Counted from the first letter of the stretch, positions 1 to 64,000 are shown. The stretch is DNA of 64,000 bases from Gammaproteobacteria bacterium (GCA_029865385.1 JAOUGX010000002.1:1-64000); one strand, 5' to 3'. The notes: generated by a model from the letters alone, not told the origin. Made by a program: numbers and translations.

Positions 1-441
1 TTCGGGATGGCGTGTCGACGCGGCAAGGTGCTTCTCATACGCGGCCTCGCTGCCTCGTTCATCGCCGACGGCAATCAGCTGGTCGCCGAGAGTTCGCCAA
101 GCCGCTGCGTACGCCGGATCGATTTGAAGCGCTTTCTTGACGTTCGCGATCGCATCGTCACCTTTTCCGGCTGCGCCCAGACAAAGGGCAAATTCATGCA
201 ATACGTTTGGCGCTTCCGGATTTCGCTCGGCGATCGATTCAACAATGGTGAGCGCATCCTTGACCTTTCCTTGCAGTCGAAGCGCGGCTACCAGGATCAG
301 GCGGGCGGAATCGGATTGCGGGTAAACCTTCAGTACCTCATTGGCCTGCTCGGCCGCGAGCGCAGGATCACGCCCGAGCAAACTCGCCGCATGGCGCAGG
401 GCCGTCGCCAGGTTGTTCGTTTGTTGACCAGATATGGACAT
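1..441 (-). CDS. TPR-repeat protein, N-terminal part (runs off the window)
   Basis: Reading the minus strand from an ATG at 441 gives 147 codons open to the window edge, starting MSISGQQTNNLATALRHAA. The sequence is a chain of helical pairs with TPR signatures (ALTIVESIAERNPEAP near residues 54-69, then a repeat ending NVKKALQIDPAYAAW and one starting EAAYEKHL). TPRs bind partner proteins. Genes of this type beside a TonB receptor in marine gammaproteobacteria often continue into a sulfotransferase domain; that part would lie outside the window, so it is only inference. It diverges from the TonB receptor across 282 bases. No signal peptide is visible. The plus-strand reading frame over the same bases has no family features. 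Confidence 0.8.
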   Translation of the reverse strand, partial: MSISGQQTNNLATALRHAASLLGRDPALAAEQANEVLKVYPQSDSARLILVAALRLQGKVKDALTIVESIAERNPEAPNVLHEFALCLGAAGKGDDAIANVKKALQIDPAYAAAWRTLGDQLIAVGDERGSEAAYEKHLAASTRHPE

Positions 442-604
442 CGTGGAAAGCGCTTACAAAATAAGTGAATCAGACCCTTGTTGTATTTTTGTTACACAAC
501 GTCGGCTTGCAGCATATGGTTTCACCGGCACCTAATGCAAACACATAATATGAACCGCATGCCTTGGAACCATTGCACAGTCCAATTGTCGATTAAACAA
601 GTAT

Positions 605-634
605 TTGCCAAATATCGGGCCGGAAGTCTATATT
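605..634 (+). promoter_or_regulatory. Candidate sigma-70 promoter of the TonB receptor gene
   Basis: TTGCCA at 605-610 and TATATT at 629-634 are separated by 18 bases, giving a start of transcription near 641 and a leader of about 80 bases before the receptor ATG at 724. The rest of the 442-723 gap is AT-rich compared with its surroundings and shows no other gene. Assigned by eye only. Confidence 0.45.
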
Positions 635-723
635 CGTTGTATTGTGACAACGGACTTCGACGTCCGGCAGTTAAGCGGTAAAGCCGAAGACAGCAACACT
701 ATCATCACGCGGGGAACCCGATC

Positions 724-3096
724 ATGAAGCGATTTCATCCCACTCCTTTGGCCCGTGCAATCTCGTCCGCATTGTCCGGATCCATGCTTGTGGCTGCAGC
801 CGCTATGCCGGCGCAGGCCCAGGAAGGTCCGCCGGTCCTTGAAGAGATCATCGTTACCGCGCAGAAGCGTACGGAGAATCTTCAGGATGTCGCCGTATCC
901 GTGCAGGTACTCGGCAACCAGGAATTGCGCGATCTGAATCTTACAGATTTCGCCGGGTACATCGAGTTTCTGCCGACCGTTTCGTTCCAGTCTCAACGAC
1001 CCGGCCTCTCACAGGTCTACATGCGCGGTATTTCCAGCGGTGGTGATGGCGTGCATTCGGGGTCGATGCCGAGCGTTGGCGTCTATCTCGACGAGCAGCC
1101 GGTCACCACCATCAATCGAGTGCTCGACATACACGTTTACGATGTCGCAAGAATCGAAACGCTTGCCGGACCGCAGGGAACATTCTTCGGCGCGAGCAGC
1201 CAGGCCGGCACGCTGAGAATCATCACGAACAAACCGGATCCGAGCGGATTCGAGGCCGGATTCGACGTCGGCGTACATCAGATCGAACATGGCGATGCAG
1301 GGTATTCGGCCGAGGGATTTGCCAATATTCCGATCACGGACAACACCGCGATTCGCCTGGTCGGATGGCACGACGAGGCCGGCGGTTATATCGACAATGT
1401 TCCGGGAACCGTGACTCTCGAAGGCGTGGGAGTCACACGAAACAACGCGAGCCTTGTCGAAGACGATTTCAATGATTCTACGACATCGGGCATGCGCGCT
1501 CTGCTCAAAGTTGACCTGAACGATTCATGGTCGGTCACGCCGGGCATTATGTACCAGAGACAAGACACCGAAGGGGTGTTTACCCACGATCCCGAGGATG
1601 TCGGCGACTTACAGGTCCAGCGCTTCTATCCGGAATTTTACGACAACTCCTGGTACCAGGCTTCCTTAACGCTTGAAGGCGAAATCGGTGATATAAATTT
1701 CGTATACGCCGGCGCCTATCTCGATATGGACGCAGACAGCATTGACGACTACACCGACTATGCTCAGTACTGGGACAATTATTACGGCTACTATGGTGGC
1801 TGTTATCACTATGACTCGACAACGATCAACTGCACCGATCCGAGCCAGTACATTCTCAGCGACGAGCGGTTTTCGCGGGTAAGCCACGAAATTCGACTGC
1901 AATCGTCTCAAGAAGATCGTTTCCGCTGGATGGTCGGCGCCTTCGTGCAACGCCAGGCCCACGATTTCGACCTCCGCTGGGTGGTTCCGGATATGGATCC
2001 GGACTTTTCGGCGCCGCGCCTCAATTCCTGGCCTTATGGGACGGTGATTCCAGGGCAGCCGATCGTCTGGCAAACCAAGCAGATTCGAACGGACCGGGAC
2101 CGGGCAGGATTTGCTGAGCTGAGCTTTGACATTACGGATGAATTCACCCTGGTCGGCGGTTATCGGTACTACGAATTTGAGAATTCGTTGTACGGATTCA
2201 ACGGATCGTTGAGTCGCTGCCTCGATGCGAATGATCAGCCGACGTATCCCTGTTTTGACAACCCGAATCTCAACGACGTATCGAAAGGTGATGGAAATAT
2301 TTTCAAATTCTCCCTGAACTACAACGTCGGCGATAACGGTCTGGTGTATGCGACGTATTCGGAAGGATTCCGTGCAGGGGGCGTCAACAGGGCGACGGTT
2401 GCCGGCTCGACAGAGCCCAAATACGAGCCCGATTTCGTCGACAACTATGAAATCGGCTGGAAATCAACCTGGCTGAACAATAGATTGCGATTCAATGGTG
2501 CCGCTTACCTCCTCAATTGGGAAAACTTCCAGTTTTCCTTCCTCGACTTTTCGGTTTCTCCGCTGACCATCATTCGCAATATCGGCGAGGCGCGAACCAT
2601 TGGAACGGAATTCGATATGGCATTCGCGGCAACAGACGATCTGACCTTGTCCCTGTCAGCATCCTATAACGACGCCGAACTTAGAAAACCGTATCGTGGA
2701 GACGGTCCCGGTGCGCCGCCAACTGCACCGGCTGGAACGAAGATGCCTTTCGTGCCGAAGTTCCAGGCAACGGCAATCGGACGTTACAACGTCGATTTCG
2801 GCAGCTTTCCGGGTTACGTGCAGGCGGCAATTTCCTACACCTCCGCCACCTGGAACCTGCTGGAAGTCGCACCGCGCACCGAACAGCCGGCGTACACGAT
2901 TGTCAATCTTGCAACGGGCATAGACAGGGAAACCTGGTCCCTGAACCTGTTTCTCGATAACGTGACCGACGAACGGGCCCAGTTGACACGCTACGATAAT
3001 GGCTATTTCGATCCGTTCGGCAGCATAACCGGTGATACGGTCATAACGACGAACCGTCCGAGAACCATCGGATTGCGATACGGGCGCCGCTTCTAG
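724..3096 (+). CDS. TonB-dependent outer-membrane receptor
   Basis: 790 residues. A signal peptide (residues 1-33, cleaved near AQAQE) is followed by a TonB-box-like segment EEIIVTAQKR (about 40-49), a plug domain (SVSVQVLG-like start, then ARIETLAGPQGTFFGASSQAGTLRIITNKP, roughly 50-165) and a long beta-barrel ending LRYGRRF with the C-terminal Phe used by the BAM complex. Such proteins take up siderophores, vitamins, oligosaccharides or other large nutrients using TonB/ExbBD energy. The substrate cannot be told from sequence; the plug style (LPTVSFQSQRPGLSQVYMRG) is that of the large TonB family expanded in sphingomonads and Woeseia-like bacteria. A terminator follows directly. Confidence 0.95.
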   Translation: MKRFHPTPLARAISSALSGSMLVAAAAMPAQAQEGPPVLEEIIVTAQKRTENLQDVAVSVQVLGNQELRDLNLTDFAGYIEFLPTVSFQSQRPGLSQVYMRGISSGGDGVHSGSMPSVGVYLDEQPVTTINRVLDIHVYDVARIETLAGPQGTFFGASSQAGTLRIITNKPDPSGFEAGFDVGVHQIEHGDAGYSAEGFANIPITDNTAIRLVGWHDEAGGYIDNVPGTVTLEGVGVTRNNASLVEDDFNDSTTSGMRALLKVDLNDSWSVTPGIMYQRQDTEGVFTHDPEDVGDLQVQRFYPEFYDNSWYQASLTLEGEIGDINFVYAGAYLDMDADSIDDYTDYAQYWDNYYGYYGGCYHYDSTTINCTDPSQYILSDERFSRVSHEIRLQSSQEDRFRWMVGAFVQRQAHDFDLRWVVPDMDPDFSAPRLNSWPYGTVIPGQPIVWQTKQIRTDRDRAGFAELSFDITDEFTLVGGYRYYEFENSLYGFNGSLSRCLDANDQPTYPCFDNPNLNDVSKGDGNIFKFSLNYNVGDNGLVYATYSEGFRAGGVNRATVAGSTEPKYEPDFVDNYEIGWKSTWLNNRLRFNGAAYLLNWENFQFSFLDFSVSPLTIIRNIGEARTIGTEFDMAFAATDDLTLSLSASYNDAELRKPYRGDGPGAPPTAPAGTKMPFVPKFQATAIGRYNVDFGSFPGYVQAAISYTSATWNLLEVAPRTEQPAYTIVNLATGIDRETWSLNLFLDNVTDERAQLTRYDNGYFDPFGSITGDTVITTNRPRTIGLRYGRRF

Positions 3097-3127
3097 GCGG
3101 ATTCGGACTGCGATCAATGCTTGCAGA

Positions 3128-3157
3128 AGCGCGGGTGCGATTGCACCCGCGCTTTTC
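3128..3157 (+). terminator. Rho-independent terminator after the TonB receptor
   Basis: An 11-bp G+C-rich stem (3129-3139 with 3142-3152, short loop) is followed by TTTTC. It lies 32 bases after the receptor stop codon. Confidence 0.85.
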
Positions 3158-3165
3158 TTTGTGCC

Positions 3166-3291
3166 TCAGAAACGAAAGTTGGCGCCCAGGTTGAAGGATC
3201 GCACGTCGAGCTCCACGTCCTGATAGGGGAGCTGCAGTGACCAGCGGTCCGCCGCTCTCCAGTTGATTCCTAGCCCGTACATGAAGTGGAA
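3166..3291 (-). pseudogene. Remnant of an outer-membrane beta-barrel protein (C-terminal end only)
   Basis: On the minus strand 41 codons are open between an in-frame TGA at 3294-3292 and a stop at 3168-3166. The peptide starts FHFMYGLGINWRAADRWSLQ and ends SFNLGANFRF. That is the last two to three strands of an OmpA/OmpW-type barrel, with the usual GLGINWR...RW, L-x-V-x-S and terminal F-R-F pattern. No start codon with a ribosome-binding site and no upstream coding homology are visible, so I read this as the tail of a deleted gene. It could instead be chance, but the terminal aromatic pattern argues against that. Confidence 0.5.
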
Positions 3292-3592
3292 TCAGTAACC
3301 GAATTTGAGCGGTATTACATTCGAATTCCTCCTTTAATGGATCAGTGTTTTTGTTGTGAAATTGTAATTTTCTGTGGCGTGGAAACGGTCCCGCTGCGAT
3401 CAGCCGATGAACAGGCCGACGCTTTGCCAATTGCGATTCCGGGCATCAGGGATTGTCAAACATCGTCTATTCAGGAATGACGGTCGTGCATCCAGATGGG
3501 TCGCCGAGCGCTCATAAAATAACTTGCAGGAACCGAATTGGGGCCAGTCCGCCATGCGGAGCTGGCCCCTGCCCTTGCAACGCTCGTCTCAA
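3292..3592. other. Gap without a gene, 3292-3592
   Basis: No convincing reading frame. The bases near 3300-3370 are AT-rich. The only structure seen is the hairpin at 3540-3569 listed separately. The region may be decayed DNA left by the deletion that removed the outer-membrane-protein gene. Confidence 0.5.
3540..3569 (-). terminator. Hairpin at the 3' end of the VWA operon
   Basis: Strong inverted repeat: GGGGCCAG (3540-3547) with CTGGCCCC (3562-3569), and TCCGC (3548-3552) with GCGGA (3556-3560), CAT loop and one bulged G. It sits 24 bases past the VWA stop codon. In the minus direction it is not followed by a clear run of T, so it may stabilise the 3' end rather than act as a classical terminator. 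Confidence 0.5.
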
Positions 3593-4789
3593 TCAATAAG
3601 TCGGTCCATCCTCGTATACGAGCCCGACTTCGGCGGCCTGGCGACTGACCGTGTCGTAGATCTTCTGATCCAGCGAATCTTTTGCGCCGCCCGCTTCTTC
3701 CACTTTCTTCTTCATGAAATCGCTGCGGGCCTCCGCCAACTCGCGAACACGACCCGAGATTTCTTCGCGTTCCCGCGCCAGTTCTGCGATGTATTTCTCC
3801 TGTTCCGCGGGTGCCATGGGTTTGAGCGCTGCCGGCAAATCGTCGACGTCGAGCTCGTCGAGTTTTACGTCGCCGCTGGCGACCGCAGCGACCAGCTCCT
3901 TCTCACCGAGGAAGTTGTCTTTGCCCCCTTCGCCGGCATTGAAAGCACCGCGCCCTGCACGGGATGCGAGGGATGCACCTCCGTGCAGTTTTTCCGTGGC
4001 CGCGACTTTTGCGCTCATAGCCAACTTCTCCTCGTCACTGCCGTAGTACAGCCTGGTGCCATCCAGTCTTGCAGATAAAGTTGCTATTTCCTCGTCGTAC
4101 GGCGTTGTCATTGCCACGGCACTGCCGGCCTGGTCTACCTGGAAGTAGTTACCGCGACCAAGATTGGCGATCTGCGTCCACGGCTGGATCGTCGCCGCCA
4201 TGCTGCCGCACTGGATAGTATTGACCACGATGCCCTTCCCATTGGCAGAGGCGAGAATCTGCGGGTATTGAGCTTCGCCCTGGTAGTCCATGTGCGGCGG
4301 CGCGTCGCCGACCAGGAAGATCACCTGGTAGGCCTGGTCTGCCTGGCTCCAGGTCATCTGATGCACGGCATCGTAAAGCGCCTTGTTGACACTTTCAGGA
4401 CCGTCACCGCCTCCGTCTGCCTGAAAATCCATCAGTGCGGCGTAGACGGAGTCCAGGTCGCTGGACAGGTTTACGATTCTTGTCACGTAGGCATCGCCGC
4501 GATCGCGGTAGCCTACGAGGCCGATGCGAATTTCCGGCGTGGGCTGTGCGGCCGACATCGTTGTCGCGATAGACCAGATCTTCTCTTTTGCCGCATCGAT
4601 CAATCCGGACATGCTGCCGGTCGTATCCAGCACGAACACGACATCGACGATCGGTTTGTCATTGTTTACCTTGTGCGGCACATCGATCTTCACGTGCTCG
4701 ACAATGCTCTTGGCACTTAAAGACGGGTAATAAACCACCGCGCCCATGGTCAATACGAACAGGGTCAGTCCCAACAGTTTGGTTTTCAT
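3593..4789 (-). CDS. VWA-domain protein, membrane-anchored or exported
   Basis: 398 residues. An N-terminal hydrophobic segment (about 5-25) leads to a von Willebrand A domain (about 46-230) with the metal-ion-dependent adhesion motif DTTGSMS at 55-61. The C-terminal third (260-398) is Lys/Glu-rich and predicted helical (EREEISGRVRELAEAR). Such proteins bind partners through a Mg2+ site. The ATG at 4789 has AGGAG seven bases upstream. It is the last gene of an operon after the PspA-family and membrane-protein genes (26-base gap), which suggests a role in the same envelope-stress complex; this is inference from context. Confidence 0.85.
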   Translation of the reverse strand: MKTKLLGLTLFVLTMGAVVYYPSLSAKSIVEHVKIDVPHKVNNDKPIVDVVFVLDTTGSMSGLIDAAKEKIWSIATTMSAAQPTPEIRIGLVGYRDRGDAYVTRIVNLSSDLDSVYAALMDFQADGGGDGPESVNKALYDAVHQMTWSQADQAYQVIFLVGDAPPHMDYQGEAQYPQILASANGKGIVVNTIQCGSMAATIQPWTQIANLGRGNYFQVDQAGSAVAMTTPYDEEIATLSARLDGTRLYYGSDEEKLAMSAKVAATEKLHGGASLASRAGRGAFNAGEGGKDNFLGEKELVAAVASGDVKLDELDVDDLPAALKPMAPAEQEKYIAELAREREEISGRVRELAEARSDFMKKKVEEAGGAKDSLDQKIYDTVSRQAAEVGLVYEDGPTY

Positions 4790-4815
4790 ATCGTTCTCCT
4801 CAGTAAAAGTAATGC

Positions 4816-5376
4816 TTATTGGCTGATCAGTTGTTTCAACGCGGTATCGGCCTGGCGCCGTGCCCGATCAAATCCGTCGTCTGACGCCGGCTGCGGAATT
4901 CGCGGCCTCTTTGTCAGCGATTGCGGGATGGCGGCGAACAGCGCCTGCACAAGAAAGAAGCACCAGGTGCCAAGAAATACACTGCCGGTCCGCGACAATG
5001 CCCAGATCGATGTCACGATGCTCACCCCGGTGAGGCCCATGTCCAGCAGCGACGGAACGACGCCCGAATAGAAATAGAGCGATCGAACAAGCCAGATTGC
5101 CGCCGCGTGCATCAGCAGGTAGAAGGGCAACGGTACGGCGAACCACCACGCAACCAGGGACATCGCAGCCCATAGCGCAAGCGTCGTTGCGCGCCCGGTT
5201 TTCTCTTCGTTGCGGCTGAACAGGTAAAGAATGTAGGCAAGCGCCAGACCCGGTATCAGCAGGCGGATGACGGTGCCGAGTCCCAGCAGCGGCGTCAGCA
5301 CGGCGATCACCGCCGAGGCGGCGAAACCGAGCACCGCCGCAGCTGCTACGCCATGAAAAAATCCCGGACGCTTCAT
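4816..5376 (-). CDS. Polytopic membrane protein of unknown function (PspA operon)
   Basis: 186 residues with about five or six hydrophobic helices (around 8-30, 34-52, 64-100, 108-125, 128-150) and a short basic/acidic C-terminal tail. I do not recognise a family. Its ATG at 5376 overlaps the TGA of the PspA-family gene by four bases (ATGA), so the two are probably translationally coupled. Lying between a PspA-family protein and a VWA protein, it may be the membrane partner that they act on. Confidence 0.8.
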   Translation of the reverse strand: MKRPGFFHGVAAAAVLGFAASAVIAVLTPLLGLGTVIRLLIPGLALAYILYLFSRNEEKTGRATTLALWAAMSLVAWWFAVPLPFYLLMHAAAIWLVRSLYFYSGVVPSLLDMGLTGVSIVTSIWALSRTGSVFLGTWCFFLVQALFAAIPQSLTKRPRIPQPASDDGFDRARRQADTALKQLISQ

Positions 5377-5921
5377 GACGATCTCCTTGCATTCTGTTCA
5401 CGCAGGAATGCCACTTCTATTTCGTCCTCGCCAACGCTAAGTTCGCGGGCCAGCCAGGTTGTGTCGTCAATGCCGGTATCGCCGTCGACGGGTGGGCGTG
5501 CCGCGAAGATTTCAGCTTTCTGCTTCAGGGATTCGAGCGCGGCGCGATTCTCGTCGAGCCGGCCACGTTGATCGGACAAGAACTTTTCGTTTGTCGACTC
5601 CCGGGACGACAGCCGTTTCAGCAGTCGCTGGCCTTCGAGCTTCCTGCGTACGAGGCCGCGCGCGAGATCGTCTTTCTGCGACGCAAAGCACAGATCCAGT
5701 TCGGACTCGATCTCGGCCAGCTTTTCACTCAATTCGGCTTTTCTTGTCAGCAGGCTTTGCTGCTCGTGCATGCATTGCCTGATGCGTTGCTCACCGGCCG
5801 TGAGTTCGTCGTCCATCTCGCGAATGGCCTGCCTGAGGAGTTGCTCGGGTTCCTCGATGCGATCGAGAACGGCGTGAAAATCCGCCTTGAATAGTCGCGA
5901 TATGCGATTGATAAGTGCCAT
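5373..5921 (-). CDS. PspA/IM30 (Vipp1)-family membrane-stress protein
   Basis: 182 residues from the ATG at 5921, which has GGGAG just upstream; a longer frame exists but the family N-terminus MALINRISRLFKADFHAVLD fits this start. The amphipathic first helix binds the inner membrane, and the remainder is the long coiled-coil hairpin typical of PspA (LLRQAIREMDDELTAGEQ, then LAEIESELDLC). It is shorter than E. coli PspA (about 220) and lacks part of the C-terminal helices. PspA-family proteins polymerise on damaged membranes. It is first in a three-gene operon divergent from a two-component system. Confidence 0.9.
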   Translation of the reverse strand: MALINRISRLFKADFHAVLDRIEEPEQLLRQAIREMDDELTAGEQRIRQCMHEQQSLLTRKAELSEKLAEIESELDLCFASQKDDLARGLVRRKLEGQRLLKRLSSRESTNEKFLSDQRGRLDENRAALESLKQKAEIFAARPPVDGDTGIDDTTWLARELSVGEDEIEVAFLREQNARRSS

Positions 5922-6019
5922 GGTCTGTCTCCCGCTGTGGTTGTCCATTGACTGGCGACCATGCTAGGAGCAGCGGCGCTTTCCTTACAGACATGCTTTG
6001 GTAAAAGCTGGCATTCAGG

Positions 6020-6037
6020 ATTTACAAAGAATTTACA
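6020..6037 (+). promoter_or_regulatory. Tandem ATTTACA repeats, candidate response-regulator operator
   Basis: ATTTACA occurs at 6020-6026 and again at 6031-6037, exactly 11 bases apart, which is the helical phasing used by OmpR/PhoB-type winged-helix regulators. It lies between the PspA operon and the divergent OmpR-family regulator gene, 46 bases before the latter, so it may control both. A shorter TTACA is present at 5985-5989. Confidence 0.5.
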
Positions 6038-6083
6038 TGCCGCAAAGACGCCAACGGCGTTCCGGTGATAACGTTGGAATCCG

Positions 6084-6788
6084 ATGAACAGACAACAAAA
6101 CATACTGGTAGTAGAAGACGAAGAAGCCATCAGAACGGGCCTGATCGACGTGCTCGTGTATCACGGCTACAAGGTCGACTTCGCCTCGAACGGGCCCGAC
6201 GGCTTGAAGAAAGCACAAAGCGGCAAGTTCGACCTGATCCTGCTGGACATCATGCTGCCCGGCATGGACGGCTATGCCATTTGCAATGCCGTTCGCGACA
6301 AGGACCGGTATCAGCCCATCATTATGCTGACGGCCAAGACCTCGGACGATGAAATCATCGAAGGCCTGAAACTCGGCGCGGACGACTACGTTGGCAAGCC
6401 CTTTTCCGTCCAGCAGCTGATGCTACGAATCGAGGCGGTCCTTCGCCGCAGCGCTGCAGGCCAGGAACAGGCCAGGACCCTCGTGCTGGGACAAGTGACG
6501 GTCGACACCGAAAACCTTTGCGGTCGCAACGGCTTGCAGGAGGAGCTGAGCTTTACGCGACGCGAAATCGACATCCTGAGCTACCTTGCAGCGAACAGCA
6601 GTCGGCCCGTATCCAGGGAGGAATTGCTATCAAAAGTATGGGGTTACGGAAGAAACCTCGATATCGAGACACGTACGGTCGATATTCACATCGCGAAGCT
6701 GCGCCGCAAGATCGAGACCGATCCCAGGGAACCGAGCAAGCTGGTGACGGTACGCGGCGCAGGCTATCGCCTGATCACTGGGGAGTGA
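6084..6788 (+). CDS. OmpR/PhoB-family response regulator
   Basis: 234 residues. Receiver domain 1-120 with the acidic pocket EDEE (11-14), the phospho-acceptor Asp55 in DLILLDIMLPG and the conserved Lys in MLTAKTS. A C-terminal winged-helix DNA-binding domain (about 130-230) contains RREIDILSYLAANSSRPVSR and ends VTVRGAGYRL. The stop codon lies one base before the ATG of the histidine kinase gene, so the two form a two-component operon. It is divergent from the PspA operon, with 11-bp-phased direct repeats in the shared control region, which makes that operon its likely target. Confidence 0.95.
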   Translation: MNRQQNILVVEDEEAIRTGLIDVLVYHGYKVDFASNGPDGLKKAQSGKFDLILLDIMLPGMDGYAICNAVRDKDRYQPIIMLTAKTSDDEIIEGLKLGADDYVGKPFSVQQLMLRIEAVLRRSAAGQEQARTLVLGQVTVDTENLCGRNGLQEELSFTRREIDILSYLAANSSRPVSREELLSKVWGYGRNLDIETRTVDIHIAKLRRKIETDPREPSKLVTVRGAGYRLITGE

Positions 6789-6789
6789 A

Positions 6790-8991
6790 ATGTTGCCACG
6801 GTCACTCCTGAAAAATTTCGACGTACGCCGCTTGCGGATACTCCTCAGCATATTCTTCGCTGCCCTGGCCATCCCCACCGCCGCACTGATCTGGCAGGCA
6901 TACAGCCAGCTCAAGTGGGAGGCGTTTTATCAATACAGAGGACTTGCCGAGGAGCTCGCAAACCGTATCGATGCCGAATTGATCGAGCAAATCAACGTAG
7001 CCGAAGCCTATGCTTTCGGTGATTATGCATTCCTGGTCGTCAGCGGCGATCCGGCAGCCAACTTCCTGCAACGTTCGCCATTGTCGGCATACCCTGTGGC
7101 AGCAGAGTTCCCGGGTGTCATAGGCTATTTTCAGGTCGACTCGGAGGGCGCATTCAGCACACCACTCCTGCCACCGCCGGGCGCAGCGGCAGACCAGTTC
7201 GGGATTACACCGGGCGAACTCCGCGAACGCGGTGCGCTTGCCGATCGTATCGGATCCATTCTCGCAGACAATCGCCTGGTTCGTGGACGCCCGGCGTCCG
7301 GCCGCCGCGATCCGGCAGCGATTGAAGAACGCGAGCCCACGCCTGCCGTTGTCGCCGGCGAGGACATGCCGCAGCCGATCGGCGGTTCTGCCGGACGAAA
7401 TGCCGATGAATCCGAGCTGCCCGAGGCGCGTGAATACGAGGAACTGGCTGTGCGGCAGCTGACCGGAGAAAAGGATGGCTACAGCCAGCAGGTATTCGAC
7501 CGGTTGAACAGTGCGGCCTCTGCGTCACCGGCTGCCGGCACATCCCGGTCCGACAGCTCTGCCGATGATGCCGACAGCCAGCAAAACAGCTATGCCAAGG
7601 TCGCCGACCTGAAACTGGACGCCACGCTGGAGAAGAAGACCGAGTTACAGGGGGGAAAATCGGCCGCGGACGATGTCGAGTCGCTGAAAGAAACTCGAAA
7701 AGCCAGTTCGCCCGGCCGGTCGCGACGCTCGGAGCAATCGGCACTGCCGGAAAGCATCCGTCCGTCCGAGCCCGGACTCGCCAGTGATGCTTCGGGATCT
7801 GTCGTCTCTGGTCCGGGCACATCCCGCATTACGAGCTTCGCCAGCGAAATCGATCCGTACGAGTTCAGTTTGCTGGACGGCGGGCACCTCGTGATGTTTC
7901 GCAAGGTCTGGCGAAACGACGAACGGCTGATACAGGGCTTGTTAATCGACACGACGGACTTCATCGACGATGCCATCGCCAAGGAATTCGGCGTCACATC
8001 GCTCGCCACGATGTCGGACCTGATAATCGGATACGAGGACGACGTCATTGAAGTCATTCGAGGCGGACGAGCCTCGCAATATCCGGTCAGTTCTGACGAA
8101 CTCCAGGGTACATTGCTCTATCGCAACCGCCTTTCTGCACCGCTGGACCGGCTGAGCCTGATTTTCTCGATCAATCGCCTGCCGCCAGGCCCGGGCGCCA
8201 CGGTCCTACTGTGGACTTCGGTCATAATTGGCATAGTGTTCATTGCAGGGTTCGCCGTTCTCTATCGACTCGCACTGGGACAACTCCAGTTAGCGCGCCA
8301 ACAGCAGGATTTCGTTTCGGCTGTCAGCCACGAACTCAAGACGCCACTGACCTCCATTCGCATGTACGGAGAAATGCTGAAAGCAGGCTGGGTAAGCGAG
8401 GAAAAGCGCAAGCAGTACTACGACTACATTCACGACGAGTCAGAGCGCCTGAGTCGGCTTATATCAAACGTATTGCAACTCGCGAAAATCACCCGTAACG
8501 AACCAAAGTACGAGTTGAAACCGAGAATCGTCGCGGAGCTGATGGACGAGATCCAGTCAAAGATCGGCGATCAGATCGAACGGTCCGGTTTTTCACTGAA
8601 TATCATCCGTGACCCTGAATGTGACAAGTCGACCGTGCGAATCGATGAAGATTGCTTCGCGCAGATCGTAATAAACCTGGTCGACAATGCCATCAAGTTT
8701 TCAAGGAATGCCGATAAGCGCGCGATTGATATCGGCTGTACATTGAGCTCCGCCGGCAAAATCACGTTTTCTGTGCGTGACTACGGACCTGGCATTGCCA
8801 AAGATCAGATGAAAAAGATATTTCAGCTTTTCTATCGCTCCGAATCGGAGCTCACGAGAGAGACCGTGGGCACTGGCATCGGACTTGCCATAGTCCATCA
8901 GCTGGCTATCGCAATGAAAGGCAAGGTTGATGTCGTCAACAGGGACCCGGGAGCTGAATTTCGAGTGGAATTTCCGAGCGTTCTACAGTAG
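6790..8991 (+). CDS. Sensor histidine kinase with a long disordered periplasmic region
   Basis: 733 residues; ATG preceded by GGGGAG. TM1 at about 17-37, a very long periplasmic part (38-470), TM2 at about 471-496, then HisKA with the H-box VSHELKTPLTSI (His about 514) and HATPase with N (INLVDNAIKFS), G1 (VRDYGPGIA) and G2 (GTGIGLAIVHQ) boxes. About residues 165-345 of the periplasmic part are rich in Ser, Ala, Glu and Asp and look disordered, joining two folded pieces (about 40-160 and 350-470). It should phosphorylate the regulator encoded directly upstream. The signal sensed is unknown. Confidence 0.92.
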   Translation: MLPRSLLKNFDVRRLRILLSIFFAALAIPTAALIWQAYSQLKWEAFYQYRGLAEELANRIDAELIEQINVAEAYAFGDYAFLVVSGDPAANFLQRSPLSAYPVAAEFPGVIGYFQVDSEGAFSTPLLPPPGAAADQFGITPGELRERGALADRIGSILADNRLVRGRPASGRRDPAAIEEREPTPAVVAGEDMPQPIGGSAGRNADESELPEAREYEELAVRQLTGEKDGYSQQVFDRLNSAASASPAAGTSRSDSSADDADSQQNSYAKVADLKLDATLEKKTELQGGKSAADDVESLKETRKASSPGRSRRSEQSALPESIRPSEPGLASDASGSVVSGPGTSRITSFASEIDPYEFSLLDGGHLVMFRKVWRNDERLIQGLLIDTTDFIDDAIAKEFGVTSLATMSDLIIGYEDDVIEVIRGGRASQYPVSSDELQGTLLYRNRLSAPLDRLSLIFSINRLPPGPGATVLLWTSVIIGIVFIAGFAVLYRLALGQLQLARQQQDFVSAVSHELKTPLTSIRMYGEMLKAGWVSEEKRKQYYDYIHDESERLSRLISNVLQLAKITRNEPKYELKPRIVAELMDEIQSKIGDQIERSGFSLNIIRDPECDKSTVRIDEDCFAQIVINLVDNAIKFSRNADKRAIDIGCTLSSAGKITFSVRDYGPGIAKDQMKKIFQLFYRSESELTRETVGTGIGLAIVHQLAIAMKGKVDVVNRDPGAEFRVEFPSVLQ

Positions 8992-9009
8992 CTGACGCGC
9001 GTTATCGCG

Positions 9010-9216
9010 CTAGCGACTTATCAGCGGTTGCGACAGATCGCCAAAACCCCACAACAACGTACCGGCAATCAGCAGTGATACTTCGAGTATGCCAAGAGGC
9101 AATCTCAACTCGTCGCTCAAGGCATCGGCCTGTTCCTCGAATCGCTTGTCGATTTTCTCAATTTCCGCGGCGACGTCCTCCGGCTCTGCTTTCCTCGCAC
9201 GAAGATTACGACGCAT
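9010..9216 (-). CDS. Small single-pass membrane protein
   Basis: 68 residues: a charged helical N-terminus (AEIEKIDKRFEEQADALSDE) then one hydrophobic segment (LPLGILEVSLLIAGTLLWGF). No family recognised. The ribosome-binding site is weak (GGCGGA some distance upstream), so the start is uncertain, but the amphipathic-then-membrane design and the clean stop next to the kinase gene support a real gene. Its 3' end is convergent with the histidine kinase gene, with a small GCGCG/CGCGC hairpin between them. Confidence 0.55.
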   Translation of the reverse strand: MRRNLRARKAEPEDVAAEIEKIDKRFEEQADALSDELRLPLGILEVSLLIAGTLLWGFGDLSQPLISR

Positions 9217-9326
9217 TCGAGCTTTGGCGATCCGCCGCCGACTATTACAACAACGGCAACGACCCAGAGTATTGCATGCTGGCGCCGCGTGCGGCTCTGG
9301 ATACTATTGTCCTGCATCGCTAATCC

Positions 9327-9355
9327 GCAAAAAGACGCGCGCTCATTCGCGCGCC
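9327..9355 (-). terminator. Terminator of the GGDEF gene (minus strand)
   Basis: GCGCGC at 9337-9342 pairs with GCGCGC at 9349-9354 around a six-base loop, and on the minus strand it is followed by GTCTTTTT. It lies about 60 bases past the GGDEF stop codon. Confidence 0.75.
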
Positions 9356-9417
9356 AATGCCATCGTTTATCATGCCGCCGGTTCTGCCGATAGGTTGAAA
9401 CAACCGAACGCAGGCAA

Positions 9418-10380
9418 TCAGGTGCCGGTTCTGCGTCTGTGCAGCTTGTCCTCGTACATGCTGGCATCGGCCTCAGCGAGCAGTTCACTCACGGATCTGT
9501 GGCGGGCCGGATCAAATTTGATCTTTCCCACGCTCCAGGCGAGTTCTCCCCTGATCTCACAGGATGTATCGCCTGCCAACTGCTGCAGTCTTTTGATCGC
9601 CGCATCACAGCTTGCATTGTTTGATGTCATCAACACAACAAACTCGTCGCCGCCGAAACGTGCTATTACGTCGGCCGAGCGAAAACTCTTTACGAGCAGG
9701 CCGGCAAAATAAACCAGCAACTCGTCGCCGGCCGCATGCCCGTGCGTGTCGTTTATTTCCTTGAATCCATCCAGATCAAAGAACAATAGTTCGGCGTCGA
9801 TGTTGCTGCGCCGGCACAGCGACAGCATGTGTTCCGCGACCATGTTGAATCCGCGTCGATTTGCAATACTGGTCAGATCGTCGACCGTCACCTTGGATGC
9901 CACTGTCAACTCGTCTTCGACCATCGCGGCAAGGTCGCGGAGCGTCTCCTCATCGTCGACAGAAAGATCCTTCGGCTTACTGTCTATGATGCACAGCGTT
10001 CCGATGCGGTGACCCTTGGGTCCGCGAATCGGGGCCCCGGCATAAAATCGAATGTGTGGCGCGCCGGTTACGAGCGGATTATCAGCAAAGCGCGCATCCG
10101 TGCGTGCGTCCGGAATGACAAACACCTCGCGATCCAGAATGGCATGGCCACAAAAGGAAATTTCGCGGGACGTTTCGCAAGCGTCTAGCCCCTGTTTCGA
10201 CTTGAACCACTGACGGCTCGCATCCACCAGACTGACGAGGCAGATCTCAACATCGAACATCCGCTTCGCCATACGCGTAATGCGATCGAAGCGTTCTTCA
10301 GATGGTGTATCGAGCACGCGCAATGAATGCAGGCTCTTCAGCCGCGCGGTCTCATTGAGCGGTACTGATGGTTTTAGCAT
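9418..10380 (-). CDS. GAF-GGDEF diguanylate cyclase
   Basis: 320 residues. An N-terminal GAF domain (about 20-155, with the pattern ETSREISFCGHAIL and YAGAPI typical of phytochrome-like GAF modules) precedes a GGDEF domain (about 160-318). The signature RFGGDEFV is intact, so it should make cyclic di-GMP from GTP. No RxxD inhibitory site is obvious five residues before GGDEF. The start ATG has AAGGAG upstream. It is cytoplasmic, with no membrane segment; the ligand of the GAF domain is unknown. It stands alone, with its own terminator. Confidence 0.93.
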   Translation of the reverse strand: MLKPSVPLNETARLKSLHSLRVLDTPSEERFDRITRMAKRMFDVEICLVSLVDASRQWFKSKQGLDACETSREISFCGHAILDREVFVIPDARTDARFADNPLVTGAPHIRFYAGAPIRGPKGHRIGTLCIIDSKPKDLSVDDEETLRDLAAMVEDELTVASKVTVDDLTSIANRRGFNMVAEHMLSLCRRSNIDAELLFFDLDGFKEINDTHGHAAGDELLVYFAGLLVKSFRSADVIARFGGDEFVVLMTSNNASCDAAIKRLQQLAGDTSCEIRGELAWSVGKIKFDPARHRSVSELLAEADASMYEDKLHRRRTGT

Positions 10381-10450
10381 GTTGAACTCCTTGGACTGCA
10401 GGGATTATCGGCCAGCCGTCGCAAAACTTGAAAGATCTCCGGGGGAGACG

Positions 10451-11125
10451 CTATTTCTTCATCAGCGAGTACGGTCCGCCTTTCTCTAGAGCCCGCTTGA
10501 ATGCCGGCAATGCCCGGATTGTCTGAAGGTAGCGTTGCAGGTTGGGATAGTTCGTCTTCAGGTCCGTGCGAACCTCCGCTGCTTCAACAGGGAAACTCAT
10601 CTGGATATCGGCTGCCGTCATCTCGTCGCCGCAAAACCACGGTGACTGCCCCAGGGTGGATTCCATGAACGCTAGGTTTCGCTTGACATTGGGATCCAGG
10701 TATCCGCTACGCACTTTGGCCGCAATCCCTTTTGCAACGGGTTTGACGATAAACGGCATCGGTGCCGTTTCTATGCGATTGATGATCAGCGATACGATCA
10801 TCAGTGGCATGAAGCTGCCTTCCGCGTAGTGCAGCCAGTAGGTATACGCAAGACGTTCGGGCGAACCGTCCGCGGGTATCAAGCGGCCGTCTCCGTATCT
10901 GCGGACAAGGTACTCGACGATCGCACCGGATTCCGCAACTGTTGTGGCGCCGTCGGTAACTACAGGTGACTTGCCTAACGGATGAACAGCCAGAAGTTCA
11001 GGAGGTGCAAGGGACGTTTTAGGATCCCGCTCGTAGTGCTTGATCTGGTAACTGACACCAAGCTCTTCGAGCAGCCACAATATGCGCTGCGAACGGGAGT
11101 TCTCGAGATGATGAATGGTTAACAT
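10451..11125 (-). CDS. Glutathione S-transferase family protein
   Basis: 224 residues. N-terminal thioredoxin-like domain with the start MLTIHHLENSRSQRILWLLE, the cis-Pro region HPLGKSPVV and the glutathione-binding VAESGAIVEYL; C-terminal all-helical domain with the conserved MTAADIQMSF stretch. The catalytic residue is likely Ser10 or Ser12. Such enzymes conjugate or reduce electrophiles with glutathione. AGGAT lies before the ATG. No neighbour points to a specific substrate. Confidence 0.92.
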   Translation of the reverse strand: MLTIHHLENSRSQRILWLLEELGVSYQIKHYERDPKTSLAPPELLAVHPLGKSPVVTDGATTVAESGAIVEYLVRRYGDGRLIPADGSPERLAYTYWLHYAEGSFMPLMIVSLIINRIETAPMPFIVKPVAKGIAAKVRSGYLDPNVKRNLAFMESTLGQSPWFCGDEMTAADIQMSFPVEAAEVRTDLKTNYPNLQRYLQTIRALPAFKRALEKGGPYSLMKK

Positions 11126-11184
11126 CGGTATCCTGCCCTCTATCGACTGTCAGGGCAGGATTGTAACCCGATTACGCAAGCAAC

Positions 11185-12027
11185 CTAGGCGGCGTTACGT
11201 TGCCGCTTTTGCTCCCGGACAATGACAAGCACGTCGGCGTCGATATCCATCAGGATCTTCTCCGCGGTATTGCCTACGGTAATACCCGATAGTCCGCGCC
11301 GTCCGACGCTGCCAACAACAACGAGATCCGCACCAATCCTGTTCGCCATGTCCGGGATGACCTCGGCCGCACTGCCCTGACGAACATGAGCCTGCGACCG
11401 CGTAATTCCAAGAACTTTGGCGACATCGGTCGGATGTACGAACTTATCCGACTCCGGGTATGCGCTGATCGAGTGCAATTCAATTTTGCCGTCCTCGCCA
11501 CGAATCCGTTTTCCAAGATCCATGATCGCCTCATTCAAAGCTGTGTGGCTGGCATCCGTCGCATTGAAATCGACGGCAACCAGGACCTTTTTCAGTTCGT
11601 CCCGGGGATCGTGCCTGACCAACAGCAATGCACTGTCCGGCAATGAGCGAATCAGTTGTCGATCGGAATTCGTCAGTGAGTCCGGCCTCCCGCTGGCCTG
11701 CTTGACGACCAGATCGAATTGCCCGTGTTCTGCGACTTCGCTGACAGCCCGACGCCAGTCCGCATTCCATTCGACGATCGCATCAATGGCGACACCCTCG
11801 TCGACAAATCCCGTCAGGATCTGCTCGAGCCACATTTTGTGGCGTGTCACCTCTACAGTTCGAAGCCGTTCGGCATCATCGCACTTCGCATCCGAGTGCA
11901 CACTCAGGTAGGCAACCATTTTGCTGCCTTCCCGGTTCCTGGCAATCGAAAGCGCTTTTTTTAGTGCCCATTGATCGACGCGGGTCGGATCGATTACCGC
12001 CATTATGCGGAATTTTTGCGTGTTCAT
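11185..12027 (-). CDS. Universal stress protein with two tandem Usp domains
   Basis: 280 residues from the ATG at 12027 (MNTQKFRIMAVIDPTRVDQ); a longer frame to 12081 adds a non-family N-terminus. Two Usp folds in tandem (about 5-145 and 150-275). The second ends with the nucleotide-binding motif GSVGRRGLSGITVGNTAEKIL (G-2x-G-9x-G-S/T type), while the first lacks a complete motif. Tandem Usp proteins of the UspE type help survival under stress. The gene is divergent from the serine hydrolase gene. Confidence 0.9.
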   Translation of the reverse strand: MNTQKFRIMAVIDPTRVDQWALKKALSIARNREGSKMVAYLSVHSDAKCDDAERLRTVEVTRHKMWLEQILTGFVDEGVAIDAIVEWNADWRRAVSEVAEHGQFDLVVKQASGRPDSLTNSDRQLIRSLPDSALLLVRHDPRDELKKVLVAVDFNATDASHTALNEAIMDLGKRIRGEDGKIELHSISAYPESDKFVHPTDVAKVLGITRSQAHVRQGSAAEVIPDMANRIGADLVVVGSVGRRGLSGITVGNTAEKILMDIDADVLVIVREQKRQRNAA

Positions 12028-12238
12028 AATACAAGTCCAATTGAAGTGTTTTGATATAACCAGATAATTGTATGGCCGCACTAATCCGGTCCATATCGGT
12101 ATCAGTACCTAGGAAAAACTGGGGAAGATCGTCTGTATCCTTTATTATCTGTTGCAATATTTCATTCTTTGTAGCCTTGTGCGTGCCGCGGCTCGGGCAT
12201 AGCGCACGATGTTGAAATTCAATGCTGGAGCGCTGCCT

Positions 12239-13669
12239 GTGATCAGATTTGTGTTCAAGATATTATCCTTTTCTCTTGTCGCCGCATCCTCCGCCGCTGC
12301 GCAACAATCCGCTGGCTACGATTACTTCGCGACCAATCGCACCATGATTCGCAACGGGGTGCAGGCCGTACTGATGTGCAATGGCCTGTTCACATCAAAT
12401 CGCACTTTGGAACAGGTATTCGACCAGGAACTGAAATACCTGCCGAATCCGGTCGGCACGGCGAGCAATGGCAACTACGTCGTTGACTACGCATTGATGG
12501 CAGTCGCGATCGGCGGTGACGAATCCGGTCCCGTGATTCGTGCAGCGTTTCGCCAGGGTATCGGTTGCGTCGTGATGGCTCCGGACCAGACTTTCGACGA
12601 TATCGACTCCCTGCCGGAATTGCGTCTAGCCGACGTCGAAGGAGATGCCGACCGTATTCCCTGGCCGAATGGTGATTTGCTTGATGACAAACCGCTGCCA
12701 GAGACGATCGATTCGATTGCTTTGCAAGCCGCGTCCGACTGGGCCTTTGATCGCGAATCGCCGGAGCAGCTCACATTGAGCCTGATCGTCGTCCACAAGG
12801 GTGGCATTGTCCACGAGCGTTATGCCGAAGGCGTCGACAAGCACACGAGAACTCGAACCTGGTCGACGGCAAAAAGTATCGCAGCGACGTTGATCGGCAT
12901 GCTGGTGGACGACGGCCGCATGAAACTGGACGAAACGTTGGGATTCAGTTGGCTCCCGACGTTGCGATCACCAGAATCGGATCCGCGCAACGAAATTACA
13001 TTGCGCCATGTGCTGAATATGTCCAGTGGTCTCGAACCGGTCGACAGCTTTGGCATGGAATACGCCACCGGTTCCGGCCTTGCCTACTGGGCGGGCATGA
13101 GTTCCGTCGATGGTGCACTCAGTCGCGGCCTCGTACGCAAGCCTGGCACTGTCTACGAGTACGAAAATTACGATACCTTGCTCGCTATTCTCGCGATGAA
13201 GCGCGCGCTGGCCGACGACAAGACTTATAAAGAATTTCCCCGTACGGCGTTGCTGGACCGTATCGGCATGCGCAACACCCTGATAAGTGCCGATCGCTTC
13301 CACGACTTCATTCTCAGCAGCCAGGTCTATACGAACGCGAGAGACCTGGCGCGATTCGGATTGCTCTACCTGAACAACGGCATATGGGATGGCGAGCGAA
13401 TCCTGTCCGAAGAGTGGATCCGCTTTGTCACGACACCGGCTCCGTCTACCGCAGACATCGGTAATTTCTACGGTGCACAGTGGTGGCTCGTCCCGGACGA
13501 CCGCAAGGACGTGCCGAAAACCGCTTACCGCACGTCGGGAAATCGCGGCCAGTACGTCATCGTGATTCCATCACACGAGCTTGTCATCGTGCGTCGCGGC
13601 CTGGATTACGGACGGCAGGGATTCGATGCCTGGGATCTGGCCCGCGAAGTACTCAAAGCCATCAACTAG
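12239..13669 (+). CDS. Exported serine hydrolase, class C beta-lactamase family
   Basis: 476 residues from a GTG at 12239, which has GGAG eight bases upstream and gives a clean signal peptide (VIRFVFKILSFSLVAASSAAAQQ region). An ATG at 12209 is possible but has no ribosome-binding site. The fold is the penicillin-binding/EstB type: S-x-x-K in WSTAKSIAATL, Y-x-N in YEYENYDTL, and the third motif in SGNRGQYV. Family members include esterases, D-amino-acid peptidases and 6-aminohexanoate-dimer hydrolases. An extra N-terminal segment of about 130 residues precedes the catalytic domain. The substrate is unknown. Confidence 0.88.
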   Translation: MIRFVFKILSFSLVAASSAAAQQSAGYDYFATNRTMIRNGVQAVLMCNGLFTSNRTLEQVFDQELKYLPNPVGTASNGNYVVDYALMAVAIGGDESGPVIRAAFRQGIGCVVMAPDQTFDDIDSLPELRLADVEGDADRIPWPNGDLLDDKPLPETIDSIALQAASDWAFDRESPEQLTLSLIVVHKGGIVHERYAEGVDKHTRTRTWSTAKSIAATLIGMLVDDGRMKLDETLGFSWLPTLRSPESDPRNEITLRHVLNMSSGLEPVDSFGMEYATGSGLAYWAGMSSVDGALSRGLVRKPGTVYEYENYDTLLAILAMKRALADDKTYKEFPRTALLDRIGMRNTLISADRFHDFILSSQVYTNARDLARFGLLYLNNGIWDGERILSEEWIRFVTTPAPSTADIGNFYGAQWWLVPDDRKDVPKTAYRTSGNRGQYVIVIPSHELVIVRRGLDYGRQGFDAWDLAREVLKAIN

Positions 13670-13821
13670 AACCCCGGCAGCTCAAATGCGACCTTACGAT
13701 ACGACGTCAAATCCCGCGTTGCCATGCGGATTTCTACGCATTGGAAGCCGAACGAGTCCGACTGATAATTTCTGTTGCCGGGAACCGACCCGGTGATCGA
13801 GAAAGGAAGGAGGTGAACGCA

Positions 13822-14331
13822 ATGACCAAGATACGTGACATCAGTCCGAAAAAAGAGGCTGTATCGAGCGTTGGTCGGGCAATGAGGCCGTTCACCCACA
13901 GCATGGAGGAGTTCTTCGAGAACTTCCTGCCACGCCGCTGGATGAATGACTCATTCGAGGCCGATGCCTGGAGACGTCCGTTCCGCCGAGATTGGGAGGG
14001 CGCATTCGAGGCCTTTCCACGAGTCGACATGGTAGACAAGGGCGACGTCCTGGTAGTCCGGGCCGAAATGCCGGGTGTGGACAAGGATAACCTTGAAATC
14101 CTGATATCCGGTGATCGGCTGACGATTGAGGCAAGTCGGAAGTTTCAGGAAGAGGAAAAGGAAGAAACGTACTTCCGCAACGAGATGGCATACGGGCGAA
14201 TCTATCGCACAATGCATCTGCCGGTTGCGATCAAGGGTAACGAGGCGAAAGCCGAGTTGAAGGACGGCATCCTCGAGATCCTGTTGCCGAAGGTGGAGGC
14301 GGTAACGCCATTCACCGTCAAGGTCGCGTAG
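13822..14331 (+). CDS. Small heat-shock protein, Hsp20/alpha-crystallin family
   Basis: 169 residues from the ATG at 13822, which has a near-perfect ribosome-binding site (AAGGAGGTG seven bases upstream); the reading frame extends further upstream but into DNA without protein features. The alpha-crystallin domain covers about 63-165, with the conserved pieces PRVDMVDKGDVLVVRAEMPG, DGILEILLPK and a final hydrophobic strand. It acts as an ATP-independent holdase under heat or protein stress. A strong terminator follows. Confidence 0.94.
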   Translation: MTKIRDISPKKEAVSSVGRAMRPFTHSMEEFFENFLPRRWMNDSFEADAWRRPFRRDWEGAFEAFPRVDMVDKGDVLVVRAEMPGVDKDNLEILISGDRLTIEASRKFQEEEKEETYFRNEMAYGRIYRTMHLPVAIKGNEAKAELKDGILEILLPKVEAVTPFTVKVA

Positions 14332-14357
14332 AAGACCGCTGATCGTCAAAAAGTTCA

Positions 14358-14382
14358 GGGGCGGCGTCAGCCGCCCCTTTTC
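14358..14382 (+). terminator. Terminator after the Hsp20 gene
   Basis: GGGGCGGC (14358-14365) pairs perfectly with GCCGCCCC (14370-14377) around GTCA, followed by TTTTC. Confidence 0.88.
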
Positions 14383-14444
14383 GTTTGGTCTTTCTGGCGT
14401 CTGGCCAAGTGGCCGTCCGGACGCTACAGTGCACGCCAGCCAAC

Positions 14445-16301
14445 ATGAAACCCGCCACGACAGAAACCCCAGCCACTCCTGACGAGAACGATGAATCCGT
14501 TGCCCCGGTTGATCGCGCAAGCGACGCCCGCGGCGATCTCAGCGTCGTCCGCGACATGCTGCCCTACCTGCGACCCTATATCGGTCGTATATCGCTCGCA
14601 TTGCTGCTCATCGTGGCCGCGAAACTCGCCAACCTGTTGGTACCGTTCGCATTGAAAGGCATCGTCGATCAGCTCAACGTCGAACCAAGCCTTCTGATGC
14701 TCCCGGTCGCGTTGCTGCTCGCCTACGGTGCGGCGCGAATTGGCGTGACCCTGTTCACGGAGCTCAGGCAGGTCGTGTTTGCACGCGTGATGGCGCGTGC
14801 ATCGAGAGAAATCACGCTGCGGGTCTTCCGGCATTTGCATGCCCTTAGCCACAAGTTTCATCTTGCGCGTCGAACCGGCGGCGTAGCTCGCGATGTGGAA
14901 CGCGGCGGCAGTGCGGTCGCCGACCTGCTGGACTGGACTCTGTACACGATTTTTCCGACGGCACTGGAAATAGTCCTGGTGACTGCTGTGCTGGTCTGGG
15001 CTTATGACTGGGGATTTGCAGCAATCACGCTGGCAACGCTGGCCGCCTACACGATCTGGACGTTCTCGATTACCGAATGGCGAACGCGCTTCTACCGTGC
15101 AGCTGTCGAGGCAGATACCCGTGCGAACGAACGAGCGGTGGATTCTCTGCTGAACTACGAAACCGTCAAGTACTTCAATAACGAAGCACACGAAGCCACG
15201 CGTTACGACCAGAATTTGCGCAATCTCGAGAACGCACGGGTTAAATCGCAAACATCGCTTGCCGTTCTGAACCTCGGCCAAACGGTTTTTATTGCTATCG
15301 GCGTTACTGCAATGATGTGGCGCGCCGCAGCCGGCGTAACCGCTGGCGAACTCACTATTGGCGACCTGGTGCTGGTAAATGCCTATCTGCTGCAGTTGTC
15401 GGCGCCATTGTTCCTGCTTGGCATGGTGTATCGCGAAGTAAAACAGGCATTGACCAACATGGAGCGCCTGTTCGGCCTGCTTGACCAGCGCCAGGACGTT
15501 CAGGACCGTCCGGACGCGCAGACGCTTTCTGTTTTGCGCCCGACCGTGAGTTTTGAGGATGTACACTTCAGTTACGACGAGCGCCGATCCATCTTGCATG
15601 GCGTTTCATTCGACATTGCGGCCGGCGGCACCGTGGCGGTTGTCGGTCATTCGGGTTCCGGGAAATCGACACTGACGCGGCTGCTGTATCGATTCTACGA
15701 TCTGGATTCGGGTTGCATCCGGATTGACGGCCGGGATATCCGCGATTTCTCGCAGGAGTCCTTGCGAGCAGCCATCGCGATCGTTCCTCAGGATACCGTG
15801 CTGTTCAACGACACGATTTTCTACAACATCCAGTATGGCCGTACTGACGCTACCCGGCAGGACGTGGAAGAAGCTGCTCGCGCCGCTCACATACATGACT
15901 TCATCATGAACCTGCCCGATGGCTACGAATCGGAAGTCGGTGAACGCGGACTGAAGCTTTCAGGCGGAGAGAAACAGCGCGTCGCCATCGCCCGGGCTTT
16001 GCTGAAAAACCCGGCCGTCCTGATTTTCGATGAAGCGACGTCGGCGCTCGATTCACAGTCCGAAAAATCAATCCAGGCGGAACTCGATCGCATCCAGGTC
16101 GGCCGAACGACGCTGATCATTGCTCATCGCCTGTCGACCGTGATGAATGCCGACCAGATCCTCGTCATGGATGGCGGCCGCATCGTCGAGCGTGGCCGGC
16201 ATGCCGAGTTACTCGCGGCAAACGGCTATTACTCGAAGATGTGGCGATTGCAGCAGGAAGAGCGAAGGGTTGAATCCAGCCCGCTTGTCGAACTCGCATA
16301 G
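14445..16301 (+). CDS. Atm1/HMT1-type ABC exporter (permease-ATPase half transporter)
   Basis: 618 residues from the ATG at 14445; an upstream ATG at 14385 lies in the tail of the Hsp20 terminator and is unlikely. Six membrane helices (about 50-330), with the Atm1-family stretch LNYETVKYFNNEAHEATRYD, then the ATPase with Walker A GHSGSGKST, signature LSGGEKQRVAIARALLKNP and Walker B LIFDEATSALD. The Atm1/HMT1 group exports glutathione-bound sulfur or metal compounds for cytosolic Fe-S assembly or metal tolerance. It probably works as a homodimer in the inner membrane. Confidence 0.93.
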   Translation: MKPATTETPATPDENDESVAPVDRASDARGDLSVVRDMLPYLRPYIGRISLALLLIVAAKLANLLVPFALKGIVDQLNVEPSLLMLPVALLLAYGAARIGVTLFTELRQVVFARVMARASREITLRVFRHLHALSHKFHLARRTGGVARDVERGGSAVADLLDWTLYTIFPTALEIVLVTAVLVWAYDWGFAAITLATLAAYTIWTFSITEWRTRFYRAAVEADTRANERAVDSLLNYETVKYFNNEAHEATRYDQNLRNLENARVKSQTSLAVLNLGQTVFIAIGVTAMMWRAAAGVTAGELTIGDLVLVNAYLLQLSAPLFLLGMVYREVKQALTNMERLFGLLDQRQDVQDRPDAQTLSVLRPTVSFEDVHFSYDERRSILHGVSFDIAAGGTVAVVGHSGSGKSTLTRLLYRFYDLDSGCIRIDGRDIRDFSQESLRAAIAIVPQDTVLFNDTIFYNIQYGRTDATRQDVEEAARAAHIHDFIMNLPDGYESEVGERGLKLSGGEKQRVAIARALLKNPAVLIFDEATSALDSQSEKSIQAELDRIQVGRTTLIIAHRLSTVMNADQILVMDGGRIVERGRHAELLAANGYYSKMWRLQQEERRVESSPLVELA

Positions 16302-16353
16302 AATCGCGATGCGGGTATCGTTGTCATTGCTTGGTGGAAGTGCCAATGCATTG

Positions 16354-18549
16354 CTAGTAGCGAAAAGTGTAATGAAATCGCAACACCGTTTCGGCGAACG
16401 ACGAGATGAAGTCGCTACTTTGCGAGGGATCCAGGAATTCGCGGTTAAGCACCAGCACGAGTTCACGTCCGGCCAGTGGCACCCATCGCATGATGCTGTT
16501 GACTCCGAGACTGTCGGACACGTTGTCGTACTGCACCAGGTTTTCCCAGTACCAGGTTGAACTGAACGCAATGTCCGCCTGCAGCGTTGCCTGCCGCGTG
16601 ATGAACGAACCGTATGGCAGGTCGATGCTGTTCAACTGGTAAGACGCCGCCATGGAAAAGTGCATGCTGGGACGCCAGATTATTTCCGGCCCGGCGCTTT
16701 TCCGCGTGCCGTCGTAAAAATCTCCGCCGCAGGCCCAGCTGGAAAGGGACACAACGCGGTGTTGGCCGGTTCCGACCCGCAGGCAATAACGGGTCCACTC
16801 GTAGCTACCGGGCGGAATGAGAACTCCGTTGGAAATCTCGAATACATCCGGAAGGTTCTCGCGGAAATTCATTACTGACAGGCGAATGTTGTCGCCCGTG
16901 TGATTATCGATTCGAAGTAGCTGGACATCGACCTGTTGCCGATCCAAGTCGCCGTCAAGGGTCTCGACTCGAGTGCCGCTGACGCCTGATCGGATCGAAC
17001 GAATTACGTTCGACTCCGGTCGCCAGATATACGCGGCGCCAAACAGCAGATTGCGAACATCAACCTGACTGACGAAACCCATCGCCGGTCGATAGTTGCC
17101 CTGCAGCTCGCTGTACGCCAGTTCACCGCTCCAGCCTACGGAGTTCGGTGCGGCAAGACTGAAGCCGTAAGCCGAATTTTGCCCGTCAAGACCCGGCGTA
17201 TCGGTCCGCTGGAACCAGGCGGCACCTTCCACTGTCTGGTCGTCACCCAGCCGCGTGTTCAGGTAGCGGAAATCGATTCCATAGAGTGAATTGTTTTCAT
17301 TCGATGTCGGATCGCCAGCAGTTGCAATGACGCCCACTGCGGATTCCTGCAGGACGTGTGCCGACAGCCTGGCTGCGAACAGTTCCTGTGGGTCTACCGT
17401 AGCGAAAGCATCCTGACGAATTCCGAGGAATCCATAGTCGAGCGAACCTACCCTGCCCGTCAGTTTGACGCCGCCGTCGATATCTATAGCCTCGCCATCA
17501 TCAGACAAACCAATACGTCGCGAGAAGAACGGTCGGCCGGTCTCGCGAATAATCGCGTCGCTGCCGCCGTCTTCATCATCGGTACCGATCCGGCCGAATT
17601 CGAATATGTCCATATCCTGCAAAAAAAATTTGCGCTTTTCGGGGAAAAACTCGTCAAAACGCGTGAGATTGACCTGCCGAAGATCGGCGCTGGTTCCCGA
17701 AAAGTCCGTGTTCAAAGTGAGTGTGGCGGTCAGTTCCGGCGTCGGCTTGTACGTTACGTCCAGTGCCGGCTCGAAATCGCTGCTTTTCGAGTCGTTGGAG
17801 TAGTCACGGCTTTCAGTCGCCACCAGCGAGGGCACAAACTCGATCCCGAGCCCCTGCTTGAGCCCGGTCAGCCCGGTGATCTCGCCGGAGCTGGACGGGT
17901 TCTGTTTGCGATTATGCGATACCCAGCCGATTTCTTCGGTGCGCCGGCCGATGTAGCGCGTGAAATTGATACCCCAGGTATCGTTCCCGGGGTCGAACGA
18001 CAGTGTTTGCAGAGGAATGACGATTTCGGCCGTCCAGCCGAACTCCGTCCGTTGCGTCACACCATGCCAGATGCCATCCCAGTTCCAGTTTTCTTCGGTT
18101 GAATTCTTGTACAACGCCTGGAATCGCACGGCGTTCACCGTAAGGTAAAAAGCGTAGCCGCTGCGACCCTGGTTGAACGGATCCAGGATCAGCATGACGC
18201 CGTCCTCCCCGTCGGAATAGTCTCCCTGTCGCAGCACTCTTGCCGTGATCTTGTCCGGTTCGCGGTCGTAGAATTCCCCGGCGACATAAATCGCCTTGTC
18301 GTCGTAGGTCACATAGAAGCGCGAAAGCTCTGACGGCATGTCACCTTCGTTCGGCGACACGACCCGCAGATCGTCGACTATGGTTGCCGTCAGCCAGGCC
18401 CAGTCATCCACTACGCCATCAATTTCCGGCGCTACCTCGGTAGCGATGGCCTGAATGGATTTGGAATCGCCATCGACCGATTGCGCAAGAGTTGCCGAGC
18501 CGCTCCACAGACACAGCGCAACAAAAGCACCTCCCGCGACACGTCGCAA
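16354..18549 (-). CDS. DUF5916 protein: CBM9-like domain plus outer-membrane barrel
   Basis: 731 residues, starting at a TTG with GGGAG ten bases upstream. Signal peptide 1-22 (cut after TLAQ), a carbohydrate-binding-family-9-like domain (about 35-230: EIDGVVDDWAW, FYVTYDDKAIYVAGEFYD, GYAFYLTVNAV), then DUF5916 with many beta strands ending RFHYTFRY, as in an outer-membrane barrel. The phrase PEKRKFFLQDMDIFEFG is a hallmark of the family. Function is not established; the family is common in Bacteroidetes and marine gammaproteobacteria. It follows the amidohydrolase gene by 51 bases. Confidence 0.88.
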   Translation of the reverse strand: MRRVAGGAFVALCLWSGSATLAQSVDGDSKSIQAIATEVAPEIDGVVDDWAWLTATIVDDLRVVSPNEGDMPSELSRFYVTYDDKAIYVAGEFYDREPDKITARVLRQGDYSDGEDGVMLILDPFNQGRSGYAFYLTVNAVRFQALYKNSTEENWNWDGIWHGVTQRTEFGWTAEIVIPLQTLSFDPGNDTWGINFTRYIGRRTEEIGWVSHNRKQNPSSSGEITGLTGLKQGLGIEFVPSLVATESRDYSNDSKSSDFEPALDVTYKPTPELTATLTLNTDFSGTSADLRQVNLTRFDEFFPEKRKFFLQDMDIFEFGRIGTDDEDGGSDAIIRETGRPFFSRRIGLSDDGEAIDIDGGVKLTGRVGSLDYGFLGIRQDAFATVDPQELFAARLSAHVLQESAVGVIATAGDPTSNENNSLYGIDFRYLNTRLGDDQTVEGAAWFQRTDTPGLDGQNSAYGFSLAAPNSVGWSGELAYSELQGNYRPAMGFVSQVDVRNLLFGAAYIWRPESNVIRSIRSGVSGTRVETLDGDLDRQQVDVQLLRIDNHTGDNIRLSVMNFRENLPDVFEISNGVLIPPGSYEWTRYCLRVGTGQHRVVSLSSWACGGDFYDGTRKSAGPEIIWRPSMHFSMAASYQLNSIDLPYGSFITRQATLQADIAFSSTWYWENLVQYDNVSDSLGVNSIMRWVPLAGRELVLVLNREFLDPSQSSDFISSFAETVLRFHYTFRY

Positions 18550-18600
18550 AGTCGAATAACTCCCTTACCGTAAGCCTGCGAACGATTTCGACCTGTTTCC

Positions 18601-20259
18601 CTATTCAGCCTCGAAGACGATAACTCCGCCGGCGACAGTCATTGTCACGGCGACCGAGCGAAGTTGTTCAATCGGCAAGTCGCGCGGATCGCTTTCGAGA
18701 ACGGTGAAATCGGCGTAATACCCGACCGCTAGTTTTCCCAGCGAGTCTTCCTGAAATGCGGCGAAGGCCGGACTTTCACTCATCGTCCGCATTGCCGTTC
18801 CGGCATCGATACGTTGGGCCGGAAACCAGCCGTTCTCAGGATTCCCGTCGAAGCCCTTTCTTGTGACCAGGGAATAGAGTGTATGGCGCGGATCACCAGA
18901 ATCGGACGCCGGGAAGTCCGTTCCGGACGCAAGGACAGCACCGGTTGCCAGCAAGTCCCATACGGGCATTATCCAGGACGACCGCTCCGTTCCGACTCTG
19001 TCCTCGCCCCAGCGCTGGTACTCGCCGACAAACACCGGCTGCATCGACGCGATAGCACCGAGCTCTGCAAAGCGCGGCAGGTTTTTCGGTGCAATTATCG
19101 ACGCATGCTCCAAGCGAAAGCGCTCCCCCCGGGAGACCGCATTGCGTTCAATGGCGTCCAGCGCCCGTTCCACGCCAAGATCACCGATCACATGCGCGTT
19201 GACCTGGAAGCCACGCGTGCGAGCGGCTGCGAAAAACGCGTCGATTTCACCGTCCTCCATTTGCCGCAGGCCGCGGGTTTCCGGTGCATCACTATAGGGC
19301 TCGGACAATTCCGCGCCGCGCGCACCGAGAGCACCATCGACGTAGATCTTGAAACTGCGAACTGTCAGCCGATTGTCAAACAGGCCGATTTCAGGCCCAC
19401 TGGCAAGGTATCTCGCCACAGCCTTTTCACCATGTGCCATCGCATAAACACGCAACGGTAATTCACCATTTGCAGCAAGCTTCTTGTAAATTTCGATCTC
19501 ATCAAGACCGACGCCGGCATCGTGCACGCCGGTAAGGCCCCAGCGCGAATATTGCCCGAGCGCTGCCCGCATCCGGCGCTCCAGCGTTTCCGGCGTATCG
19601 GTTTGCGGCATCACCGAAGTGACCAGCGACTCTGCGCGCTCCAGCAACAAGCCCGTCGCCATGCCATCGGCGTCGCGAACGATGCGCCCGCCGGCCGGAT
19701 CGGGCGTATTCGCCGCGATGCCGGCCCGCTCAAGTGCCTGAGAATTCACCCAAATTGAATGGCCGCCAATGCCGGCCAGCACCACCGGATTGTCCGGACT
19801 CACCGCATCGAGATCGGCGGCGGTCGGGTCTGCCTCGACGTCGAAATAGCCCTCGTCCCAGCCACGGCCGACTATCCAGTCGCCTGCAGCTGCTGCCGAA
19901 ACGGCATCGGCAACTTTCCGGACTATCGACTGCTTGTTCATAGCCTGGACGTTAAGGGTTTCGAGGAACTCGCCCAGCCCGGCCACGTGCACGTGTGCGT
20001 CCACCCACCCCGGCACGGCAACGCCGGCGAATTCGACGATTCGTGTACTGCTGCCTGCACTTGAAATTATTTCGTCGCGACCGCCACTGGCCACAATTTT
20101 TCCATCAATCACGGCGATGGCCTCGACTTCCGGCTCGTTTGTATCGCCCGTAACAAAAGCACCGGTGAAAATACTGTCAGGCGTCGCTGGCGGAACGGCT
20201 CCCTGCCCGCAGCCGACCAGCAGGAGGGCAATCAGGATCAGTTTTGCTATTCGTATCAT
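18601..20259 (-). CDS. YtcJ-like amidohydrolase, lipoprotein
   Basis: 552 residues. A lipoprotein signal (LILIALLLVGCGQG, Cys17) precedes an amidohydrolase barrel. The metal-binding H-x-H is in GWVDAHVHVAG; further ligands lie in VHDAGVGLDE, NAHVIGD and LEHASI, and the late Asp in ASGTDFP. The amidohydrolase-3 (YtcJ) group hydrolyses amides or related bonds, mostly of unknown substrate. The upstream channel gene overlaps its start by four bases (20256-20259), indicating one operon with the channel and probably DUF5916. A second YtcJ-like lipoprotein is encoded at 32035-33759. Confidence 0.92.
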   Translation of the reverse strand: MIRIAKLILIALLLVGCGQGAVPPATPDSIFTGAFVTGDTNEPEVEAIAVIDGKIVASGGRDEIISSAGSSTRIVEFAGVAVPGWVDAHVHVAGLGEFLETLNVQAMNKQSIVRKVADAVSAAAAGDWIVGRGWDEGYFDVEADPTAADLDAVSPDNPVVLAGIGGHSIWVNSQALERAGIAANTPDPAGGRIVRDADGMATGLLLERAESLVTSVMPQTDTPETLERRMRAALGQYSRWGLTGVHDAGVGLDEIEIYKKLAANGELPLRVYAMAHGEKAVARYLASGPEIGLFDNRLTVRSFKIYVDGALGARGAELSEPYSDAPETRGLRQMEDGEIDAFFAAARTRGFQVNAHVIGDLGVERALDAIERNAVSRGERFRLEHASIIAPKNLPRFAELGAIASMQPVFVGEYQRWGEDRVGTERSSWIMPVWDLLATGAVLASGTDFPASDSGDPRHTLYSLVTRKGFDGNPENGWFPAQRIDAGTAMRTMSESPAFAAFQEDSLGKLAVGYYADFTVLESDPRDLPIEQLRSVAVTMTVAGGVIVFEAE

Positions 20260-20996
20260 TCGCTATCGATCTCCGCACGCGCTTTGTTCAGCGCCGACGC
20301 CACAATACCACTCGGTACCGCGATCGTGCCAAGACCGATCAACAACAGGCAGAACGTGAAAATTCGGCCGCCGACGGTTATCGGGTAGATGTCGCCATAG
20401 CCGACGGTCGTCAGCGTCACCACGGCCCACCATAAACTGCTGAAAACCGACGAGAACGCCTCCGGCTGTGCCTCGCTTTCGAAATACCAGATGCCAACAG
20501 ACGCGAAGTAGAACAGCATCAATGTCGCGACCAGGAACAGTACCAGCTCTTCTCTTGCGATGGCGAACGCTTTGCCGAATAGCCGTATGGCTTTGCTGTA
20601 TCGGACCAGTTTGAAGGTCCGGAACAGTCGCAGCAGGCGAAAAATACGAATCGCGCGAAAATCGATGCCGAGTGTCGTGAAAATCAAGCCGAGATAGAAC
20701 GGCAGAATTGCGAGCAGGTCGATTATGCCGTAGAAACTTTTCGCGAACTGCCACTTGTTATCGGCAACGTACAGGCGCAACGCGTACTCGACGGAGAACA
20801 ATAGCACGGTTACCACTTCGACCACCTGCAATAGCAACATCACACGCTGGGAGAGGTCCGGTAAGGTATCGAGAGAAAAGCTGATCAGCGATACGATGAT
20901 CAGTACCTGGACGCCGATGCTGAACACCATGCCTGCCCGCGAATCGCGCTGTTCGATGACTTCTTTTATCGCCGCCTTTTTTTCACTGATGGACAT
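20256..20996 (-). CDS. Voltage-gated-type potassium channel (six-helix)
   Basis: 246 residues with six membrane segments: S1-S4 in the first 150 residues, S4 carrying the spaced positive charges of RIFRLLRLFRTFKLVR, then S5, a pore loop with the K+ filter TLTTVGYGD, and S6 (FCLLLIGLGTIAVPSGIVASAL). No large cytoplasmic regulatory domain. It should form a tetrameric K+ channel in the inner membrane. It overlaps the amidohydrolase start by four bases. Confidence 0.92.
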   Translation of the reverse strand: MSISEKKAAIKEVIEQRDSRAGMVFSIGVQVLIIVSLISFSLDTLPDLSQRVMLLLQVVEVVTVLLFSVEYALRLYVADNKWQFAKSFYGIIDLLAILPFYLGLIFTTLGIDFRAIRIFRLLRLFRTFKLVRYSKAIRLFGKAFAIAREELVLFLVATLMLFYFASVGIWYFESEAQPEAFSSVFSSLWWAVVTLTTVGYGDIYPITVGGRIFTFCLLLIGLGTIAVPSGIVASALNKARAEIDSE

Positions 20997-21242
20997 CGCG
21001 GATTCCTTTAGCGTGCCGGTTTAGCACCGTCGACCCGGATTCTAGCGCCCCACCCCGACACAGCGACAGTGACGGCACAATATGGTGCCGGCCTGGGTAA
21101 GCGCGGCATTGGAGGCTGATGCGTAGAGCTTGCGATACTGCGCACTTACCGTTGCAGGTGTTGTAGGCTATTGCGAACCCTCGGTAATCGATTCACATCG
21201 TATGATTGTCGAGACTTCCAACCTGAACAGGAGACCGGAATC

Positions 21243-21668
21243 ATGAAACGCAGTGCAAGCGCCGAGTGGCATGGCGATCTCAAGAAAGGCAAGGGAAAGA
21301 TCAGTACGGATAGCGGCGTACTGAAAGACGCCCAGTATTCGTTCGGCACGCGCTTCGAAAACGGTGCCGGCACAAACCCTGAAGAACTCATCGCCGCCGC
21401 CCATGCCGGATGTTTCTCGATGGCGCTGTCGAACATCCTCGGCAAAGCCGAACTGACGGCAAGCAGAATCCGTACCAAAGCCATCGTGAGTCTCGAGCAG
21501 GTCGACGGAAATTTTTCGATTACAGCAGTCCATCTGGATGTCAGCGCGAAAGTGCCCGGAGCTGACAAGGCGGGCTTCGACAAGGCGGCGAACGATGCCA
21601 AGTCAGGCTGCCCGGTTTCACGGGTCCTGAACGCAAAGATCACAATGAGTGCGACACTTGAGAAATAA
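21243..21668 (+). CDS. OsmC-family peroxiredoxin
   Basis: 141 residues from the ATG at 21243 ([18 protein letters not shown]), with AACAGGAG upstream. The two redox cysteines are in [11 protein letters not shown] and SGCPVSRVL. OsmC reduces organic hydroperoxides and is usually induced by osmotic or stationary-phase stress. It is first in a same-strand run with an M20 peptidase and two small membrane proteins; its stop almost touches the next gene. Confidence 0.95.
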
Positions 21669-21672
21669 GATT

Positions 21673-23049
21673 GTGAAATCGACGGCGGGTGTTTTCACGG
21701 TGCTGATCGCGGCGGCGCTTGCAGCCACTGGCGCAAACGCTCAGTCCATTGAGGACGAGGCACTGGCCTGGCTGCAGCAATTTATCCGGGTCGATACCGT
21801 TAACCCGCCGGGCAATGAAACCCGGGCCGTCGAGTTCATAGCCGCTATTCTCGAGGCCGAAGGCATACCCTATCAAACCGCAGACAGCGCGCCCGGCCGA
21901 GGCAACCTGTGGGCACGGCTGGCGGGCGGCGACGAGCCGGCACTGATTCTGCTGCAGCACACGGATGTCGTACCGGCAGACCCGAACTACTGGACTTCGG
22001 ATCCGCTCTCCGGCGAGATCCGCGACGGTTACCTGTGGGGTCGCGGCACGCTGGACATGAAAGGAACGGGTATCTCGCAACTTGCCACGTTCGTCAGCCT
22101 CAAACGTTCCGGCATGCCACTGAATCGGGATGTCGTACTGGTCGCAACGGCCGACGAAGAAGCCGGCGGCCTCTACGGTGCCGGGTGGCTGGTCGAACAT
22201 CACCCGGAAGTCTTCCGCGGCGCCGGTCTGCTGATCAACGAAGGCGGCAACGGCGAGCAGGCCGACAAGGAACTCATCTTCAACGTAGAAGTGACGCAAA
22301 AAGTTCCGGTCTGGTTGCGACTGGTCGCCGTCGATACGCCCGGCCATGGCTCGATGCCAAATGCGACGTCGTCGGTCACACGAATCGTGGATGCGTTGGC
22401 CATCCTTCGCGCCAACCCGTTCCCGCCGCGTATCGTGGACGCTGTGGACGCAATGTTTCGGTCGCTGTCGCCGAGTGCGGCGCCGGAGTGGCAGGAGTCC
22501 TACCGCAAGATCGCGGCAGCAGTAAAAGAACCGGGTTTCCTCTCCAGGCTGCAGAAGCATTCGCCGTTAATGCATGCCCTGACGCGGGACACCTGCTCGA
22601 TAACCCGTTTCGAAGCCTCGAACAAGATCAATGTCGTTCCGCCAAAAGCGTGGGCTGAGATCGACTGCCGCATCCTCCCGGACCGGCCGAGCGAGTTATT
22701 CGTCAGCGAGCTGCGCGAATTGCTGAAAAGTACGGGAATTGAAATCGAAGTGATCATGGCCTTCACGCCGGCGGTATCCGAGACAAACACCCTGCTCTAC
22801 CGTGCCATTGAAGAAGTCACGGCTGAACGTCACCCCGGCTCCAGGGTGGTTCCGTCGGTTTCAACCGGATTCACCGACAGCCATTTCACCCGGGATCTGG
22901 GTATTGCCAGTTATGGTTTTGATCCTGTCGTGGTCCCGGAGTCGGAATTCTCAAGGATTCACGGCAACGACGAACGCATCAGCGTCGATGCGTTCAAGCG
23001 GGGAGTGAGCGATCACCTCGCCATTGTCAAAGCTGTCGTGATCGACTGA
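21673..23049 (+). CDS. Exported M20-family metallopeptidase
   Basis: 458 residues from a GTG at 21673 with GAGAA upstream, giving the signal peptide [25 protein letters not shown]; a GTG at 21649 inside the OsmC gene is the alternative. Zinc ligands and catalytic residues are in [21 protein letters not shown] and [12 protein letters not shown], and the lid domain separates two halves of the catalytic domain. It resembles secreted carboxypeptidase G2/Gly-X carboxypeptidase-type enzymes and would hydrolyse peptides or N-acyl amino acids in the periplasm. The exact substrate is unknown. Confidence 0.92.
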
Positions 23050-23055
23050 TTTGCC

Positions 23056-23529
23056 ATGAACCTGGAAATCTGGGAACTCCTCAGCTATGTCGTCACCGTC
23101 CTCGGTTTGCCGCTCGCGATGGCTGTATTCCTTTACGAGAAACGCAAGGAACGTGTTGCAGAGGAAGAAGAGGTTTATGAAACACTCGCCGGAAGCTATC
23201 AGGATTTTCTGCGCCTCGCGCTGGATAATCCGGACCTGCGACTGATGTCCAAGACGCGTACAGGTGATCTTAACGAGGAGCAACGCGAGCGCATGCAAGC
23301 CATATTTGGAATTCTGATTGCACTGTTCGAGCGTGCGTACCTGCTGTTGTACGAACCGGACCTGTCGGGAAAAGACGCGAGGCGCTGGCATTCGTGGAAA
23401 GACTTCATGGAAGAATGGTGCGCACGCGACGACTTCCGCGAAGCCATACCAGACCTGCTGCAAGGGGAAGACCCGGAATTTGCCGCGTATCTTGGCAAGC
23501 TGGCTGCTAACGCCGAGGCTCCCCGGTGA
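23056..23529 (+). CDS. Single-pass membrane protein with cytoplasmic helical domain
   Basis: 157 residues: one membrane helix (about 5-27, IWELLSYVVTVLGLPLAMAVFLY), the basic stop-transfer EKRKER, then an all-helical domain containing YETLAGSYQDFLRL and the hydrophobic stretch IFGILIALFERAYLLLY. No function known to me, though proteins of this layout are widespread in proteobacteria. It starts six bases after the M20 stop. Confidence 0.8.
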   Translation: MNLEIWELLSYVVTVLGLPLAMAVFLYEKRKERVAEEEEVYETLAGSYQDFLRLALDNPDLRLMSKTRTGDLNEEQRERMQAIFGILIALFERAYLLLYEPDLSGKDARRWHSWKDFMEEWCARDDFREAIPDLLQGEDPEFAAYLGKLAANAEAPR

Positions 23530-23621
23530 TGCTGACTTCAATGATTCGTGTTTACGCAGTATCGTAACAACGCACTGTTACTTTGGACCATTCTGCAACT
23601 CGGCCTTTTGGACCGAACTCA

Positions 23622-24089
23622 GTGGAACTTACAACTCCTGCAAATTCTGTATCCGCCGCCATTCAGTCGGCCATCGCCCCGGTTTTTCTGTTAACCGGTA
23701 TCGGCGCAATTCTGTCGGTTGTTACCACGCGATTCGGTCGCGTGGTTGACCGGATGCGACGGATCGAGGCACGTATGCCGCAGGTTGCGTCAGAAATCCA
23801 CAAGGATCGCCTGTTGGCAGAAATGAACGATCTTTGGCGTCGCATCAAGATCATCAATTGGGCCATGCGGCTGTCGGTCAGCTCGGCGCTACTGATTTGC
23901 GTAGTCATTATCCGCCTCTTTATCGGCACATTTGCCCCGTTCGATTTGAGCACGGTGCTGGCGTCATTGTTTGTGCTGGCGATGTTGTTGCTTGTTCTGG
24001 CCCTTCTTCTGTTCCTGATGGAAGTTGCGATCTCCTCGGTAAAGATGCTGCAGAGTGCCGAATACCTGATAACTGAAGATGAAAAGTAA
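23622..24089 (+). CDS. DUF2721 membrane protein
   Basis: 155 residues from a GTG at 23622; the frame is open from a TTG at 23583, and neither start has a strong ribosome-binding site. The DUF2721 pattern is clear: a first helix IAPVFLLTGIGAILSVVTTRFGRVVDRMR, a charged loop, then two close helices (LSVSSALLICVVIIRLF and a long Leu-rich one). Function unknown. It is the last intact gene of the OsmC-led run. Confidence 0.88.
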   Translation: MELTTPANSVSAAIQSAIAPVFLLTGIGAILSVVTTRFGRVVDRMRRIEARMPQVASEIHKDRLLAEMNDLWRRIKIINWAMRLSVSSALLICVVIIRLFIGTFAPFDLSTVLASLFVLAMLLLVLALLLFLMEVAISSVKMLQSAEYLITEDEK

Positions 24090-24090
24090 T

Positions 24091-24115
24091 TCAGTACCGT
24101 AGCCCATCAGTACCG
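24091..24115 (+). repeat. Short direct repeat at the pseudogene junction
   Basis: TCAGTACCG occurs at 24091-24099 and 24107-24115, 16 bases apart, between the DUF2721 stop and the broken TolB-like/TPR gene. It could mark the deletion that removed the N-terminus of that gene. Confidence 0.4.
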
Positions 24116-24121
24116 CAGGGT

Positions 24122-25706
24122 TTGCAGGCTGTTCGCGAAAAAATCGATAAAGCGGAAGTGCTTTCCTCGTCGGTGCGCGACCGATCGAACGGGGTATTGC
24201 CTTTCGTCAACATGAGTTCGGATCCGAAACAGGAATATTTGTCGGACGGAATTTCGGAGGAGTTACTTAACGTACTTGCGCAGTACCAGAACCTGCGCGT
24301 TGCCGCACGCACCTCGTCATTCCAGTTCAAGGGCGAGAACGAGGATATCGTCAAGATTGCCGAGCAATTGAAAGTGGCACACGTGCTCGAAGGCAGCGTG
24401 CGCAAATCCGGTACGCGGCTGCGTATGACTGCACAGCTGATCAAAGCCTCCGACGGCTATCACCTGTGGTCCGAAACCTACGATCGTGAATTCGACGGCG
24501 TTTTCGCTATACAGGACGAGATTGCCGCCGCCATTGGCGATGCACTGGAAGCCGAACTGGGTCTTGGCAAGGACGCAGTTGACGACCCGCAACCGATGGT
24601 CATCGCGGCCGCCAACACGCAGGCCTACGATGCGTTCCTGCAGGGCCGCCGCCTGATTCACCAGCGTGGTCGCGAGTCGCTGGAAGACGCCGTGCGACAC
24701 CTGGAACGATCACAGAGACTCGATGCAATCTATGCGCCGGCGCATGCGCAGCTCGCCATCGTCACCATACTGCTGCTCGATTCAGGTGGAACCTACGGCG
24801 ACCTGTCGATGACAGAAGTGAACCGGCGCGCGACGCCGCACATCAATCTGGCTTTCGAACTCGCTCCCGAGCTGCCGGAGGCGCACGCCGCACGCGGACT
24901 AATGACCATTCACACCGGCGACTGGCAGCAAGCTGTTTCCGATACCCGAATGGCGCTGGACAGCAACCCGAGCTACACCGACGCGATGAACTGGCAGCGC
25001 ATCGCGCTGGGCGAGCTCGGCCGGTAGCGAATTTCAGGATCTTCCGGACGAAATGCCTGAGGTCGACCCCCTATCGGTCATCGCGCGCCTGAATCAGGCC
25101 AATTACTTTGTCGTCACCCAGCAATCGCAGGAAGCGCACAAAGTCGCAGACGGTTTGCTGCCGCAGAGCAGCGCCTGGGCCTCGTACTGGAAACACGCGG
25201 ACGCAGCCGAACACACCGGAAATATCGCGGACGGCATCGAGTGGGGCCTCAAAGCCTATACAGAAAACCCGAACGATCTCGCATCGAATTTCACGTTAAT
25301 GAACAGTTTTAACCTGATCTCCGAGCATGCCGAAGCCCGCCGCGTCAGCGATTCACTTATCGCCTTCGCGGAACTTGCCGCCGGAAACAACGAAGAAGCG
25401 GTGCGGCAGATTTCGGCGAGACTGCAGGCCGACCCGGAAAACCTCACACTGATCCTGGACACTGACAACATTGCGCACGCCGCCAGGCAATTCGATATCG
25501 CGCTGCGAAACTACGAGGAGTACGCGCGAAGGCAACCAGCCGGACGTCCGGTCGGTGGCCCGTATCAGACGTTGCTGCTCGCCTGGAACCGGCGGCCGGC
25601 GCCTGGCAGCCTTTGCCGCAAACCCGCGATGCCGTCGACCGGCAGCTCCGACTGTAGGAGCCCGCACTGCGGGCGACAGCAACACTCTTTGCACAACTAC
25701 CTATAG
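24122..25706 (+). pseudogene. Broken winged-helix/TolB-like/TPR gene, truncated and frameshifted
   Basis: The first piece (24122-25027) opens inside the TolB/FlgO-like domain common to CadC-like adenylate-cyclase-type TPR proteins (VLPFVNMSSDPKQEYLSDGI, then VAHVLEGSVRKSG and GYHLWSETYDREFDGVFAIQ), followed by TPRs. Family members normally begin with a winged-helix DNA-binding domain or membrane segment; both are missing and no ATG with a ribosome-binding site is present. At about 25020-25027 the frame stops (GELGR-stop), and the TPR chain resumes in another frame from 25023 (GSEFQDLPDE...PLSVIARLNQ) to about 25600, where it degrades into Arg/Pro/Ser-rich sequence with a REP-like palindrome. 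A split pair of genes is possible but less likely. Confidence 0.7.
25653..25678 (+). repeat. REP-like palindromic element (GTAG type)
   Basis: TGTAGGAGCCCGCACTGCGG and the following GCGAC form the GTAG head plus GCCCGC/GCGGGC stem (25660-25665 with 25669-25674) seen in REP sequences of Xanthomonadaceae and pseudomonads. Only this one copy is seen in the window. It lies inside the decayed 3' end of the broken TPR gene. Confidence 0.55.
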
Positions 25707-25759
25707 CCAGCCCCCACGCGGCGCGGCAAGCTGTCTCATTTCTAGCTGACCGGTAGCGG

Positions 25760-28717
25760 ATGCCCTCACCCACCGAAGAACTTGGTTTGAGCGCCAAGAC
25801 CCTCGATACGCGGGTCCGGCGAGCCGCCGCCCAGATTTCTGCCGCCTCGCTTGCGCAGCTCGAGCGCACGCTCGGTGCCGACGCCTGGGCCAATGCCGTC
25901 GTGTACGAACGCGAAGGCGTAACAGAGACAGTCCGCGTCATGTTGCGGCCGTTGGTTGTTATGCCCGAGCAAGTCGCTTACCTGCATCACGTTTGCAGCC
26001 GTATAACGGATGCCCTGCGGCGCCTGCCCGACTTGTACCTGTCCGACCCGGCTGTGCGAGCGCTGCTGCCCATTGCGTCGGACGAAGAGGAATTCCTGCG
26101 TGAGATCTGGGGGCCCGATCACAGTCGCCTCAATCCCGTGTACGGGCGGCTTGACGCCGTATGCGACTTCACAGGGGCACGCTGGCAGGACTCGTTGCAG
26201 TTCATCGAACCGAACCTGTCCGGCGTTGGCGGTCTGCATTTTGCGCCCGTGGCCGAAGCGCTGGTCGCGCGCAATATCGTGCCGACGATCTGTGCTCACG
26301 ATCCTGATCTCAAACTGGAATTGCCGCGCGACCAGCGTGACCTCTTCCTGCAGGTGCTGCTCGACCACGCGCGTGCGGTTGGTCGGGAAGGCGGGAATCT
26401 GTGCCTGATCGAACCCAAGTACTCGGGCGAAGGGCCGACCGAGCAACCTTCGCTTCGTGATTTCTGTCGCGAGCGGCATGGCGCGACGATCGTCCATGCC
26501 GATCCGCGCGAACTCGAGGTAGGCGCAGGCGAAGTCTGGTTTCAGGATGTGCGAGTCGACATTGCCTACCGCGATTACGAGGCGCGCGACCTGCTCGAAC
26601 TCGAACGCGCGGAGGGTATTCGATTCGAAGCCATGCGCTTGCTGTTCAAGCAGAATCGCATGGTGTCATCGCTGGGCGGCGACTTCGATCACAAGAGTTG
26701 CTTCGAAGTTTTCACCGACGAGGGGCTCGCCGGAAAATATTTCAGCTCCGAAGAATTGCGCCTGTTTCGACGTCACATATTGTGGACGCGAATCGTTTCG
26801 CCACGGCGCGTGACATTGCCGCACGGGGAAGGCGATCTTCCGGAGTTCATTCGGCGCCACCGCGAGGAACTCGTGCTGAAACCGAATCGCGGTTATGGCG
26901 GCGCTGGTATTCACATTGGATCCACGATCGAAGCAGGCAAGTGGGATACCTTGATCGATGAGGCCCTTTCCCTTGCCGACGATCCGCACCGCTCGTGGGT
27001 CGTGCAGTCGGCCGCCAACCTGCCCGTGCACGAATTTCCCATAGTCGGGAAGGACGGTCGTGTCAGCGACGAGCCCTTCTATACGGTTTTCGGTTTTGCC
27101 GCGACAGACCACGGTATTGGTACGCTGGGCCGGGTCTCACAGCGCCAGGTCATAAACGTCGCACAACGCGGCGGACTGGTGGCCGTACTTATCGGTCACA
27201 AGCCGCCGGAACTGAGGGCACCGGCGCGAGCCTCTATTCCCGACGGCAATGCGAAAGCCCGACTTGCCGGTATGATTGCCGATCTGCGCCAGCTGGACGG
27301 CACGATCGGTCTCCTGAACTGGGACGAGGAGACCTATCTGCCCGAGCGTGGGCGTCCCGAACGCGGGGCACAACTGGCCACACTCGAAGGCTTGCGGCAC
27401 CGGCTTCTCGCAGCAGACGAACTCGGCGAACTAATCGAACGCGTTGCACTGGATCCCTCCAGTGACACTCTGACAAAGGCGGAACTGAAAAGACTCCGCC
27501 GACATCGCCGCATTGCTCTCGCCTTGCCGGACGAACTTGTGCGGAAGTTTGCAGAAATACGCTCTCGTTGCCTGGCTTCCTGGGAGTTGGCGCTTCGAGA
27601 AGACGATTTTTCGATTTTTGCCAAACCGTTCGCCAATGTGCTGGCGCTAGTGCGCGAACGTGCACAGGCTCTGAGCAGGTCAAACGACGGGTACGATGCG
27701 TTACTCGACGAGTACGAACCTGGCATGACACGCGGCCGTCTGGAGCCTGTACTCGACGCCGTCGGCAAGCGGCTCGAGCCAATGGTCGGCAGACTGACCG
27801 AAACAACACGAACTGCCACTCCCCTACCGACCGCGCACTACCCGGAAACACAGCAAGTTTCATTCTGCCGCAAGGTGCTGCTCGACATGGGTTTCGATTT
27901 CACGCGCGGCCGCATCGACCTCTCGACGCATCCGTTTACACTGATGGCCAGTCCGAACGACGTTCGATTGACGATCCGTTCGGATTTGCGCAACCCGATG
28001 CCCGCCTTGTTCGCAACGCTTCATGAAGGCGGCCACGCGCTTTACGACCAGGGATTTGGCAGTGAACTGCGCAACACTTTGCTTGCGGAAGGTCCCGGCA
28101 TGGGCATTCACGAGTCTCAGTCGCGACTATGGGAAAATCACGTCGGACGCCGACGCGGATTCTGGACACATTACCTGCCGGACTTTCTCGAACATTTCCC
28201 CGGCGTGTTCGATGGCTGGAGTCCGGAAGAGCTTGTCAAGTCCATCAACGTAGTCCGGCCCGGTCTGAAACGCGTCGAAGCGGACGAAGTTACCTACAAC
28301 CTGCACATTCTGTTGCGATACCAGCTGGAGTTGGCGCTGCTCTCCGATGATCTCAAGGTCACGGACCTTCCAGGCGCCTGGAACGAGCTAAGCCAGCGTC
28401 TGCTGGGTGTCCGGCCCGATAGCGCGCGCGAGGGTTGCTTGCAGGACGTGCATTGGGCCCTTGGTATGTTCGGTTATTTCCCGACCTACCTGATCGGCAA
28501 CCTGTACGCCGCCCAGTTGATCGAAAGTTTCAACCGCCGCCACGACCTGGACGCCGCTCTCGAGCGAGGTGACCTGCAATCATTGACAGGCTGGCTTCGC
28601 GAGCAGGTGCACATTCATGGCTCGAGCCTCAGTGCGGAAGAAATAATTACGCGGGCCACCGGCCGCGATCTCGATCCCGAGCCGTTTTTTCGCGCACTTA
28701 CCGAGCGCTATGGGTAA
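25760..28717 (+). CDS. Fusion: circularly permuted ATP-grasp-like ligase + M32 carboxypeptidase (Taq)
   Basis: 985 residues in one unbroken frame. Residues about 1-490 look like a circularly permuted ATP-grasp ligase of the glutathionylspermidine-synthetase / DUF404 kind: FIEPNLSGVGGLHFAPVAEA, WFQDVRVDIAYRDYEARDL, and the nucleotide-binding loop KPNRGYGGAGIHIG (Lys374). Residues about 495-985 are a complete M32 metallocarboxypeptidase: LLNWDEETYLPERG, zinc motif HEGGH (755-759), third ligand Glu785 in GIHESQSRLWEN, EADEVTYNLHI and the end motif GYFPTYLIGNLYAAQL. The zinc-ligand spacing (26 residues from the second His to Glu) is as in known M32 enzymes. A ligase joined to a hydrolase recalls glutathionylspermidine synthetase/amidase. 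No signal peptide, so cytoplasmic. The substrate is unknown. Confidence 0.88.
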   Translation: MPSPTEELGLSAKTLDTRVRRAAAQISAASLAQLERTLGADAWANAVVYEREGVTETVRVMLRPLVVMPEQVAYLHHVCSRITDALRRLPDLYLSDPAVRALLPIASDEEEFLREIWGPDHSRLNPVYGRLDAVCDFTGARWQDSLQFIEPNLSGVGGLHFAPVAEALVARNIVPTICAHDPDLKLELPRDQRDLFLQVLLDHARAVGREGGNLCLIEPKYSGEGPTEQPSLRDFCRERHGATIVHADPRELEVGAGEVWFQDVRVDIAYRDYEARDLLELERAEGIRFEAMRLLFKQNRMVSSLGGDFDHKSCFEVFTDEGLAGKYFSSEELRLFRRHILWTRIVSPRRVTLPHGEGDLPEFIRRHREELVLKPNRGYGGAGIHIGSTIEAGKWDTLIDEALSLADDPHRSWVVQSAANLPVHEFPIVGKDGRVSDEPFYTVFGFAATDHGIGTLGRVSQRQVINVAQRGGLVAVLIGHKPPELRAPARASIPDGNAKARLAGMIADLRQLDGTIGLLNWDEETYLPERGRPERGAQLATLEGLRHRLLAADELGELIERVALDPSSDTLTKAELKRLRRHRRIALALPDELVRKFAEIRSRCLASWELALREDDFSIFAKPFANVLALVRERAQALSRSNDGYDALLDEYEPGMTRGRLEPVLDAVGKRLEPMVGRLTETTRTATPLPTAHYPETQQVSFCRKVLLDMGFDFTRGRIDLSTHPFTLMASPNDVRLTIRSDLRNPMPALFATLHEGGHALYDQGFGSELRNTLLAEGPGMGIHESQSRLWENHVGRRRGFWTHYLPDFLEHFPGVFDGWSPEELVKSINVVRPGLKRVEADEVTYNLHILLRYQLELALLSDDLKVTDLPGAWNELSQRLLGVRPDSAREGCLQDVHWALGMFGYFPTYLIGNLYAAQLIESFNRRHDLDAALERGDLQSLTGWLREQVHIHGSSLSAEEIITRATGRDLDPEPFFRALTERYG

Positions 28718-28762
28718 GCGCCCGGGATCGGGCTGCATGCAATACGACGCGGCTTTGCTGAG

Positions 28763-29722
28763 CTAGTCAGCAAGCAAGCCGGTCAGCCAGTGCAACACGT
28801 TCAGTACGAACTGGGCGTTCTCCGGCGCCGATGGGTGGTTTATCCCCATTGTCCCGACGACGCCATCGCGAACCCGGGTTTGTGCCGTGAACATGGCCGC
28901 CTCACCGAACACTGCAACCCTGCCCGATCCGAATCTCAGCACGCCGCCCTGGATGAGGCCTCTTGTGGACACGTAGGGCGTTGACTCGTCGAACTCGCCC
29001 GCCTCGCGCGGCAGGTAGACAAACCAGTCATCCGGCATGCGCATCAGCGGCTGAACTTCCGTGACGAAACGAAACGCCTGACCGGTGAAGCTGGTTACGC
29101 TTTGTATGGCCTCGGCCTCCGACCTACCGCGCGTGATGGCATGATCTGACAGCAGGCCTGAAGAACGCGCGAATGACAGCGTTCTGCCTTCCGTTGGAGA
29201 TTTCATGGCGTAGCCGTTATAAAAAACAACGCCGAATGCATTGGCCAGATCGGCGGTCGCGCCGGGGAACGGCATGTGATCGGCGATTAACAGCAGCGAG
29301 CCACCGTCCCGAACCCACTGCACAATGGCTTTGATTTCCGTGGCGGTGAAAGCCGGCGGCGTGGGTAGCACCCACTCGGCGTCGTCGCCGCCTGCTACTG
29401 CGTTCGAAATGACGAATACCCTCGCCTCCCGAAGTGAAGCCGTCGTCACCGCGGCATCCGAATTTCGCATCCGGTAGCCGTCGAGGCGCAGCAACTCGGC
29501 AAATGCCGCAAAGCGGCCGTCGATAGTGTGGAAATTGCCGTGCGCGGCATCGACCAGGACTACGGGCCCAGAACCGGCCGGAAAAGCAGGTTTGTTAACC
29601 GTCGGCACCCAGTTGTCGTCTGCAACCTGCTGGCCAATGGCTTCGACGGCGACCAGAGTAATACAGGCCAAGGCGAGGTATCCGATCGCGCAAGATACCT
29701 TTTGCGAGCATGTATCGTTCAT
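28763..29722 (-). CDS. Exported DUF4350/ThuA-like protein
   Basis: 319 residues from the ATG at 29722 (MNDTCSQKVS), with GAGATG upstream; the frame continues further but without coding character. Signal peptide or anchor about 8-28 (IGYLALACITLVAVEAIGQQ). The rest is an alpha/beta, glutamine-amidotransferase-like fold as in DUF4350 and ThuA: VVLVDAAHGNFHTIDGRFAAFA, ARVFVISNA, IVQWVRDGGSLLLIADHMPFPGA, RVAVFGEAAMF. No catalytic triad can be named with certainty. Family members are often periplasmic and of unknown role. It is divergent from the beta-lactamase gene. Confidence 0.75.
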   Translation of the reverse strand: MNDTCSQKVSCAIGYLALACITLVAVEAIGQQVADDNWVPTVNKPAFPAGSGPVVLVDAAHGNFHTIDGRFAAFAELLRLDGYRMRNSDAAVTTASLREARVFVISNAVAGGDDAEWVLPTPPAFTATEIKAIVQWVRDGGSLLLIADHMPFPGATADLANAFGVVFYNGYAMKSPTEGRTLSFARSSGLLSDHAITRGRSEAEAIQSVTSFTGQAFRFVTEVQPLMRMPDDWFVYLPREAGEFDESTPYVSTRGLIQGGVLRFGSGRVAVFGEAAMFTAQTRVRDGVVGTMGINHPSAPENAQFVLNVLHWLTGLLAD

Positions 29723-29845
29723 CGGAATCATCTCGGAAATCAAACAGCTTAGCACTAGCACTTGGGGACAAGGACCTGACGCTTGGCCGCCGCATTCCTG
29801 GCTGCTAAATTGCGGCCACCTTACATTTTTCATCTTGAGTCCAAA

Positions 29846-30745
29846 TTGCAGTTGAAGCGGATCGAAAGTCTTTACTTGATTTGGCCACTGCTGCTCTCGT
29901 GCCTCGTAATTTTTGCTGCAGCAAGCTGCCACCGTTCCAACAGGGCCTATTCCGACAGTTTCGCCGATTCAATTTTCGCTTTGGAACAACGGACCGGCGG
30001 CAGTATTGGCGTCTATGCGCTTGATACGGCAACCGGAAACGAATTGGCCTATCGGGCCGATGAACGCTTTGCAATGGCTTCGACGTTCAAGCCCTTGTTG
30101 GTTGCAGCGGTACTGGCTCAGGTTGACAATGGCCAACTGAACCTGGCGGACACTGTCAGCCTGCAAGGCGTAACCATTCAGCCCTATTCGCCCGTGGTTG
30201 GGGAGCTGGTGGAAGACGCAGCGATGTCGCTATCGGATCTGAGCGATGCGGCAGTAACTCTCGGCGACAATACGGCAGCCAACATGCTACTGGAGATCAT
30301 CGGCGGGCCGGAAGCATTGACGCAGTTTCTTCGCCAGGGTGGCGACGACATCACCCGCCTCGATCGTTACGAAGTCGAGCTGAACGAGAACGCGCGCGGC
30401 GATGAACGGGATACCACCACACCGCGGGCGGTTGCCGAAAGCTTGCGTCGACTACTTTTCTCGGAAGAACTGAGCGAAGACTCCAGGAAGCGCTTGCAGG
30501 ACTGGATGGTAGCGAGCACGACCGGGACGAGACGGCTGCGGGCCGGATTGCCGTCGACCTGGCGTGTTGGCGACAAGACCGGCACCGGCATGAACGGTGC
30601 GGTGAACGATATCGCGGTCGCCTGGCCGCCCAACGGGCAACCGATTGTCTTGGCCGTTTACATGTCCTGGTCCGACGTCGACGTCGCAACCCTCAGCGGA
30701 TTGCACGCGGAAATCGCCGCGCTGGTCGCGGCAAGCTTTCGCTGA
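29846..30745 (+). CDS. Class A beta-lactamase, lipoprotein, with GDN instead of SDN
   Basis: About 299 residues from a TTG at 29846 (no ATG is available; 29852 is an alternative). Lipobox AASC follows the signal helix. Class A motifs: S70-x-x-K in MASTFKPLLVA, E166 and N170 in RLDRYEVELNEN, and K234TG in VGDKTGTG. The S130-D-N loop, however, reads TLGDNTAAN, so Ser130 is Gly (codon GGC, one base from AGC). Ser130 relays protons in class A enzymes and its Gly replacement is known in inhibitor-resistant TEM/SHV variants, so this enzyme may be slow or altered in specificity. It is divergent from the DUF4350-like gene. Confidence 0.9.
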   Translation: MQLKRIESLYLIWPLLLSCLVIFAAASCHRSNRAYSDSFADSIFALEQRTGGSIGVYALDTATGNELAYRADERFAMASTFKPLLVAAVLAQVDNGQLNLADTVSLQGVTIQPYSPVVGELVEDAAMSLSDLSDAAVTLGDNTAANMLLEIIGGPEALTQFLRQGGDDITRLDRYEVELNENARGDERDTTTPRAVAESLRRLLFSEELSEDSRKRLQDWMVASTTGTRRLRAGLPSTWRVGDKTGTGMNGAVNDIAVAWPPNGQPIVLAVYMSWSDVDVATLSGLHAEIAALVAASFR

Positions 30746-30877
30746 TTGCGCGATCCACATACTCGGGTCCGGGCGGTCAAAGGTTTCCTTGCCTGCGAGC
30801 CGCCGGTAATCTCCTATACTTATTCGCATGGCTGCTCTTTTTTTCAATTATAACAATAACTTAGGGAGATTCAAGAC

Positions 30878-31252
30878 ATGTGCACATTTGACAGGAGCTG
30901 GCGTCTCGCCGGCGCGCTAATCCTCTTGGCGGCAGGCAACGCCGTTCTTGCCGACTCGAGAGTGAACCAGGTCTGGACCTGCACACTCAACGAGGGGCAT
31001 GTCGTGGCCGACATGCGGGCTGCGCAGGCCGCTTGGGTTTCCTGGGCAAACAAGAAACCGCACGGCAAAGACCTCCGCGGTTCCGTGGCAACGCCGATGG
31101 TGTCGTCCGACCTGAGCGTCGTGATGTACGTCGACTCTTACCCGAACCTGGAGGTCTACGCGGCCGACGTAAGAGCTTATGACAGCGATGAAGGGCGGGC
31201 ACTGCAGAAAGCGTTCGACAAAGTGTCGACCTGCACGTCGGCCGCCATGTAA
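30878..31252 (+). CDS. Small exported protein of unknown function
   Basis: 124 residues, ATG preceded by AGGGAG. Signal peptide about 1-25 (LAGALILLAAGNAVLADS), then a compact alpha/beta domain with two cysteines that could form a disulfide (VWTCTLNEG and VSTCTSAAM). The layout NEGHVVADMRAAQAAWVSWANK followed by beta strands and VMYVDSYPNLEVYAADV is reminiscent of dimeric alpha/beta-barrel (ferredoxin-like) proteins, but I do not recognise a family. It probably acts in the periplasm. Confidence 0.75.
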   Translation: MCTFDRSWRLAGALILLAAGNAVLADSRVNQVWTCTLNEGHVVADMRAAQAAWVSWANKKPHGKDLRGSVATPMVSSDLSVVMYVDSYPNLEVYAADVRAYDSDEGRALQKAFDKVSTCTSAAM

Positions 31253-31342
31253 ATGGTCGAAGAAGCTGCCGGAGAATAGCACTGCCCTACGTGGCATTCG
31301 CCGTAAACGCGTTGGAATAAAGAGCACTCTTGTCACGACAAC

Positions 31343-31370
31343 GCACGTCCGCCTGCGATGGCGGGCGTGC
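31343..31370 (+). other. G+C-rich hairpin after the small exported protein
   Basis: GCACGTCCGCC (31343-31353) pairs with GGCGGGCGTGC (31360-31370), one G-T wobble, loop TGCGAT. No run of T follows, so a terminator role is uncertain. Confidence 0.4.
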
Positions 31371-31439
31371 ATTGCATGATGAGGACGAACTATAGTCTGC
31401 TGTTCCAGCATCGATGAACGTGTCGAATACCCGGTCAAT

Positions 31440-32021
31440 GTGAGCAGCTATTCGATTCATACACCCGAATCCTTTCGGACAGTGCCATGGCGTAACGGCC
31501 GTGGCGAAACCCTGGCGCTGCTGTCGCGGTCCCTGCCCGGTTGCGACGGATTCGCCTGGCGCCTGAGTATCGCTGTCGTCGATAGCGACGGGCCGTTCTC
31601 TCATTTTCCCGGTTGCGACAGGACGTTGTTGTTGTTGGAAGGTCGCGGCATCACGCTCAAGCATTCGACCGGGCAGATCGATAGTTTGTCTACACGTTTT
31701 TCCGCCGCTCGTTTTTCGGGCGACCACGAAACCATCGCCACGCTGCACGACGGGCCGATCCGGGACTTTAACGTGATATGCCATCGTAAACACTGTGTTG
31801 CACATGTCGATGTGCCAGACGGCAATGCTCCTCGGGATTTGCTTGTCGATGCCGATACGCTTCTGGTCTACGCGACGGACAGATCAGCACGGGTCCGCAC
31901 TGCCAATGAGGCATGGATCGAGGTCGACCAGCATCACCTCATGCAATACGATAAGCCTGTCAAAGGTCGTTGGTCATTTTCCCAAGGGCCCGCAATAGTC
32001 ATGCAGATATGCAGCAAATGA
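31440..32021 (+). CDS. HutD/Ves-family protein
   Basis: 193 residues from a GTG. The HutD/Ves cupin pattern is clear: VPWRNGRGETLALL, FAWRLSIAVVDSDGPFSHFPGCDRTLLLLEGRG, then a second cupin half. HutD is linked to histidine utilisation and Ves to cold-induced metabolism in E. coli; biochemical function is unsettled. No hut genes are nearby, so its role here is open. Thirteen bases separate it from the amidohydrolase gene, which suggests co-transcription. Confidence 0.85.
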   Translation: MSSYSIHTPESFRTVPWRNGRGETLALLSRSLPGCDGFAWRLSIAVVDSDGPFSHFPGCDRTLLLLEGRGITLKHSTGQIDSLSTRFSAARFSGDHETIATLHDGPIRDFNVICHRKHCVAHVDVPDGNAPRDLLVDADTLLVYATDRSARVRTANEAWIEVDQHHLMQYDKPVKGRWSFSQGPAIVMQICSK

Positions 32022-32034
32022 TTCGGGAGAAACG

Positions 32035-33759
32035 ATGCGCTACTTAGGCTTGATTCCAATGATGGCAGCATTGAGCGCCTGCGGTCCCTCCAGCGTCCAT
32101 CCGGTAGCGGACCTGGTGCTGACCAACGGAATTGTCGTGACAGTCGATCCAGCACTGCCCAGAGCCGAAGCTCTCGCCGCAAGCGGAGACCGCATCGTTG
32201 CCGTAGGTACGAACGAGGAGATTGCGGCCTACGTAGGAAAAGGCACCGAAGTTATCGATCTCCGCGGCCAAACCGCCATTCCCGGGCTCATAGAAGGCCA
32301 CGGTCACTACACGAGTTTCGGTGGATCCTTGCTGATCCTTGATTTTCGCTATGCGAAAAGTTTTTCCGAAATCGTTTCGATGGTTGCCGAATCGGCCAGG
32401 AATACGCCAGCCGGTGAATGGATCATCGGCCGCGGCTGGCACCAGGACAAATGGCAAACAAAGGAGGACGTGCTGGTCGAGGGACTGCCTACACATGCGT
32501 CGCTAAGTGCAGCAACTCCCGAGCACCCGGTGATGCTGATTCACACCAGCGGTCATGGGGTTTTCGTCAACAAGAAAGCGATGACGCTGGTCGAGCTCAC
32601 GGATACGACGCAGCCTCCTGAAGGTGGTGAGATCGTCCGGGATTCCGACGGACACGCGACCGGCATGATGCGTGAAGCCGCACAGGACGTTTTTCGCCAG
32701 GCTTACTCCGGTCACCAGGGCCGACGACAGGCAGGCGTTGCAGAAGCAGAGTTGCGCCGCATGGTTACGCTCGGTGGCGAAGAAGCGCTGCGTCACGGTA
32801 TTACCTCATTTCAGGATCTGGGCACCACGTTTGCCGAAGTGGATCTCATTCGCAAGATGGCTGACGAAGGCAAACTACCGGTTCGTCTTTATATGGCGTT
32901 CGAGGAAGATGCGAAGGATATGGAAGGTCGGCTTGCCGATTATCGAATGGTTGGCTACGGCGACAACTTCCTGACCGTGCGCAGCATCGGCGAAAAGGTT
33001 CTCGACGGAGCACTCGGCACGCACGGCGGCTGGCTGCTTGAGCCGTACGCGGATATGCCACGGAGTCACGGTCTCAACGTAGTTCCGATCGAGGAGATCG
33101 AGGCTTCTGCCAAACTCGCGATCGAAAATGCTTACCAGATGGCGATCCAGGGCATCGGCGATCGCGCGTATCGCGAATTGTTGAACATCTACGAAGCGGA
33201 ATTCTCGCGACATCCGGACAAGAAAGATCTTCGATGGCGCATCGAGCACGCCCAGGTCATTCATCCGGATGACGTTCAACGTACTGTCGATCTGGGGATC
33301 ATACCGGCGGTACAAGGTATATTCGCCTGTTCCGATGGGCCCTGGGTGGTCGACCGGCTTGGACCGGAACGAACGCTGGAACGAGGCTATATTTTCAACA
33401 CCCTGGCGGAAGCCGGCGCCACACCGACCAATGGCACGGATCCGCCGGTTGACGAGATCGACCCGATTGCGAGCTTTCATTGCTCGGTTACCCGCATCCT
33501 CCCGGACGGCACGAAATTCCAGCCGCAGGAGGTCTATTCCCGCGAGCGCGCGCTCTACTCCTACACGATGGGCAATGCGATCGCCGCATTCGAGGAAGAC
33601 CTCAAAGGGTCGCTTGCTACGGGCAAGCTGGCCGACATCACGGTTTTGTCACAGGACCTTCTCACCGTGCCGGACGACAAGATCCGCGACACCAGGATCG
33701 TGATGACTATCGTAGGCGGCAAAGTGCGCTACCGGGATGGCGCTATCGTGCCACTCTAG
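32035..33759 (+). CDS. YtcJ-like amidohydrolase, lipoprotein (second copy)
   Basis: 574 residues; ATG with CGGGAG upstream. Lipoprotein signal LIPMMAALSACGPSS (Cys16). The amidohydrolase barrel has GLIEGHGHYTSFG (H-x-H), carboxy-Lys/His segments near FQDLGTTFAEVD, the late His/Asp in RIEHAQVIHPDD and GTDPPVDEIDP. It differs from the 18601-20259 enzyme in many places, so it is a diverged paralogue rather than a recent copy. Substrate unknown; periplasmic face of a membrane expected. Confidence 0.92.
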   Translation: MRYLGLIPMMAALSACGPSSVHPVADLVLTNGIVVTVDPALPRAEALAASGDRIVAVGTNEEIAAYVGKGTEVIDLRGQTAIPGLIEGHGHYTSFGGSLLILDFRYAKSFSEIVSMVAESARNTPAGEWIIGRGWHQDKWQTKEDVLVEGLPTHASLSAATPEHPVMLIHTSGHGVFVNKKAMTLVELTDTTQPPEGGEIVRDSDGHATGMMREAAQDVFRQAYSGHQGRRQAGVAEAELRRMVTLGGEEALRHGITSFQDLGTTFAEVDLIRKMADEGKLPVRLYMAFEEDAKDMEGRLADYRMVGYGDNFLTVRSIGEKVLDGALGTHGGWLLEPYADMPRSHGLNVVPIEEIEASAKLAIENAYQMAIQGIGDRAYRELLNIYEAEFSRHPDKKDLRWRIEHAQVIHPDDVQRTVDLGIIPAVQGIFACSDGPWVVDRLGPERTLERGYIFNTLAEAGATPTNGTDPPVDEIDPIASFHCSVTRILPDGTKFQPQEVYSRERALYSYTMGNAIAAFEEDLKGSLATGKLADITVLSQDLLTVPDDKIRDTRIVMTIVGGKVRYRDGAIVPL

Positions 33760-33799
33760 CCTATATCAAACCCGGTCGTGGTCAGCCGACCGGGGACAG

Positions 33800-33828
33800 T
33801 AGGCAGGAATCCTCGGAAGGCGTATAAA
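33800..33828 (+). promoter_or_regulatory. Candidate promoter of the NmrA-like gene
   Basis: TAGGCA (33800-33805) and TATAAA (33823-33828) with a 17-base spacer. The start point would be near 33835, directly before the hairpin at 33840-33858. Confidence 0.4.
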
Positions 33829-33839
33829 TTGGTTTCTGC

Positions 33840-33858
33840 GCGCAGGCTGCGCCTGCGC
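33840..33858 (+). other. G+C-rich hairpin in the leader of the NmrA-like gene
   Basis: GCGCAGGC (33840-33847) pairs perfectly with GCCTGCGC (33851-33858), loop TGC. No T run follows. If the promoter above is right it would cap the 5' end of the transcript; alternatively it ends the preceding amidohydrolase transcript. Confidence 0.4.
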
Positions 33859-33898
33859 CGCCATTGGGTTAGTCAACGCCTTACACCGAGGTGCAAAC

Positions 33899-35053
33899 AT
33901 GGCCAGGAAATCGAAAGCCCCCGCCAGGAAAAAGGCCGGCGTGAAAACGAAAACGGCGAAAGCCAACAAAAAACCGGCATCAGGCCCGAAAAAAAAGGGC
34001 GCAAAAAAGAAAGTCGCCAAGGCGAAGTCGAAGCCGGTCAGGAAAAGACCTGCGAAAGCATCCGCAAAAGCAGCGACGCGCGTCCGCAAAGCGAAGGCCT
34101 CCGGCAAGAAGATCATCGTCGTAACCGGTGCGACGGGCGCACAAGGCGGCGGACTCGTACGGGCAATACTCGGCGACGCCAAAAGCAAATTCGGCGTTCG
34201 GGCGGTAACCCGAAATCCTAAGTCCGACAAGGCTGTTGCAATTGCGAAACTTGGCGCCGAAGTGGTCCAGGCGGACCTCGACGACGTCGACAGCCTGAAG
34301 AAGGCTTTCAACGGCGCGTACGGCGCCTATTGCGTAACCAATTTCTGGGAGCACTTTTCGCCGGACAAGGAGCTTGCTCAGGCCGCGAAGATGGCCGAGG
34401 CGGCGAAGGAATGCGGACTGAAGCACGTCATCTGGTCGACGCTGGAGGATTCGCGAAACTGGATTCCATTAAGCGACAACCGGATGCCCACACTGATGGG
34501 TAAGTACAAGGTGCCCCACTTCGACGCAAAGGGAGAAGCCAACGGGCAGTTTACCGATCGCAAGGTTCCGACCACGTTCCTGCTCACTTCCTACTACTGG
34601 GACAACCTGATCCATTTCGGAATGGGACCACAGGTCGGCGCAGACGGCGCGTTGACCATCACCATGGCCATGGGTGACAAGAAGCTGCCCGGTATCGCCA
34701 GCGACGACATAGGCCGTTGCGCCTACGGCATTTTTCGCAGTGGCGCCAAATACATCGGCCGCACCGTCGGGGTGGCCGGTGAATACCTGAGCGGCGCGGA
34801 GATGGCAGCCGCCCTTAGCAAGGCACTCGGCCGGGTTGTCCGGTATGACGCCGTCGACCCGGACACCTACCGAAGCTTCGGATTTGCCGGCGCCGACGAT
34901 CTCGGCAATATGTTTCAGTTCAACCGCGACTTCAGCGAAGAATTCTGTCGCGCGCGCGGCCTGCACGAAGCCCGCTCGCTGAACAAGGACCTGCAGAACT
35001 TTGACGACTGGTTATCGCGGCACAAGGACGAAATCCCCATGCCGCAAACCTGA
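33899..35053 (+). CDS. NmrA-like NAD(P)-binding protein with a histone-H1-like Lys tail
   Basis: 384 residues; ATG preceded by CCGAGGTG. Residues 1-71 contain 25 Lys and 6 Arg but no Asp or Glu, in Ala/Lys/Pro repeats like histone H1, AlgP or bacterial H1-like proteins. From 72 a Rossmann fold begins with VVTGATGAQGGG (about 75-85), followed by the NmrA-type FGVRAVTRNPKS, VVQADLDDVDSLKKAF and HVIWSTLED. NmrA proteins sense NAD(P)+ redox state rather than catalyse; here a nucleic-acid-binding tail is joined to such a sensor. The normal family length is about 300, so the tail is the whole excess. Confidence 0.9.
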   Translation: MARKSKAPARKKAGVKTKTAKANKKPASGPKKKGAKKKVAKAKSKPVRKRPAKASAKAATRVRKAKASGKKIIVVTGATGAQGGGLVRAILGDAKSKFGVRAVTRNPKSDKAVAIAKLGAEVVQADLDDVDSLKKAFNGAYGAYCVTNFWEHFSPDKELAQAAKMAEAAKECGLKHVIWSTLEDSRNWIPLSDNRMPTLMGKYKVPHFDAKGEANGQFTDRKVPTTFLLTSYYWDNLIHFGMGPQVGADGALTITMAMGDKKLPGIASDDIGRCAYGIFRSGAKYIGRTVGVAGEYLSGAEMAAALSKALGRVVRYDAVDPDTYRSFGFAGADDLGNMFQFNRDFSEEFCRARGLHEARSLNKDLQNFDDWLSRHKDEIPMPQT

Positions 35054-35227
35054 GCTTTCCGTGAGGTGCAGCCGACCTCACCAGGCAGGCAGGCAGCTCC
35101 CAGCCCAGCGCCCGTGATCGATTTGATTTATATTTTTAATTCAATAGGTTGTGGGCGTTATTGTATGTTATTTCGCAGAGATGATCTTGCAGCTCGGCAA
35201 GCGATCACAGGCGGCCAGCAAGGTACC

Positions 35228-35281
35228 GAAAAACGCAAACGATTGCGGTGTTTTTCAAGGGCTTGAATCCCTAAGCTTAGG
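35228..35281 (+). promoter_or_regulatory. Inverted repeats upstream of the AAA-FHA gene
   Basis: Two structures in the 35054-35386 gap: GAAAAAC (35228-35234) facing GTTTTTC (35250-35256), and a perfect 12-bp palindrome CCTAAGCTTAGG (35270-35281) that lies just upstream of a candidate promoter, where a dimeric regulator could bind. The remainder of the gap, AT-rich around 35115-35170, shows no gene. Confidence 0.4.
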
Positions 35282-35287
35282 CTCGAC

Positions 35288-35316
35288 TTTACTTGAGGAG
35301 GGGCTTGCACTAGACT
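35288..35316 (+). promoter_or_regulatory. Candidate promoter of the AAA-FHA gene
   Basis: TTTACT (35288-35293) and TAGACT (35311-35316), 17-base spacer; each matches four of six consensus bases. It would give a leader of about 65 bases. Confidence 0.35.
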
Positions 35317-35386
35317 GGCAAAGCTAAAAAAAAACTCAACAAGAGCCTTTAACTGCATGTTTGAAAAGGCCAAAGAGGTAAGCGAC

Positions 35387-36706
35387 ATGAGTCCTCCACA
35401 GCTAGCCCGAATCGCCCCGCCGGCGCAACCCGATATCGAGCCGGAACAGCCGTTTTTGACCGATTGCCACCGCAACGCATTGGAGCGCCTGCGACTGGCA
35501 TACAAGGCATTGTCTCCCCTGTCGATCGTGATTGGCGAAGGAAAGAGCGGTGCCAGTTTCGTAATCAGCCGATTTCTCAACGATATCGCTGCAGACGACA
35601 TCGCGGTCGCCCGGGTGACCGAGCCCTGTGCGGATCCCGTCATGGCCATGCGGCGAATAATTCGTGCCATTGGTTTCGAGCCGAAGGACATGAATCTCGC
35701 CGATCTCGAAAAGATCTTTACGATGTTCCTGTCGTATCAACGAACCCATCATTGCCGGACCATAATCTGTATCGAGGAAGCCCAGGACAACAGTTGCTGG
35801 ATGCTGGACAAGATTCGCCGGCTGGTTGAAATGGAGGCCGCCGGAAAATACGGCCTGATGGTGATCCTGACCGGCCAGCCCGGCCTGAATCAATTGCTCA
35901 GCGAGCCGCCATTGAATGCCATACGCGGCCAGACTCGTGATCGAATCTATCTTTCGCCGCTGACAGAAACGGAGAGCCGCGAATACGTCAAGCGGCGGGT
36001 GGAAGCCGGCGGACAACGACACGTTGGCCAGGTGTTCGATTTTGAGGCCGTTGGGCTGCTGCACGAAATCAGCGGTGGCGTACCGGATGTGCTGAGCGAC
36101 ATGTGTTCCAAATGCCTCGAGTTGCTCGACGACGATCAGACGCCACTTGTCACGCCGGAAGTCGTAGCGATGGCGGAAGATCAGTTAAGGCAGGATTCCC
36201 AGCCGGAAAAACCGAAAGGGGCTTTACCGTTGGCGAAGGTCCAGGCGGCGCGCCAAATGCCGGTCCGTGCCGCGCACGGACACATCACTGCCCGCATTGA
36301 TGATGAAGTCGTACAGAAGCGGTCACTGGACAAGGGGCACATTCTGATCGGTCGGGACGTCATGTGCGATATCTGCATCAATCATCCGACCGTCAGCCGC
36401 TATCACGCTCTGATCGTCAATGCGCCGCGCGCCGTACGAATCGTGGACCTTGGCAGCACCAATGGTACGTTCGTGAACGGAAGGCGCTTCCGCCAGTTTG
36501 CGATCAAGGACAATGACAGCATTTCTGTCGGTGTCTGCAAATTGCAGTTCCATGCCGGCGGCTCCGCGGAATCGACAGACATCGATACCGGGCGCACCGA
36601 TCATTTCGAGCCACATGGTGACGGCCAGCTCGAGGATCTGGGGACCGAGCTGCTGCGTGAGCTGAGTTCGCTGGCTGCAAAGCCGGCGTCGACGACCCGA
36701 CACTGA
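35387..36706 (+). CDS. ExeA-like AAA+ protein with degenerate P-loop and C-terminal FHA domain
   Basis: 439 residues from the ATG at 35387, which has GAGG eight bases upstream (an ATG at 35357 lacks one). AAA+ domain about 20-280 of the ExeA/GspA type. The P-loop reads GEGKSGAS (50-57), so the Lys of GxxxxGK[ST] is Ala, and Walker B is IICIEEAQD with Glu for Asp; ATP hydrolysis is doubtful. The FHA domain (about 325-400) has all binding residues: IGRD, SRYHA, and LGSTNGTFVNG, so it should bind phosphothreonine. A paralogue with an intact P-loop is at 60501-62942. No kinase gene is adjacent. Confidence 0.88.
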   Translation: MSPPQLARIAPPAQPDIEPEQPFLTDCHRNALERLRLAYKALSPLSIVIGEGKSGASFVISRFLNDIAADDIAVARVTEPCADPVMAMRRIIRAIGFEPKDMNLADLEKIFTMFLSYQRTHHCRTIICIEEAQDNSCWMLDKIRRLVEMEAAGKYGLMVILTGQPGLNQLLSEPPLNAIRGQTRDRIYLSPLTETESREYVKRRVEAGGQRHVGQVFDFEAVGLLHEISGGVPDVLSDMCSKCLELLDDDQTPLVTPEVVAMAEDQLRQDSQPEKPKGALPLAKVQAARQMPVRAAHGHITARIDDEVVQKRSLDKGHILIGRDVMCDICINHPTVSRYHALIVNAPRAVRIVDLGSTNGTFVNGRRFRQFAIKDNDSISVGVCKLQFHAGGSAESTDIDTGRTDHFEPHGDGQLEDLGTELLRELSSLAAKPASTTRH

Positions 36707-36721
36707 CAGGCCGGGACGTTT

Positions 36722-36850
36722 TCAGCCGAACCACAGCAGGACAAAAGGTGCAGCAACCCACAGCAGACCCTTGACCAGAAAAAAAAAGAAGCTGGCGGCG
36801 CCCAGCCGCTGGAACCAGGCGTAGTGCCTGCATGCCATGATTGAGTTCAC
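36722..36850 (-). CDS. Small single-pass membrane protein (42 residues)
   Basis: From a GTG at 36850 with GGAGG eight bases upstream; the in-frame ATG at 36838 is too far from that site. The peptide begins VNSIMACRHYAWFQRLG and then forms one strongly hydrophobic helix (AASFFFFLVKGLLWVAAPFVLLWFG) to the end. No family known to me. The ideal ribosome-binding site and the membrane helix support a real gene. Same strand as mddA but downstream of it, overlapping nothing. Confidence 0.6.
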   Translation of the reverse strand: MNSIMACRHYAWFQRLGAASFFFFLVKGLLWVAAPFVLLWFG

Positions 36851-36911
36851 GATTACTACCTCCGTTTTGGTCAAGAAAAAGGGCTCCGACCGTTGCCGCA
36901 GCCCCTCGGAT

Positions 36912-37670
36912 TCAGACAGACTGCATTTCAGTCTTCGCATTCAGGCGTCTGGAAAACGACGGAATCAATGCCGGGACTTTTTGCCTGTATTGCGCGTACT
37001 CCGGGTGCATATCGACAAGATCTTTTTCCTCGAACCGAATGCCGGCGAGGATGTACAAGGTTGAAATCACTGCGAACACCAGGTGCGTACCGGACATCGT
37101 GGGCGTAAACCACATGATCCCGAGCCACCCCACGTATATCGGGTGGCGGACGAGCCTGTATAGAGCAGGCGTCGCGAACTCCAAGGCCGGCATGTCCGTG
37201 CCACGCAATGCATGGAAAACCTGGCGCAATCCGAACAGGTCGAAGTGATTGATCAGGAAAGTCGCATAGAGCAACAACGCCCAGCTGGAAAAATACAATC
37301 CATACAGTGTCCCCTGCCCCCAAGCGCTCGTAACTTTCCATACGACTCCACCAAGAGGTGCCCACAGCCAGAACAATAACGCGAGGCAAATGCTCGACAG
37401 GAGCACGTACGTGCTCCTTTCGGCTTCGCTCGGAATAAATCGCGTCACCCACCGTTTGAAGGCCGGGCGCGCCATGCCGCTGTGCTGAATTGCAAACAAT
37501 GCCAGCAGGCCAAAATCGATGAGCAGGGAAGGCATCAGCGGCAGGCCGGGCGCGGAATCGATGGACTTCGGAACGGCGATGTTGCCGATGAAACCTATCG
37601 CGTATAGAAAGGTTGCAAAGAAAAAGGCATAACTCAGTACACCGTATACGAATATGAGACTGCGTTTCAC
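36912..37670 (-). CDS. mddA: Methanethiol S-methyltransferase, MddA
   Basis: 252 residues, five or more membrane helices, NnrU/isoprenylcysteine-methyltransferase superfamily. The N-terminal FVYGVLSYAFFFATFLYAIG and the following NIAVPKSIDS, plus the AdoMet-binding region LYRLVRHPIYVGWLG and the terminal RFEEKDLVDMHPEYAQYR, are characteristic of MddA. MddA methylates methanethiol with S-adenosylmethionine to dimethyl sulfide in the inner membrane, independent of DMSP. The ATG at 37670 follows GGAGAATACCC. It is divergent from a winged-helix/TPR regulator gene, with phased repeats between them, so regulation by that protein is plausible. Confidence 0.85.
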   Translation of the reverse strand: MKRSLIFVYGVLSYAFFFATFLYAIGFIGNIAVPKSIDSAPGLPLMPSLLIDFGLLALFAIQHSGMARPAFKRWVTRFIPSEAERSTYVLLSSICLALLFWLWAPLGGVVWKVTSAWGQGTLYGLYFSSWALLLYATFLINHFDLFGLRQVFHALRGTDMPALEFATPALYRLVRHPIYVGWLGIMWFTPTMSGTHLVFAVISTLYILAGIRFEEKDLVDMHPEYAQYRQKVPALIPSFSRRLNAKTEMQSV

Positions 37671-37748
37671 GGGTATTCTCCTGTAAGTAATTGATTAAAA
37701 AAGCCTAATGGCTTGGCGCACATTCTCGGGATACACTCAGGCGCAGTC

Positions 37749-37797
37749 CTGACCGGCGCAGGACGAAGTACTGACTGTTCGCTGACCAATTACTGAC
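37749..37797 (+). promoter_or_regulatory. Five phased 11-bp repeats (CTGAC core) before the winged-helix/TPR gene
   Basis: CTGAC starts at 37749, 37771, 37782 and 37793, and the slot at 37760 holds AGGAC, so five units follow each other at exactly 11 bases. Head-to-tail sites with this spacing are typical of OmpR/PhoB-type winged-helix proteins, and the gene 48 bases downstream encodes such a domain. It lies between mddA (minus) and that gene (plus), so it could control both. Confidence 0.6.
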
Positions 37798-37844
37798 TCA
37801 GGGCAAAGTAACTGCCCGCACAGGTACCTGGAGGCCCTACGGGC

Positions 37845-40220
37845 ATGATTTATCGATTCGGACCCTATGAGCTCGACGACGCCGGCCGGGAATTGCGGCA
37901 CGAAGGCGAGTTGGTGGATGCCGAGCCCAAGGCTTTCGAATTGCTCCTGTACCTGCTGCAACATCGCGACCGGGCAGTCAGCAAGGACGAGCTGCAGACG
38001 GCACTGTGGCCCCGCTCCATCGTTACCGAGGCCTCACTCACGCGCTGTGTGATGAAAGCGCGCCGCGCCGTCGGCGACGATGCCAGTCAGCAATCGGTGA
38101 TTCGCACGCTGCACAGCCACGGCTACCGCTTCGTTGCCGAGCTCGAACCCGAAGCGCCGGCAGAGCAAGAGAAAGCTCCCACGGGTATCGGCGAAACCGC
38201 GACGATGCGAGCATTGCGCGAGCGGTGGAAACCGCGCATGACCCACTACGTCTTCGCCGTCGCTGTCGTGCTGCTGATTGCCATCGCCATTGTGTTGCTC
38301 AAGTACCGCGATCCGGCACCGCCGGTAACCTCCGGCGTGGTGGCGGTCATGCCGATCGACAACCGCGTCGACGACGAAAACCTGTCGTGGGTGCGGGTCG
38401 GACTGATGGGTCTTCTGTCACGCATGCTCGAGGATGCCGGCATCGATGTAGCTCAGGAGCGGGCGGTACTTCGCGTCGTCGGCGATACCGAATTCCTGCA
38501 TCCTCCGAAAAAAGAGCTGCTGCAACGTATTCGCCGGGACGCCGGGGCCGGGGTGGTGCTGAGTACCTCGCTGGACTTGCAGGGCGGCTTGTACAGGCTC
38601 GGAGCTATCGTTACTTATGGCGATGGCCACCGCACGCGTCGCGTCATTGTTGGCGATTCGCCCGCTGTCCTGGCCGCCGACATGGCTCGCGTAATCGCTG
38701 GCGTAGTATCCAGCGCCGGAACGGAAACCGTCGGGCGCTTCGCAAAGGTATCGACAGATTCCTTTGTCAACGAAATATACGCGCGCGCGCTCGACCTGGA
38801 ATTGCAGGGCGAATACGAAGAAGCGCGCACGCTGTTCCGGGTTGCGGCAGAACAGGAACCGGAGCTGTTCTGGCTTCGTTACGAGATCGCATTGTGCACA
38901 CGCGACCTTCGAGAGTGGGAAACTGCGGAAACGCAGTTTGCTGCTTTGTATGAAGAGGCCCTAGCTGGCGACGACGAGCGCGCATTGATCGCTACGCTGA
39001 ATTCATCCGGCGTGATGTACTTCGTTCGCAACGACTACGATGCTGCCGAAAAGCGATTTATCGAGGCGCTCGAGCATGCGTCGGGAGAACGTCGCGCGAT
39101 TGAACGCGCCACCGTAAATATCAATCTCGCACTGATTGCGGGGCGTCGCGGCGAAACGACGATGGCGAAGGAATATTACGATCAGGCGAGGGAAGCGTAC
39201 GAGCTTGTCGGCACCGAACCATCGCCCAACTTCGATAACAACTACGCGGGCCTGTTACTGGAACTCGGTTTCCTGGCAGAAGCCCAGGACTTTGCGGAAA
39301 GAGCCGTTGAGGGATTCCAGTTACGCGGTCAAAGGCGCTTCGAAGCCCCTGCGTTGAATCGACTGGCGAAAATCCTGCGACGCCGCGGCGACATCGACGG
39401 CGCCATTGCACGACACGAACAAGCGATGCAGATCTACCAGGACCTGGGCGATGCTATCGGCGAAGTTTCAGTCATGTCGGATATGACTGTCATTTACCGC
39501 GAGAAAGGCGACCTCACACGCGCACGATTGAATGCCGGCCAGGCAGAAGCTCACGCCGCAGACCTCGATGATCAACTCTTGCTGGCCGATACAAAAATGC
39601 AATCGGCGTATGTTGCCACCGCTCTTGGAGCGCAAGACGAGGCGATCGCAAGCTTCGAGGCGGCCAGACTGATCTTCGAGAATATCGGCGATGCGGCCGG
39701 GCTTCGGGACGCTGACCAGGGCATCGCGCTGGCAGCACTCGAACTGGGCGACAATGCGCGCGCTCTGACTATCGCGCAACTGGCCCTGGAAAGAGCCCGG
39801 GCGGCAGAAAATCCGGACGACGAGGCGCGGGCTCGGCTGCTCCTCGGCAAAGTCGCCCTGGCAAGTGGTCAGGTGCCGGCAAGCATCACGCACTTCCTGT
39901 CAGCGGTCGAGCATGCACGGGTAAACGCGAACGAATCGCTCCTGGTCGATTCGGGCACAAGCCTCGCCGACGCTTACCTCAAGACAGGTGAAACGGACGC
40001 CGCCGAAGCGGTACTTGACGAGATCCGTGCGGCGGCCGGCTCGCGGCATGAATTCATGCGCCTGGATGCCAGGCTCGCATCGCAGCGGGGCGAGCTCGAC
40101 CGCGCTGTCACCATAATGACCGGTCTGCGGACACTGGCCGGCGAGGCCTGGACCACGGACGACGAGGCATTTCTGGCCGAACTTCGACCGGCGGATCAGG
40201 CAGAAACAGAAAAAAAGTAG
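37845..40220 (+). CDS. CadC-like transmembrane regulator: winged helix + TPR array
   Basis: 791 residues. An OmpR-type winged-helix DNA-binding domain at 1-100 (IYRFGPYELDDAGREL, then RAVSKDELQTALWP, and the wing HSHGYRFVAEL), one membrane helix about 130-152, then a periplasmic part with a TolB-like piece (about 160-290) and a long TPR array (about 300-790; FVNEIYARALDLELQGEYEEA, NINLALIAGRRGE). CadC-like proteins bind DNA directly while anchored in the membrane, sensing a periplasmic signal. No receiver domain. Five 11-bp direct repeats stand just upstream, suggesting autoregulation. The broken gene at 24122-25706 is from the same broad family. Confidence 0.9.
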   Translation: MIYRFGPYELDDAGRELRHEGELVDAEPKAFELLLYLLQHRDRAVSKDELQTALWPRSIVTEASLTRCVMKARRAVGDDASQQSVIRTLHSHGYRFVAELEPEAPAEQEKAPTGIGETATMRALRERWKPRMTHYVFAVAVVLLIAIAIVLLKYRDPAPPVTSGVVAVMPIDNRVDDENLSWVRVGLMGLLSRMLEDAGIDVAQERAVLRVVGDTEFLHPPKKELLQRIRRDAGAGVVLSTSLDLQGGLYRLGAIVTYGDGHRTRRVIVGDSPAVLAADMARVIAGVVSSAGTETVGRFAKVSTDSFVNEIYARALDLELQGEYEEARTLFRVAAEQEPELFWLRYEIALCTRDLREWETAETQFAALYEEALAGDDERALIATLNSSGVMYFVRNDYDAAEKRFIEALEHASGERRAIERATVNINLALIAGRRGETTMAKEYYDQAREAYELVGTEPSPNFDNNYAGLLLELGFLAEAQDFAERAVEGFQLRGQRRFEAPALNRLAKILRRRGDIDGAIARHEQAMQIYQDLGDAIGEVSVMSDMTVIYREKGDLTRARLNAGQAEAHAADLDDQLLLADTKMQSAYVATALGAQDEAIASFEAARLIFENIGDAAGLRDADQGIALAALELGDNARALTIAQLALERARAAENPDDEARARLLLGKVALASGQVPASITHFLSAVEHARVNANESLLVDSGTSLADAYLKTGETDAAEAVLDEIRAAAGSRHEFMRLDARLASQRGELDRAVTIMTGLRTLAGEAWTTDDEAFLAELRPADQAETEKK

Positions 40221-40336
40221 CGGCGAGGCCCGGCGAGAAAGCCCGGATTCCGACTGGCGACCTGGCGCCGCACGAGCCGCGGCACCTGCCGGGAGCCTGT
40301 ATTTACTAGCCCGGACCGATATTCACGGAGAATTCA

Positions 40337-40364
40337 TTGACTTAGGGGAATCACTCGATATACT
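40337..40364 (+). promoter_or_regulatory. Promoter of the cold-shock gene
   Basis: TTGACT (40337-40342) and TATACT (40359-40364), 16-base spacer; the best sigma-70 match in the window. Transcription should begin near 40371. Confidence 0.7.
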
Positions 40365-40370
40365 TCGCCC

Positions 40371-40524
40371 AGCTTGAACGTTCGGCTAGTAGTGATGTAC
40401 AGAATATTGATGTCCCACCTTTGTAGTGCTTCATCCTGTTTTTCATAAGTAACCGTAACATTTCATGCCAAATGGTCTCCTCAAGAGGCCGTATCTACTT
40501 TTGATTTAAATAGGATTTACAAGA
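40371..40524 (+). promoter_or_regulatory. Long 5' leader of the cold-shock mRNA
   Basis: About 154 untranslated bases separate the expected start point from the ATG at 40525, close to the length of the E. coli cspA leader (about 160), which acts as an RNA thermosensor. The leader is AT-rich (GTAACCGTAACATTTCATGC and TTTTGATTTAAATAGGA), and the sequence GGTCTCCTCAAGAGGCC could form a hairpin. This fills the 40221-40524 gap; nothing else was seen there. Confidence 0.55.
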
Positions 40525-40731
40525 ATGGCTACAACTACCGGCACCGTTAAATGGTTCAACGATTCGAAGGGCTTCGGCTTCATCGAACAGGAATCCGGTC
40601 CTGACGTATTCGCTCACTACAGCAACATTGCTGGCGATGGACACCGCTCTCTGGCCGAAGGTCAGAAGGTTCAGTTCACCGTTACGCAGGGCCAGAAGGG
40701 TCCGCAGGCTGAGAACATCGTCGCGATCTGA
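40525..40731 (+). CDS. Cold-shock domain protein (CspA family)
   Basis: 68 residues, full family length. RNP-1 KGFGFIEQ and RNP-2 VFAHYSNI are both present, with the N-terminal [13 protein letters not shown] and final [10 protein letters not shown]. It binds single-stranded RNA/DNA as an antiterminator and RNA chaperone. AGGA precedes the ATG. Single-gene unit with its own promoter, long leader and terminator. Confidence 0.97.
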
Positions 40732-40769
40732 TAATCGCGGTCTACTGGCCCTGCGGGGCTAAGTAAGGA

Positions 40770-40802
40770 AAGGGCGAGATCTGACGATCTTGCCCTTTTT
40801 TT
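40770..40802 (+). terminator. Terminator of the cold-shock gene
   Basis: AAGGGCGAGATC (40770-40781) pairs with GATCTTGCCCTT (40786-40797), one wobble, four-base loop, followed by a run of T. Confidence 0.9.
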
Positions 40803-40864
40803 ATTCCGGATCGAAACCGTTTTTTTGCCAGCGAGGCTCCATCAGTGGAAATTCGGAGAATCGA

Positions 40865-41650
40865 ATGAGCGACGGCCGAACCAAACCAATGCCCGCTGTG
40901 TTTGTCGGTCACGGCAATCCGATGAACGCAATCGAAAATAACGAGTTTCATCACGGCTGGCAGCAACTATCTGGTCGAATTCCACGACCGGAAAGTGTCT
41001 TGTGCATCTCCGCGCACTGGGAAACACAGGGCCTTTTCGTTACGGGTTCCGATGAGCCGGAGACCATTCACGACTTTTACGGGTTTCCGAAGTCTCTGTA
41101 CGAAGTCCGCTACCCTGCACCCGGCAGTCCGTCGCTCGCGCATCGAACGGCCGCATTGCTGGCACCGGAAAAAGTCGATCTGGATTCAAGACGCGGTCTG
41201 GATCACGGTGCATGGGGCGTTCTTGTTGCCATGTATCCGCGGGCCGACATTCCGGTCGTGCAGCTGAGCCTCGATACCGCTCAGCCGGCGAACATCCACT
41301 ACGAAGTGGCAAAGCGCCTTGCACCACTCCGCGATGAAGGGGTTCTGATCCTCGGCAGCGGCAACATTGTGCACAACCTGAAGCTATTCGACTTCCACAA
41401 CGACGAACCGGTCGCCTGGGCCGTCGAATTCAATGAACAGGTCAAAGAGCTTGCCAGGACGCGACGACACGAGAAGCTGATTCATTACGAGGTACTCGGC
41501 GCGGACGCGAAGCTTGCGGTTCCCACACGCGAACATTTCCTGCCCCTGCTTAGCGTGCTCGCGCTGCAAAGGGAGCATGAATCCATTCAATTCCATACCG
41601 ATAAGGTCAACAGTTCGATTTCCATGACCTCGCTTGTTGTCGGCGGCTGA
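40865..41650 (+). CDS. ygiD: 4,5-DOPA extradiol dioxygenase family protein
   Basis: 261 residues from the ATG at 40865 with GGAGAATCG upstream (a longer frame begins inside the preceding terminator). Class III extradiol dioxygenase of the LigB/YgiD type: metal His in VFVGHGNPMNAI, SAHWETQG, then LDHGAWGVLVAMYP and GSGNIVHNL. These non-haem, Zn- or Fe-dependent enzymes open catechol rings; YgiD makes betalamic-type products from DOPA in vitro, but the natural substrate is not settled. Cytoplasmic, single gene. Confidence 0.92.
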   Translation: MSDGRTKPMPAVFVGHGNPMNAIENNEFHHGWQQLSGRIPRPESVLCISAHWETQGLFVTGSDEPETIHDFYGFPKSLYEVRYPAPGSPSLAHRTAALLAPEKVDLDSRRGLDHGAWGVLVAMYPRADIPVVQLSLDTAQPANIHYEVAKRLAPLRDEGVLILGSGNIVHNLKLFDFHNDEPVAWAVEFNEQVKELARTRRHEKLIHYEVLGADAKLAVPTREHFLPLLSVLALQREHESIQFHTDKVNSSISMTSLVVGG

Positions 41651-41678
41651 TCCTGCAGCGCAGGACAGCGATTCGGGG

Positions 41679-43826
41679 CTATTTGCCGTATCCCTCGGGC
41701 AGTTTCATATCGAGATTTTCAACGAGAAATGCCCATCGATCCGCGTAGTCCTCGATAATCTTCGCCGTCGGCACGCCCGCCCCGTGCCCGGCGCGGGTTT
41801 CGACGCGTATAAGCACAGGCGCATCGCCCGCTTGTGCCGCCTGTATGGCCGCTGCGTACTTGAAGCTGTGGCCGGGCACTACCCGATCGTCCGTATCGGC
41901 CGTTGTCACGAGCACTGCCGGGTACTCGGTACCGGGCTGTAGATTGTGATAAGGCGAGTACGCAAGCAATGCCTTGAATTCCTCCGGATCGTTTGACGAT
42001 CCGTAGTCGTCTACCCAGAATCGGCCAGCGGTAAACTGGTGGAAACGGAGCATGTCCATGACCCCGACCGCGGGGATCGCGGCGCCGAACAACTCCGGCC
42101 GCTGGTTCACGACGGCGCCGACCAGCAGGCCGCCGTTACTGCCGCCGAAGATCGCGAGTTTCGCCGGCCGCGTGAATTTCTCCGCGATCAGGTACTCGCC
42201 CGCGGCGATGAAATCATCAAACACGTTTTGTTTCTGCAGTTTCGTACCTGCCTTGTGCCAGGCCTCTCCGTATTCACCACCGCCACGCAGGTTCGCCACT
42301 GCATACACCCCTCCCATCTCCATCCATGCGAGGCGCGTGATCGAGAATTCCGGCGTTTCGGAAATATTGAATCCGCCGTATCCGTATAACAGTGTCGGTC
42401 GATTGCCGTCCTGCACGATGTCATTGCGATGCGCTATGAACATCGGCACACGGGTCCCGTCTTTGGACCGGTAGAACACCTGTTCAACGACGTAATCATC
42501 GCTATCGAAATCCACATTGGATTTCTTGAATAACTCGACTTCTCCCGTTACCACGTCAAAGCGATTTACTGTCGGCGGAGTATCGAAACTCTCGTACTGA
42601 AAAAAAGTTTCCGGATCGTCCACCATTCCATCGAATCCCGAAGCGCTGCCGATACCCGGCAAATCGACCGAACTGAGCAGTTTTCCGTGAGTATCGTGAA
42701 TCCGGACCAGCGACCATGCATCCTGCATGTACTGCGCAACAATCCGGCCGCCCACAAGGCTAGCCTTGGACAGGACATCATCCGTTTGCGGAATGACTTC
42801 GCGCCACTCGCCAGGACGGTCGAGGTCGATCGCTATCAAGCGACCGCGCGGTGCAGCATTGTTACTGCGGAAGTACAGTTCGCTGCCTATACTACCCGCC
42901 AGCGTGTAATCGAAATCGAATCCCTCGATCAGCATCACGGGCGCAGATCCTTCCTTGCGCAGGTCCTGATAGATAATCTGGTAGCGATCGTCGGTTCCTT
43001 TTGCGACGGTTATGACCAGGTACGCGCCGTCATCGGTAACCGACCCGAAATAGAGCCATTCCGGATTCTCCGGACGCAGATAGACAAGCGTGTCGTTTTC
43101 CTGCGTGTCGCCGATGCGGTGAAAGTACACGGCATGGTTCGTGTTCAGCGACTGAAATTTTTCACCATCTTGCGTGACCGGAAATCGACTGTAGTAGAAA
43201 CCGGACCCGTCCGCCGCCCAGGACAGGCTGGTGAATTTCAGCCACTCCACTTTGTCGGCCAGCACATCACCGGTATCGAGGCTCAGGACCTGCGCTGTTC
43301 GCCAGTCGGAGCCGCCATCCTGCACCAGGTAAGCAAAGAACCGGCCGTCCGGGCTCGGGTGGTAGCTCGCCAACGCGACGGTCCCGTCTTCGGACCACGT
43401 ATTCGGGTCAATGAGCAATCGTGGCTCATCCTCCAGTCTTGCCTGCATGTGAATCACGGACTGATTCTGCAAGCCGTCGTTGTAGCTGTAGAAGTATCGA
43501 CCCGCTTTCTTTGTGGGCAGTCCAAAGCGTTCATAATTCCACAGTTCCTCAAGTCGCGCGCGAATTGCGTCCCGCTCTTCTATGGTCTTCAGATAGGCAA
43601 ACGTCGTTTCGTTTTGTTTCTCGACCCACAGCCTGACAGCATCGCTCTCGCGAACATCATCCTCGAGCCAGCGATAAGGATCGGCGACTTCGGTGCCGTG
43701 ATATGAATCGGTATGGTCAACTTTCACTGTGTCGGGATACTTTATGGAATTGGAAGCAGGATCATCCCTGCTGCAGGATGCAATCATCGTCAAAACCAGA
43801 ATCGAAATCGTGCCCTGTCGAATCAT
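41679..43826 (-). CDS. Prolyl oligopeptidase (S9A), lipoprotein
   Basis: 715 residues from the ATG at 43826, which gives a lipoprotein signal (TISILVLTMIASCSRD); the frame is open further upstream but with no signal peptide. N-terminal seven-bladed beta-propeller (about 70-420) after the family start YRWLEDDVRESDAVRLWVEKQN, then the alpha/beta-hydrolase domain with nucleophile Ser in GGSNGGLLV, Asp in TADTDDRVVP and His in RAGHGAG. It cleaves short proline-containing peptides after Pro. Lipid attachment should place it on the periplasmic side. Length normal for the family. Confidence 0.95.
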   Translation of the reverse strand: MIRQGTISILVLTMIASCSRDDPASNSIKYPDTVKVDHTDSYHGTEVADPYRWLEDDVRESDAVRLWVEKQNETTFAYLKTIEERDAIRARLEELWNYERFGLPTKKAGRYFYSYNDGLQNQSVIHMQARLEDEPRLLIDPNTWSEDGTVALASYHPSPDGRFFAYLVQDGGSDWRTAQVLSLDTGDVLADKVEWLKFTSLSWAADGSGFYYSRFPVTQDGEKFQSLNTNHAVYFHRIGDTQENDTLVYLRPENPEWLYFGSVTDDGAYLVITVAKGTDDRYQIIYQDLRKEGSAPVMLIEGFDFDYTLAGSIGSELYFRSNNAAPRGRLIAIDLDRPGEWREVIPQTDDVLSKASLVGGRIVAQYMQDAWSLVRIHDTHGKLLSSVDLPGIGSASGFDGMVDDPETFFQYESFDTPPTVNRFDVVTGEVELFKKSNVDFDSDDYVVEQVFYRSKDGTRVPMFIAHRNDIVQDGNRPTLLYGYGGFNISETPEFSITRLAWMEMGGVYAVANLRGGGEYGEAWHKAGTKLQKQNVFDDFIAAGEYLIAEKFTRPAKLAIFGGSNGGLLVGAVVNQRPELFGAAIPAVGVMDMLRFHQFTAGRFWVDDYGSSNDPEEFKALLAYSPYHNLQPGTEYPAVLVTTADTDDRVVPGHSFKYAAAIQAAQAGDAPVLIRVETRAGHGAGVPTAKIIEDYADRWAFLVENLDMKLPEGYGK

Positions 43827-43937
43827 TTCGACCCCCTGCCTGATCAGATAACCGCTGGAGTTGGAGCTGCGCAACCGCCAATAGTTCGGAATGCAGTATA
43901 GCGGAAAGGCCATCCGCCGGGATGCTGAGGAATTTTC

Positions 43938-44552
43938 CTAGGCGAACTGCTGTACGTAGCGATCCAGCCCCTGCGTAGCGAGTTCAACCAGGTCCGGGTG
44001 CAGACTGGCAGGACGAAAATCGATCCACTTGCCCAGGGATCGCGGGTTCAGGACCCATACGCCCGATGTCTTCGGTGTTTCGTTGTCTCGAATATGCCAG
44101 CCGGGAAACAGCAATACCGGCCTGACAGTGAAGTTACGGTCGGTATGCTCTTTGAGGATGCGCTCCAGCTGTTCGCCCTGAGCACGAACCTCGTTCACCG
44201 GCGCTTCATCCAATGGACCCTCATTGATCGAGATGCCGCTGCCATTGAACTCGACAACACAATCGCCGGACTGCGGCTGGCGCCGCGATTTCGTCTTGAT
44301 CACGTAAATACCCTGCGTACAGACGACCACGTGATCGAGGTTGCCGCTATCGCCCGGCACCTCGTTGTAAATGCGATAACCCTTTATACGCAGCCAATCA
44401 AGATATTCGCTGATCGACAATTCATTCTGCGGGGGACGCAGCGCGCGAACACGACCCTTGAGCAGGTATCGCCACCATTGCGGGAAGCCGCGACCGCGCT
44501 TCATGGATTTGACGCTTCGGACCAAAGCAAGCCGCCATTCTGAAAAAATCAA
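43938..44552 (-). CDS. NERD-domain protein, catalytic Glu replaced
   Basis: 204 residues, no membrane segment clear. The nuclease-related domain (about 40-150) shows SEYLDWLRIKGYRIYNEVPG, LDHVVVCTQGIYVIKTKSRR. In active NERD proteins the second motif is usually V-I-E-T-K; here the Glu is Lys (IKTK), so nuclease activity is doubtful. It lies between the prolyl oligopeptidase and DUF4153 genes, all on the minus strand but with 71-111-base gaps. Function unknown. Confidence 0.78.
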   Translation of the reverse strand: MIFSEWRLALVRSVKSMKRGRGFPQWWRYLLKGRVRALRPPQNELSISEYLDWLRIKGYRIYNEVPGDSGNLDHVVVCTQGIYVIKTKSRRQPQSGDCVVEFNGSGISINEGPLDEAPVNEVRAQGEQLERILKEHTDRNFTVRPVLLFPGWHIRDNETPKTSGVWVLNPRSLGKWIDFRPASLHPDLVELATQGLDRYVQQFA

Positions 44553-44623
44553 AGTGAAGCGTAGTTAGCGCGCCTGCATCAGGACAGAGACTGCGTCACA
44601 GACCGAGCAATAGCGGATTAAGT

Positions 44624-46384
44624 TCAATCGCTTACGGGCTGAGTTCCGACAGCCGGATTGACGTCCATATTGCTTGCATGCTGTGCCTCGTTCACTTGCA
44701 GCAGAATGTCCCCGACTCTGAGGTGCGAGAAGCGAGGCGCAGGCGTGGTGATTTCTCCCTTCGTCAGCTGCTCTATTGTCTCGGACCGAAATCTATCGCC
44801 GATCGACATTGGAGAATCCTCCCAGCCGCCTTGATTCAGGACGAATAATTGCGCATTAAACAGATACGAATCGCTGAATTGCAACATAGCAAATTCCGGC
44901 TCGCCGTCCCGGTCGAGGTCCGTTCGGATCAGCAGGGTTTGTGTATCCGTACCTTGGTCAAATTGGCTCCGCGATATTTTCTGACGCAAGTCTTCGGGCA
45001 CCTCGAACAGCTCCGGCCTGTAATTGACCTGTTCCCAGAACTTTTGCGCTGGTTTCCTGTGCCTGGCCTGCCATTCGGGCAGCGGATTCTGGATCTTCTC
45101 CAATAATTCCGGATCGCTGTCACCCACCTGATGCTTCATCTGCTCCAATGCCAGGTAACCCGGGCGCGCCAGCGACTGCCTCGCATACCAGAAATCGAAA
45201 TCCGCCAGTTCGATCCCGCCGGATTCGACCCGCTGCAGCTGGCTGGCCAGCGAGATCTTGCGGAAATCCAGCAACGGGCTGTTGACCACGAGCATCAGAG
45301 CAAGAACCACAAGCCCCATACCGGTATTGACCCTGGCGAGATCCGCGGTCCAGTCGTCCCGTCGTCGAACAATGCCCACGAAGTAACCCGCGGCGAACAG
45401 CGACAACACAAGCCATATTACAAATGCCCAGCTGCGCGCTACAGTCCATCCGTACTCATCCAGCCGCAGCCACAGGCCGTAGAAACTGATTACGGATATC
45501 ACTGGCAGAAGCAGCAGGCCTGCGTATATCAATCGGTGGACGAGCTGCGGATACGGACTGTCACCACGGCCGTCCTGGTAGACCGCATTGACGAAGAACA
45601 ATACGATCGCAAGAAGCCATAACAACAACGACGTACCGCTGCCCGTCGACCAAAGAGCATCCAGCCCGACGAATGGCAGCGCTACCAGGAACAGGATCGC
45701 GACAGAAATAACCAGTGGCAACAAGAGCTTGATCAACCCCTGCAGCAATCGACTGATGCTGTCGATTACCTGGGTTAGATTGCGGAAAATGGAAATCGCC
45801 AGCCCCAGGGATACGGCGAGCACCGGAAACAGCAACCAGTCCTCGCGAAACAGTTCGTGGAATAAGTCGACCTCTATCGCCCGAAACAGCTGCGCCCAAA
45901 GCATCAGGATAAGCCACAGCACGAATACGAAGAGCAGCGACAACGCCAGCGTCAATGAGTTACGCCATGAATAAGTGAACAGTACCCCGTAAGTCAGCGG
46001 TATTCGTGCAGCACGTTGCTGCAGGTACATGAGCGCTTTGAAGCACGCCAGGCCGGTGCTGCAAACAAACACGAATACCAGGTTTCCAACCGGAAATTCA
46101 TCGTACGGCTCAGCCTGCCAACCGGTGTAGATTGCCAGCAATACCAACAAGGCACTAAAGCTGCCGATAAGCGTCAATGTACGCCGGATCGTCGCCGATT
46201 CGAGTGCAAGTAACAGCAACACCGGCAAAGCGACCGCGACAGTCCACAACGGGTATGCCCACAGCGGTGAAGTGGTCGGCCATGAATCATTCTCAAGCGA
46301 ACGGTAAAGAAGCAGCAGCGCCAGTCCCTGCAGCAATGAAACCAGCAACATCGTTTTTCGGGGAAGAACGGCAGATTCGTTCAT
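44624..46384 (-). CDS. DUF4153 polytopic membrane protein
   Basis: 586 residues; about ten to twelve hydrophobic helices in the first 370 residues (LLQGLALLLLYRSLEN, then SWRNSLTLALSLLFVFVLW), followed by a soluble C-terminal part (about 390-586) rich in charged residues. The layout and the FRAIEVDLFHELFREDWLLFPVLAV segment fit DUF4153. No biochemical function is established for the family. Confidence 0.85.
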   Translation of the reverse strand: MNESAVLPRKTMLLVSLLQGLALLLLYRSLENDSWPTTSPLWAYPLWTVAVALPVLLLLALESATIRRTLTLIGSFSALLVLLAIYTGWQAEPYDEFPVGNLVFVFVCSTGLACFKALMYLQQRAARIPLTYGVLFTYSWRNSLTLALSLLFVFVLWLILMLWAQLFRAIEVDLFHELFREDWLLFPVLAVSLGLAISIFRNLTQVIDSISRLLQGLIKLLLPLVISVAILFLVALPFVGLDALWSTGSGTSLLLWLLAIVLFFVNAVYQDGRGDSPYPQLVHRLIYAGLLLLPVISVISFYGLWLRLDEYGWTVARSWAFVIWLVLSLFAAGYFVGIVRRRDDWTADLARVNTGMGLVVLALMLVVNSPLLDFRKISLASQLQRVESGGIELADFDFWYARQSLARPGYLALEQMKHQVGDSDPELLEKIQNPLPEWQARHRKPAQKFWEQVNYRPELFEVPEDLRQKISRSQFDQGTDTQTLLIRTDLDRDGEPEFAMLQFSDSYLFNAQLFVLNQGGWEDSPMSIGDRFRSETIEQLTKGEITTPAPRFSHLRVGDILLQVNEAQHASNMDVNPAVGTQPVSD

Positions 46385-46518
46385 GATCAGCGCTCAACAA
46401 GTCAAGGTCGAAAGCCGATTCTGCCATATCACCACCTGATCCTGTGCTGTCGCGAATCGGGGCGATCCTGTAAATTGCTGTGCTCCGGACAATTGATTTT
46501 TAGGAACGGATCAGACCT

Positions 46519-48594
46519 ATGCGCAAGCTCGCAATCCTGCTGACGATCGCCGGTCTTTCGCATGCCGGCATCGGCACATCTGCGGTCGATCCGCCGTCAC
46601 AGCCCGAATACGGCATGAAGATTCGCAGCTCTGCAATTCCGATGCCGGATGGCGTCTCCCTTTCCGCCGATCTTTACATGCCGACCGGCGGCGCAGCCGA
46701 CGACAGATTTCCGGTACTTCTCGAATATTTGCCTTACAGGAAGCACGAATCGCGCGGTCGTAATTACCCCCTGTATTCCTATTTTGTGCGGCGCGGCTAC
46801 GTTGTCGCGAGCGTCGATATCCGCGGTACGGGCAACAGCGAAGGTCAGCTTATTCCGCATGAGTACTCGGATATCGAGCAGCAAGACGGTGAAATTGTCA
46901 TCGACTGGCTGTCCAAAGCAAACTGGTCAAACGGCAACGTCGGCATGTTCGGTATTTCCTGGGGTGGCTTCAACGCGATTCAAATGGCTGTTCGCAATCC
47001 ACCTGCGCTAAAGGCCATTATCGCCGTCGATGCCACGGAAGATCTGTTTCAGGACGACGTGCACTACATGGATGGCATCATGCACGTCGATTCCTGGGAA
47101 ATGAGCATGGACCTCGACAACTCGCGACCTGGGGCGCCAGACTACGTTATCGATGACGATAATTTCCGGGATCGATTCGACACCGAACCGTGGATGCTGA
47201 CCTACAAGAAGCAGCAAACCGACGGTCCCTTCTGGGACCGCGCGTCGGCGCGAGACAAATACGGTCAGATCAGGATTCCGAGCTTTCATATCGGCGGCTG
47301 GTACGACGGTTACCGTGACAGCCTGCCGCGCATGCTCGAGAACGTGAAAGCGCCGGTCAAGGCGATGATCGGACCGTGGTCACACGCCTGGCCGCACGAT
47401 CCCTACCCCAATCCGGGTGTGGAATGGCGGGCCGATGGCGTGCGCTGGTTTGATCAGTTCCTGAAGGGAAAAGACACCGGCATCCTTGCCGAACCTCGCT
47501 TTGCCGTCTACGTACGCGAGTGGCACCCGCCCGGCCCCTACCTCGACTACGCACCGGGTTACTGGCGATGGGAAGATGGCTGGCCGATAAAGCGCATCAA
47601 TGAGCAGCGATATTATCCGCAGGACAACCACACCCTTTCCGCGAGACCGGCGGGCGATGCCGTCCACCGGCTGCGCTACGTGCCCTCGATCGGCGTCGAA
47701 GCCGGCGGCCCGGTCATGTGGTGGGGCGATGTCGCACACGATCAGAGACCGACCGATGCGTTCAGCCTGGTATACGACACGGATCCGCTGCAAAGGGACA
47801 CCGAAATACTTGGCTTGCCTAAAGCTTTTCTGAAAGTTTCGGCCGATGCACCGCGCGCGAACTGGTTTGTGCGGCTTTCCGACGTTGCGCCCGACGGTAC
47901 CGTGACCCAGGTCGCCGGCGCCGGCTTCAATGGCACGCATCGAAATTCCGCACGCGCACCCGAGGACCTGGTCCCGGGCGAAGTGTTCGATCTCGAGATC
48001 GAAATGCACTTCACGTCCTGGGTATTTCCCAAAGGTCACCGTTTACGTTTCGCAATTGCAAACTCACAGTGGCCTATGCTGTGGCCAACGCCGTATCCGA
48101 TGACCAGCACTTTACAACTCGGCGGCAAGGCCGGATCACACCTCGTATTGCCGGTCGTGCCGTCCGGCAAGCGCCGCGCTCCCGATTTTCCGGCACCCGC
48201 GGAAAGCCCGTCCATGCCGGGCTACAAGGCGCTCGATGTGGGCACCAGCTCGGGTTATGGCGAAGTATCGTCCGTGGACCGCAATCCCCAGACAGGCGAG
48301 GTCATAGTGACGGCGACCAATACTGGCGCCACCCAATATCCCTGGGGAACCGAAACCTACCGCGAGACCATCGAACACAAGACTTCCGATTCGCATCCGG
48401 AGCATACGTCGATGACCGGTACGCACCGCATGGAAGTAACACTCCCGGATCGCACTCTGCTATGGCAAGCCGAGCTGACGTTTCGCAGCGATCGCGAGAA
48501 TTTTTACTATCATTATGTGAGGCGAGTCAGCGAGAACGACAAACTGATTCGCGAAAAGGCCTGGAACGAAACCATTCCGCGAAACTATCAATAA
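46519..48594 (+). CDS. CocE/NonD-family hydrolase (S15-like), exported
   Basis: 691 residues with a signal peptide (about 1-23). Alpha/beta-hydrolase core: oxyanion region LLEYLPYRKHESRGRNYPLY, VASVDIRGTGNSEG, nucleophile Ser in MFGISWGGFNAIQMA, and His likely in GPWSHAWPHDP; then the jelly-roll C-terminal domain of X-Pro dipeptidyl-peptidases and cocaine esterase (about 430-690). It hydrolyses esters or amides, perhaps acyl-peptides or X-Pro peptides. It leads a three-gene run with the protease-hydrolase fusion and a lipoprotein. Confidence 0.93.
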   Translation: MRKLAILLTIAGLSHAGIGTSAVDPPSQPEYGMKIRSSAIPMPDGVSLSADLYMPTGGAADDRFPVLLEYLPYRKHESRGRNYPLYSYFVRRGYVVASVDIRGTGNSEGQLIPHEYSDIEQQDGEIVIDWLSKANWSNGNVGMFGISWGGFNAIQMAVRNPPALKAIIAVDATEDLFQDDVHYMDGIMHVDSWEMSMDLDNSRPGAPDYVIDDDNFRDRFDTEPWMLTYKKQQTDGPFWDRASARDKYGQIRIPSFHIGGWYDGYRDSLPRMLENVKAPVKAMIGPWSHAWPHDPYPNPGVEWRADGVRWFDQFLKGKDTGILAEPRFAVYVREWHPPGPYLDYAPGYWRWEDGWPIKRINEQRYYPQDNHTLSARPAGDAVHRLRYVPSIGVEAGGPVMWWGDVAHDQRPTDAFSLVYDTDPLQRDTEILGLPKAFLKVSADAPRANWFVRLSDVAPDGTVTQVAGAGFNGTHRNSARAPEDLVPGEVFDLEIEMHFTSWVFPKGHRLRFAIANSQWPMLWPTPYPMTSTLQLGGKAGSHLVLPVVPSGKRRAPDFPAPAESPSMPGYKALDVGTSSGYGEVSSVDRNPQTGEVIVTATNTGATQYPWGTETYRETIEHKTSDSHPEHTSMTGTHRMEVTLPDRTLLWQAELTFRSDRENFYYHYVRRVSENDKLIREKAWNETIPRNYQ

Positions 48595-48612
48595 GCAAGA
48601 ATCGGCGGTGTC

Positions 48613-50445
48613 ATGCGTGATTTCAAGATCAGTACCATCGGCAAATACAAATTGACGGCGGTCGCCGACACGCCGGATTTTCGCGACTGGACCTATGAAC
48701 CCGCGCTGGTAAAGCTGGCGAAAAAGATCGACCGGCCGGCACGACTGAAAATCCTGGACCAGGGCGAGGAAGGTTCCTGCACGGGCTTCGCACTGGCTGC
48801 CGTGATCAACCTGTTGCGCCAGCAGAGTAAACAGCGTGGCTTTGTCAGTCCGCGAATGCTCTACGAAATGGCCAAGCGCCACGACGAATGGCCCGGCTTC
48901 AAATACGAAGGATCGAGTTGCCGCGGTGCGATCAAGGGCTGGTACAACATGGGCGTCTGCCGTGATGCGAAATGGCCTTACGTCGAAAGCAAGCCAGGAT
49001 ATCTCACGGTTGCGGCAGCCAAAGACGCCAGAAAAATTACGCTTGGCGCTTACTATCGGCTGGGAACGCGCATTTCCGATTTTCATGCGGCCCTGAATGA
49101 AGCCGGTGTCATTTACTGTTCCGCGGATATTCACGAAGGCTGGGAGAAACCGAAGTCCGGAGTCATACCATTCAAGGGTGAGTCACTCGGCGGGCACGCT
49201 TTCGCCATCGTTGGCTATGACAAGCGTGGATTCTGGGTGCAGAACAGCTGGACCGGGGACTGGGGGGATGGCGGAACGGCGCTGTGGTTGTACGAGGATT
49301 GGCAGCAGAATATTTCCGACGCCTGGGTGCAACGGCTTGCCGTTCCCACACCACAGATATGGCATTTGCCGAACGAAGGCGGTTCTGACGCGGGCCGCGC
49401 GGAGGGTCTGTTCAGAAAAACTCCAACGCGAGCCGAGATCGCCGGTCACTTCGTACACATCGACGACGGCCGGTATCACGATCATGGCCGATTCTGGAGC
49501 AACGAAGAGGATGTGAGGCAAACCGCGCAGCTGGTTGCCGACAGCGACAAGTATGATCACTTGCTGTTCTACGCTCACGGTGGCCTCAACAGTGTCGAGG
49601 ACTCGGCGAGACGCATCGCCGCGATGAAGGAGACGTTCAAGGCCAATCGAATCTATCCGTATCACTTCATGTACGACACCGGGTTGCTGGAGGAACTGAA
49701 AGATGTCCTTGCGGGCAGCAACAAGGAAGTAACGAAACGGGCCGGTGGCCTGGCCAACTGGACTGATCGCCTGATCGAACGCATGACGCACACAGCCGGT
49801 CGTGCGCTGTGGCGGCAGATGAAGCTCGGCGCAAGTCGACCGTTCGCCGAAGACGGTGCAGGAACGTCGGTTCTGCAGCAATTCCTGCAGGCCTATAAAG
49901 ATGCGGACAAGCCACTGACAGTTCATCTCGTCGGTCACAGTACCGGTGCCATCCTGCATGCTTATCTTGCGACGGCCTTCGCCCGGCTCGCCCCGCAGCA
50001 ACGTATTCGCAGCGTCAGCCTGCTGGCGCCAGCTGCGACCCTCGGTTTATTCAACGCAACTTTCCGGCCATTGCTCGAGGAAAAAAAATCGCGCGCCGGA
50101 ATCGACAGGATGGAAATTCATAATCTGAGCGACAAGCTCGAACTGGAAGACAATGTCGTCAAGGTCTATCGTAAATCGCTTCTGTATCTTGTCAGTCATT
50201 CTTACGAGGAGGACCCGCGACCGGCCGCGATTCTCGGACTCGAACGCGACAGCGAGTCGCTTGGATCCGGTCAGAGCAAGCTGAAGGTTCACATCAGCCG
50301 TGGCGCAGTACCGCAATCAAAATATTCACGAAGCGAATCGCATGGCGGATTCGACAACGACACGCACACAATGAACTCGGTCATCACGCGCGTACTCGGC
50401 AAAAAACCGGCCAAACCGTTTTCTGCCGCATCGCTGAAGTATTGA
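48613..50445 (+). CDS. Fusion: papain-like (C1) cysteine protease + alpha/beta hydrolase
   Basis: 610 residues in one frame, 18 bases after the CocE-like gene. Residues about 25-245 are papain-like: Gln-Cys motif DQGEEGSCTGFAL (Cys56), His195 in GGHAFAIVGYD, Asn211 in VQNSWTGDWGDGG; the triad is complete and there is no pro-peptide. Residues about 300-600 are a lipase-like alpha/beta hydrolase with Ser443 in VHLVGHSTGA and the strand DHLLFYAHGGLNSVEDSARR. No signal peptide, so the enzyme is likely cytoplasmic or exported by another route. The pairing is unusual to me; substrates unknown. Confidence 0.88.
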   Translation: MRDFKISTIGKYKLTAVADTPDFRDWTYEPALVKLAKKIDRPARLKILDQGEEGSCTGFALAAVINLLRQQSKQRGFVSPRMLYEMAKRHDEWPGFKYEGSSCRGAIKGWYNMGVCRDAKWPYVESKPGYLTVAAAKDARKITLGAYYRLGTRISDFHAALNEAGVIYCSADIHEGWEKPKSGVIPFKGESLGGHAFAIVGYDKRGFWVQNSWTGDWGDGGTALWLYEDWQQNISDAWVQRLAVPTPQIWHLPNEGGSDAGRAEGLFRKTPTRAEIAGHFVHIDDGRYHDHGRFWSNEEDVRQTAQLVADSDKYDHLLFYAHGGLNSVEDSARRIAAMKETFKANRIYPYHFMYDTGLLEELKDVLAGSNKEVTKRAGGLANWTDRLIERMTHTAGRALWRQMKLGASRPFAEDGAGTSVLQQFLQAYKDADKPLTVHLVGHSTGAILHAYLATAFARLAPQQRIRSVSLLAPAATLGLFNATFRPLLEEKKSRAGIDRMEIHNLSDKLELEDNVVKVYRKSLLYLVSHSYEEDPRPAAILGLERDSESLGSGQSKLKVHISRGAVPQSKYSRSESHGGFDNDTHTMNSVITRVLGKKPAKPFSAASLKY

Positions 50446-50471
50446 TGCAAGACAACATCAAGGAGAACAAC

Positions 50472-50921
50472 ATGGTCTTAAGGAATTCACGGACTTCACT
50501 GCGGCGTTGGCTCATCGCCGGGTTTTCGGTTCCCGTGTTCGGGGTATCGTCCGGTTGCGCCGATATTTCCACACTGGAAAAGGGCGACAAGAACAATCCC
50601 TGGGAAATAACGATAAGTTTTTCCGATGCAGAGGCCTGCGAGATTCAGTCCGTCACTGCCGAATCAAACAGTTGCGGACTGCCTGACGAGGACATTTGTA
50701 TAGAACGCGGTAAGTTCCTCGAATGGAAAACGGATCCGTCAGGCATCGATTTCGATATATTCTTCGGACCGACCGAGGAAGGCGCCATCAAGGGAAACAA
50801 CGGCAAGGCGAAATCCAAGATTAACGACTTTGCACCACCCGGTATGTACAAGTACAGCATCCTGCGTCGCGATTGCGATCCCGAGGAGTATCTACTCGAT
50901 CCGCGGGTTCGTGTCGACTGA
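50472..50921 (+). CDS. Probable lipoprotein, unknown function
   Basis: 149 residues from the ATG at 50472, which has AAGGAG six bases upstream. A twin-Arg-containing signal (LRRWLIAGFSVPVFGVSSGC) ends at a likely lipid-modified Cys. The mature part is acidic with Cys residues (ACEIQSVTAESNSCG, EDICIERG) and beta-strand-like, ending LLDPRVRVD; it may be a small Ig-like or beta-sandwich fold. It follows the protease-hydrolase fusion by 26 bases and is probably co-transcribed. Confidence 0.75.
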   Translation: MVLRNSRTSLRRWLIAGFSVPVFGVSSGCADISTLEKGDKNNPWEITISFSDAEACEIQSVTAESNSCGLPDEDICIERGKFLEWKTDPSGIDFDIFFGPTEEGAIKGNNGKAKSKINDFAPPGMYKYSILRRDCDPEEYLLDPRVRVD

Positions 50922-50979
50922 TCGAGCAATGTCGATCGCGGCACTCTGTAGTGCCGCGACCTGACGATAGTATCGGAGC

Positions 50980-52269
50980 TTATCCGGCCCGACGCTGACG
51001 TCCCGAGGACCGCTGGCGCTGACCGCCCTGGCTGCCTCGACTTTTGCCCTGGGCATTGCGATGTTTTTTCTGGGCGCCGTGGCGGTTGCCGGCCGAACGC
51101 TGACCGCGGCCCTGGGTGATCGGTTCTGCCTTGATACGAGCATCCGGTTCGTATCCGGAAATAACCTGTCTGTCGATTTTGCATTTCAGCAAACGTTCGA
51201 TATCCGCCAGCAGGCGATGCTCGTCAACGCATACCAGCGAAACGGCATGACCTTCCTGCCCGGCCCTTGCCGTGCGGCCGATGCGATGAACGTAATCTTC
51301 CGGAACGTGCGGCAGCTCATAGTTGACGACATGTGGCAACCGGTCGATATCGATTCCGCGTGCCGCGATGTCTGTCGCCACCAGTATGCGTGCCTTGCCG
51401 GCTTTGAAATCCGCCAGAGCACGGGTTCGTGCTGCCTGCGACTTGTTGCCGTGGATGGCGGTGGCCGACAGGCCATCGTCCGTTAGCTGCTGGGCGAGCC
51501 GGTTCGCACCGTGCTTGGTGCGGGTGAATACCAGTACCTGCTTCCAGTTCTCCGCACCGATTCGATGCGAAAGCAGCTCGCGTTTGCGATTCCTGTCAAC
51601 GGGATGCACGACCTGGGTCACGCGATCCGCGGGCTTGTTGCGCGCGGCTACTTCGATTTCAGTTGGTTTGTTCAACAGTCCTGCCGCGAGTTCGCGAATT
51701 TCGTTGGAAAAGGTAGCGGAGAACAGCAGGTTTTGCCGTTTTGCCGGCAGCACCTTGAGAATCCGGCGAATGTCGCGAATGAAGCCCATGTCGAGCATTC
51801 GATCCGCTTCGTCGAGAACCAGGATTTCGATTGCGGACAGATCGATTGCCCGTTGCTCCACGAGGTCCAGCAGTCGTCCCGGCGTAGCGACGACGATGTC
51901 AGCGCCTTTGCGCAACTTGGCAATTTGCGTGTTGATGCTGACGCCGCCGACGATGACCGACGTGCGGAATCGAAGATGAGTGCCGTAGACCCGCGCACTC
52001 TCGGCGACCTGTGCTGCCAGCTCGCGGGTCGGCGTCAGGACCAGCGCGCGCACCTGGCGGCGATTGGTCTGGGATTTTTGAAGGTGCTGCAGCAACGGCA
52101 ATGCGAATCCCGCAGTCTTTCCGGTACCTGTCTGGGCGCCGGCGAGAACATCGCGGCCCTCGAGAATGAGCGGAATGACTTTGCATTGAATCGGGGTTGC
52201 CTCGCGGTAGCCTTTTTCATCGACCGCGCGCAGCAATTCGGCCGAAAGGCCGAGTTCGTTAAATAACAT
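50980..52269 (-). CDS. rhlE: DEAD-box RNA helicase RhlE
   Basis: 429 residues from the ATG at 52269 ([20 protein letters not shown]), preceded by GGAG. All helicase motifs are intact: Q motif ATPIQ, motif [32 protein letters not shown], and [11 protein letters not shown] basic, Gly/Arg/Gln-rich tail (about 375-429) follows, as in RhlE-type proteins. It unwinds short RNA duplexes in ribosome and RNA turnover work. Single gene; the 52270-52481 gap upstream contains TATAGT on the minus strand (52419-52424) as a possible -10. Confidence 0.95.
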
Positions 52270-52481
52270 TAAATTTTTACTCCAGGATCGCCTGGCCCAA
52301 TTGCATGGCATGTGCCGCAGGGCTCGGTCCAGGCTGGGAATTCTTAAATGGCTCCAGGAGTCGCGGAATTGCGGGCTGGAGTGATTGGCGCAGACCGAAG
52401 TGCGCCAGGACGCGGCGGACTATAACAGCTGTCAATCCAAATGGAAGCTCTATTTTCGAATACTGCGAAATCTCTTCGCAG

Positions 52482-53639
52482 TCAGACGTAGCGAAATTTT
52501 CTTACGGCGGCCGCGGCGACCAGCGCACTGCCGATCATCAAAGCCACAAGGTGCGGGATTGCCGAACCCGCACCGGCTTCGAAACTGATCAGCTTGTGCA
52601 GGGCATCCATTGCCCAACCGGTGGGCAGCAATTTCTGCAGGAATTGCATCCAGTCCGGCGTAATCTCGATCGGCCACCAACAACCGCCGAGTGCCGCGAG
52701 AAGATTGGAAACCAGCACGCCGAGACCGACCGCCTGACCGTCGGTTTTGGCAATACTGCCGAGCAGCAAGCCCGCAGAAGCACAAAATGCAGCCCAGGCG
52801 AACAGCACCAGCAGGACCATGGCAAGGTCCGGTCCCCAGTGCATACTGAACAGCAGCGTTCCGGCAAGGATAGCGAATCCGACCTGCACTACGGCCAGTG
52901 CCATGCGCCCGCCCCACTTACCGGCTACGAGTTCCGCGGCGGAGATTGGCGCCGATGCCAGCCGCCGCAGCAGGCCCTGCCGTCGTTCGACAGCCAGCAT
53001 GGAGGCTCCGCTGGTCAGCAATACCAGCAATGTGAACATGACCAGAACGCCGGGTACGGTTTGCTCGAACCCGGAAGGTATCTGCTGTCGTTTTCCTGCC
53101 GCTTCGACCTGCAGTTGTATCAATCGCGGTTTTCGATTCAACGCATCCAGCGCGCTCTTGTCCAGAGGTTCGACGAACTGGGCGTCAGCGACGACGACAT
53201 CAGCCAAAACCGTGTACAGGCTGCGTTGGATGCGAATGGCCTCGAAATCACGAAGGAGCGACGAGGCATTGGTATCGAACACCGCGGTTACAGTCTCGCC
53301 GACGAGAAGCTGCTCAGTCAGAAAATCCGGGAATGTCAGCGTGCGTGCAGGCTCGGGCTGCTGCTCGCCGCTGGTTGCAAAGGCGATATCCTGCCATTCG
53401 GGAGCAAAATCGTTTTCGCGGAGACGTTTGTCAATCTGCGACTTGAGCATTCCGGGCGACGCGGCGATGACAGTGAGTGGCGCGGCCGCACCGCCGCTTG
53501 AGCTCCCGGAGAATCCGCCGGTTACGGTGCCGATGAAGTAGAAGAATATCGGCGGCATGACGAAGAGCCACATCAGAGTCGCGCCCTGGCGCAACTGGTA
53601 GCGTATGTCCTGCAATGCAATGAACAAGCCGTTCTTCAC
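52482..53639 (-). CDS. ABC-2 type permease (second subunit)
   Basis: 385 residues from a GTG at 53639, with GAGG upstream, four bases after the stop of the first permease gene; a TTG at 53657 is the alternative. One N-terminal membrane helix, a large periplasmic loop (about 60-180), then five helices (GVLVMFTLLVLLTSGASML, LAVVQVGFAILAGTLL, onward), the usual ABC-2 exporter layout. Together with the first permease it should make the membrane channel served by the ATPase at 54877-55821. Confidence 0.9.
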   Translation of the reverse strand: MKNGLFIALQDIRYQLRQGATLMWLFVMPPIFFYFIGTVTGGFSGSSSGGAAAPLTVIAASPGMLKSQIDKRLRENDFAPEWQDIAFATSGEQQPEPARTLTFPDFLTEQLLVGETVTAVFDTNASSLLRDFEAIRIQRSLYTVLADVVVADAQFVEPLDKSALDALNRKPRLIQLQVEAAGKRQQIPSGFEQTVPGVLVMFTLLVLLTSGASMLAVERRQGLLRRLASAPISAAELVAGKWGGRMALAVVQVGFAILAGTLLFSMHWGPDLAMVLLVLFAWAAFCASAGLLLGSIAKTDGQAVGLGVLVSNLLAALGGCWWPIEITPDWMQFLQKLLPTGWAMDALHKLISFEAGAGSAIPHLVALMIGSALVAAAAVRKFRYV

Positions 53640-53643
53640 TGCA

Positions 53644-54873
53644 TCAGCCTCGCGCAAAACCGGACTGCATTCGCCAGCTGCTCAACAACAGCCCGCTGCC
53701 TGCCAGAGCAATCAATAGGAGCCAACTCTGCGAAGCAAAAGTCCAGGCAGTGGCGCCCGTGATTTCCGCAGCCAAATGATCGGCGATGAATCCGTTCGGC
53801 GTCGCGCGCCCTATCGCCGCGATCCATCCCGGAAGCGCGTCCAGAGGAAAGAAACTGCCGCCCGCCATCAGCAACGGAAACAGCAGCATTGAGGTGATGA
53901 GATTCGCGGCTCGTCGTGTCGAGCCAATCATCTGCAATACCGAGAACCAGGAAAACAAAGCGATGCCGGACACGGCAATCCACAGCAGTGATGGCAAGAG
54001 TCGTTCCCATCCGATGCCGTGATAGAGAAACCCGGCGACAAGCGTCAAGCCGCCGACTATCGCGATGACGATGCCTGCGGCCAGCGCTTTCGCTGCCACG
54101 AAACCGTACAGTCTCGCTGGCGCAAGTACCGTTCGCCGCAGCGTTCCCTGCTCACGCTCTACCCAGTAATCCGCGGCGAGGCCGTTGGCCGAAAACATTA
54201 CGGCCATCAGGATAATTCCAGGCAGGTATAACAGCGCCATCGGCACCACCGGCCGATCTGACGGTGGTTCGACAATGCGGATTTCCATGGCCGGCGGAAT
54301 CAGATAAGGCGTTGCCGTATCGATTTTTTGCTGAATCGCGAGGGCCAATGCCGCTGCCAGTTCCGCGTTGTTGGAGTCAGTTGTCCGGGACTCCCTTATC
54401 GTACGAATTTCGTCACGAAACAATTCCTGAGCATAAAAGCCGGCATCCAGCAGCAATTCGGTTACATCGCGAATGATGCCCGGCAGGATGGTTTGTGCCG
54501 GGTTGGTGACAAGCGTCAGGGACATCGCTTCCTCATCGAAAAACGCGTCACTGAAGCCGTCGGGAATAATCAGCAAACCGCTTGCCTCGCCGTCATCCAT
54601 CGACTTCCTGCCTTTATCTGCCGTCGTCTGTTCGACAGCCAGGATTTCACTGAGCTGACCCCGGCTGTACACACCTGCTACGAGGCTGCTGAGCAAGGAC
54701 TCGTCCTGATCGGCAATTAGCAGAGTACCGCGAGGTTTGGCTGCACCATCACTCATGATGAAAGTCATCAGGCCGCCGATGAGGAACGGAATACTGATCC
54801 AGACGAGAATACCGCTCACATCCAGCCGCCAGCGCGACAGATCCTTGACAATAGCCTGCAACAGAAAACTCAT
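53644..54873 (-). CDS. ABC-2 type permease (first subunit)
   Basis: 409 residues with the same layout: N-terminal helix (about 20-40), periplasmic domain (45-220), then five or six helices to the end. The central stretch YWVEREQGTLRRTVLAPARL is a typical ABC-2 coupling segment. It begins four bases after the ATPase stop codon, in the same operon. Confidence 0.92.
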   Translation of the reverse strand: MSFLLQAIVKDLSRWRLDVSGILVWISIPFLIGGLMTFIMSDGAAKPRGTLLIADQDESLLSSLVAGVYSRGQLSEILAVEQTTADKGRKSMDDGEASGLLIIPDGFSDAFFDEEAMSLTLVTNPAQTILPGIIRDVTELLLDAGFYAQELFRDEIRTIRESRTTDSNNAELAAALALAIQQKIDTATPYLIPPAMEIRIVEPPSDRPVVPMALLYLPGIILMAVMFSANGLAADYWVEREQGTLRRTVLAPARLYGFVAAKALAAGIVIAIVGGLTLVAGFLYHGIGWERLLPSLLWIAVSGIALFSWFSVLQMIGSTRRAANLITSMLLFPLLMAGGSFFPLDALPGWIAAIGRATPNGFIADHLAAEITGATAWTFASQSWLLLIALAGSGLLLSSWRMQSGFARG

Positions 54874-54876
54874 GAT

Positions 54877-55821
54877 TTACTCGCGCAGCTCTTTGCCGGT
54901 CAACAGCAGGAAAAGGGTTTCGAGATTGGGACGACGCAGATTCGTTTCCGTCACTTTGCCGCCTGCAGCGGACAATGCCTCGAAGATTTCCGACAGATGT
55001 TCCGAACCGTCCGAAAGGGTCAAGGTAAGGCTATGCTCGTCACTGCCGAGAATCTCGATGTCCTTCAGCCCGGCCCGGACGAGTTTTCCGGTCGCCTCCC
55101 GGCCCGCCTGCTGTGGAAACTTGCCGTTAAGTTGCAGTACGTCCCGCGCTCCCAGCTGCGAACGCAGCCCGGCGACCGTGCCCTGCGCGATCAGCTTCCC
55201 GTGATCGATAATAGCCAGGGAATCGCACAGGTATTCGGCTTCTTCCATGTAGTGAGTCGTATAGAGGATGCAGGCACCTGCAGCACGTTCTTCCTCAACG
55301 AGATCGAACAGCTTTTTTCGCGACTGCGGGTCGACGCCGGCCGTCGGCTCGTCCAGCAGAATGACCGGTGGCTTGTGTACAACGCCGCAGCCGAAATTGA
55401 GCCTTCTTTTCATACCGCCGGAGAACGTTTTGGGCAGGTCCTTGGCACGATCCGCAAGTCCGATTGTTTCGATGACTTCCGCAACCCGCGCTTTCAGCGC
55501 CTCGCCACGCAGTCCGTACGCTTTGCCCCAGAACTTCAGGTTATCTATCGCCGGCAGGTCCTCGTAAATCGCCAGCTCCTGCGGCACCACGCCGAGCAGC
55601 TGTTTGGCAGCCTTCGGCTCGCGCGTGACTTCCAGTCCGCCCACCGTAACCGTACCGGACGTCGGCACCAGCAGGCCGGAAATACAGTTGATGGTCGTGG
55701 ACTTGCCGGCGCCGTTAGGTCCCAGCAGACCGAATACCGAGCCCTTGTTTGCTTCAAAGCTGACGCCGTCGACCGCAAGGTTGTCGCCGTACTGCTTCGT
55801 CAGGTTACTGACAATCAGCAC
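54877..55821 (-). CDS. ABC transporter ATPase (CcmA/DrrA-like)
   Basis: 314 residues. Walker A GPNGAGKST, signature FSGGMKRRLNFG, Walker B VILLDEPTAGVDPQSR, and switch His in YTTHYMEEAEYLCD; a C-terminal domain of about 80 residues as in drug- and lipid-export ATPases. It drives the two ABC-2 permeases encoded downstream. The acylase gene ends nine bases upstream of its start, which suggests a functional link between the exporter and the acylase. Confidence 0.95.
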   Translation of the reverse strand: MLIVSNLTKQYGDNLAVDGVSFEANKGSVFGLLGPNGAGKSTTINCISGLLVPTSGTVTVGGLEVTREPKAAKQLLGVVPQELAIYEDLPAIDNLKFWGKAYGLRGEALKARVAEVIETIGLADRAKDLPKTFSGGMKRRLNFGCGVVHKPPVILLDEPTAGVDPQSRKKLFDLVEEERAAGACILYTTHYMEEAEYLCDSLAIIDHGKLIAQGTVAGLRSQLGARDVLQLNGKFPQQAGREATGKLVRAGLKDIEILGSDEHSLTLTLSDGSEHLSEIFEALSAAGGKVTETNLRRPNLETLFLLLTGKELRE

Positions 55822-55830
55822 TTCGCACTC

Positions 55831-58020
55831 CTACTCGCCCGGACGGTATCGCCGAACCGCGCGACGCTCGACATCTTCCGGGTAATACGCAACTTCCTTG
55901 AACTGGCGATCCACGTAGCGCTGCGCCTGGTCGTCGAAATGCGGTGAAGCCGGATCGCCGCTCTGCCCGCCAGCGAGCAGGCTCTTTGCCCGCACCCTGT
56001 CGCCGAATTCGACCACCGCGACGAAGCTGTTACCTGAAGTGCCATAGATGCGTTTCGTTCCGGGATAACGTTTGGCGCCGTAAGACGCGAGCGCGCCCCA
56101 GTTGCCCGACGCCATGGCAACAGGCAAAGACGGCTCGTTGTCGTCGAATGCTTGCACGATATCGCCATTCAGCCGCTGGTAGCGATTGACCTCCCCCCAC
56201 GCCGTCTTCCATTGACCGAAGTCCGAGTCGAGCATCGCCATTGTTTCGGCAAATATTCTCAAGCGTTCGTCCGCCGGCGACTGGCTCGCAAAATATAGAA
56301 TGCGTTGCATATCCGACGCATCGGCCAGATGCTGCGGAATTACGCCTTTTTCCTGATAGGCGCTGCCGTAAAAATGTGCGAGCGTCATTGCCACTGAGTC
56401 GGCAGAGACCTGAAAGTCCCATTCGCGAAGCAGATCGATTGCGCCGGCAAGTTCAGGGTCTGCATCCGGTGCCTCATCGTAAGCCTTGACCAGGCCCGGG
56501 ATCAGGTCCTCGAAACCCGGAAGGTACGGGTCATAGGCGAGGTCAATCAGCTTGTCCAAGGTCAGCCCGGACAGCCCCGTCAGCACGCGCACGGCATGAA
56601 TGCCGCGGAAATTCTCCGGATCTGGCGCCATGTAGTGCGGATAATTCTCCCGCACAGGACTGAACTCCGCGGCCGCGGTAAACGGTGTTGAGTTGCAGTT
56701 CTGAATCCAGCCATTCTGCGGATTCAGGATCGTTATGGTTTCGTCGACATCGTGCAGGCCTTGCCAATCCGTGGCGGGATCGCTGCCGTCCACCGGCTTC
56801 GAATAGTCGAACTGCGGATTTCTACGCGGCACGAAATTTCCATGGTAGTAGGCGATGTTGCCCTGCGAATCCGCGTAGACGGTATTGTTCGACGAGTTCG
56901 TTCGAATATTCATCATGTCGCGGAATCCGTCGTGCCCATCCAGCTTGGTGCGGACAAAGGACTGCTCAAGAGCACGGACGGGGTCCCAATTGATTCGGGT
57001 CGCGACCCACTCCCCGTCCAGGCTGTGCGTGACCGGCCCATGGTGCGTGCGGTATGTAGTGAAACTGCGTTCCGACCAAACGGCGCCATCCTTGTATCGC
57101 AATGTAACTTCGGAGATCTGCACCGGCCGGATTTCCTCACCGTAGCGATACAGAAGTCGACCGTTTTCTTCGAACACGTCTTCGACGAATTCGTCCATGA
57201 AATCGACCTCAGTCGAAGTGTGCATCCATCCGGTGTTTTCATTGAATCCCTGGTAGACGAAAAACTGGCCCCAGGTCACGGCACCGTAGGCATTCAGTCC
57301 TTCCTCGCTGACGACGTGAATTTCACCGCGAAAGAAGAACGAGGTATGCGGGTTGATGAGCAACATGGCATTGCCAGACTCGGTGAGCTTGCCGGCAATT
57401 GCGAAACCGTTCGATCCCTGCGGTTCTGTGAATGCCCGCGAATCGCCGCGAATTTCCGTTGCCGGATCCCCTCCACCGTAGAAAGACCTTATTCCTTCCA
57501 GCGGAATCTGCTCGATATCGCCGCCAATCGAACCCTCGCTGAAGAACATCGGCATCCAGGGTTCAAAACGGGTCAACAGACGCGGCTTTACCCCCGGATT
57601 GCTCAACAGGTAGAAGTTCAGGCCATCGGCAAACGCATCGCACAGGTCCTTGAGCCATTGCGGCGCTGCGTCGTATGCCGCCTTGGCTTCGTCGACACTC
57701 ATATACAGCCTTGCACGCAGATCGCTGTACAAGGCCTGTTCTCCATCGATCTCGGCAAGTCGTCCTGTCGCCCAGACATAATTCCGCTCGATACGGTTGA
57801 AGTCGTCTTCCGCTTGCGCATACAACATGCCGAACACGGCGTCGGCATCCGTCTTCGCGTAGATGTGCGGCACACCGAAATCGTCGCGGACAATGCTGAC
57901 TTTCTCCGCGCGGGCCTTCAGTCGGTCGAACTCCGTATCGACAGCAGCCTGCTGACAACCTGCCAATAACAGCAAAGCCCAGACCATCGGCAGTATTGCC
58001 GGCTTCAACCTGAACGACAT
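55831..58020 (-). CDS. Penicillin-acylase-family Ntn hydrolase, lipoprotein
   Basis: 729 residues from the ATG at 58020 (GGGGGAG upstream), with lipobox LLLLAGC. Alpha part about 25-200 (VSIVRDDFGVPHIYAKTDADA), then the self-cleavage site before Ser203 in QGSNGFAIAGKLTESGN, and the beta part with the catalytic Asn region NTVYADSQGNIAYYHGN. Family members include penicillin G acylase, AHL acylases and PvdQ. It should mature by autoproteolysis in the periplasm and hydrolyse an amide-linked acyl group. Substrate unknown. Placed directly before an ABC-2 exporter. Confidence 0.92.
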   Translation of the reverse strand: MSFRLKPAILPMVWALLLLAGCQQAAVDTEFDRLKARAEKVSIVRDDFGVPHIYAKTDADAVFGMLYAQAEDDFNRIERNYVWATGRLAEIDGEQALYSDLRARLYMSVDEAKAAYDAAPQWLKDLCDAFADGLNFYLLSNPGVKPRLLTRFEPWMPMFFSEGSIGGDIEQIPLEGIRSFYGGGDPATEIRGDSRAFTEPQGSNGFAIAGKLTESGNAMLLINPHTSFFFRGEIHVVSEEGLNAYGAVTWGQFFVYQGFNENTGWMHTSTEVDFMDEFVEDVFEENGRLLYRYGEEIRPVQISEVTLRYKDGAVWSERSFTTYRTHHGPVTHSLDGEWVATRINWDPVRALEQSFVRTKLDGHDGFRDMMNIRTNSSNNTVYADSQGNIAYYHGNFVPRRNPQFDYSKPVDGSDPATDWQGLHDVDETITILNPQNGWIQNCNSTPFTAAAEFSPVRENYPHYMAPDPENFRGIHAVRVLTGLSGLTLDKLIDLAYDPYLPGFEDLIPGLVKAYDEAPDADPELAGAIDLLREWDFQVSADSVAMTLAHFYGSAYQEKGVIPQHLADASDMQRILYFASQSPADERLRIFAETMAMLDSDFGQWKTAWGEVNRYQRLNGDIVQAFDDNEPSLPVAMASGNWGALASYGAKRYPGTKRIYGTSGNSFVAVVEFGDRVRAKSLLAGGQSGDPASPHFDDQAQRYVDRQFKEVAYYPEDVERRAVRRYRPGE

Positions 58021-58110
58021 GACTCCCCCTTGTCTATTTATATGCAAGACACACTAACTCGCTGGTGGACCACCAGCAACCGGATTCGTCCGTTCACCGG
58101 AACGGTTCGA

Positions 58111-59250
58111 TCAGAGCGCCCTGTCTTCAAGTTTTGCCCTTAGCCATTCGTGGAATTCCCACAGGGAATATTCCTGCGGAACGAGCACGCCATGCTTGTG
58201 TTGCACGCACCGCAGTCCACGCTGATTGATTTCGCAGACGCGCCCATCCTGCTCGATCAGCAGTCGCCCGACATCCAGCATCCTGTCGATTTCACCGGCA
58301 TACGTTTCTGCAACTTCCGGCAGCAGAAGCCAGTCGACGATCAGTTCCACCGATTCCGGTCCTCTCGGTAGCACGCGAACGCTGCGCACGTAGTCCGGGT
58401 GCGCAACGACGAACATACTGGCGGTGAAAGAAGCAAAATTGACCCCGTTCCTGATCTCGTGCTCATCAAGCCCGGGAATAACCGGTAAGCCGGTCTGGCC
58501 ATCCAGGGTCCAGGTTGCAAGACCCGGTGCTACACGCGGTCGCCCGTCATCGGATGCGTCGTCGGGTCGCCAGTTCGGCGTGTCCGTATAGCTGAGTACT
58601 CCGTTCTGATACAAAGGCACGAGTTTGCAAAGTTCAGGATGCACGCGCGGGCAGTGGTAACACTCCGAATAATTTTCCCAGAAAATTTTCCAGTTACAGG
58701 CCAACAGCTTCCTGTCCTGCTGAACGGAAATCATTTCTGCAAGTGGCCAGTGCTTCATTATTTGCGCCTCTGACCCGAGAAACGATTCCAGGGTGCATCC
58801 TGGCGTGTCGTCGAGACAAACAAAAATGAAACCACCCCAGCACGCGGAATTGACCTGGTACAGGGAGTAGTCGTTTTCCGCGAAATCGTCGACCGGGAGT
58901 CTTGCCGGCGTTGCAAGCAATGCTCCTGTCAGCGAGTAGGTCCAGGTGTGGTACGGGCAAATGATTCTGCCATTGGGAAAGCGGCCCTGCTCGTTCGTGC
59001 AGAGAATCGAGCCGCGATGTCGGCAGGTATTGTGGAATACACGCAGTTGGTTTTCGTTGTCGCGGGTAACTATCAGTTGCTGCGATCCGACCGTAGCGAC
59101 GAAATAATCACCGGCTCGCGGGATCTCGTGGAGGCGGCCGACGCACACCCAATCCCGATACCAGACGGCTTCGAGTTCGACGGCGTAGTGATCCGGGTCG
59201 TAGTACCAGGTACTCGGCAGTGACAGTTCGGTTCGACTCAGAGTCGTCAT
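58111..59250 (-). CDS. Rieske ring-hydroxylating-type oxygenase, alpha subunit
   Basis: 379 residues from the ATG at 59250 (MTTLSRTELSLP). Rieske centre in FHNTCRHRGSILC and IICPYHTWTYSL (Cys/His pairs), then the catalytic mononuclear iron site in NYSECYHCPRVHPELC. It resembles choline/glycine-betaine/carnitine-type monooxygenases and the large aromatic dioxygenase family; the substrate cannot be decided. No reductase or ferredoxin gene is beside it. It precedes the acylase operon by 90 bases on the same strand. Confidence 0.92.
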   Translation of the reverse strand: MTTLSRTELSLPSTWYYDPDHYAVELEAVWYRDWVCVGRLHEIPRAGDYFVATVGSQQLIVTRDNENQLRVFHNTCRHRGSILCTNEQGRFPNGRIICPYHTWTYSLTGALLATPARLPVDDFAENDYSLYQVNSACWGGFIFVCLDDTPGCTLESFLGSEAQIMKHWPLAEMISVQQDRKLLACNWKIFWENYSECYHCPRVHPELCKLVPLYQNGVLSYTDTPNWRPDDASDDGRPRVAPGLATWTLDGQTGLPVIPGLDEHEIRNGVNFASFTASMFVVAHPDYVRSVRVLPRGPESVELIVDWLLLPEVAETYAGEIDRMLDVGRLLIEQDGRVCEINQRGLRCVQHKHGVLVPQEYSLWEFHEWLRAKLEDRAL

Positions 59251-59408
59251 ATGACAACGATTCTGGCACAAAGCAATCCGCGCGACTTGACATATTCAAT
59301 GCACTTTCGCTGCTCCGAACATGATGCAGTTCCTGTGCAAATGCCCCGGCCGAACCGATAATGAGTATCGTTCGAGTCGCGCTGCATGACTGGCAGGGAG
59401 CCTGGCCG

Positions 59409-59804
59409 ATGACCCGAAAATCAAGCCGCATTTTGCATGCCATTCCGGCGTTGCTGCTGATCGGACTGTCCGGAAGCGGCATGGCGCAGGAGCCGGCTGC
59501 CGCCTCCATCACAAGCCGCGCTTCCTTACTGCCCGAACGATGGTGTATCGAAACGCATATGGCAACTCCGTCACTCGCCGTGTTGCTGGAACCGCGGCCG
59601 GTATCGGACAGGCCCTGGTCGATGTTCGAATTCGCTGCAGATAACTACCGGCTGCGGGAAAGCTTCGCCGATCGCTCGGACCTGTCGTATCGACTGGCCG
59701 AACTCGACACCAGCAGACTTGTCACCTTCTGGAAGGGCGAATCGCTGGGCGTTTTTCTCGGCATATCCACAGGCGGCTTCATCAGCCTTAGCGTCGCGCA
59801 GTAG
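59409..59804 (+). CDS. Small exported protein of unknown function
   Basis: 131 residues from the ATG at 59409, which has AGGGAG upstream; an in-frame start at 59361 lacks one. Signal peptide about 1-26 (ILHAIPALLLIGLSGSGMAQE). The mature part, about 105 residues, has beta-strand-like stretches ending FLGISTGGFISLSVAQ, suggesting a small barrel or outer-membrane-associated fold. No family recognised. Convergent with the deaminase gene. Confidence 0.72.
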   Translation: MTRKSSRILHAIPALLLIGLSGSGMAQEPAAASITSRASLLPERWCIETHMATPSLAVLLEPRPVSDRPWSMFEFAADNYRLRESFADRSDLSYRLAELDTSRLVTFWKGESLGVFLGISTGGFISLSVAQ

Positions 59805-59827
59805 ATTCGTCAGCGGCAGCCCCCGAT

Positions 59828-60268
59828 CTACGGCTCGCCGATGTCCTCGTTCCACATTTGCGGGTTTTCGGCGATGAAGTCGAGCATCAGCTGCCGGCAT
59901 TCTGCGTCGTTTGCGTTAACGAGCTTTACTCCCCTGGAGCGTAGATAGTCCTCGGGCCCCTGGAATGTCGCATTTTCACCAATGACTACGACAGGAATCC
60001 GGTACAGCAATATGGCGCCACTGCACATGTCGCACGGTGACAGGGTCGAGTACAGGGTCGCTCTCCTGTAGTCGGCGGCCGTCAACCGCCCGGCGTTTTC
60101 GAGGCAGTCCATTTCTGCATGCAGTACCGGACTCCCTTTTTGCAGGCGCTGATTGTGGCCACGGCCGACGATTTCTCCGTCGATTACCAGCACCGATCCG
60201 ATCGGTACCCCGCCGGCGGCAAGTCCCTTGCGAGCTTCCGCGATTGCCGCCTGTAAGTGACTGTCCAT
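59828..60268 (-). CDS. Yeast-type cytosine deaminase homologue (CDA superfamily)
   Basis: 146 residues from the ATG at 60268 (MDSHLQAAIAEARKGLAA); the longer frame has no family features. Zinc site H-A-E in PVLHAEMDC and P-C-x-x-C in STLSPCDMCSGA. As I recall yeast Fcy1, it matches at GGVPIG, GRGHNQR, QKGSPVLH, LENAGRL, TLSPCDMC and the end PQMWNEDIGE. Fcy1 deaminates cytosine to uracil in pyrimidine salvage; activity here is inferred. Bacterial CodA is unrelated, so this eukaryote-like form is notable. Single gene. Confidence 0.88.
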   Translation of the reverse strand: MDSHLQAAIAEARKGLAAGGVPIGSVLVIDGEIVGRGHNQRLQKGSPVLHAEMDCLENAGRLTAADYRRATLYSTLSPCDMCSGAILLYRIPVVVIGENATFQGPEDYLRSRGVKLVNANDAECRQLMLDFIAENPQMWNEDIGEP

Positions 60269-60500
60269 GGATCGGCAGTCTAGCAAAGGCAACGGCCGGC
60301 GCTCTCTTAGGCAGATTAAACATAATGCAAGCAACCTGGCTGCCGGACGATCAATTCGTCATGCGATAAATGCGGGGCAACGCCCGGCGTCACTTTCTGT
60401 GACATAACTCCCTGAACTGAAAGCAGAACACCGGCAAACTGCCCAAACGGCAGGGACATTTGCGGGTCGTTGCCAACAACAATCGTCAAACAGGGCAGCT

Positions 60501-62942
60501 ATGTACGAGAAACACTTCGGTCTCAAGTCCAGGCCGTTTCGCTCCAGGCTCGAACCCTCCGCCATATTTGTCGGGCCGGCGCAGGTCAAGGTCATGGCTG
60601 GCTTGAAAAAAGCGCTGGCCGTGTCCGATGCGGTCGTTGCTTTGACCGGCCCTGTCGGCGTAGGCAAATCCACGATAGTCAATCGCGCACTGGAAGGCAT
60701 CAGCCCCAAACGGGTCGTCGCACATGTCGGCCGTATGCAACTCGCTGCGGACGAAGTACTGGAGCTGTTGCTTACCGAATTCGATGTCAGCCGCCAGCCG
60801 AACGGCACGATTCAGCGCTTCGCTGCGTTCAAGCGACTGTTGCACGACTGGGCGCTTGCCGGCACCCGCGCTTACATCGTCGTGGAAGATGCCGAACGTA
60901 TCGGCACCGACGCCCTGATCGAGTTGGAAGCCTTGACGGCGGCAGACAGTGGTGACGGAACCGGCGCAAGCATCGTAATGATGGGGCAGGCGTCGCTGTC
61001 CGAACTGGTATCGACCCCGGCCCTCGCCCGACTTCGGCAGCGAATTCGGCTGCGCCAGAACGTGGATCCGTTCAATGCCGCCGAGCTGCAGGGATACCTC
61101 AAGCATTGCATTCGAGCCGCCGGTGGAGAATTCGACGAGATCTTCGATCCGGGCGCACTCGACATGATCTTCCGTTGCTCGGACGGAATACCGAGAGTAG
61201 TCAACAATCTGTGCGAATCTGTACTGGCGGCCGCTGCAGAAGCTAATGCCGCTATCGTGATGCCGCAACTCGTACAACATGTCGCCCAGGAGCAATTTGG
61301 AATTCAACCAGCACCGGCGCAACGCAACAAGCCCGAAGCCGATGCAGCGGTACAGACCAATCAGAAACCTGGCGTCGCAGATAAGGCTGACAACAAGGCT
61401 GCCGCGACTAAATCCGAAGCCAAACCGGTTGCAGTGCCCGTACCGAGCTCCAGCGCGACTGCCTCATCCGAGGCCGTCAAAAAGAATGCGAGGAATTCGC
61501 CGACCGTGCCCGTTCCGGCAGCCATCCCCGCGGCTGCAGAAATTCGGCAAATTGAGCGCGACAACGCAACCGAAGCGGCGCCGGACGCTAAACGGCCGGT
61601 CGAACCCGCGGCAAGTGGCTTCGAGTCGTTGCCGGTTTCCGAATTCACGGCGAATCCCCATCCGCAACCCGTATCGGCATCCAGAAAAGCCGAAGAGGCG
61701 AAACCCGAAATCACCTCGAAGCCGGTGCCGGTGGCCTCTGATTCCGCAGCCGCCGTGGACCACAGCGAGATTCCTCATCTGATTCAGGACACGCAGCCCG
61801 AACTGACGGCCCTGAGCGACGACAGCGACCTACCCGATTTGAAGGACCTGATCGTGGAGCCTGCGACCGGTGCAAAGCCGGCCGCTGATCGCGACCCAAG
61901 CATGCGCCTCCCGACGCTGAATGACATTCCGACCTTGTCAAGCGAGATGAAGGTTTCACAGTCGAAAAATACCGCGCAATCGACACCGGTCAAGTCGGCA
62001 CGGAGTTCGCCTGCCAGCCCGACTAAACCCAGGGCGCAACCGGCGGCCGCGAGTATCGAAGACGACGACATCCCAAAACTGGAAGCGACCATCACCGAAA
62101 TTCCGGCATGGGATCGCGATCCGACATTGGCGGAATTGAGGCCCGATATTGCTGCGCTCGAAGAGGCGCTGGCCGTCCCAGCGGACCCGTCGCCAATTCC
62201 ACCGGCCAAGCCGGACCAGCCGCCTGAACCAGCGCCGAAAGGAAAGGCGAAATCAAAGCCATTCGATCTTCCAGAGATCACTCTTGAAAAGGAGCTCAAG
62301 GTTAAGGAAATCGCGGCTCAGGAACAGCTGCTGAAAAAGGCGAGACCCGATACGCATGAAGCGGATATCGATGCGCCGGCAAAACGCAATCGCGGGTTCG
62401 ATCTGGACAGGCTTGCGGCCGAGCTGGGTAAGGCGCGTTCACTGGAAGATGTGGACGACAAGCTGGCCGAAACGCTGTTCGGTGAAGAAATGGCAAACGC
62501 GGCAGCCGAAGTCGCCGCAATGGTCGCCGCCGATGAGGCCGCAAAGAAAAAAGAAACTGCCAGTTCCGCCAAAAAGGAACCGCAGCTGTCGCTGGAAAAG
62601 CCCGCCGCACCGCTGAAAGCAGAACATCCGCCAGCAGCCCCCGCGAAAGCCAGGGCACAAAGCACGCCGGCAAATTCGGCCCGAAAACCGCAGCCACCCG
62701 CTGCGCCGCCTGACGGAACTCCCTCGGGTCCTGCAATCGAAATCACCATGCAGAGTGCACCGGATCCGGCGCCTGCTTCGGACGACCCGACCCCGGAGCC
62801 CATTGAAGAGCAGTTCGGCACGTCGATGACGGCGACGCTGAAAGCGTTGAGTGCCGCGCAGGTCCAGCAAATGGACGAATCCGCCAACGACGACGAGAAG
62901 GCGCCGCGGCGCCTGTTCGGCCTGTTTCGCGGCTCGTCCTGA
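60501..62942 (+). CDS. ExeA-like AAA+ ATPase with a long disordered tail
   Basis: 813 residues. AAA+ domain about 1-270: start MYEKHFGLKSRPFRSRLEPS typical of ExeA/GspA-like proteins, intact Walker A GPVGVGKST (50-58), Walker B AYIVVEDAERI, and PRVVNNLCESVLAAAAEAN. The remaining 540 residues are Pro/Ala/Lys/Glu-rich, mostly disordered, with repeated acidic motifs (DDIPKL, DLPDLKDL, LPTLNDIPTL) and a C-terminal LFGLFRGS. ExeA itself works with ExeB in type II secretion; no such genes are here. It is a paralogue of the AAA-FHA gene at 35387, which has lost the P-loop Lys. Confidence 0.88.
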   Translation: MYEKHFGLKSRPFRSRLEPSAIFVGPAQVKVMAGLKKALAVSDAVVALTGPVGVGKSTIVNRALEGISPKRVVAHVGRMQLAADEVLELLLTEFDVSRQPNGTIQRFAAFKRLLHDWALAGTRAYIVVEDAERIGTDALIELEALTAADSGDGTGASIVMMGQASLSELVSTPALARLRQRIRLRQNVDPFNAAELQGYLKHCIRAAGGEFDEIFDPGALDMIFRCSDGIPRVVNNLCESVLAAAAEANAAIVMPQLVQHVAQEQFGIQPAPAQRNKPEADAAVQTNQKPGVADKADNKAAATKSEAKPVAVPVPSSSATASSEAVKKNARNSPTVPVPAAIPAAAEIRQIERDNATEAAPDAKRPVEPAASGFESLPVSEFTANPHPQPVSASRKAEEAKPEITSKPVPVASDSAAAVDHSEIPHLIQDTQPELTALSDDSDLPDLKDLIVEPATGAKPAADRDPSMRLPTLNDIPTLSSEMKVSQSKNTAQSTPVKSARSSPASPTKPRAQPAAASIEDDDIPKLEATITEIPAWDRDPTLAELRPDIAALEEALAVPADPSPIPPAKPDQPPEPAPKGKAKSKPFDLPEITLEKELKVKEIAAQEQLLKKARPDTHEADIDAPAKRNRGFDLDRLAAELGKARSLEDVDDKLAETLFGEEMANAAAEVAAMVAADEAAKKKETASSAKKEPQLSLEKPAAPLKAEHPPAAPAKARAQSTPANSARKPQPPAAPPDGTPSGPAIEITMQSAPDPAPASDDPTPEPIEEQFGTSMTATLKALSAAQVQQMDESANDDEKAPRRLFGLFRGSS

Positions 62943-63029
62943 CGCAAGCGAGCCACCATCCCGAAAAACCTGAACTCAAGGTAAGATATGCCGATCTCGG
63001 CCGTCCCTTGCGCATCCTAAGGAGCTGAC

Positions 63030-64000
63030 GTGAAACGCCTCATTGCTCGATTCGCATTGCTTTTCGCAGTCGCCGGAGTTGCGTCCTGCGGCGGCGGCGG
63101 TGATTCCGGGTTCGGCGGCGCGGGCCCCGGGAGCAATTCCGGCTGGGTACCCGGATCGTATCTTCAGTCCGGAACATTTTTCGCACGGTGTGCGGCGCCT
63201 CGAAGCGGCATCAACCCGGCGACCGGCCAGTCTTACCCGGATATTCGCGGCACGGCCACTGACGAGAACAATTTTTTGCGTTCCTACAGCAATGAAACCT
63301 ACCTGTGGTACAGCGAAATCACGGATCGGGATCCGGCACTCTACGCAACGCCGCAATACTTCGACCTGCTGAAAACGACCGCGACGACTCCGTCCGGCAG
63401 CCCCAGGGACAAGTTTCATTTCACCTATCCGAGCGACGAATGGTTCCGACTGTCGCAATCGGGCGTTTCCTATGGATATGGTGCCGAGTGGGTTCTGTTA
63501 CGCACCACACCACCGCGAGAGGCGGTTGTTGCTTACACCCAGCCGGGCTCCCCCGCCGTGGCTCCGGGTGCCATGCTTGCCCGCGGTGCGCGCATTCTGT
63601 CCGTCGACGGCGTCGATCTTGCCAATGGCAGCGACGTCGACACGTTGAACGGCGGACTGTTCCCGTCCGCGTCTGGTGAAAGCCACGATTTCGTCGTGCA
63701 GGATCTCGGATCGCAGACGACGCGAAATATTACGATGGTCTCGACAAATATAACCTCGACGCCTGTGCAAAACGTGTCTGTCATTCCTACAGCTGCCGGC
63801 GACGTCGGCTACATCCTCTTCAATGATCACATCGCAACAGCCGAACAGGGCCTGATCGATGCCGTGAATCAGCTTAACGCGAGCAGCATCGTCGACTTGG
63901 TACTGGATCTTCGCTACAACGGCGGCGGTTACCTGGACATCGCCAGCGAGTTCTCCTACATGATTGCGGGCCCCGGTCCGACCGCGGGCCGAATTTTCGA
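63030..64000 (+). CDS. S41-family peptidase, lipoprotein, N-terminal part (runs off the window)
   Basis: 323 codons open to the window edge from a GTG at 63030, with AAGGAG upstream. Lipoprotein signal VKRLIARFALLFAVAGVASCGGGG, then an N-terminal cap (RSYSNETYLWYSEI), a PDZ-like domain (about 150-235: GAMLARGARILSVDGVDL) and the start of the tail-specific-protease core (VDLVLDLRYNGGGYLDIASE). The catalytic Ser-Lys pair lies beyond the window. Such enzymes cleave periplasmic proteins. Confidence 0.88.
   Translation, partial: MKRLIARFALLFAVAGVASCGGGGDSGFGGAGPGSNSGWVPGSYLQSGTFFARCAAPRSGINPATGQSYPDIRGTATDENNFLRSYSNETYLWYSEITDRDPALYATPQYFDLLKTTATTPSGSPRDKFHFTYPSDEWFRLSQSGVSYGYGAEWVLLRTTPPREAVVAYTQPGSPAVAPGAMLARGARILSVDGVDLANGSDVDTLNGGLFPSASGESHDFVVQDLGSQTTRNITMVSTNITSTPVQNVSVIPTAAGDVGYILFNDHIATAEQGLIDAVNQLNASSIVDLVLDLRYNGGGYLDIASEFSYMIAGPGPTAGRIF

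Follow-up and report, generated by a model that had tools for sequence, protein, structure and literature searches.

A gene in the genome of a gammaproteobacterium appears to encode an ATP-grasp-like ligase and an M32 carboxypeptidase in a single protein, which raises the question of whether the two halves belong together and what they might act on. M32 carboxypeptidases cleave the last residue of peptides and require a free C-terminal carboxylate. To our knowledge, neither these peptidases nor most circularly permuted ATP-grasp ligases have been assigned a natural role. The stretch analysed here, called the window, comprises 64,000 nucleotides (GCA_029865385.1, JAOUGX010000002.1:1-64000), and all coordinates refer to it unless a locus is named.

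Gene structure and reading frame

25760-28717, + strand: whole gene, predicted circularly permuted ATP-grasp ligase domain plus predicted M32 carboxypeptidase domain (985 aa plus stop)
25760-27229, + strand: residues 1-490, predicted circularly permuted ATP-grasp ligase domain (AlphaFold model, Foldseek, profile match to 3n6x)
27215-27259, + strand: linker, about residues 486-500, gap-free in 11 fusions
27269-28711, + strand: residues 504-984, predicted M32 carboxypeptidase domain (PF02074, E = 1.4e-154)

The open reading frame on the plus strand has 985 codons, begins with ATG and contains no internal stops. An in-frame TAG at 25754 lies just 5' of the start codon, which is the first ATG after it. 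The same in-frame junction was found in ten other assemblies. An earlier note on this DNA, made from the sequence alone, had described a single unbroken frame, and the ten assemblies bear this out: they rule out two genes with a missed stop, and sequencing error or misassembly is excluded because they hold the same in-frame fusion. The alignment across the junction was gap-free in all 11 fused proteins, with only three invariant positions in residues 481-505. Since no signal peptide was evident on inspection of the N-terminus, the product is expected to be cytosolic. Scans for promoters and RNA families in the surrounding DNA found nothing.

The M32 carboxypeptidase half

27929-27973, + strand: HPF (724-726) and DVRLT (734-738), the M32 motifs HPF and DXRXT
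28022-28036, + strand: HEGGH (755-759), zinc-binding HEXXH, invariant in 11 fusions
28109-28120, + strand: HESQ (784-787, in HESQSRLWEN) with metal ligand E785, which is invariant in 11 fusions
28271-28285, + strand: R838-VEAD, corresponding to RXXAD within IRXXAD; R838 and D842 are the same in all 11 fusions
28433-28456, + strand: GCLQDVHW (892-899), the M32 motif GXXQDXHW

The match to PF02074 (Peptidase_M32) spans residues 504-984 end to end, and this half also matched the M32 structures 7a03 (E = 2.2e-96) and 3hq2 (E = 1.5e-94). The motifs listed for the family are HPF, DXRXT, HESQ, IRXXAD and GXXQDXHW (PMC7918520). IRXXAD reads KRVEAD in the window copy, its first residue being K. H755, E756, H759 and E785 were invariant in 11/11 fusions, and the end motif GYFPTYLIGNLY is present in the peptidase half. 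Judged by sequence, residues 504-984 are an M32 carboxypeptidase with the full family motif set. The signatures that had been claimed as intact in both halves were all found in the protein.

The ligase half

26147-26155, + strand: R130-x-D132, matching the catalytic RxD pair (Cp1B R139, D141), invariant
26207-26215, + strand: E150-x-N152 (in FIEPNLSGVGG), expected Mg-binding ExN pair (Cp1B E163, N165), invariant
26879-26902, + strand: K374-PNRGYGG, predicted ATP-binding lysine and glycine-rich loop
27131-27175, + strand: R458-VSQRQVINVAQRGG, conserved C-terminal ATP-grasp loop, aligning with the end of the 3n6x match

Residues 1-490 of the window copy gave no Pfam match above cut-off (best ATPgrasp_ST, E = 0.037), did not reach the cut-offs of PF14403 and PF04174, and matched nothing in NCBIfam. 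The identity of this half rests on a profile match, on sub-threshold CP_ATPgrasp matches in relatives, and on the fold. The ligase alignment was built from the window copy and relatives from a scan of 85,000 genomes (14 full-length, one cut at a contig end), and holds 15 ligase domains. As a profile, it matched PDB 3n6x, a putative glutathionylspermidine synthase, at E = 4.4e-4. Below-threshold matches to CP_ATPgrasp_2 occurred in 12/15 members, the best at 8.2e-8, and CP_ATPgrasp_1 also matched below threshold. Among seven relatives scored against the CP_ATPgrasp_2 cut-off, only the Planctomycetaceae copy L009 touches it (32.0 of 32).

An AlphaFold model of residues 1-490, made from the 15-sequence alignment, reached a pLDDT of 78.8 and a pTM of 0.80. 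Foldseek against the PDB returned 38 matches at E <= 0.001, comprising glutathione synthetases, Cp1B, YjfC/YgiC, GspS and one putative gamma-glutamylcysteine synthetase. The top matches were the glutathione and homoglutathione synthetases 8fbz, 1m0w and 3kal (E about 1e-14, TM about 0.6), followed by Cp1B 9cjn (E = 1.4e-13), YjfC 7uk6, YgiC and GspS 2io9 (E = 3.5e-8). The ATP-grasp-like fold that the earlier note had proposed for this half passed the structure-prediction test, and by the model residues 1-490 have a circularly permuted ATP-grasp fold. The ligase half is a divergent, uncatalogued branch of the superfamily and not a member of PF14403 or PF04174 as drawn. A full-length AlphaFold model from 11 sequences was poor in the ligase half (pLDDT 60, pTM 0.52) and was not used for the arrangement of the domains.

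ATP-grasp enzymes with such a fold turn a carboxylate into an acyl phosphate, which is then coupled to an amine (PMC6376114, PMC12568646). Cp1B couples trans-epoxysuccinate to an L-amino acid via an amide; it needs R139, D141, E163 and N165, and mutants lose activity (PMC12568646). The matching residues R130, D132, E150 and N152 were invariant in all 15 ligase domains and in 11/11 fusions. Invariant across the 15 domains were also K374, P375, N376, Y379, G380 and G381 of the glycine-rich loop, as well as R458, S460, Q461, Q463, V464, N466, V467, A468, Q469, G471 and G472 of the C-terminal loop.

The fusion in other genomes

The same two-domain order, sought in other genomes, was found in ten. 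At least ten further genomes carry the fusion, three of them proteobacterial MAGs and seven of the planctomycete group, at 52-83% identity to the window protein. Four of the 14 full-length ligase relatives from the 85,000-genome scan were fused to M32 as in the window: L006 (a gammaproteobacterial MAG, ligase half 87% identical), L007 (a Methyloceanibacter MAG), L008 (a proteobacterial MAG) and L009. The host assignment of the last three MAGs could be wrong, and the fusion itself is independent of it. Among 150 genomes of L009's order, seven carry the gene, L009's own included, with frames of 991-1052 codons; the six new planctomycete-group copies were confirmed as fusions. Besides the fused one, 9/11 fusion genomes have no strong M32.

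Strong purifying selection acts on both halves. Between the window and L006, the ligase half had a dN of 0.075 and a dS of 1.16 (dN/dS about 0.06), and the peptidase half a dN of 0.136 and a dS of 1.71 (dN/dS about 0.08). In both the ligase tree and the peptidase tree, all fused copies form a single, fully supported clade, and one fusion event is therefore enough.

Outside the planctomycetes, a close gene is rare, with 1/274 genomes of the window's class, 1/249 genomes in the order of L007 and 1/240 in the class of L008. A second genome of the window's genus holds the first 61 residues of the gene at a contig end (82% identical), and a close gene was found in none of the other sampled members of the window's family. 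The DNA similarity between the window and L006 ends at the gene limits (25717-28709), with differing flanks, which suggests that the gene was transferred on its own.

No conserved third gene was common to the fusion loci. Three near-identical planctomycetes (L079:6940-11818, also L078 and L080) have an Hsp90/HtpG gene upstream of the fusion, at a distance of 4 bp, and among the fusion loci it is limited to these. In the window, two consecutive ORFs with weak TPR matches (24122-25706; 301 and 217 aa) lie just upstream of the fusion and look like one gene broken by a frameshift. A class A beta-lactamase-like gene lies downstream (29783-30745; PF13354, E = 1.1e-49). Further on, 33899-35053 encodes an NmrA-like NAD(P)-binding protein whose N-terminal tail, about 70 residues rich in lysine and alanine, resembles histone H1, and a DNA homologue of this gene (70%) adjoins the fused gene upstream in L006.

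Ligase and M32 as separate genes

Stand-alone ligase relatives occurred in Chloroflexota (L010-L019, L084) and planctomycetes (L085, L086). The planctomycete G1507 has its ligase gene (49% identical) next to an M32 gene (40-41%; PF02074 E = 7e-174) in divergent orientation, with 69 bp between the start codons. Its genome holds no other strong M32, and we estimate the chance of such adjacency at about 4 in 10,000, taking roughly 4,500 genes in 5 Mb. In L015 and L016, both Chloroflexota, one strand carries the ligase, then one or two small ORFs, a SpoU-type methyltransferase and finally M32, and the stop codon of the L016 methyltransferase overlaps the start of M32. The two are related and count as one linkage case.

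Nine of the 12 stand-alone loci of the close subfamily had no adjoining M32, so the ligase can work without a linked one. Chloroflexota genomes with a stand-alone ligase contained M32 in 9/10 cases, which is weak evidence because M32 is common in Chloroflexota (70/120 genomes). Distant Planctomycetota relatives (L087-L099, 30-38% identical) had no M32 within the fetched flanks, and only 4/11 of their genomes held a full-length M32. Since most stand-alone ligases and the distant relatives are without an adjoining M32, the link with M32 is confined to some members of the close subfamily.

Other neighbours were recorded at the loci of stand-alone and distant relatives. The ligase of L010 lies between PmbA/TldD-family metallopeptidase genes, all on one strand (L010:70-5676), with a TldD-like gene upstream and a TldE-like gene 19 bp downstream, another peptidase partnership for the ligase family. 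In three further Chloroflexota, an S9-type (prolyl oligopeptidase/DPP-like) gene is directly upstream of the ligase on the same strand (L013:750-2984, L017:4079-5950, L018:4069-5868); the S9 assignment is by Pfam for L013 and L018, and L017 was grouped by BLAST. A D-Ala-D-Ala-ligase-like ATP-grasp gene and a GNAT acetyltransferase are located downstream of another stand-alone ligase, on the opposite strand (L101:2892-4449). A distant circularly permuted ATP-grasp relative in Chloroflexota (L066:332-3492, minus strand) adjoins a gene of the GCS2 glutamate-cysteine-ligase family, a hint at a gamma-glutamyl peptide pathway, and about 68/301 Chloroflexota genomes hold only this distant type. In a genome of the window's order (G058, L003), the matched region 1501-2910 is M32-like; HEXXH was not found in the matched part, and the region may represent an M32 homologue without activity or a mis-framed read.

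Comparison with known systems

The earlier note had likened the protein to glutathionylspermidine synthetase/amidase (GspSA), and as an analogy of how it works the comparison is a good one. GspSA of E. coli (2io9, 2ioa) also combines a circularly permuted ATP-grasp ligase with an amide hydrolase in one protein. However, its hydrolase is an N-terminal CHAP-type cysteine amidase and it adds spermidine, whereas the window protein has a C-terminal zinc carboxypeptidase of the unrelated M32 family. The GspSA product is a spermidine amide without a terminal carboxylate, while M32 needs a free one. A CHAP amidase domain was not found in the window protein: only PF02074 passes, and residues 1-490 are all ligase fold. 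Without the amidase domain, membership in GspSA is ruled out.

The best fold matches of the ligase half, the eukaryotic-type glutathione and homoglutathione synthetases (2hgs, 1m0w, 3kal; TM 0.60-0.65), add an amino acid to a peptide carboxylate, but they are only 12-15% identical to it and stand alone without a peptidase. Cp1B of fungal E-64 biosynthesis (9cjn) shares the fold and the RxD and ExN residues and joins an acid to an L-amino acid; unlike the window ligase, which is fused to M32, it is a fungal, stand-alone enzyme of a natural-product cluster with other enzymes. YgiC and YjfC (7uka, 7uk6) are bacterial and have the same circularly permuted ATP-grasp fold, but use polyamine acceptors and have no fused peptidase; a paper that PMC12568646 cites (reference 48) describes them in its title as peptide-spermidine ligases. 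On the peptidase side, the C-terminal half of the window protein corresponds to a full M32 enzyme with all motifs (Taq, BsuCP 3hq2, ChtCP 7a03). Known M32 enzymes are stand-alone proteins of about 500 aa, whereas here about 490 extra residues precede the domain.

The Anbu operon (ATP-grasp, alpha-E, transglutaminase, Anbu) similarly pairs a glutathione-synthetase-like ATP-grasp protein with a peptidase-like one and has been proposed to tag and untag (PMC6376114). It consists of four separate genes and Anbu is an Ntn-hydrolase, whereas the window has one fused gene. No alpha-E, transglutaminase or Anbu gene was found among the nine neighbouring ORFs scanned (21649 to 36706), and an Anbu-type operon is ruled out here.

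A description of the pair of ATP-grasp ligase and M32 carboxypeptidase was not found in the open-access full texts searched. Within this scope, the earlier statement that no system with this pair had been described stands. The one open-access text naming both ATP-grasp and a metallocarboxypeptidase was a transcriptome study, and the single match on fusions of glutathionylspermidine synthetase and carboxypeptidase was, by its title and abstract, a survey of papain-like peptidases. The bifunctional ligase/hydrolase is a known type, and this domain pair is one for which no description was found in the open-access literature.

Proposed function

Our preferred reading, which we give an even chance, is a bifunctional enzyme with one peptide-like substrate, on which it both makes and breaks one kind of amide bond. 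Going by fold and residues, the ligase domain would convert a carboxylate to an acyl phosphate with the help of ATP and Mg, the carboxylate probably being the C-terminus of a small peptide or of an acid resembling one. An amino acid would then attack the acyl phosphate to give the amide product. The M32 domain, going by its family, would hydrolyse the C-terminal amino acid off a product of this type in a metal-dependent reaction. The net effect would be the controlled synthesis and turnover, or the proofreading, of one cytosolic peptide-like metabolite; alternatively, the cycle might target the C-terminus of a peptide or protein. Because M32 needs a free terminal carboxylate, an amino acid is a likelier amine partner than a polyamine, and would most likely form the end of the ligase product. 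It is plausible that both halves act on the same metabolite, with gene-neighbour evidence in support. Against this reading count the lack of a conserved third gene pointing to a substrate and the majority of stand-alone ligases without a linked M32.

The fold and linkage data are also compatible with an exchange reaction, in which M32 trims the C-terminal residue of a precursor and the ligase then adds a different unit to the exposed carboxylate, sequentially and on one substrate. Stand-alone ligases adjoin other peptidases, TldD/TldE in L010 and S9 in L013, L017 and L018, as if paired with a maturation peptidase. But no precursor peptide gene was recognised beside the fusion and the neighbours vary between genomes, and we consider such an exchange rather unlikely. 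Still less probable, in our judgement, is that the domains have no common substrate, with M32 serving general peptide catabolism and the fusion tying expression levels or feeding amino acids to the ligase. Broad specificity and a housekeeping role are usual among M32 peptidases (PMC7918520), and the fused copy, as the only strong M32 in most fusion genomes, may hold that role. The joining of the pair in three arrangements (fused, as a divergent pair and in a co-directional run) would then be hard to explain.

The ATP-grasp half could instead be dead for ligation and regulate the peptidase by sensing ATP or binding substrate, since no member clearly reaches a curated ligase cut-off and just the one planctomycete copy touches that of CP_ATPgrasp_2. 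Such a regulator is very improbable: every predicted catalytic residue is invariant, and of the two halves the ligase is the slower to evolve (dN 0.075 vs 0.136 for the peptidase). An assembly or sequencing artefact that joined two genes has a negligible probability, with the same junction in ten independent assemblies and no supporting point found.

A more specific form of the preferred bifunctional enzyme, put forward tentatively, is a bacterial cycle of ligation and removal at a C-terminus, run by one two-headed enzyme: the ATP-grasp domain would attach an amino acid to the carboxylate of a specific peptide, protein or metabolite, from which the fused M32 would remove it. Comparable ligation and removal at a C-terminus is known from the cycle of tubulin tyrosine ligase and carboxypeptidase, which such a system would resemble if true, and it would give the M32 peptidases their first dedicated partner and substrate. 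The conserved fusion and the separate linked pair tie M32 to an ATP-grasp ligase, and a single purified protein makes both testable. The ligase half defines a bacterial subfamily outside the coverage of Pfam and NCBIfam.
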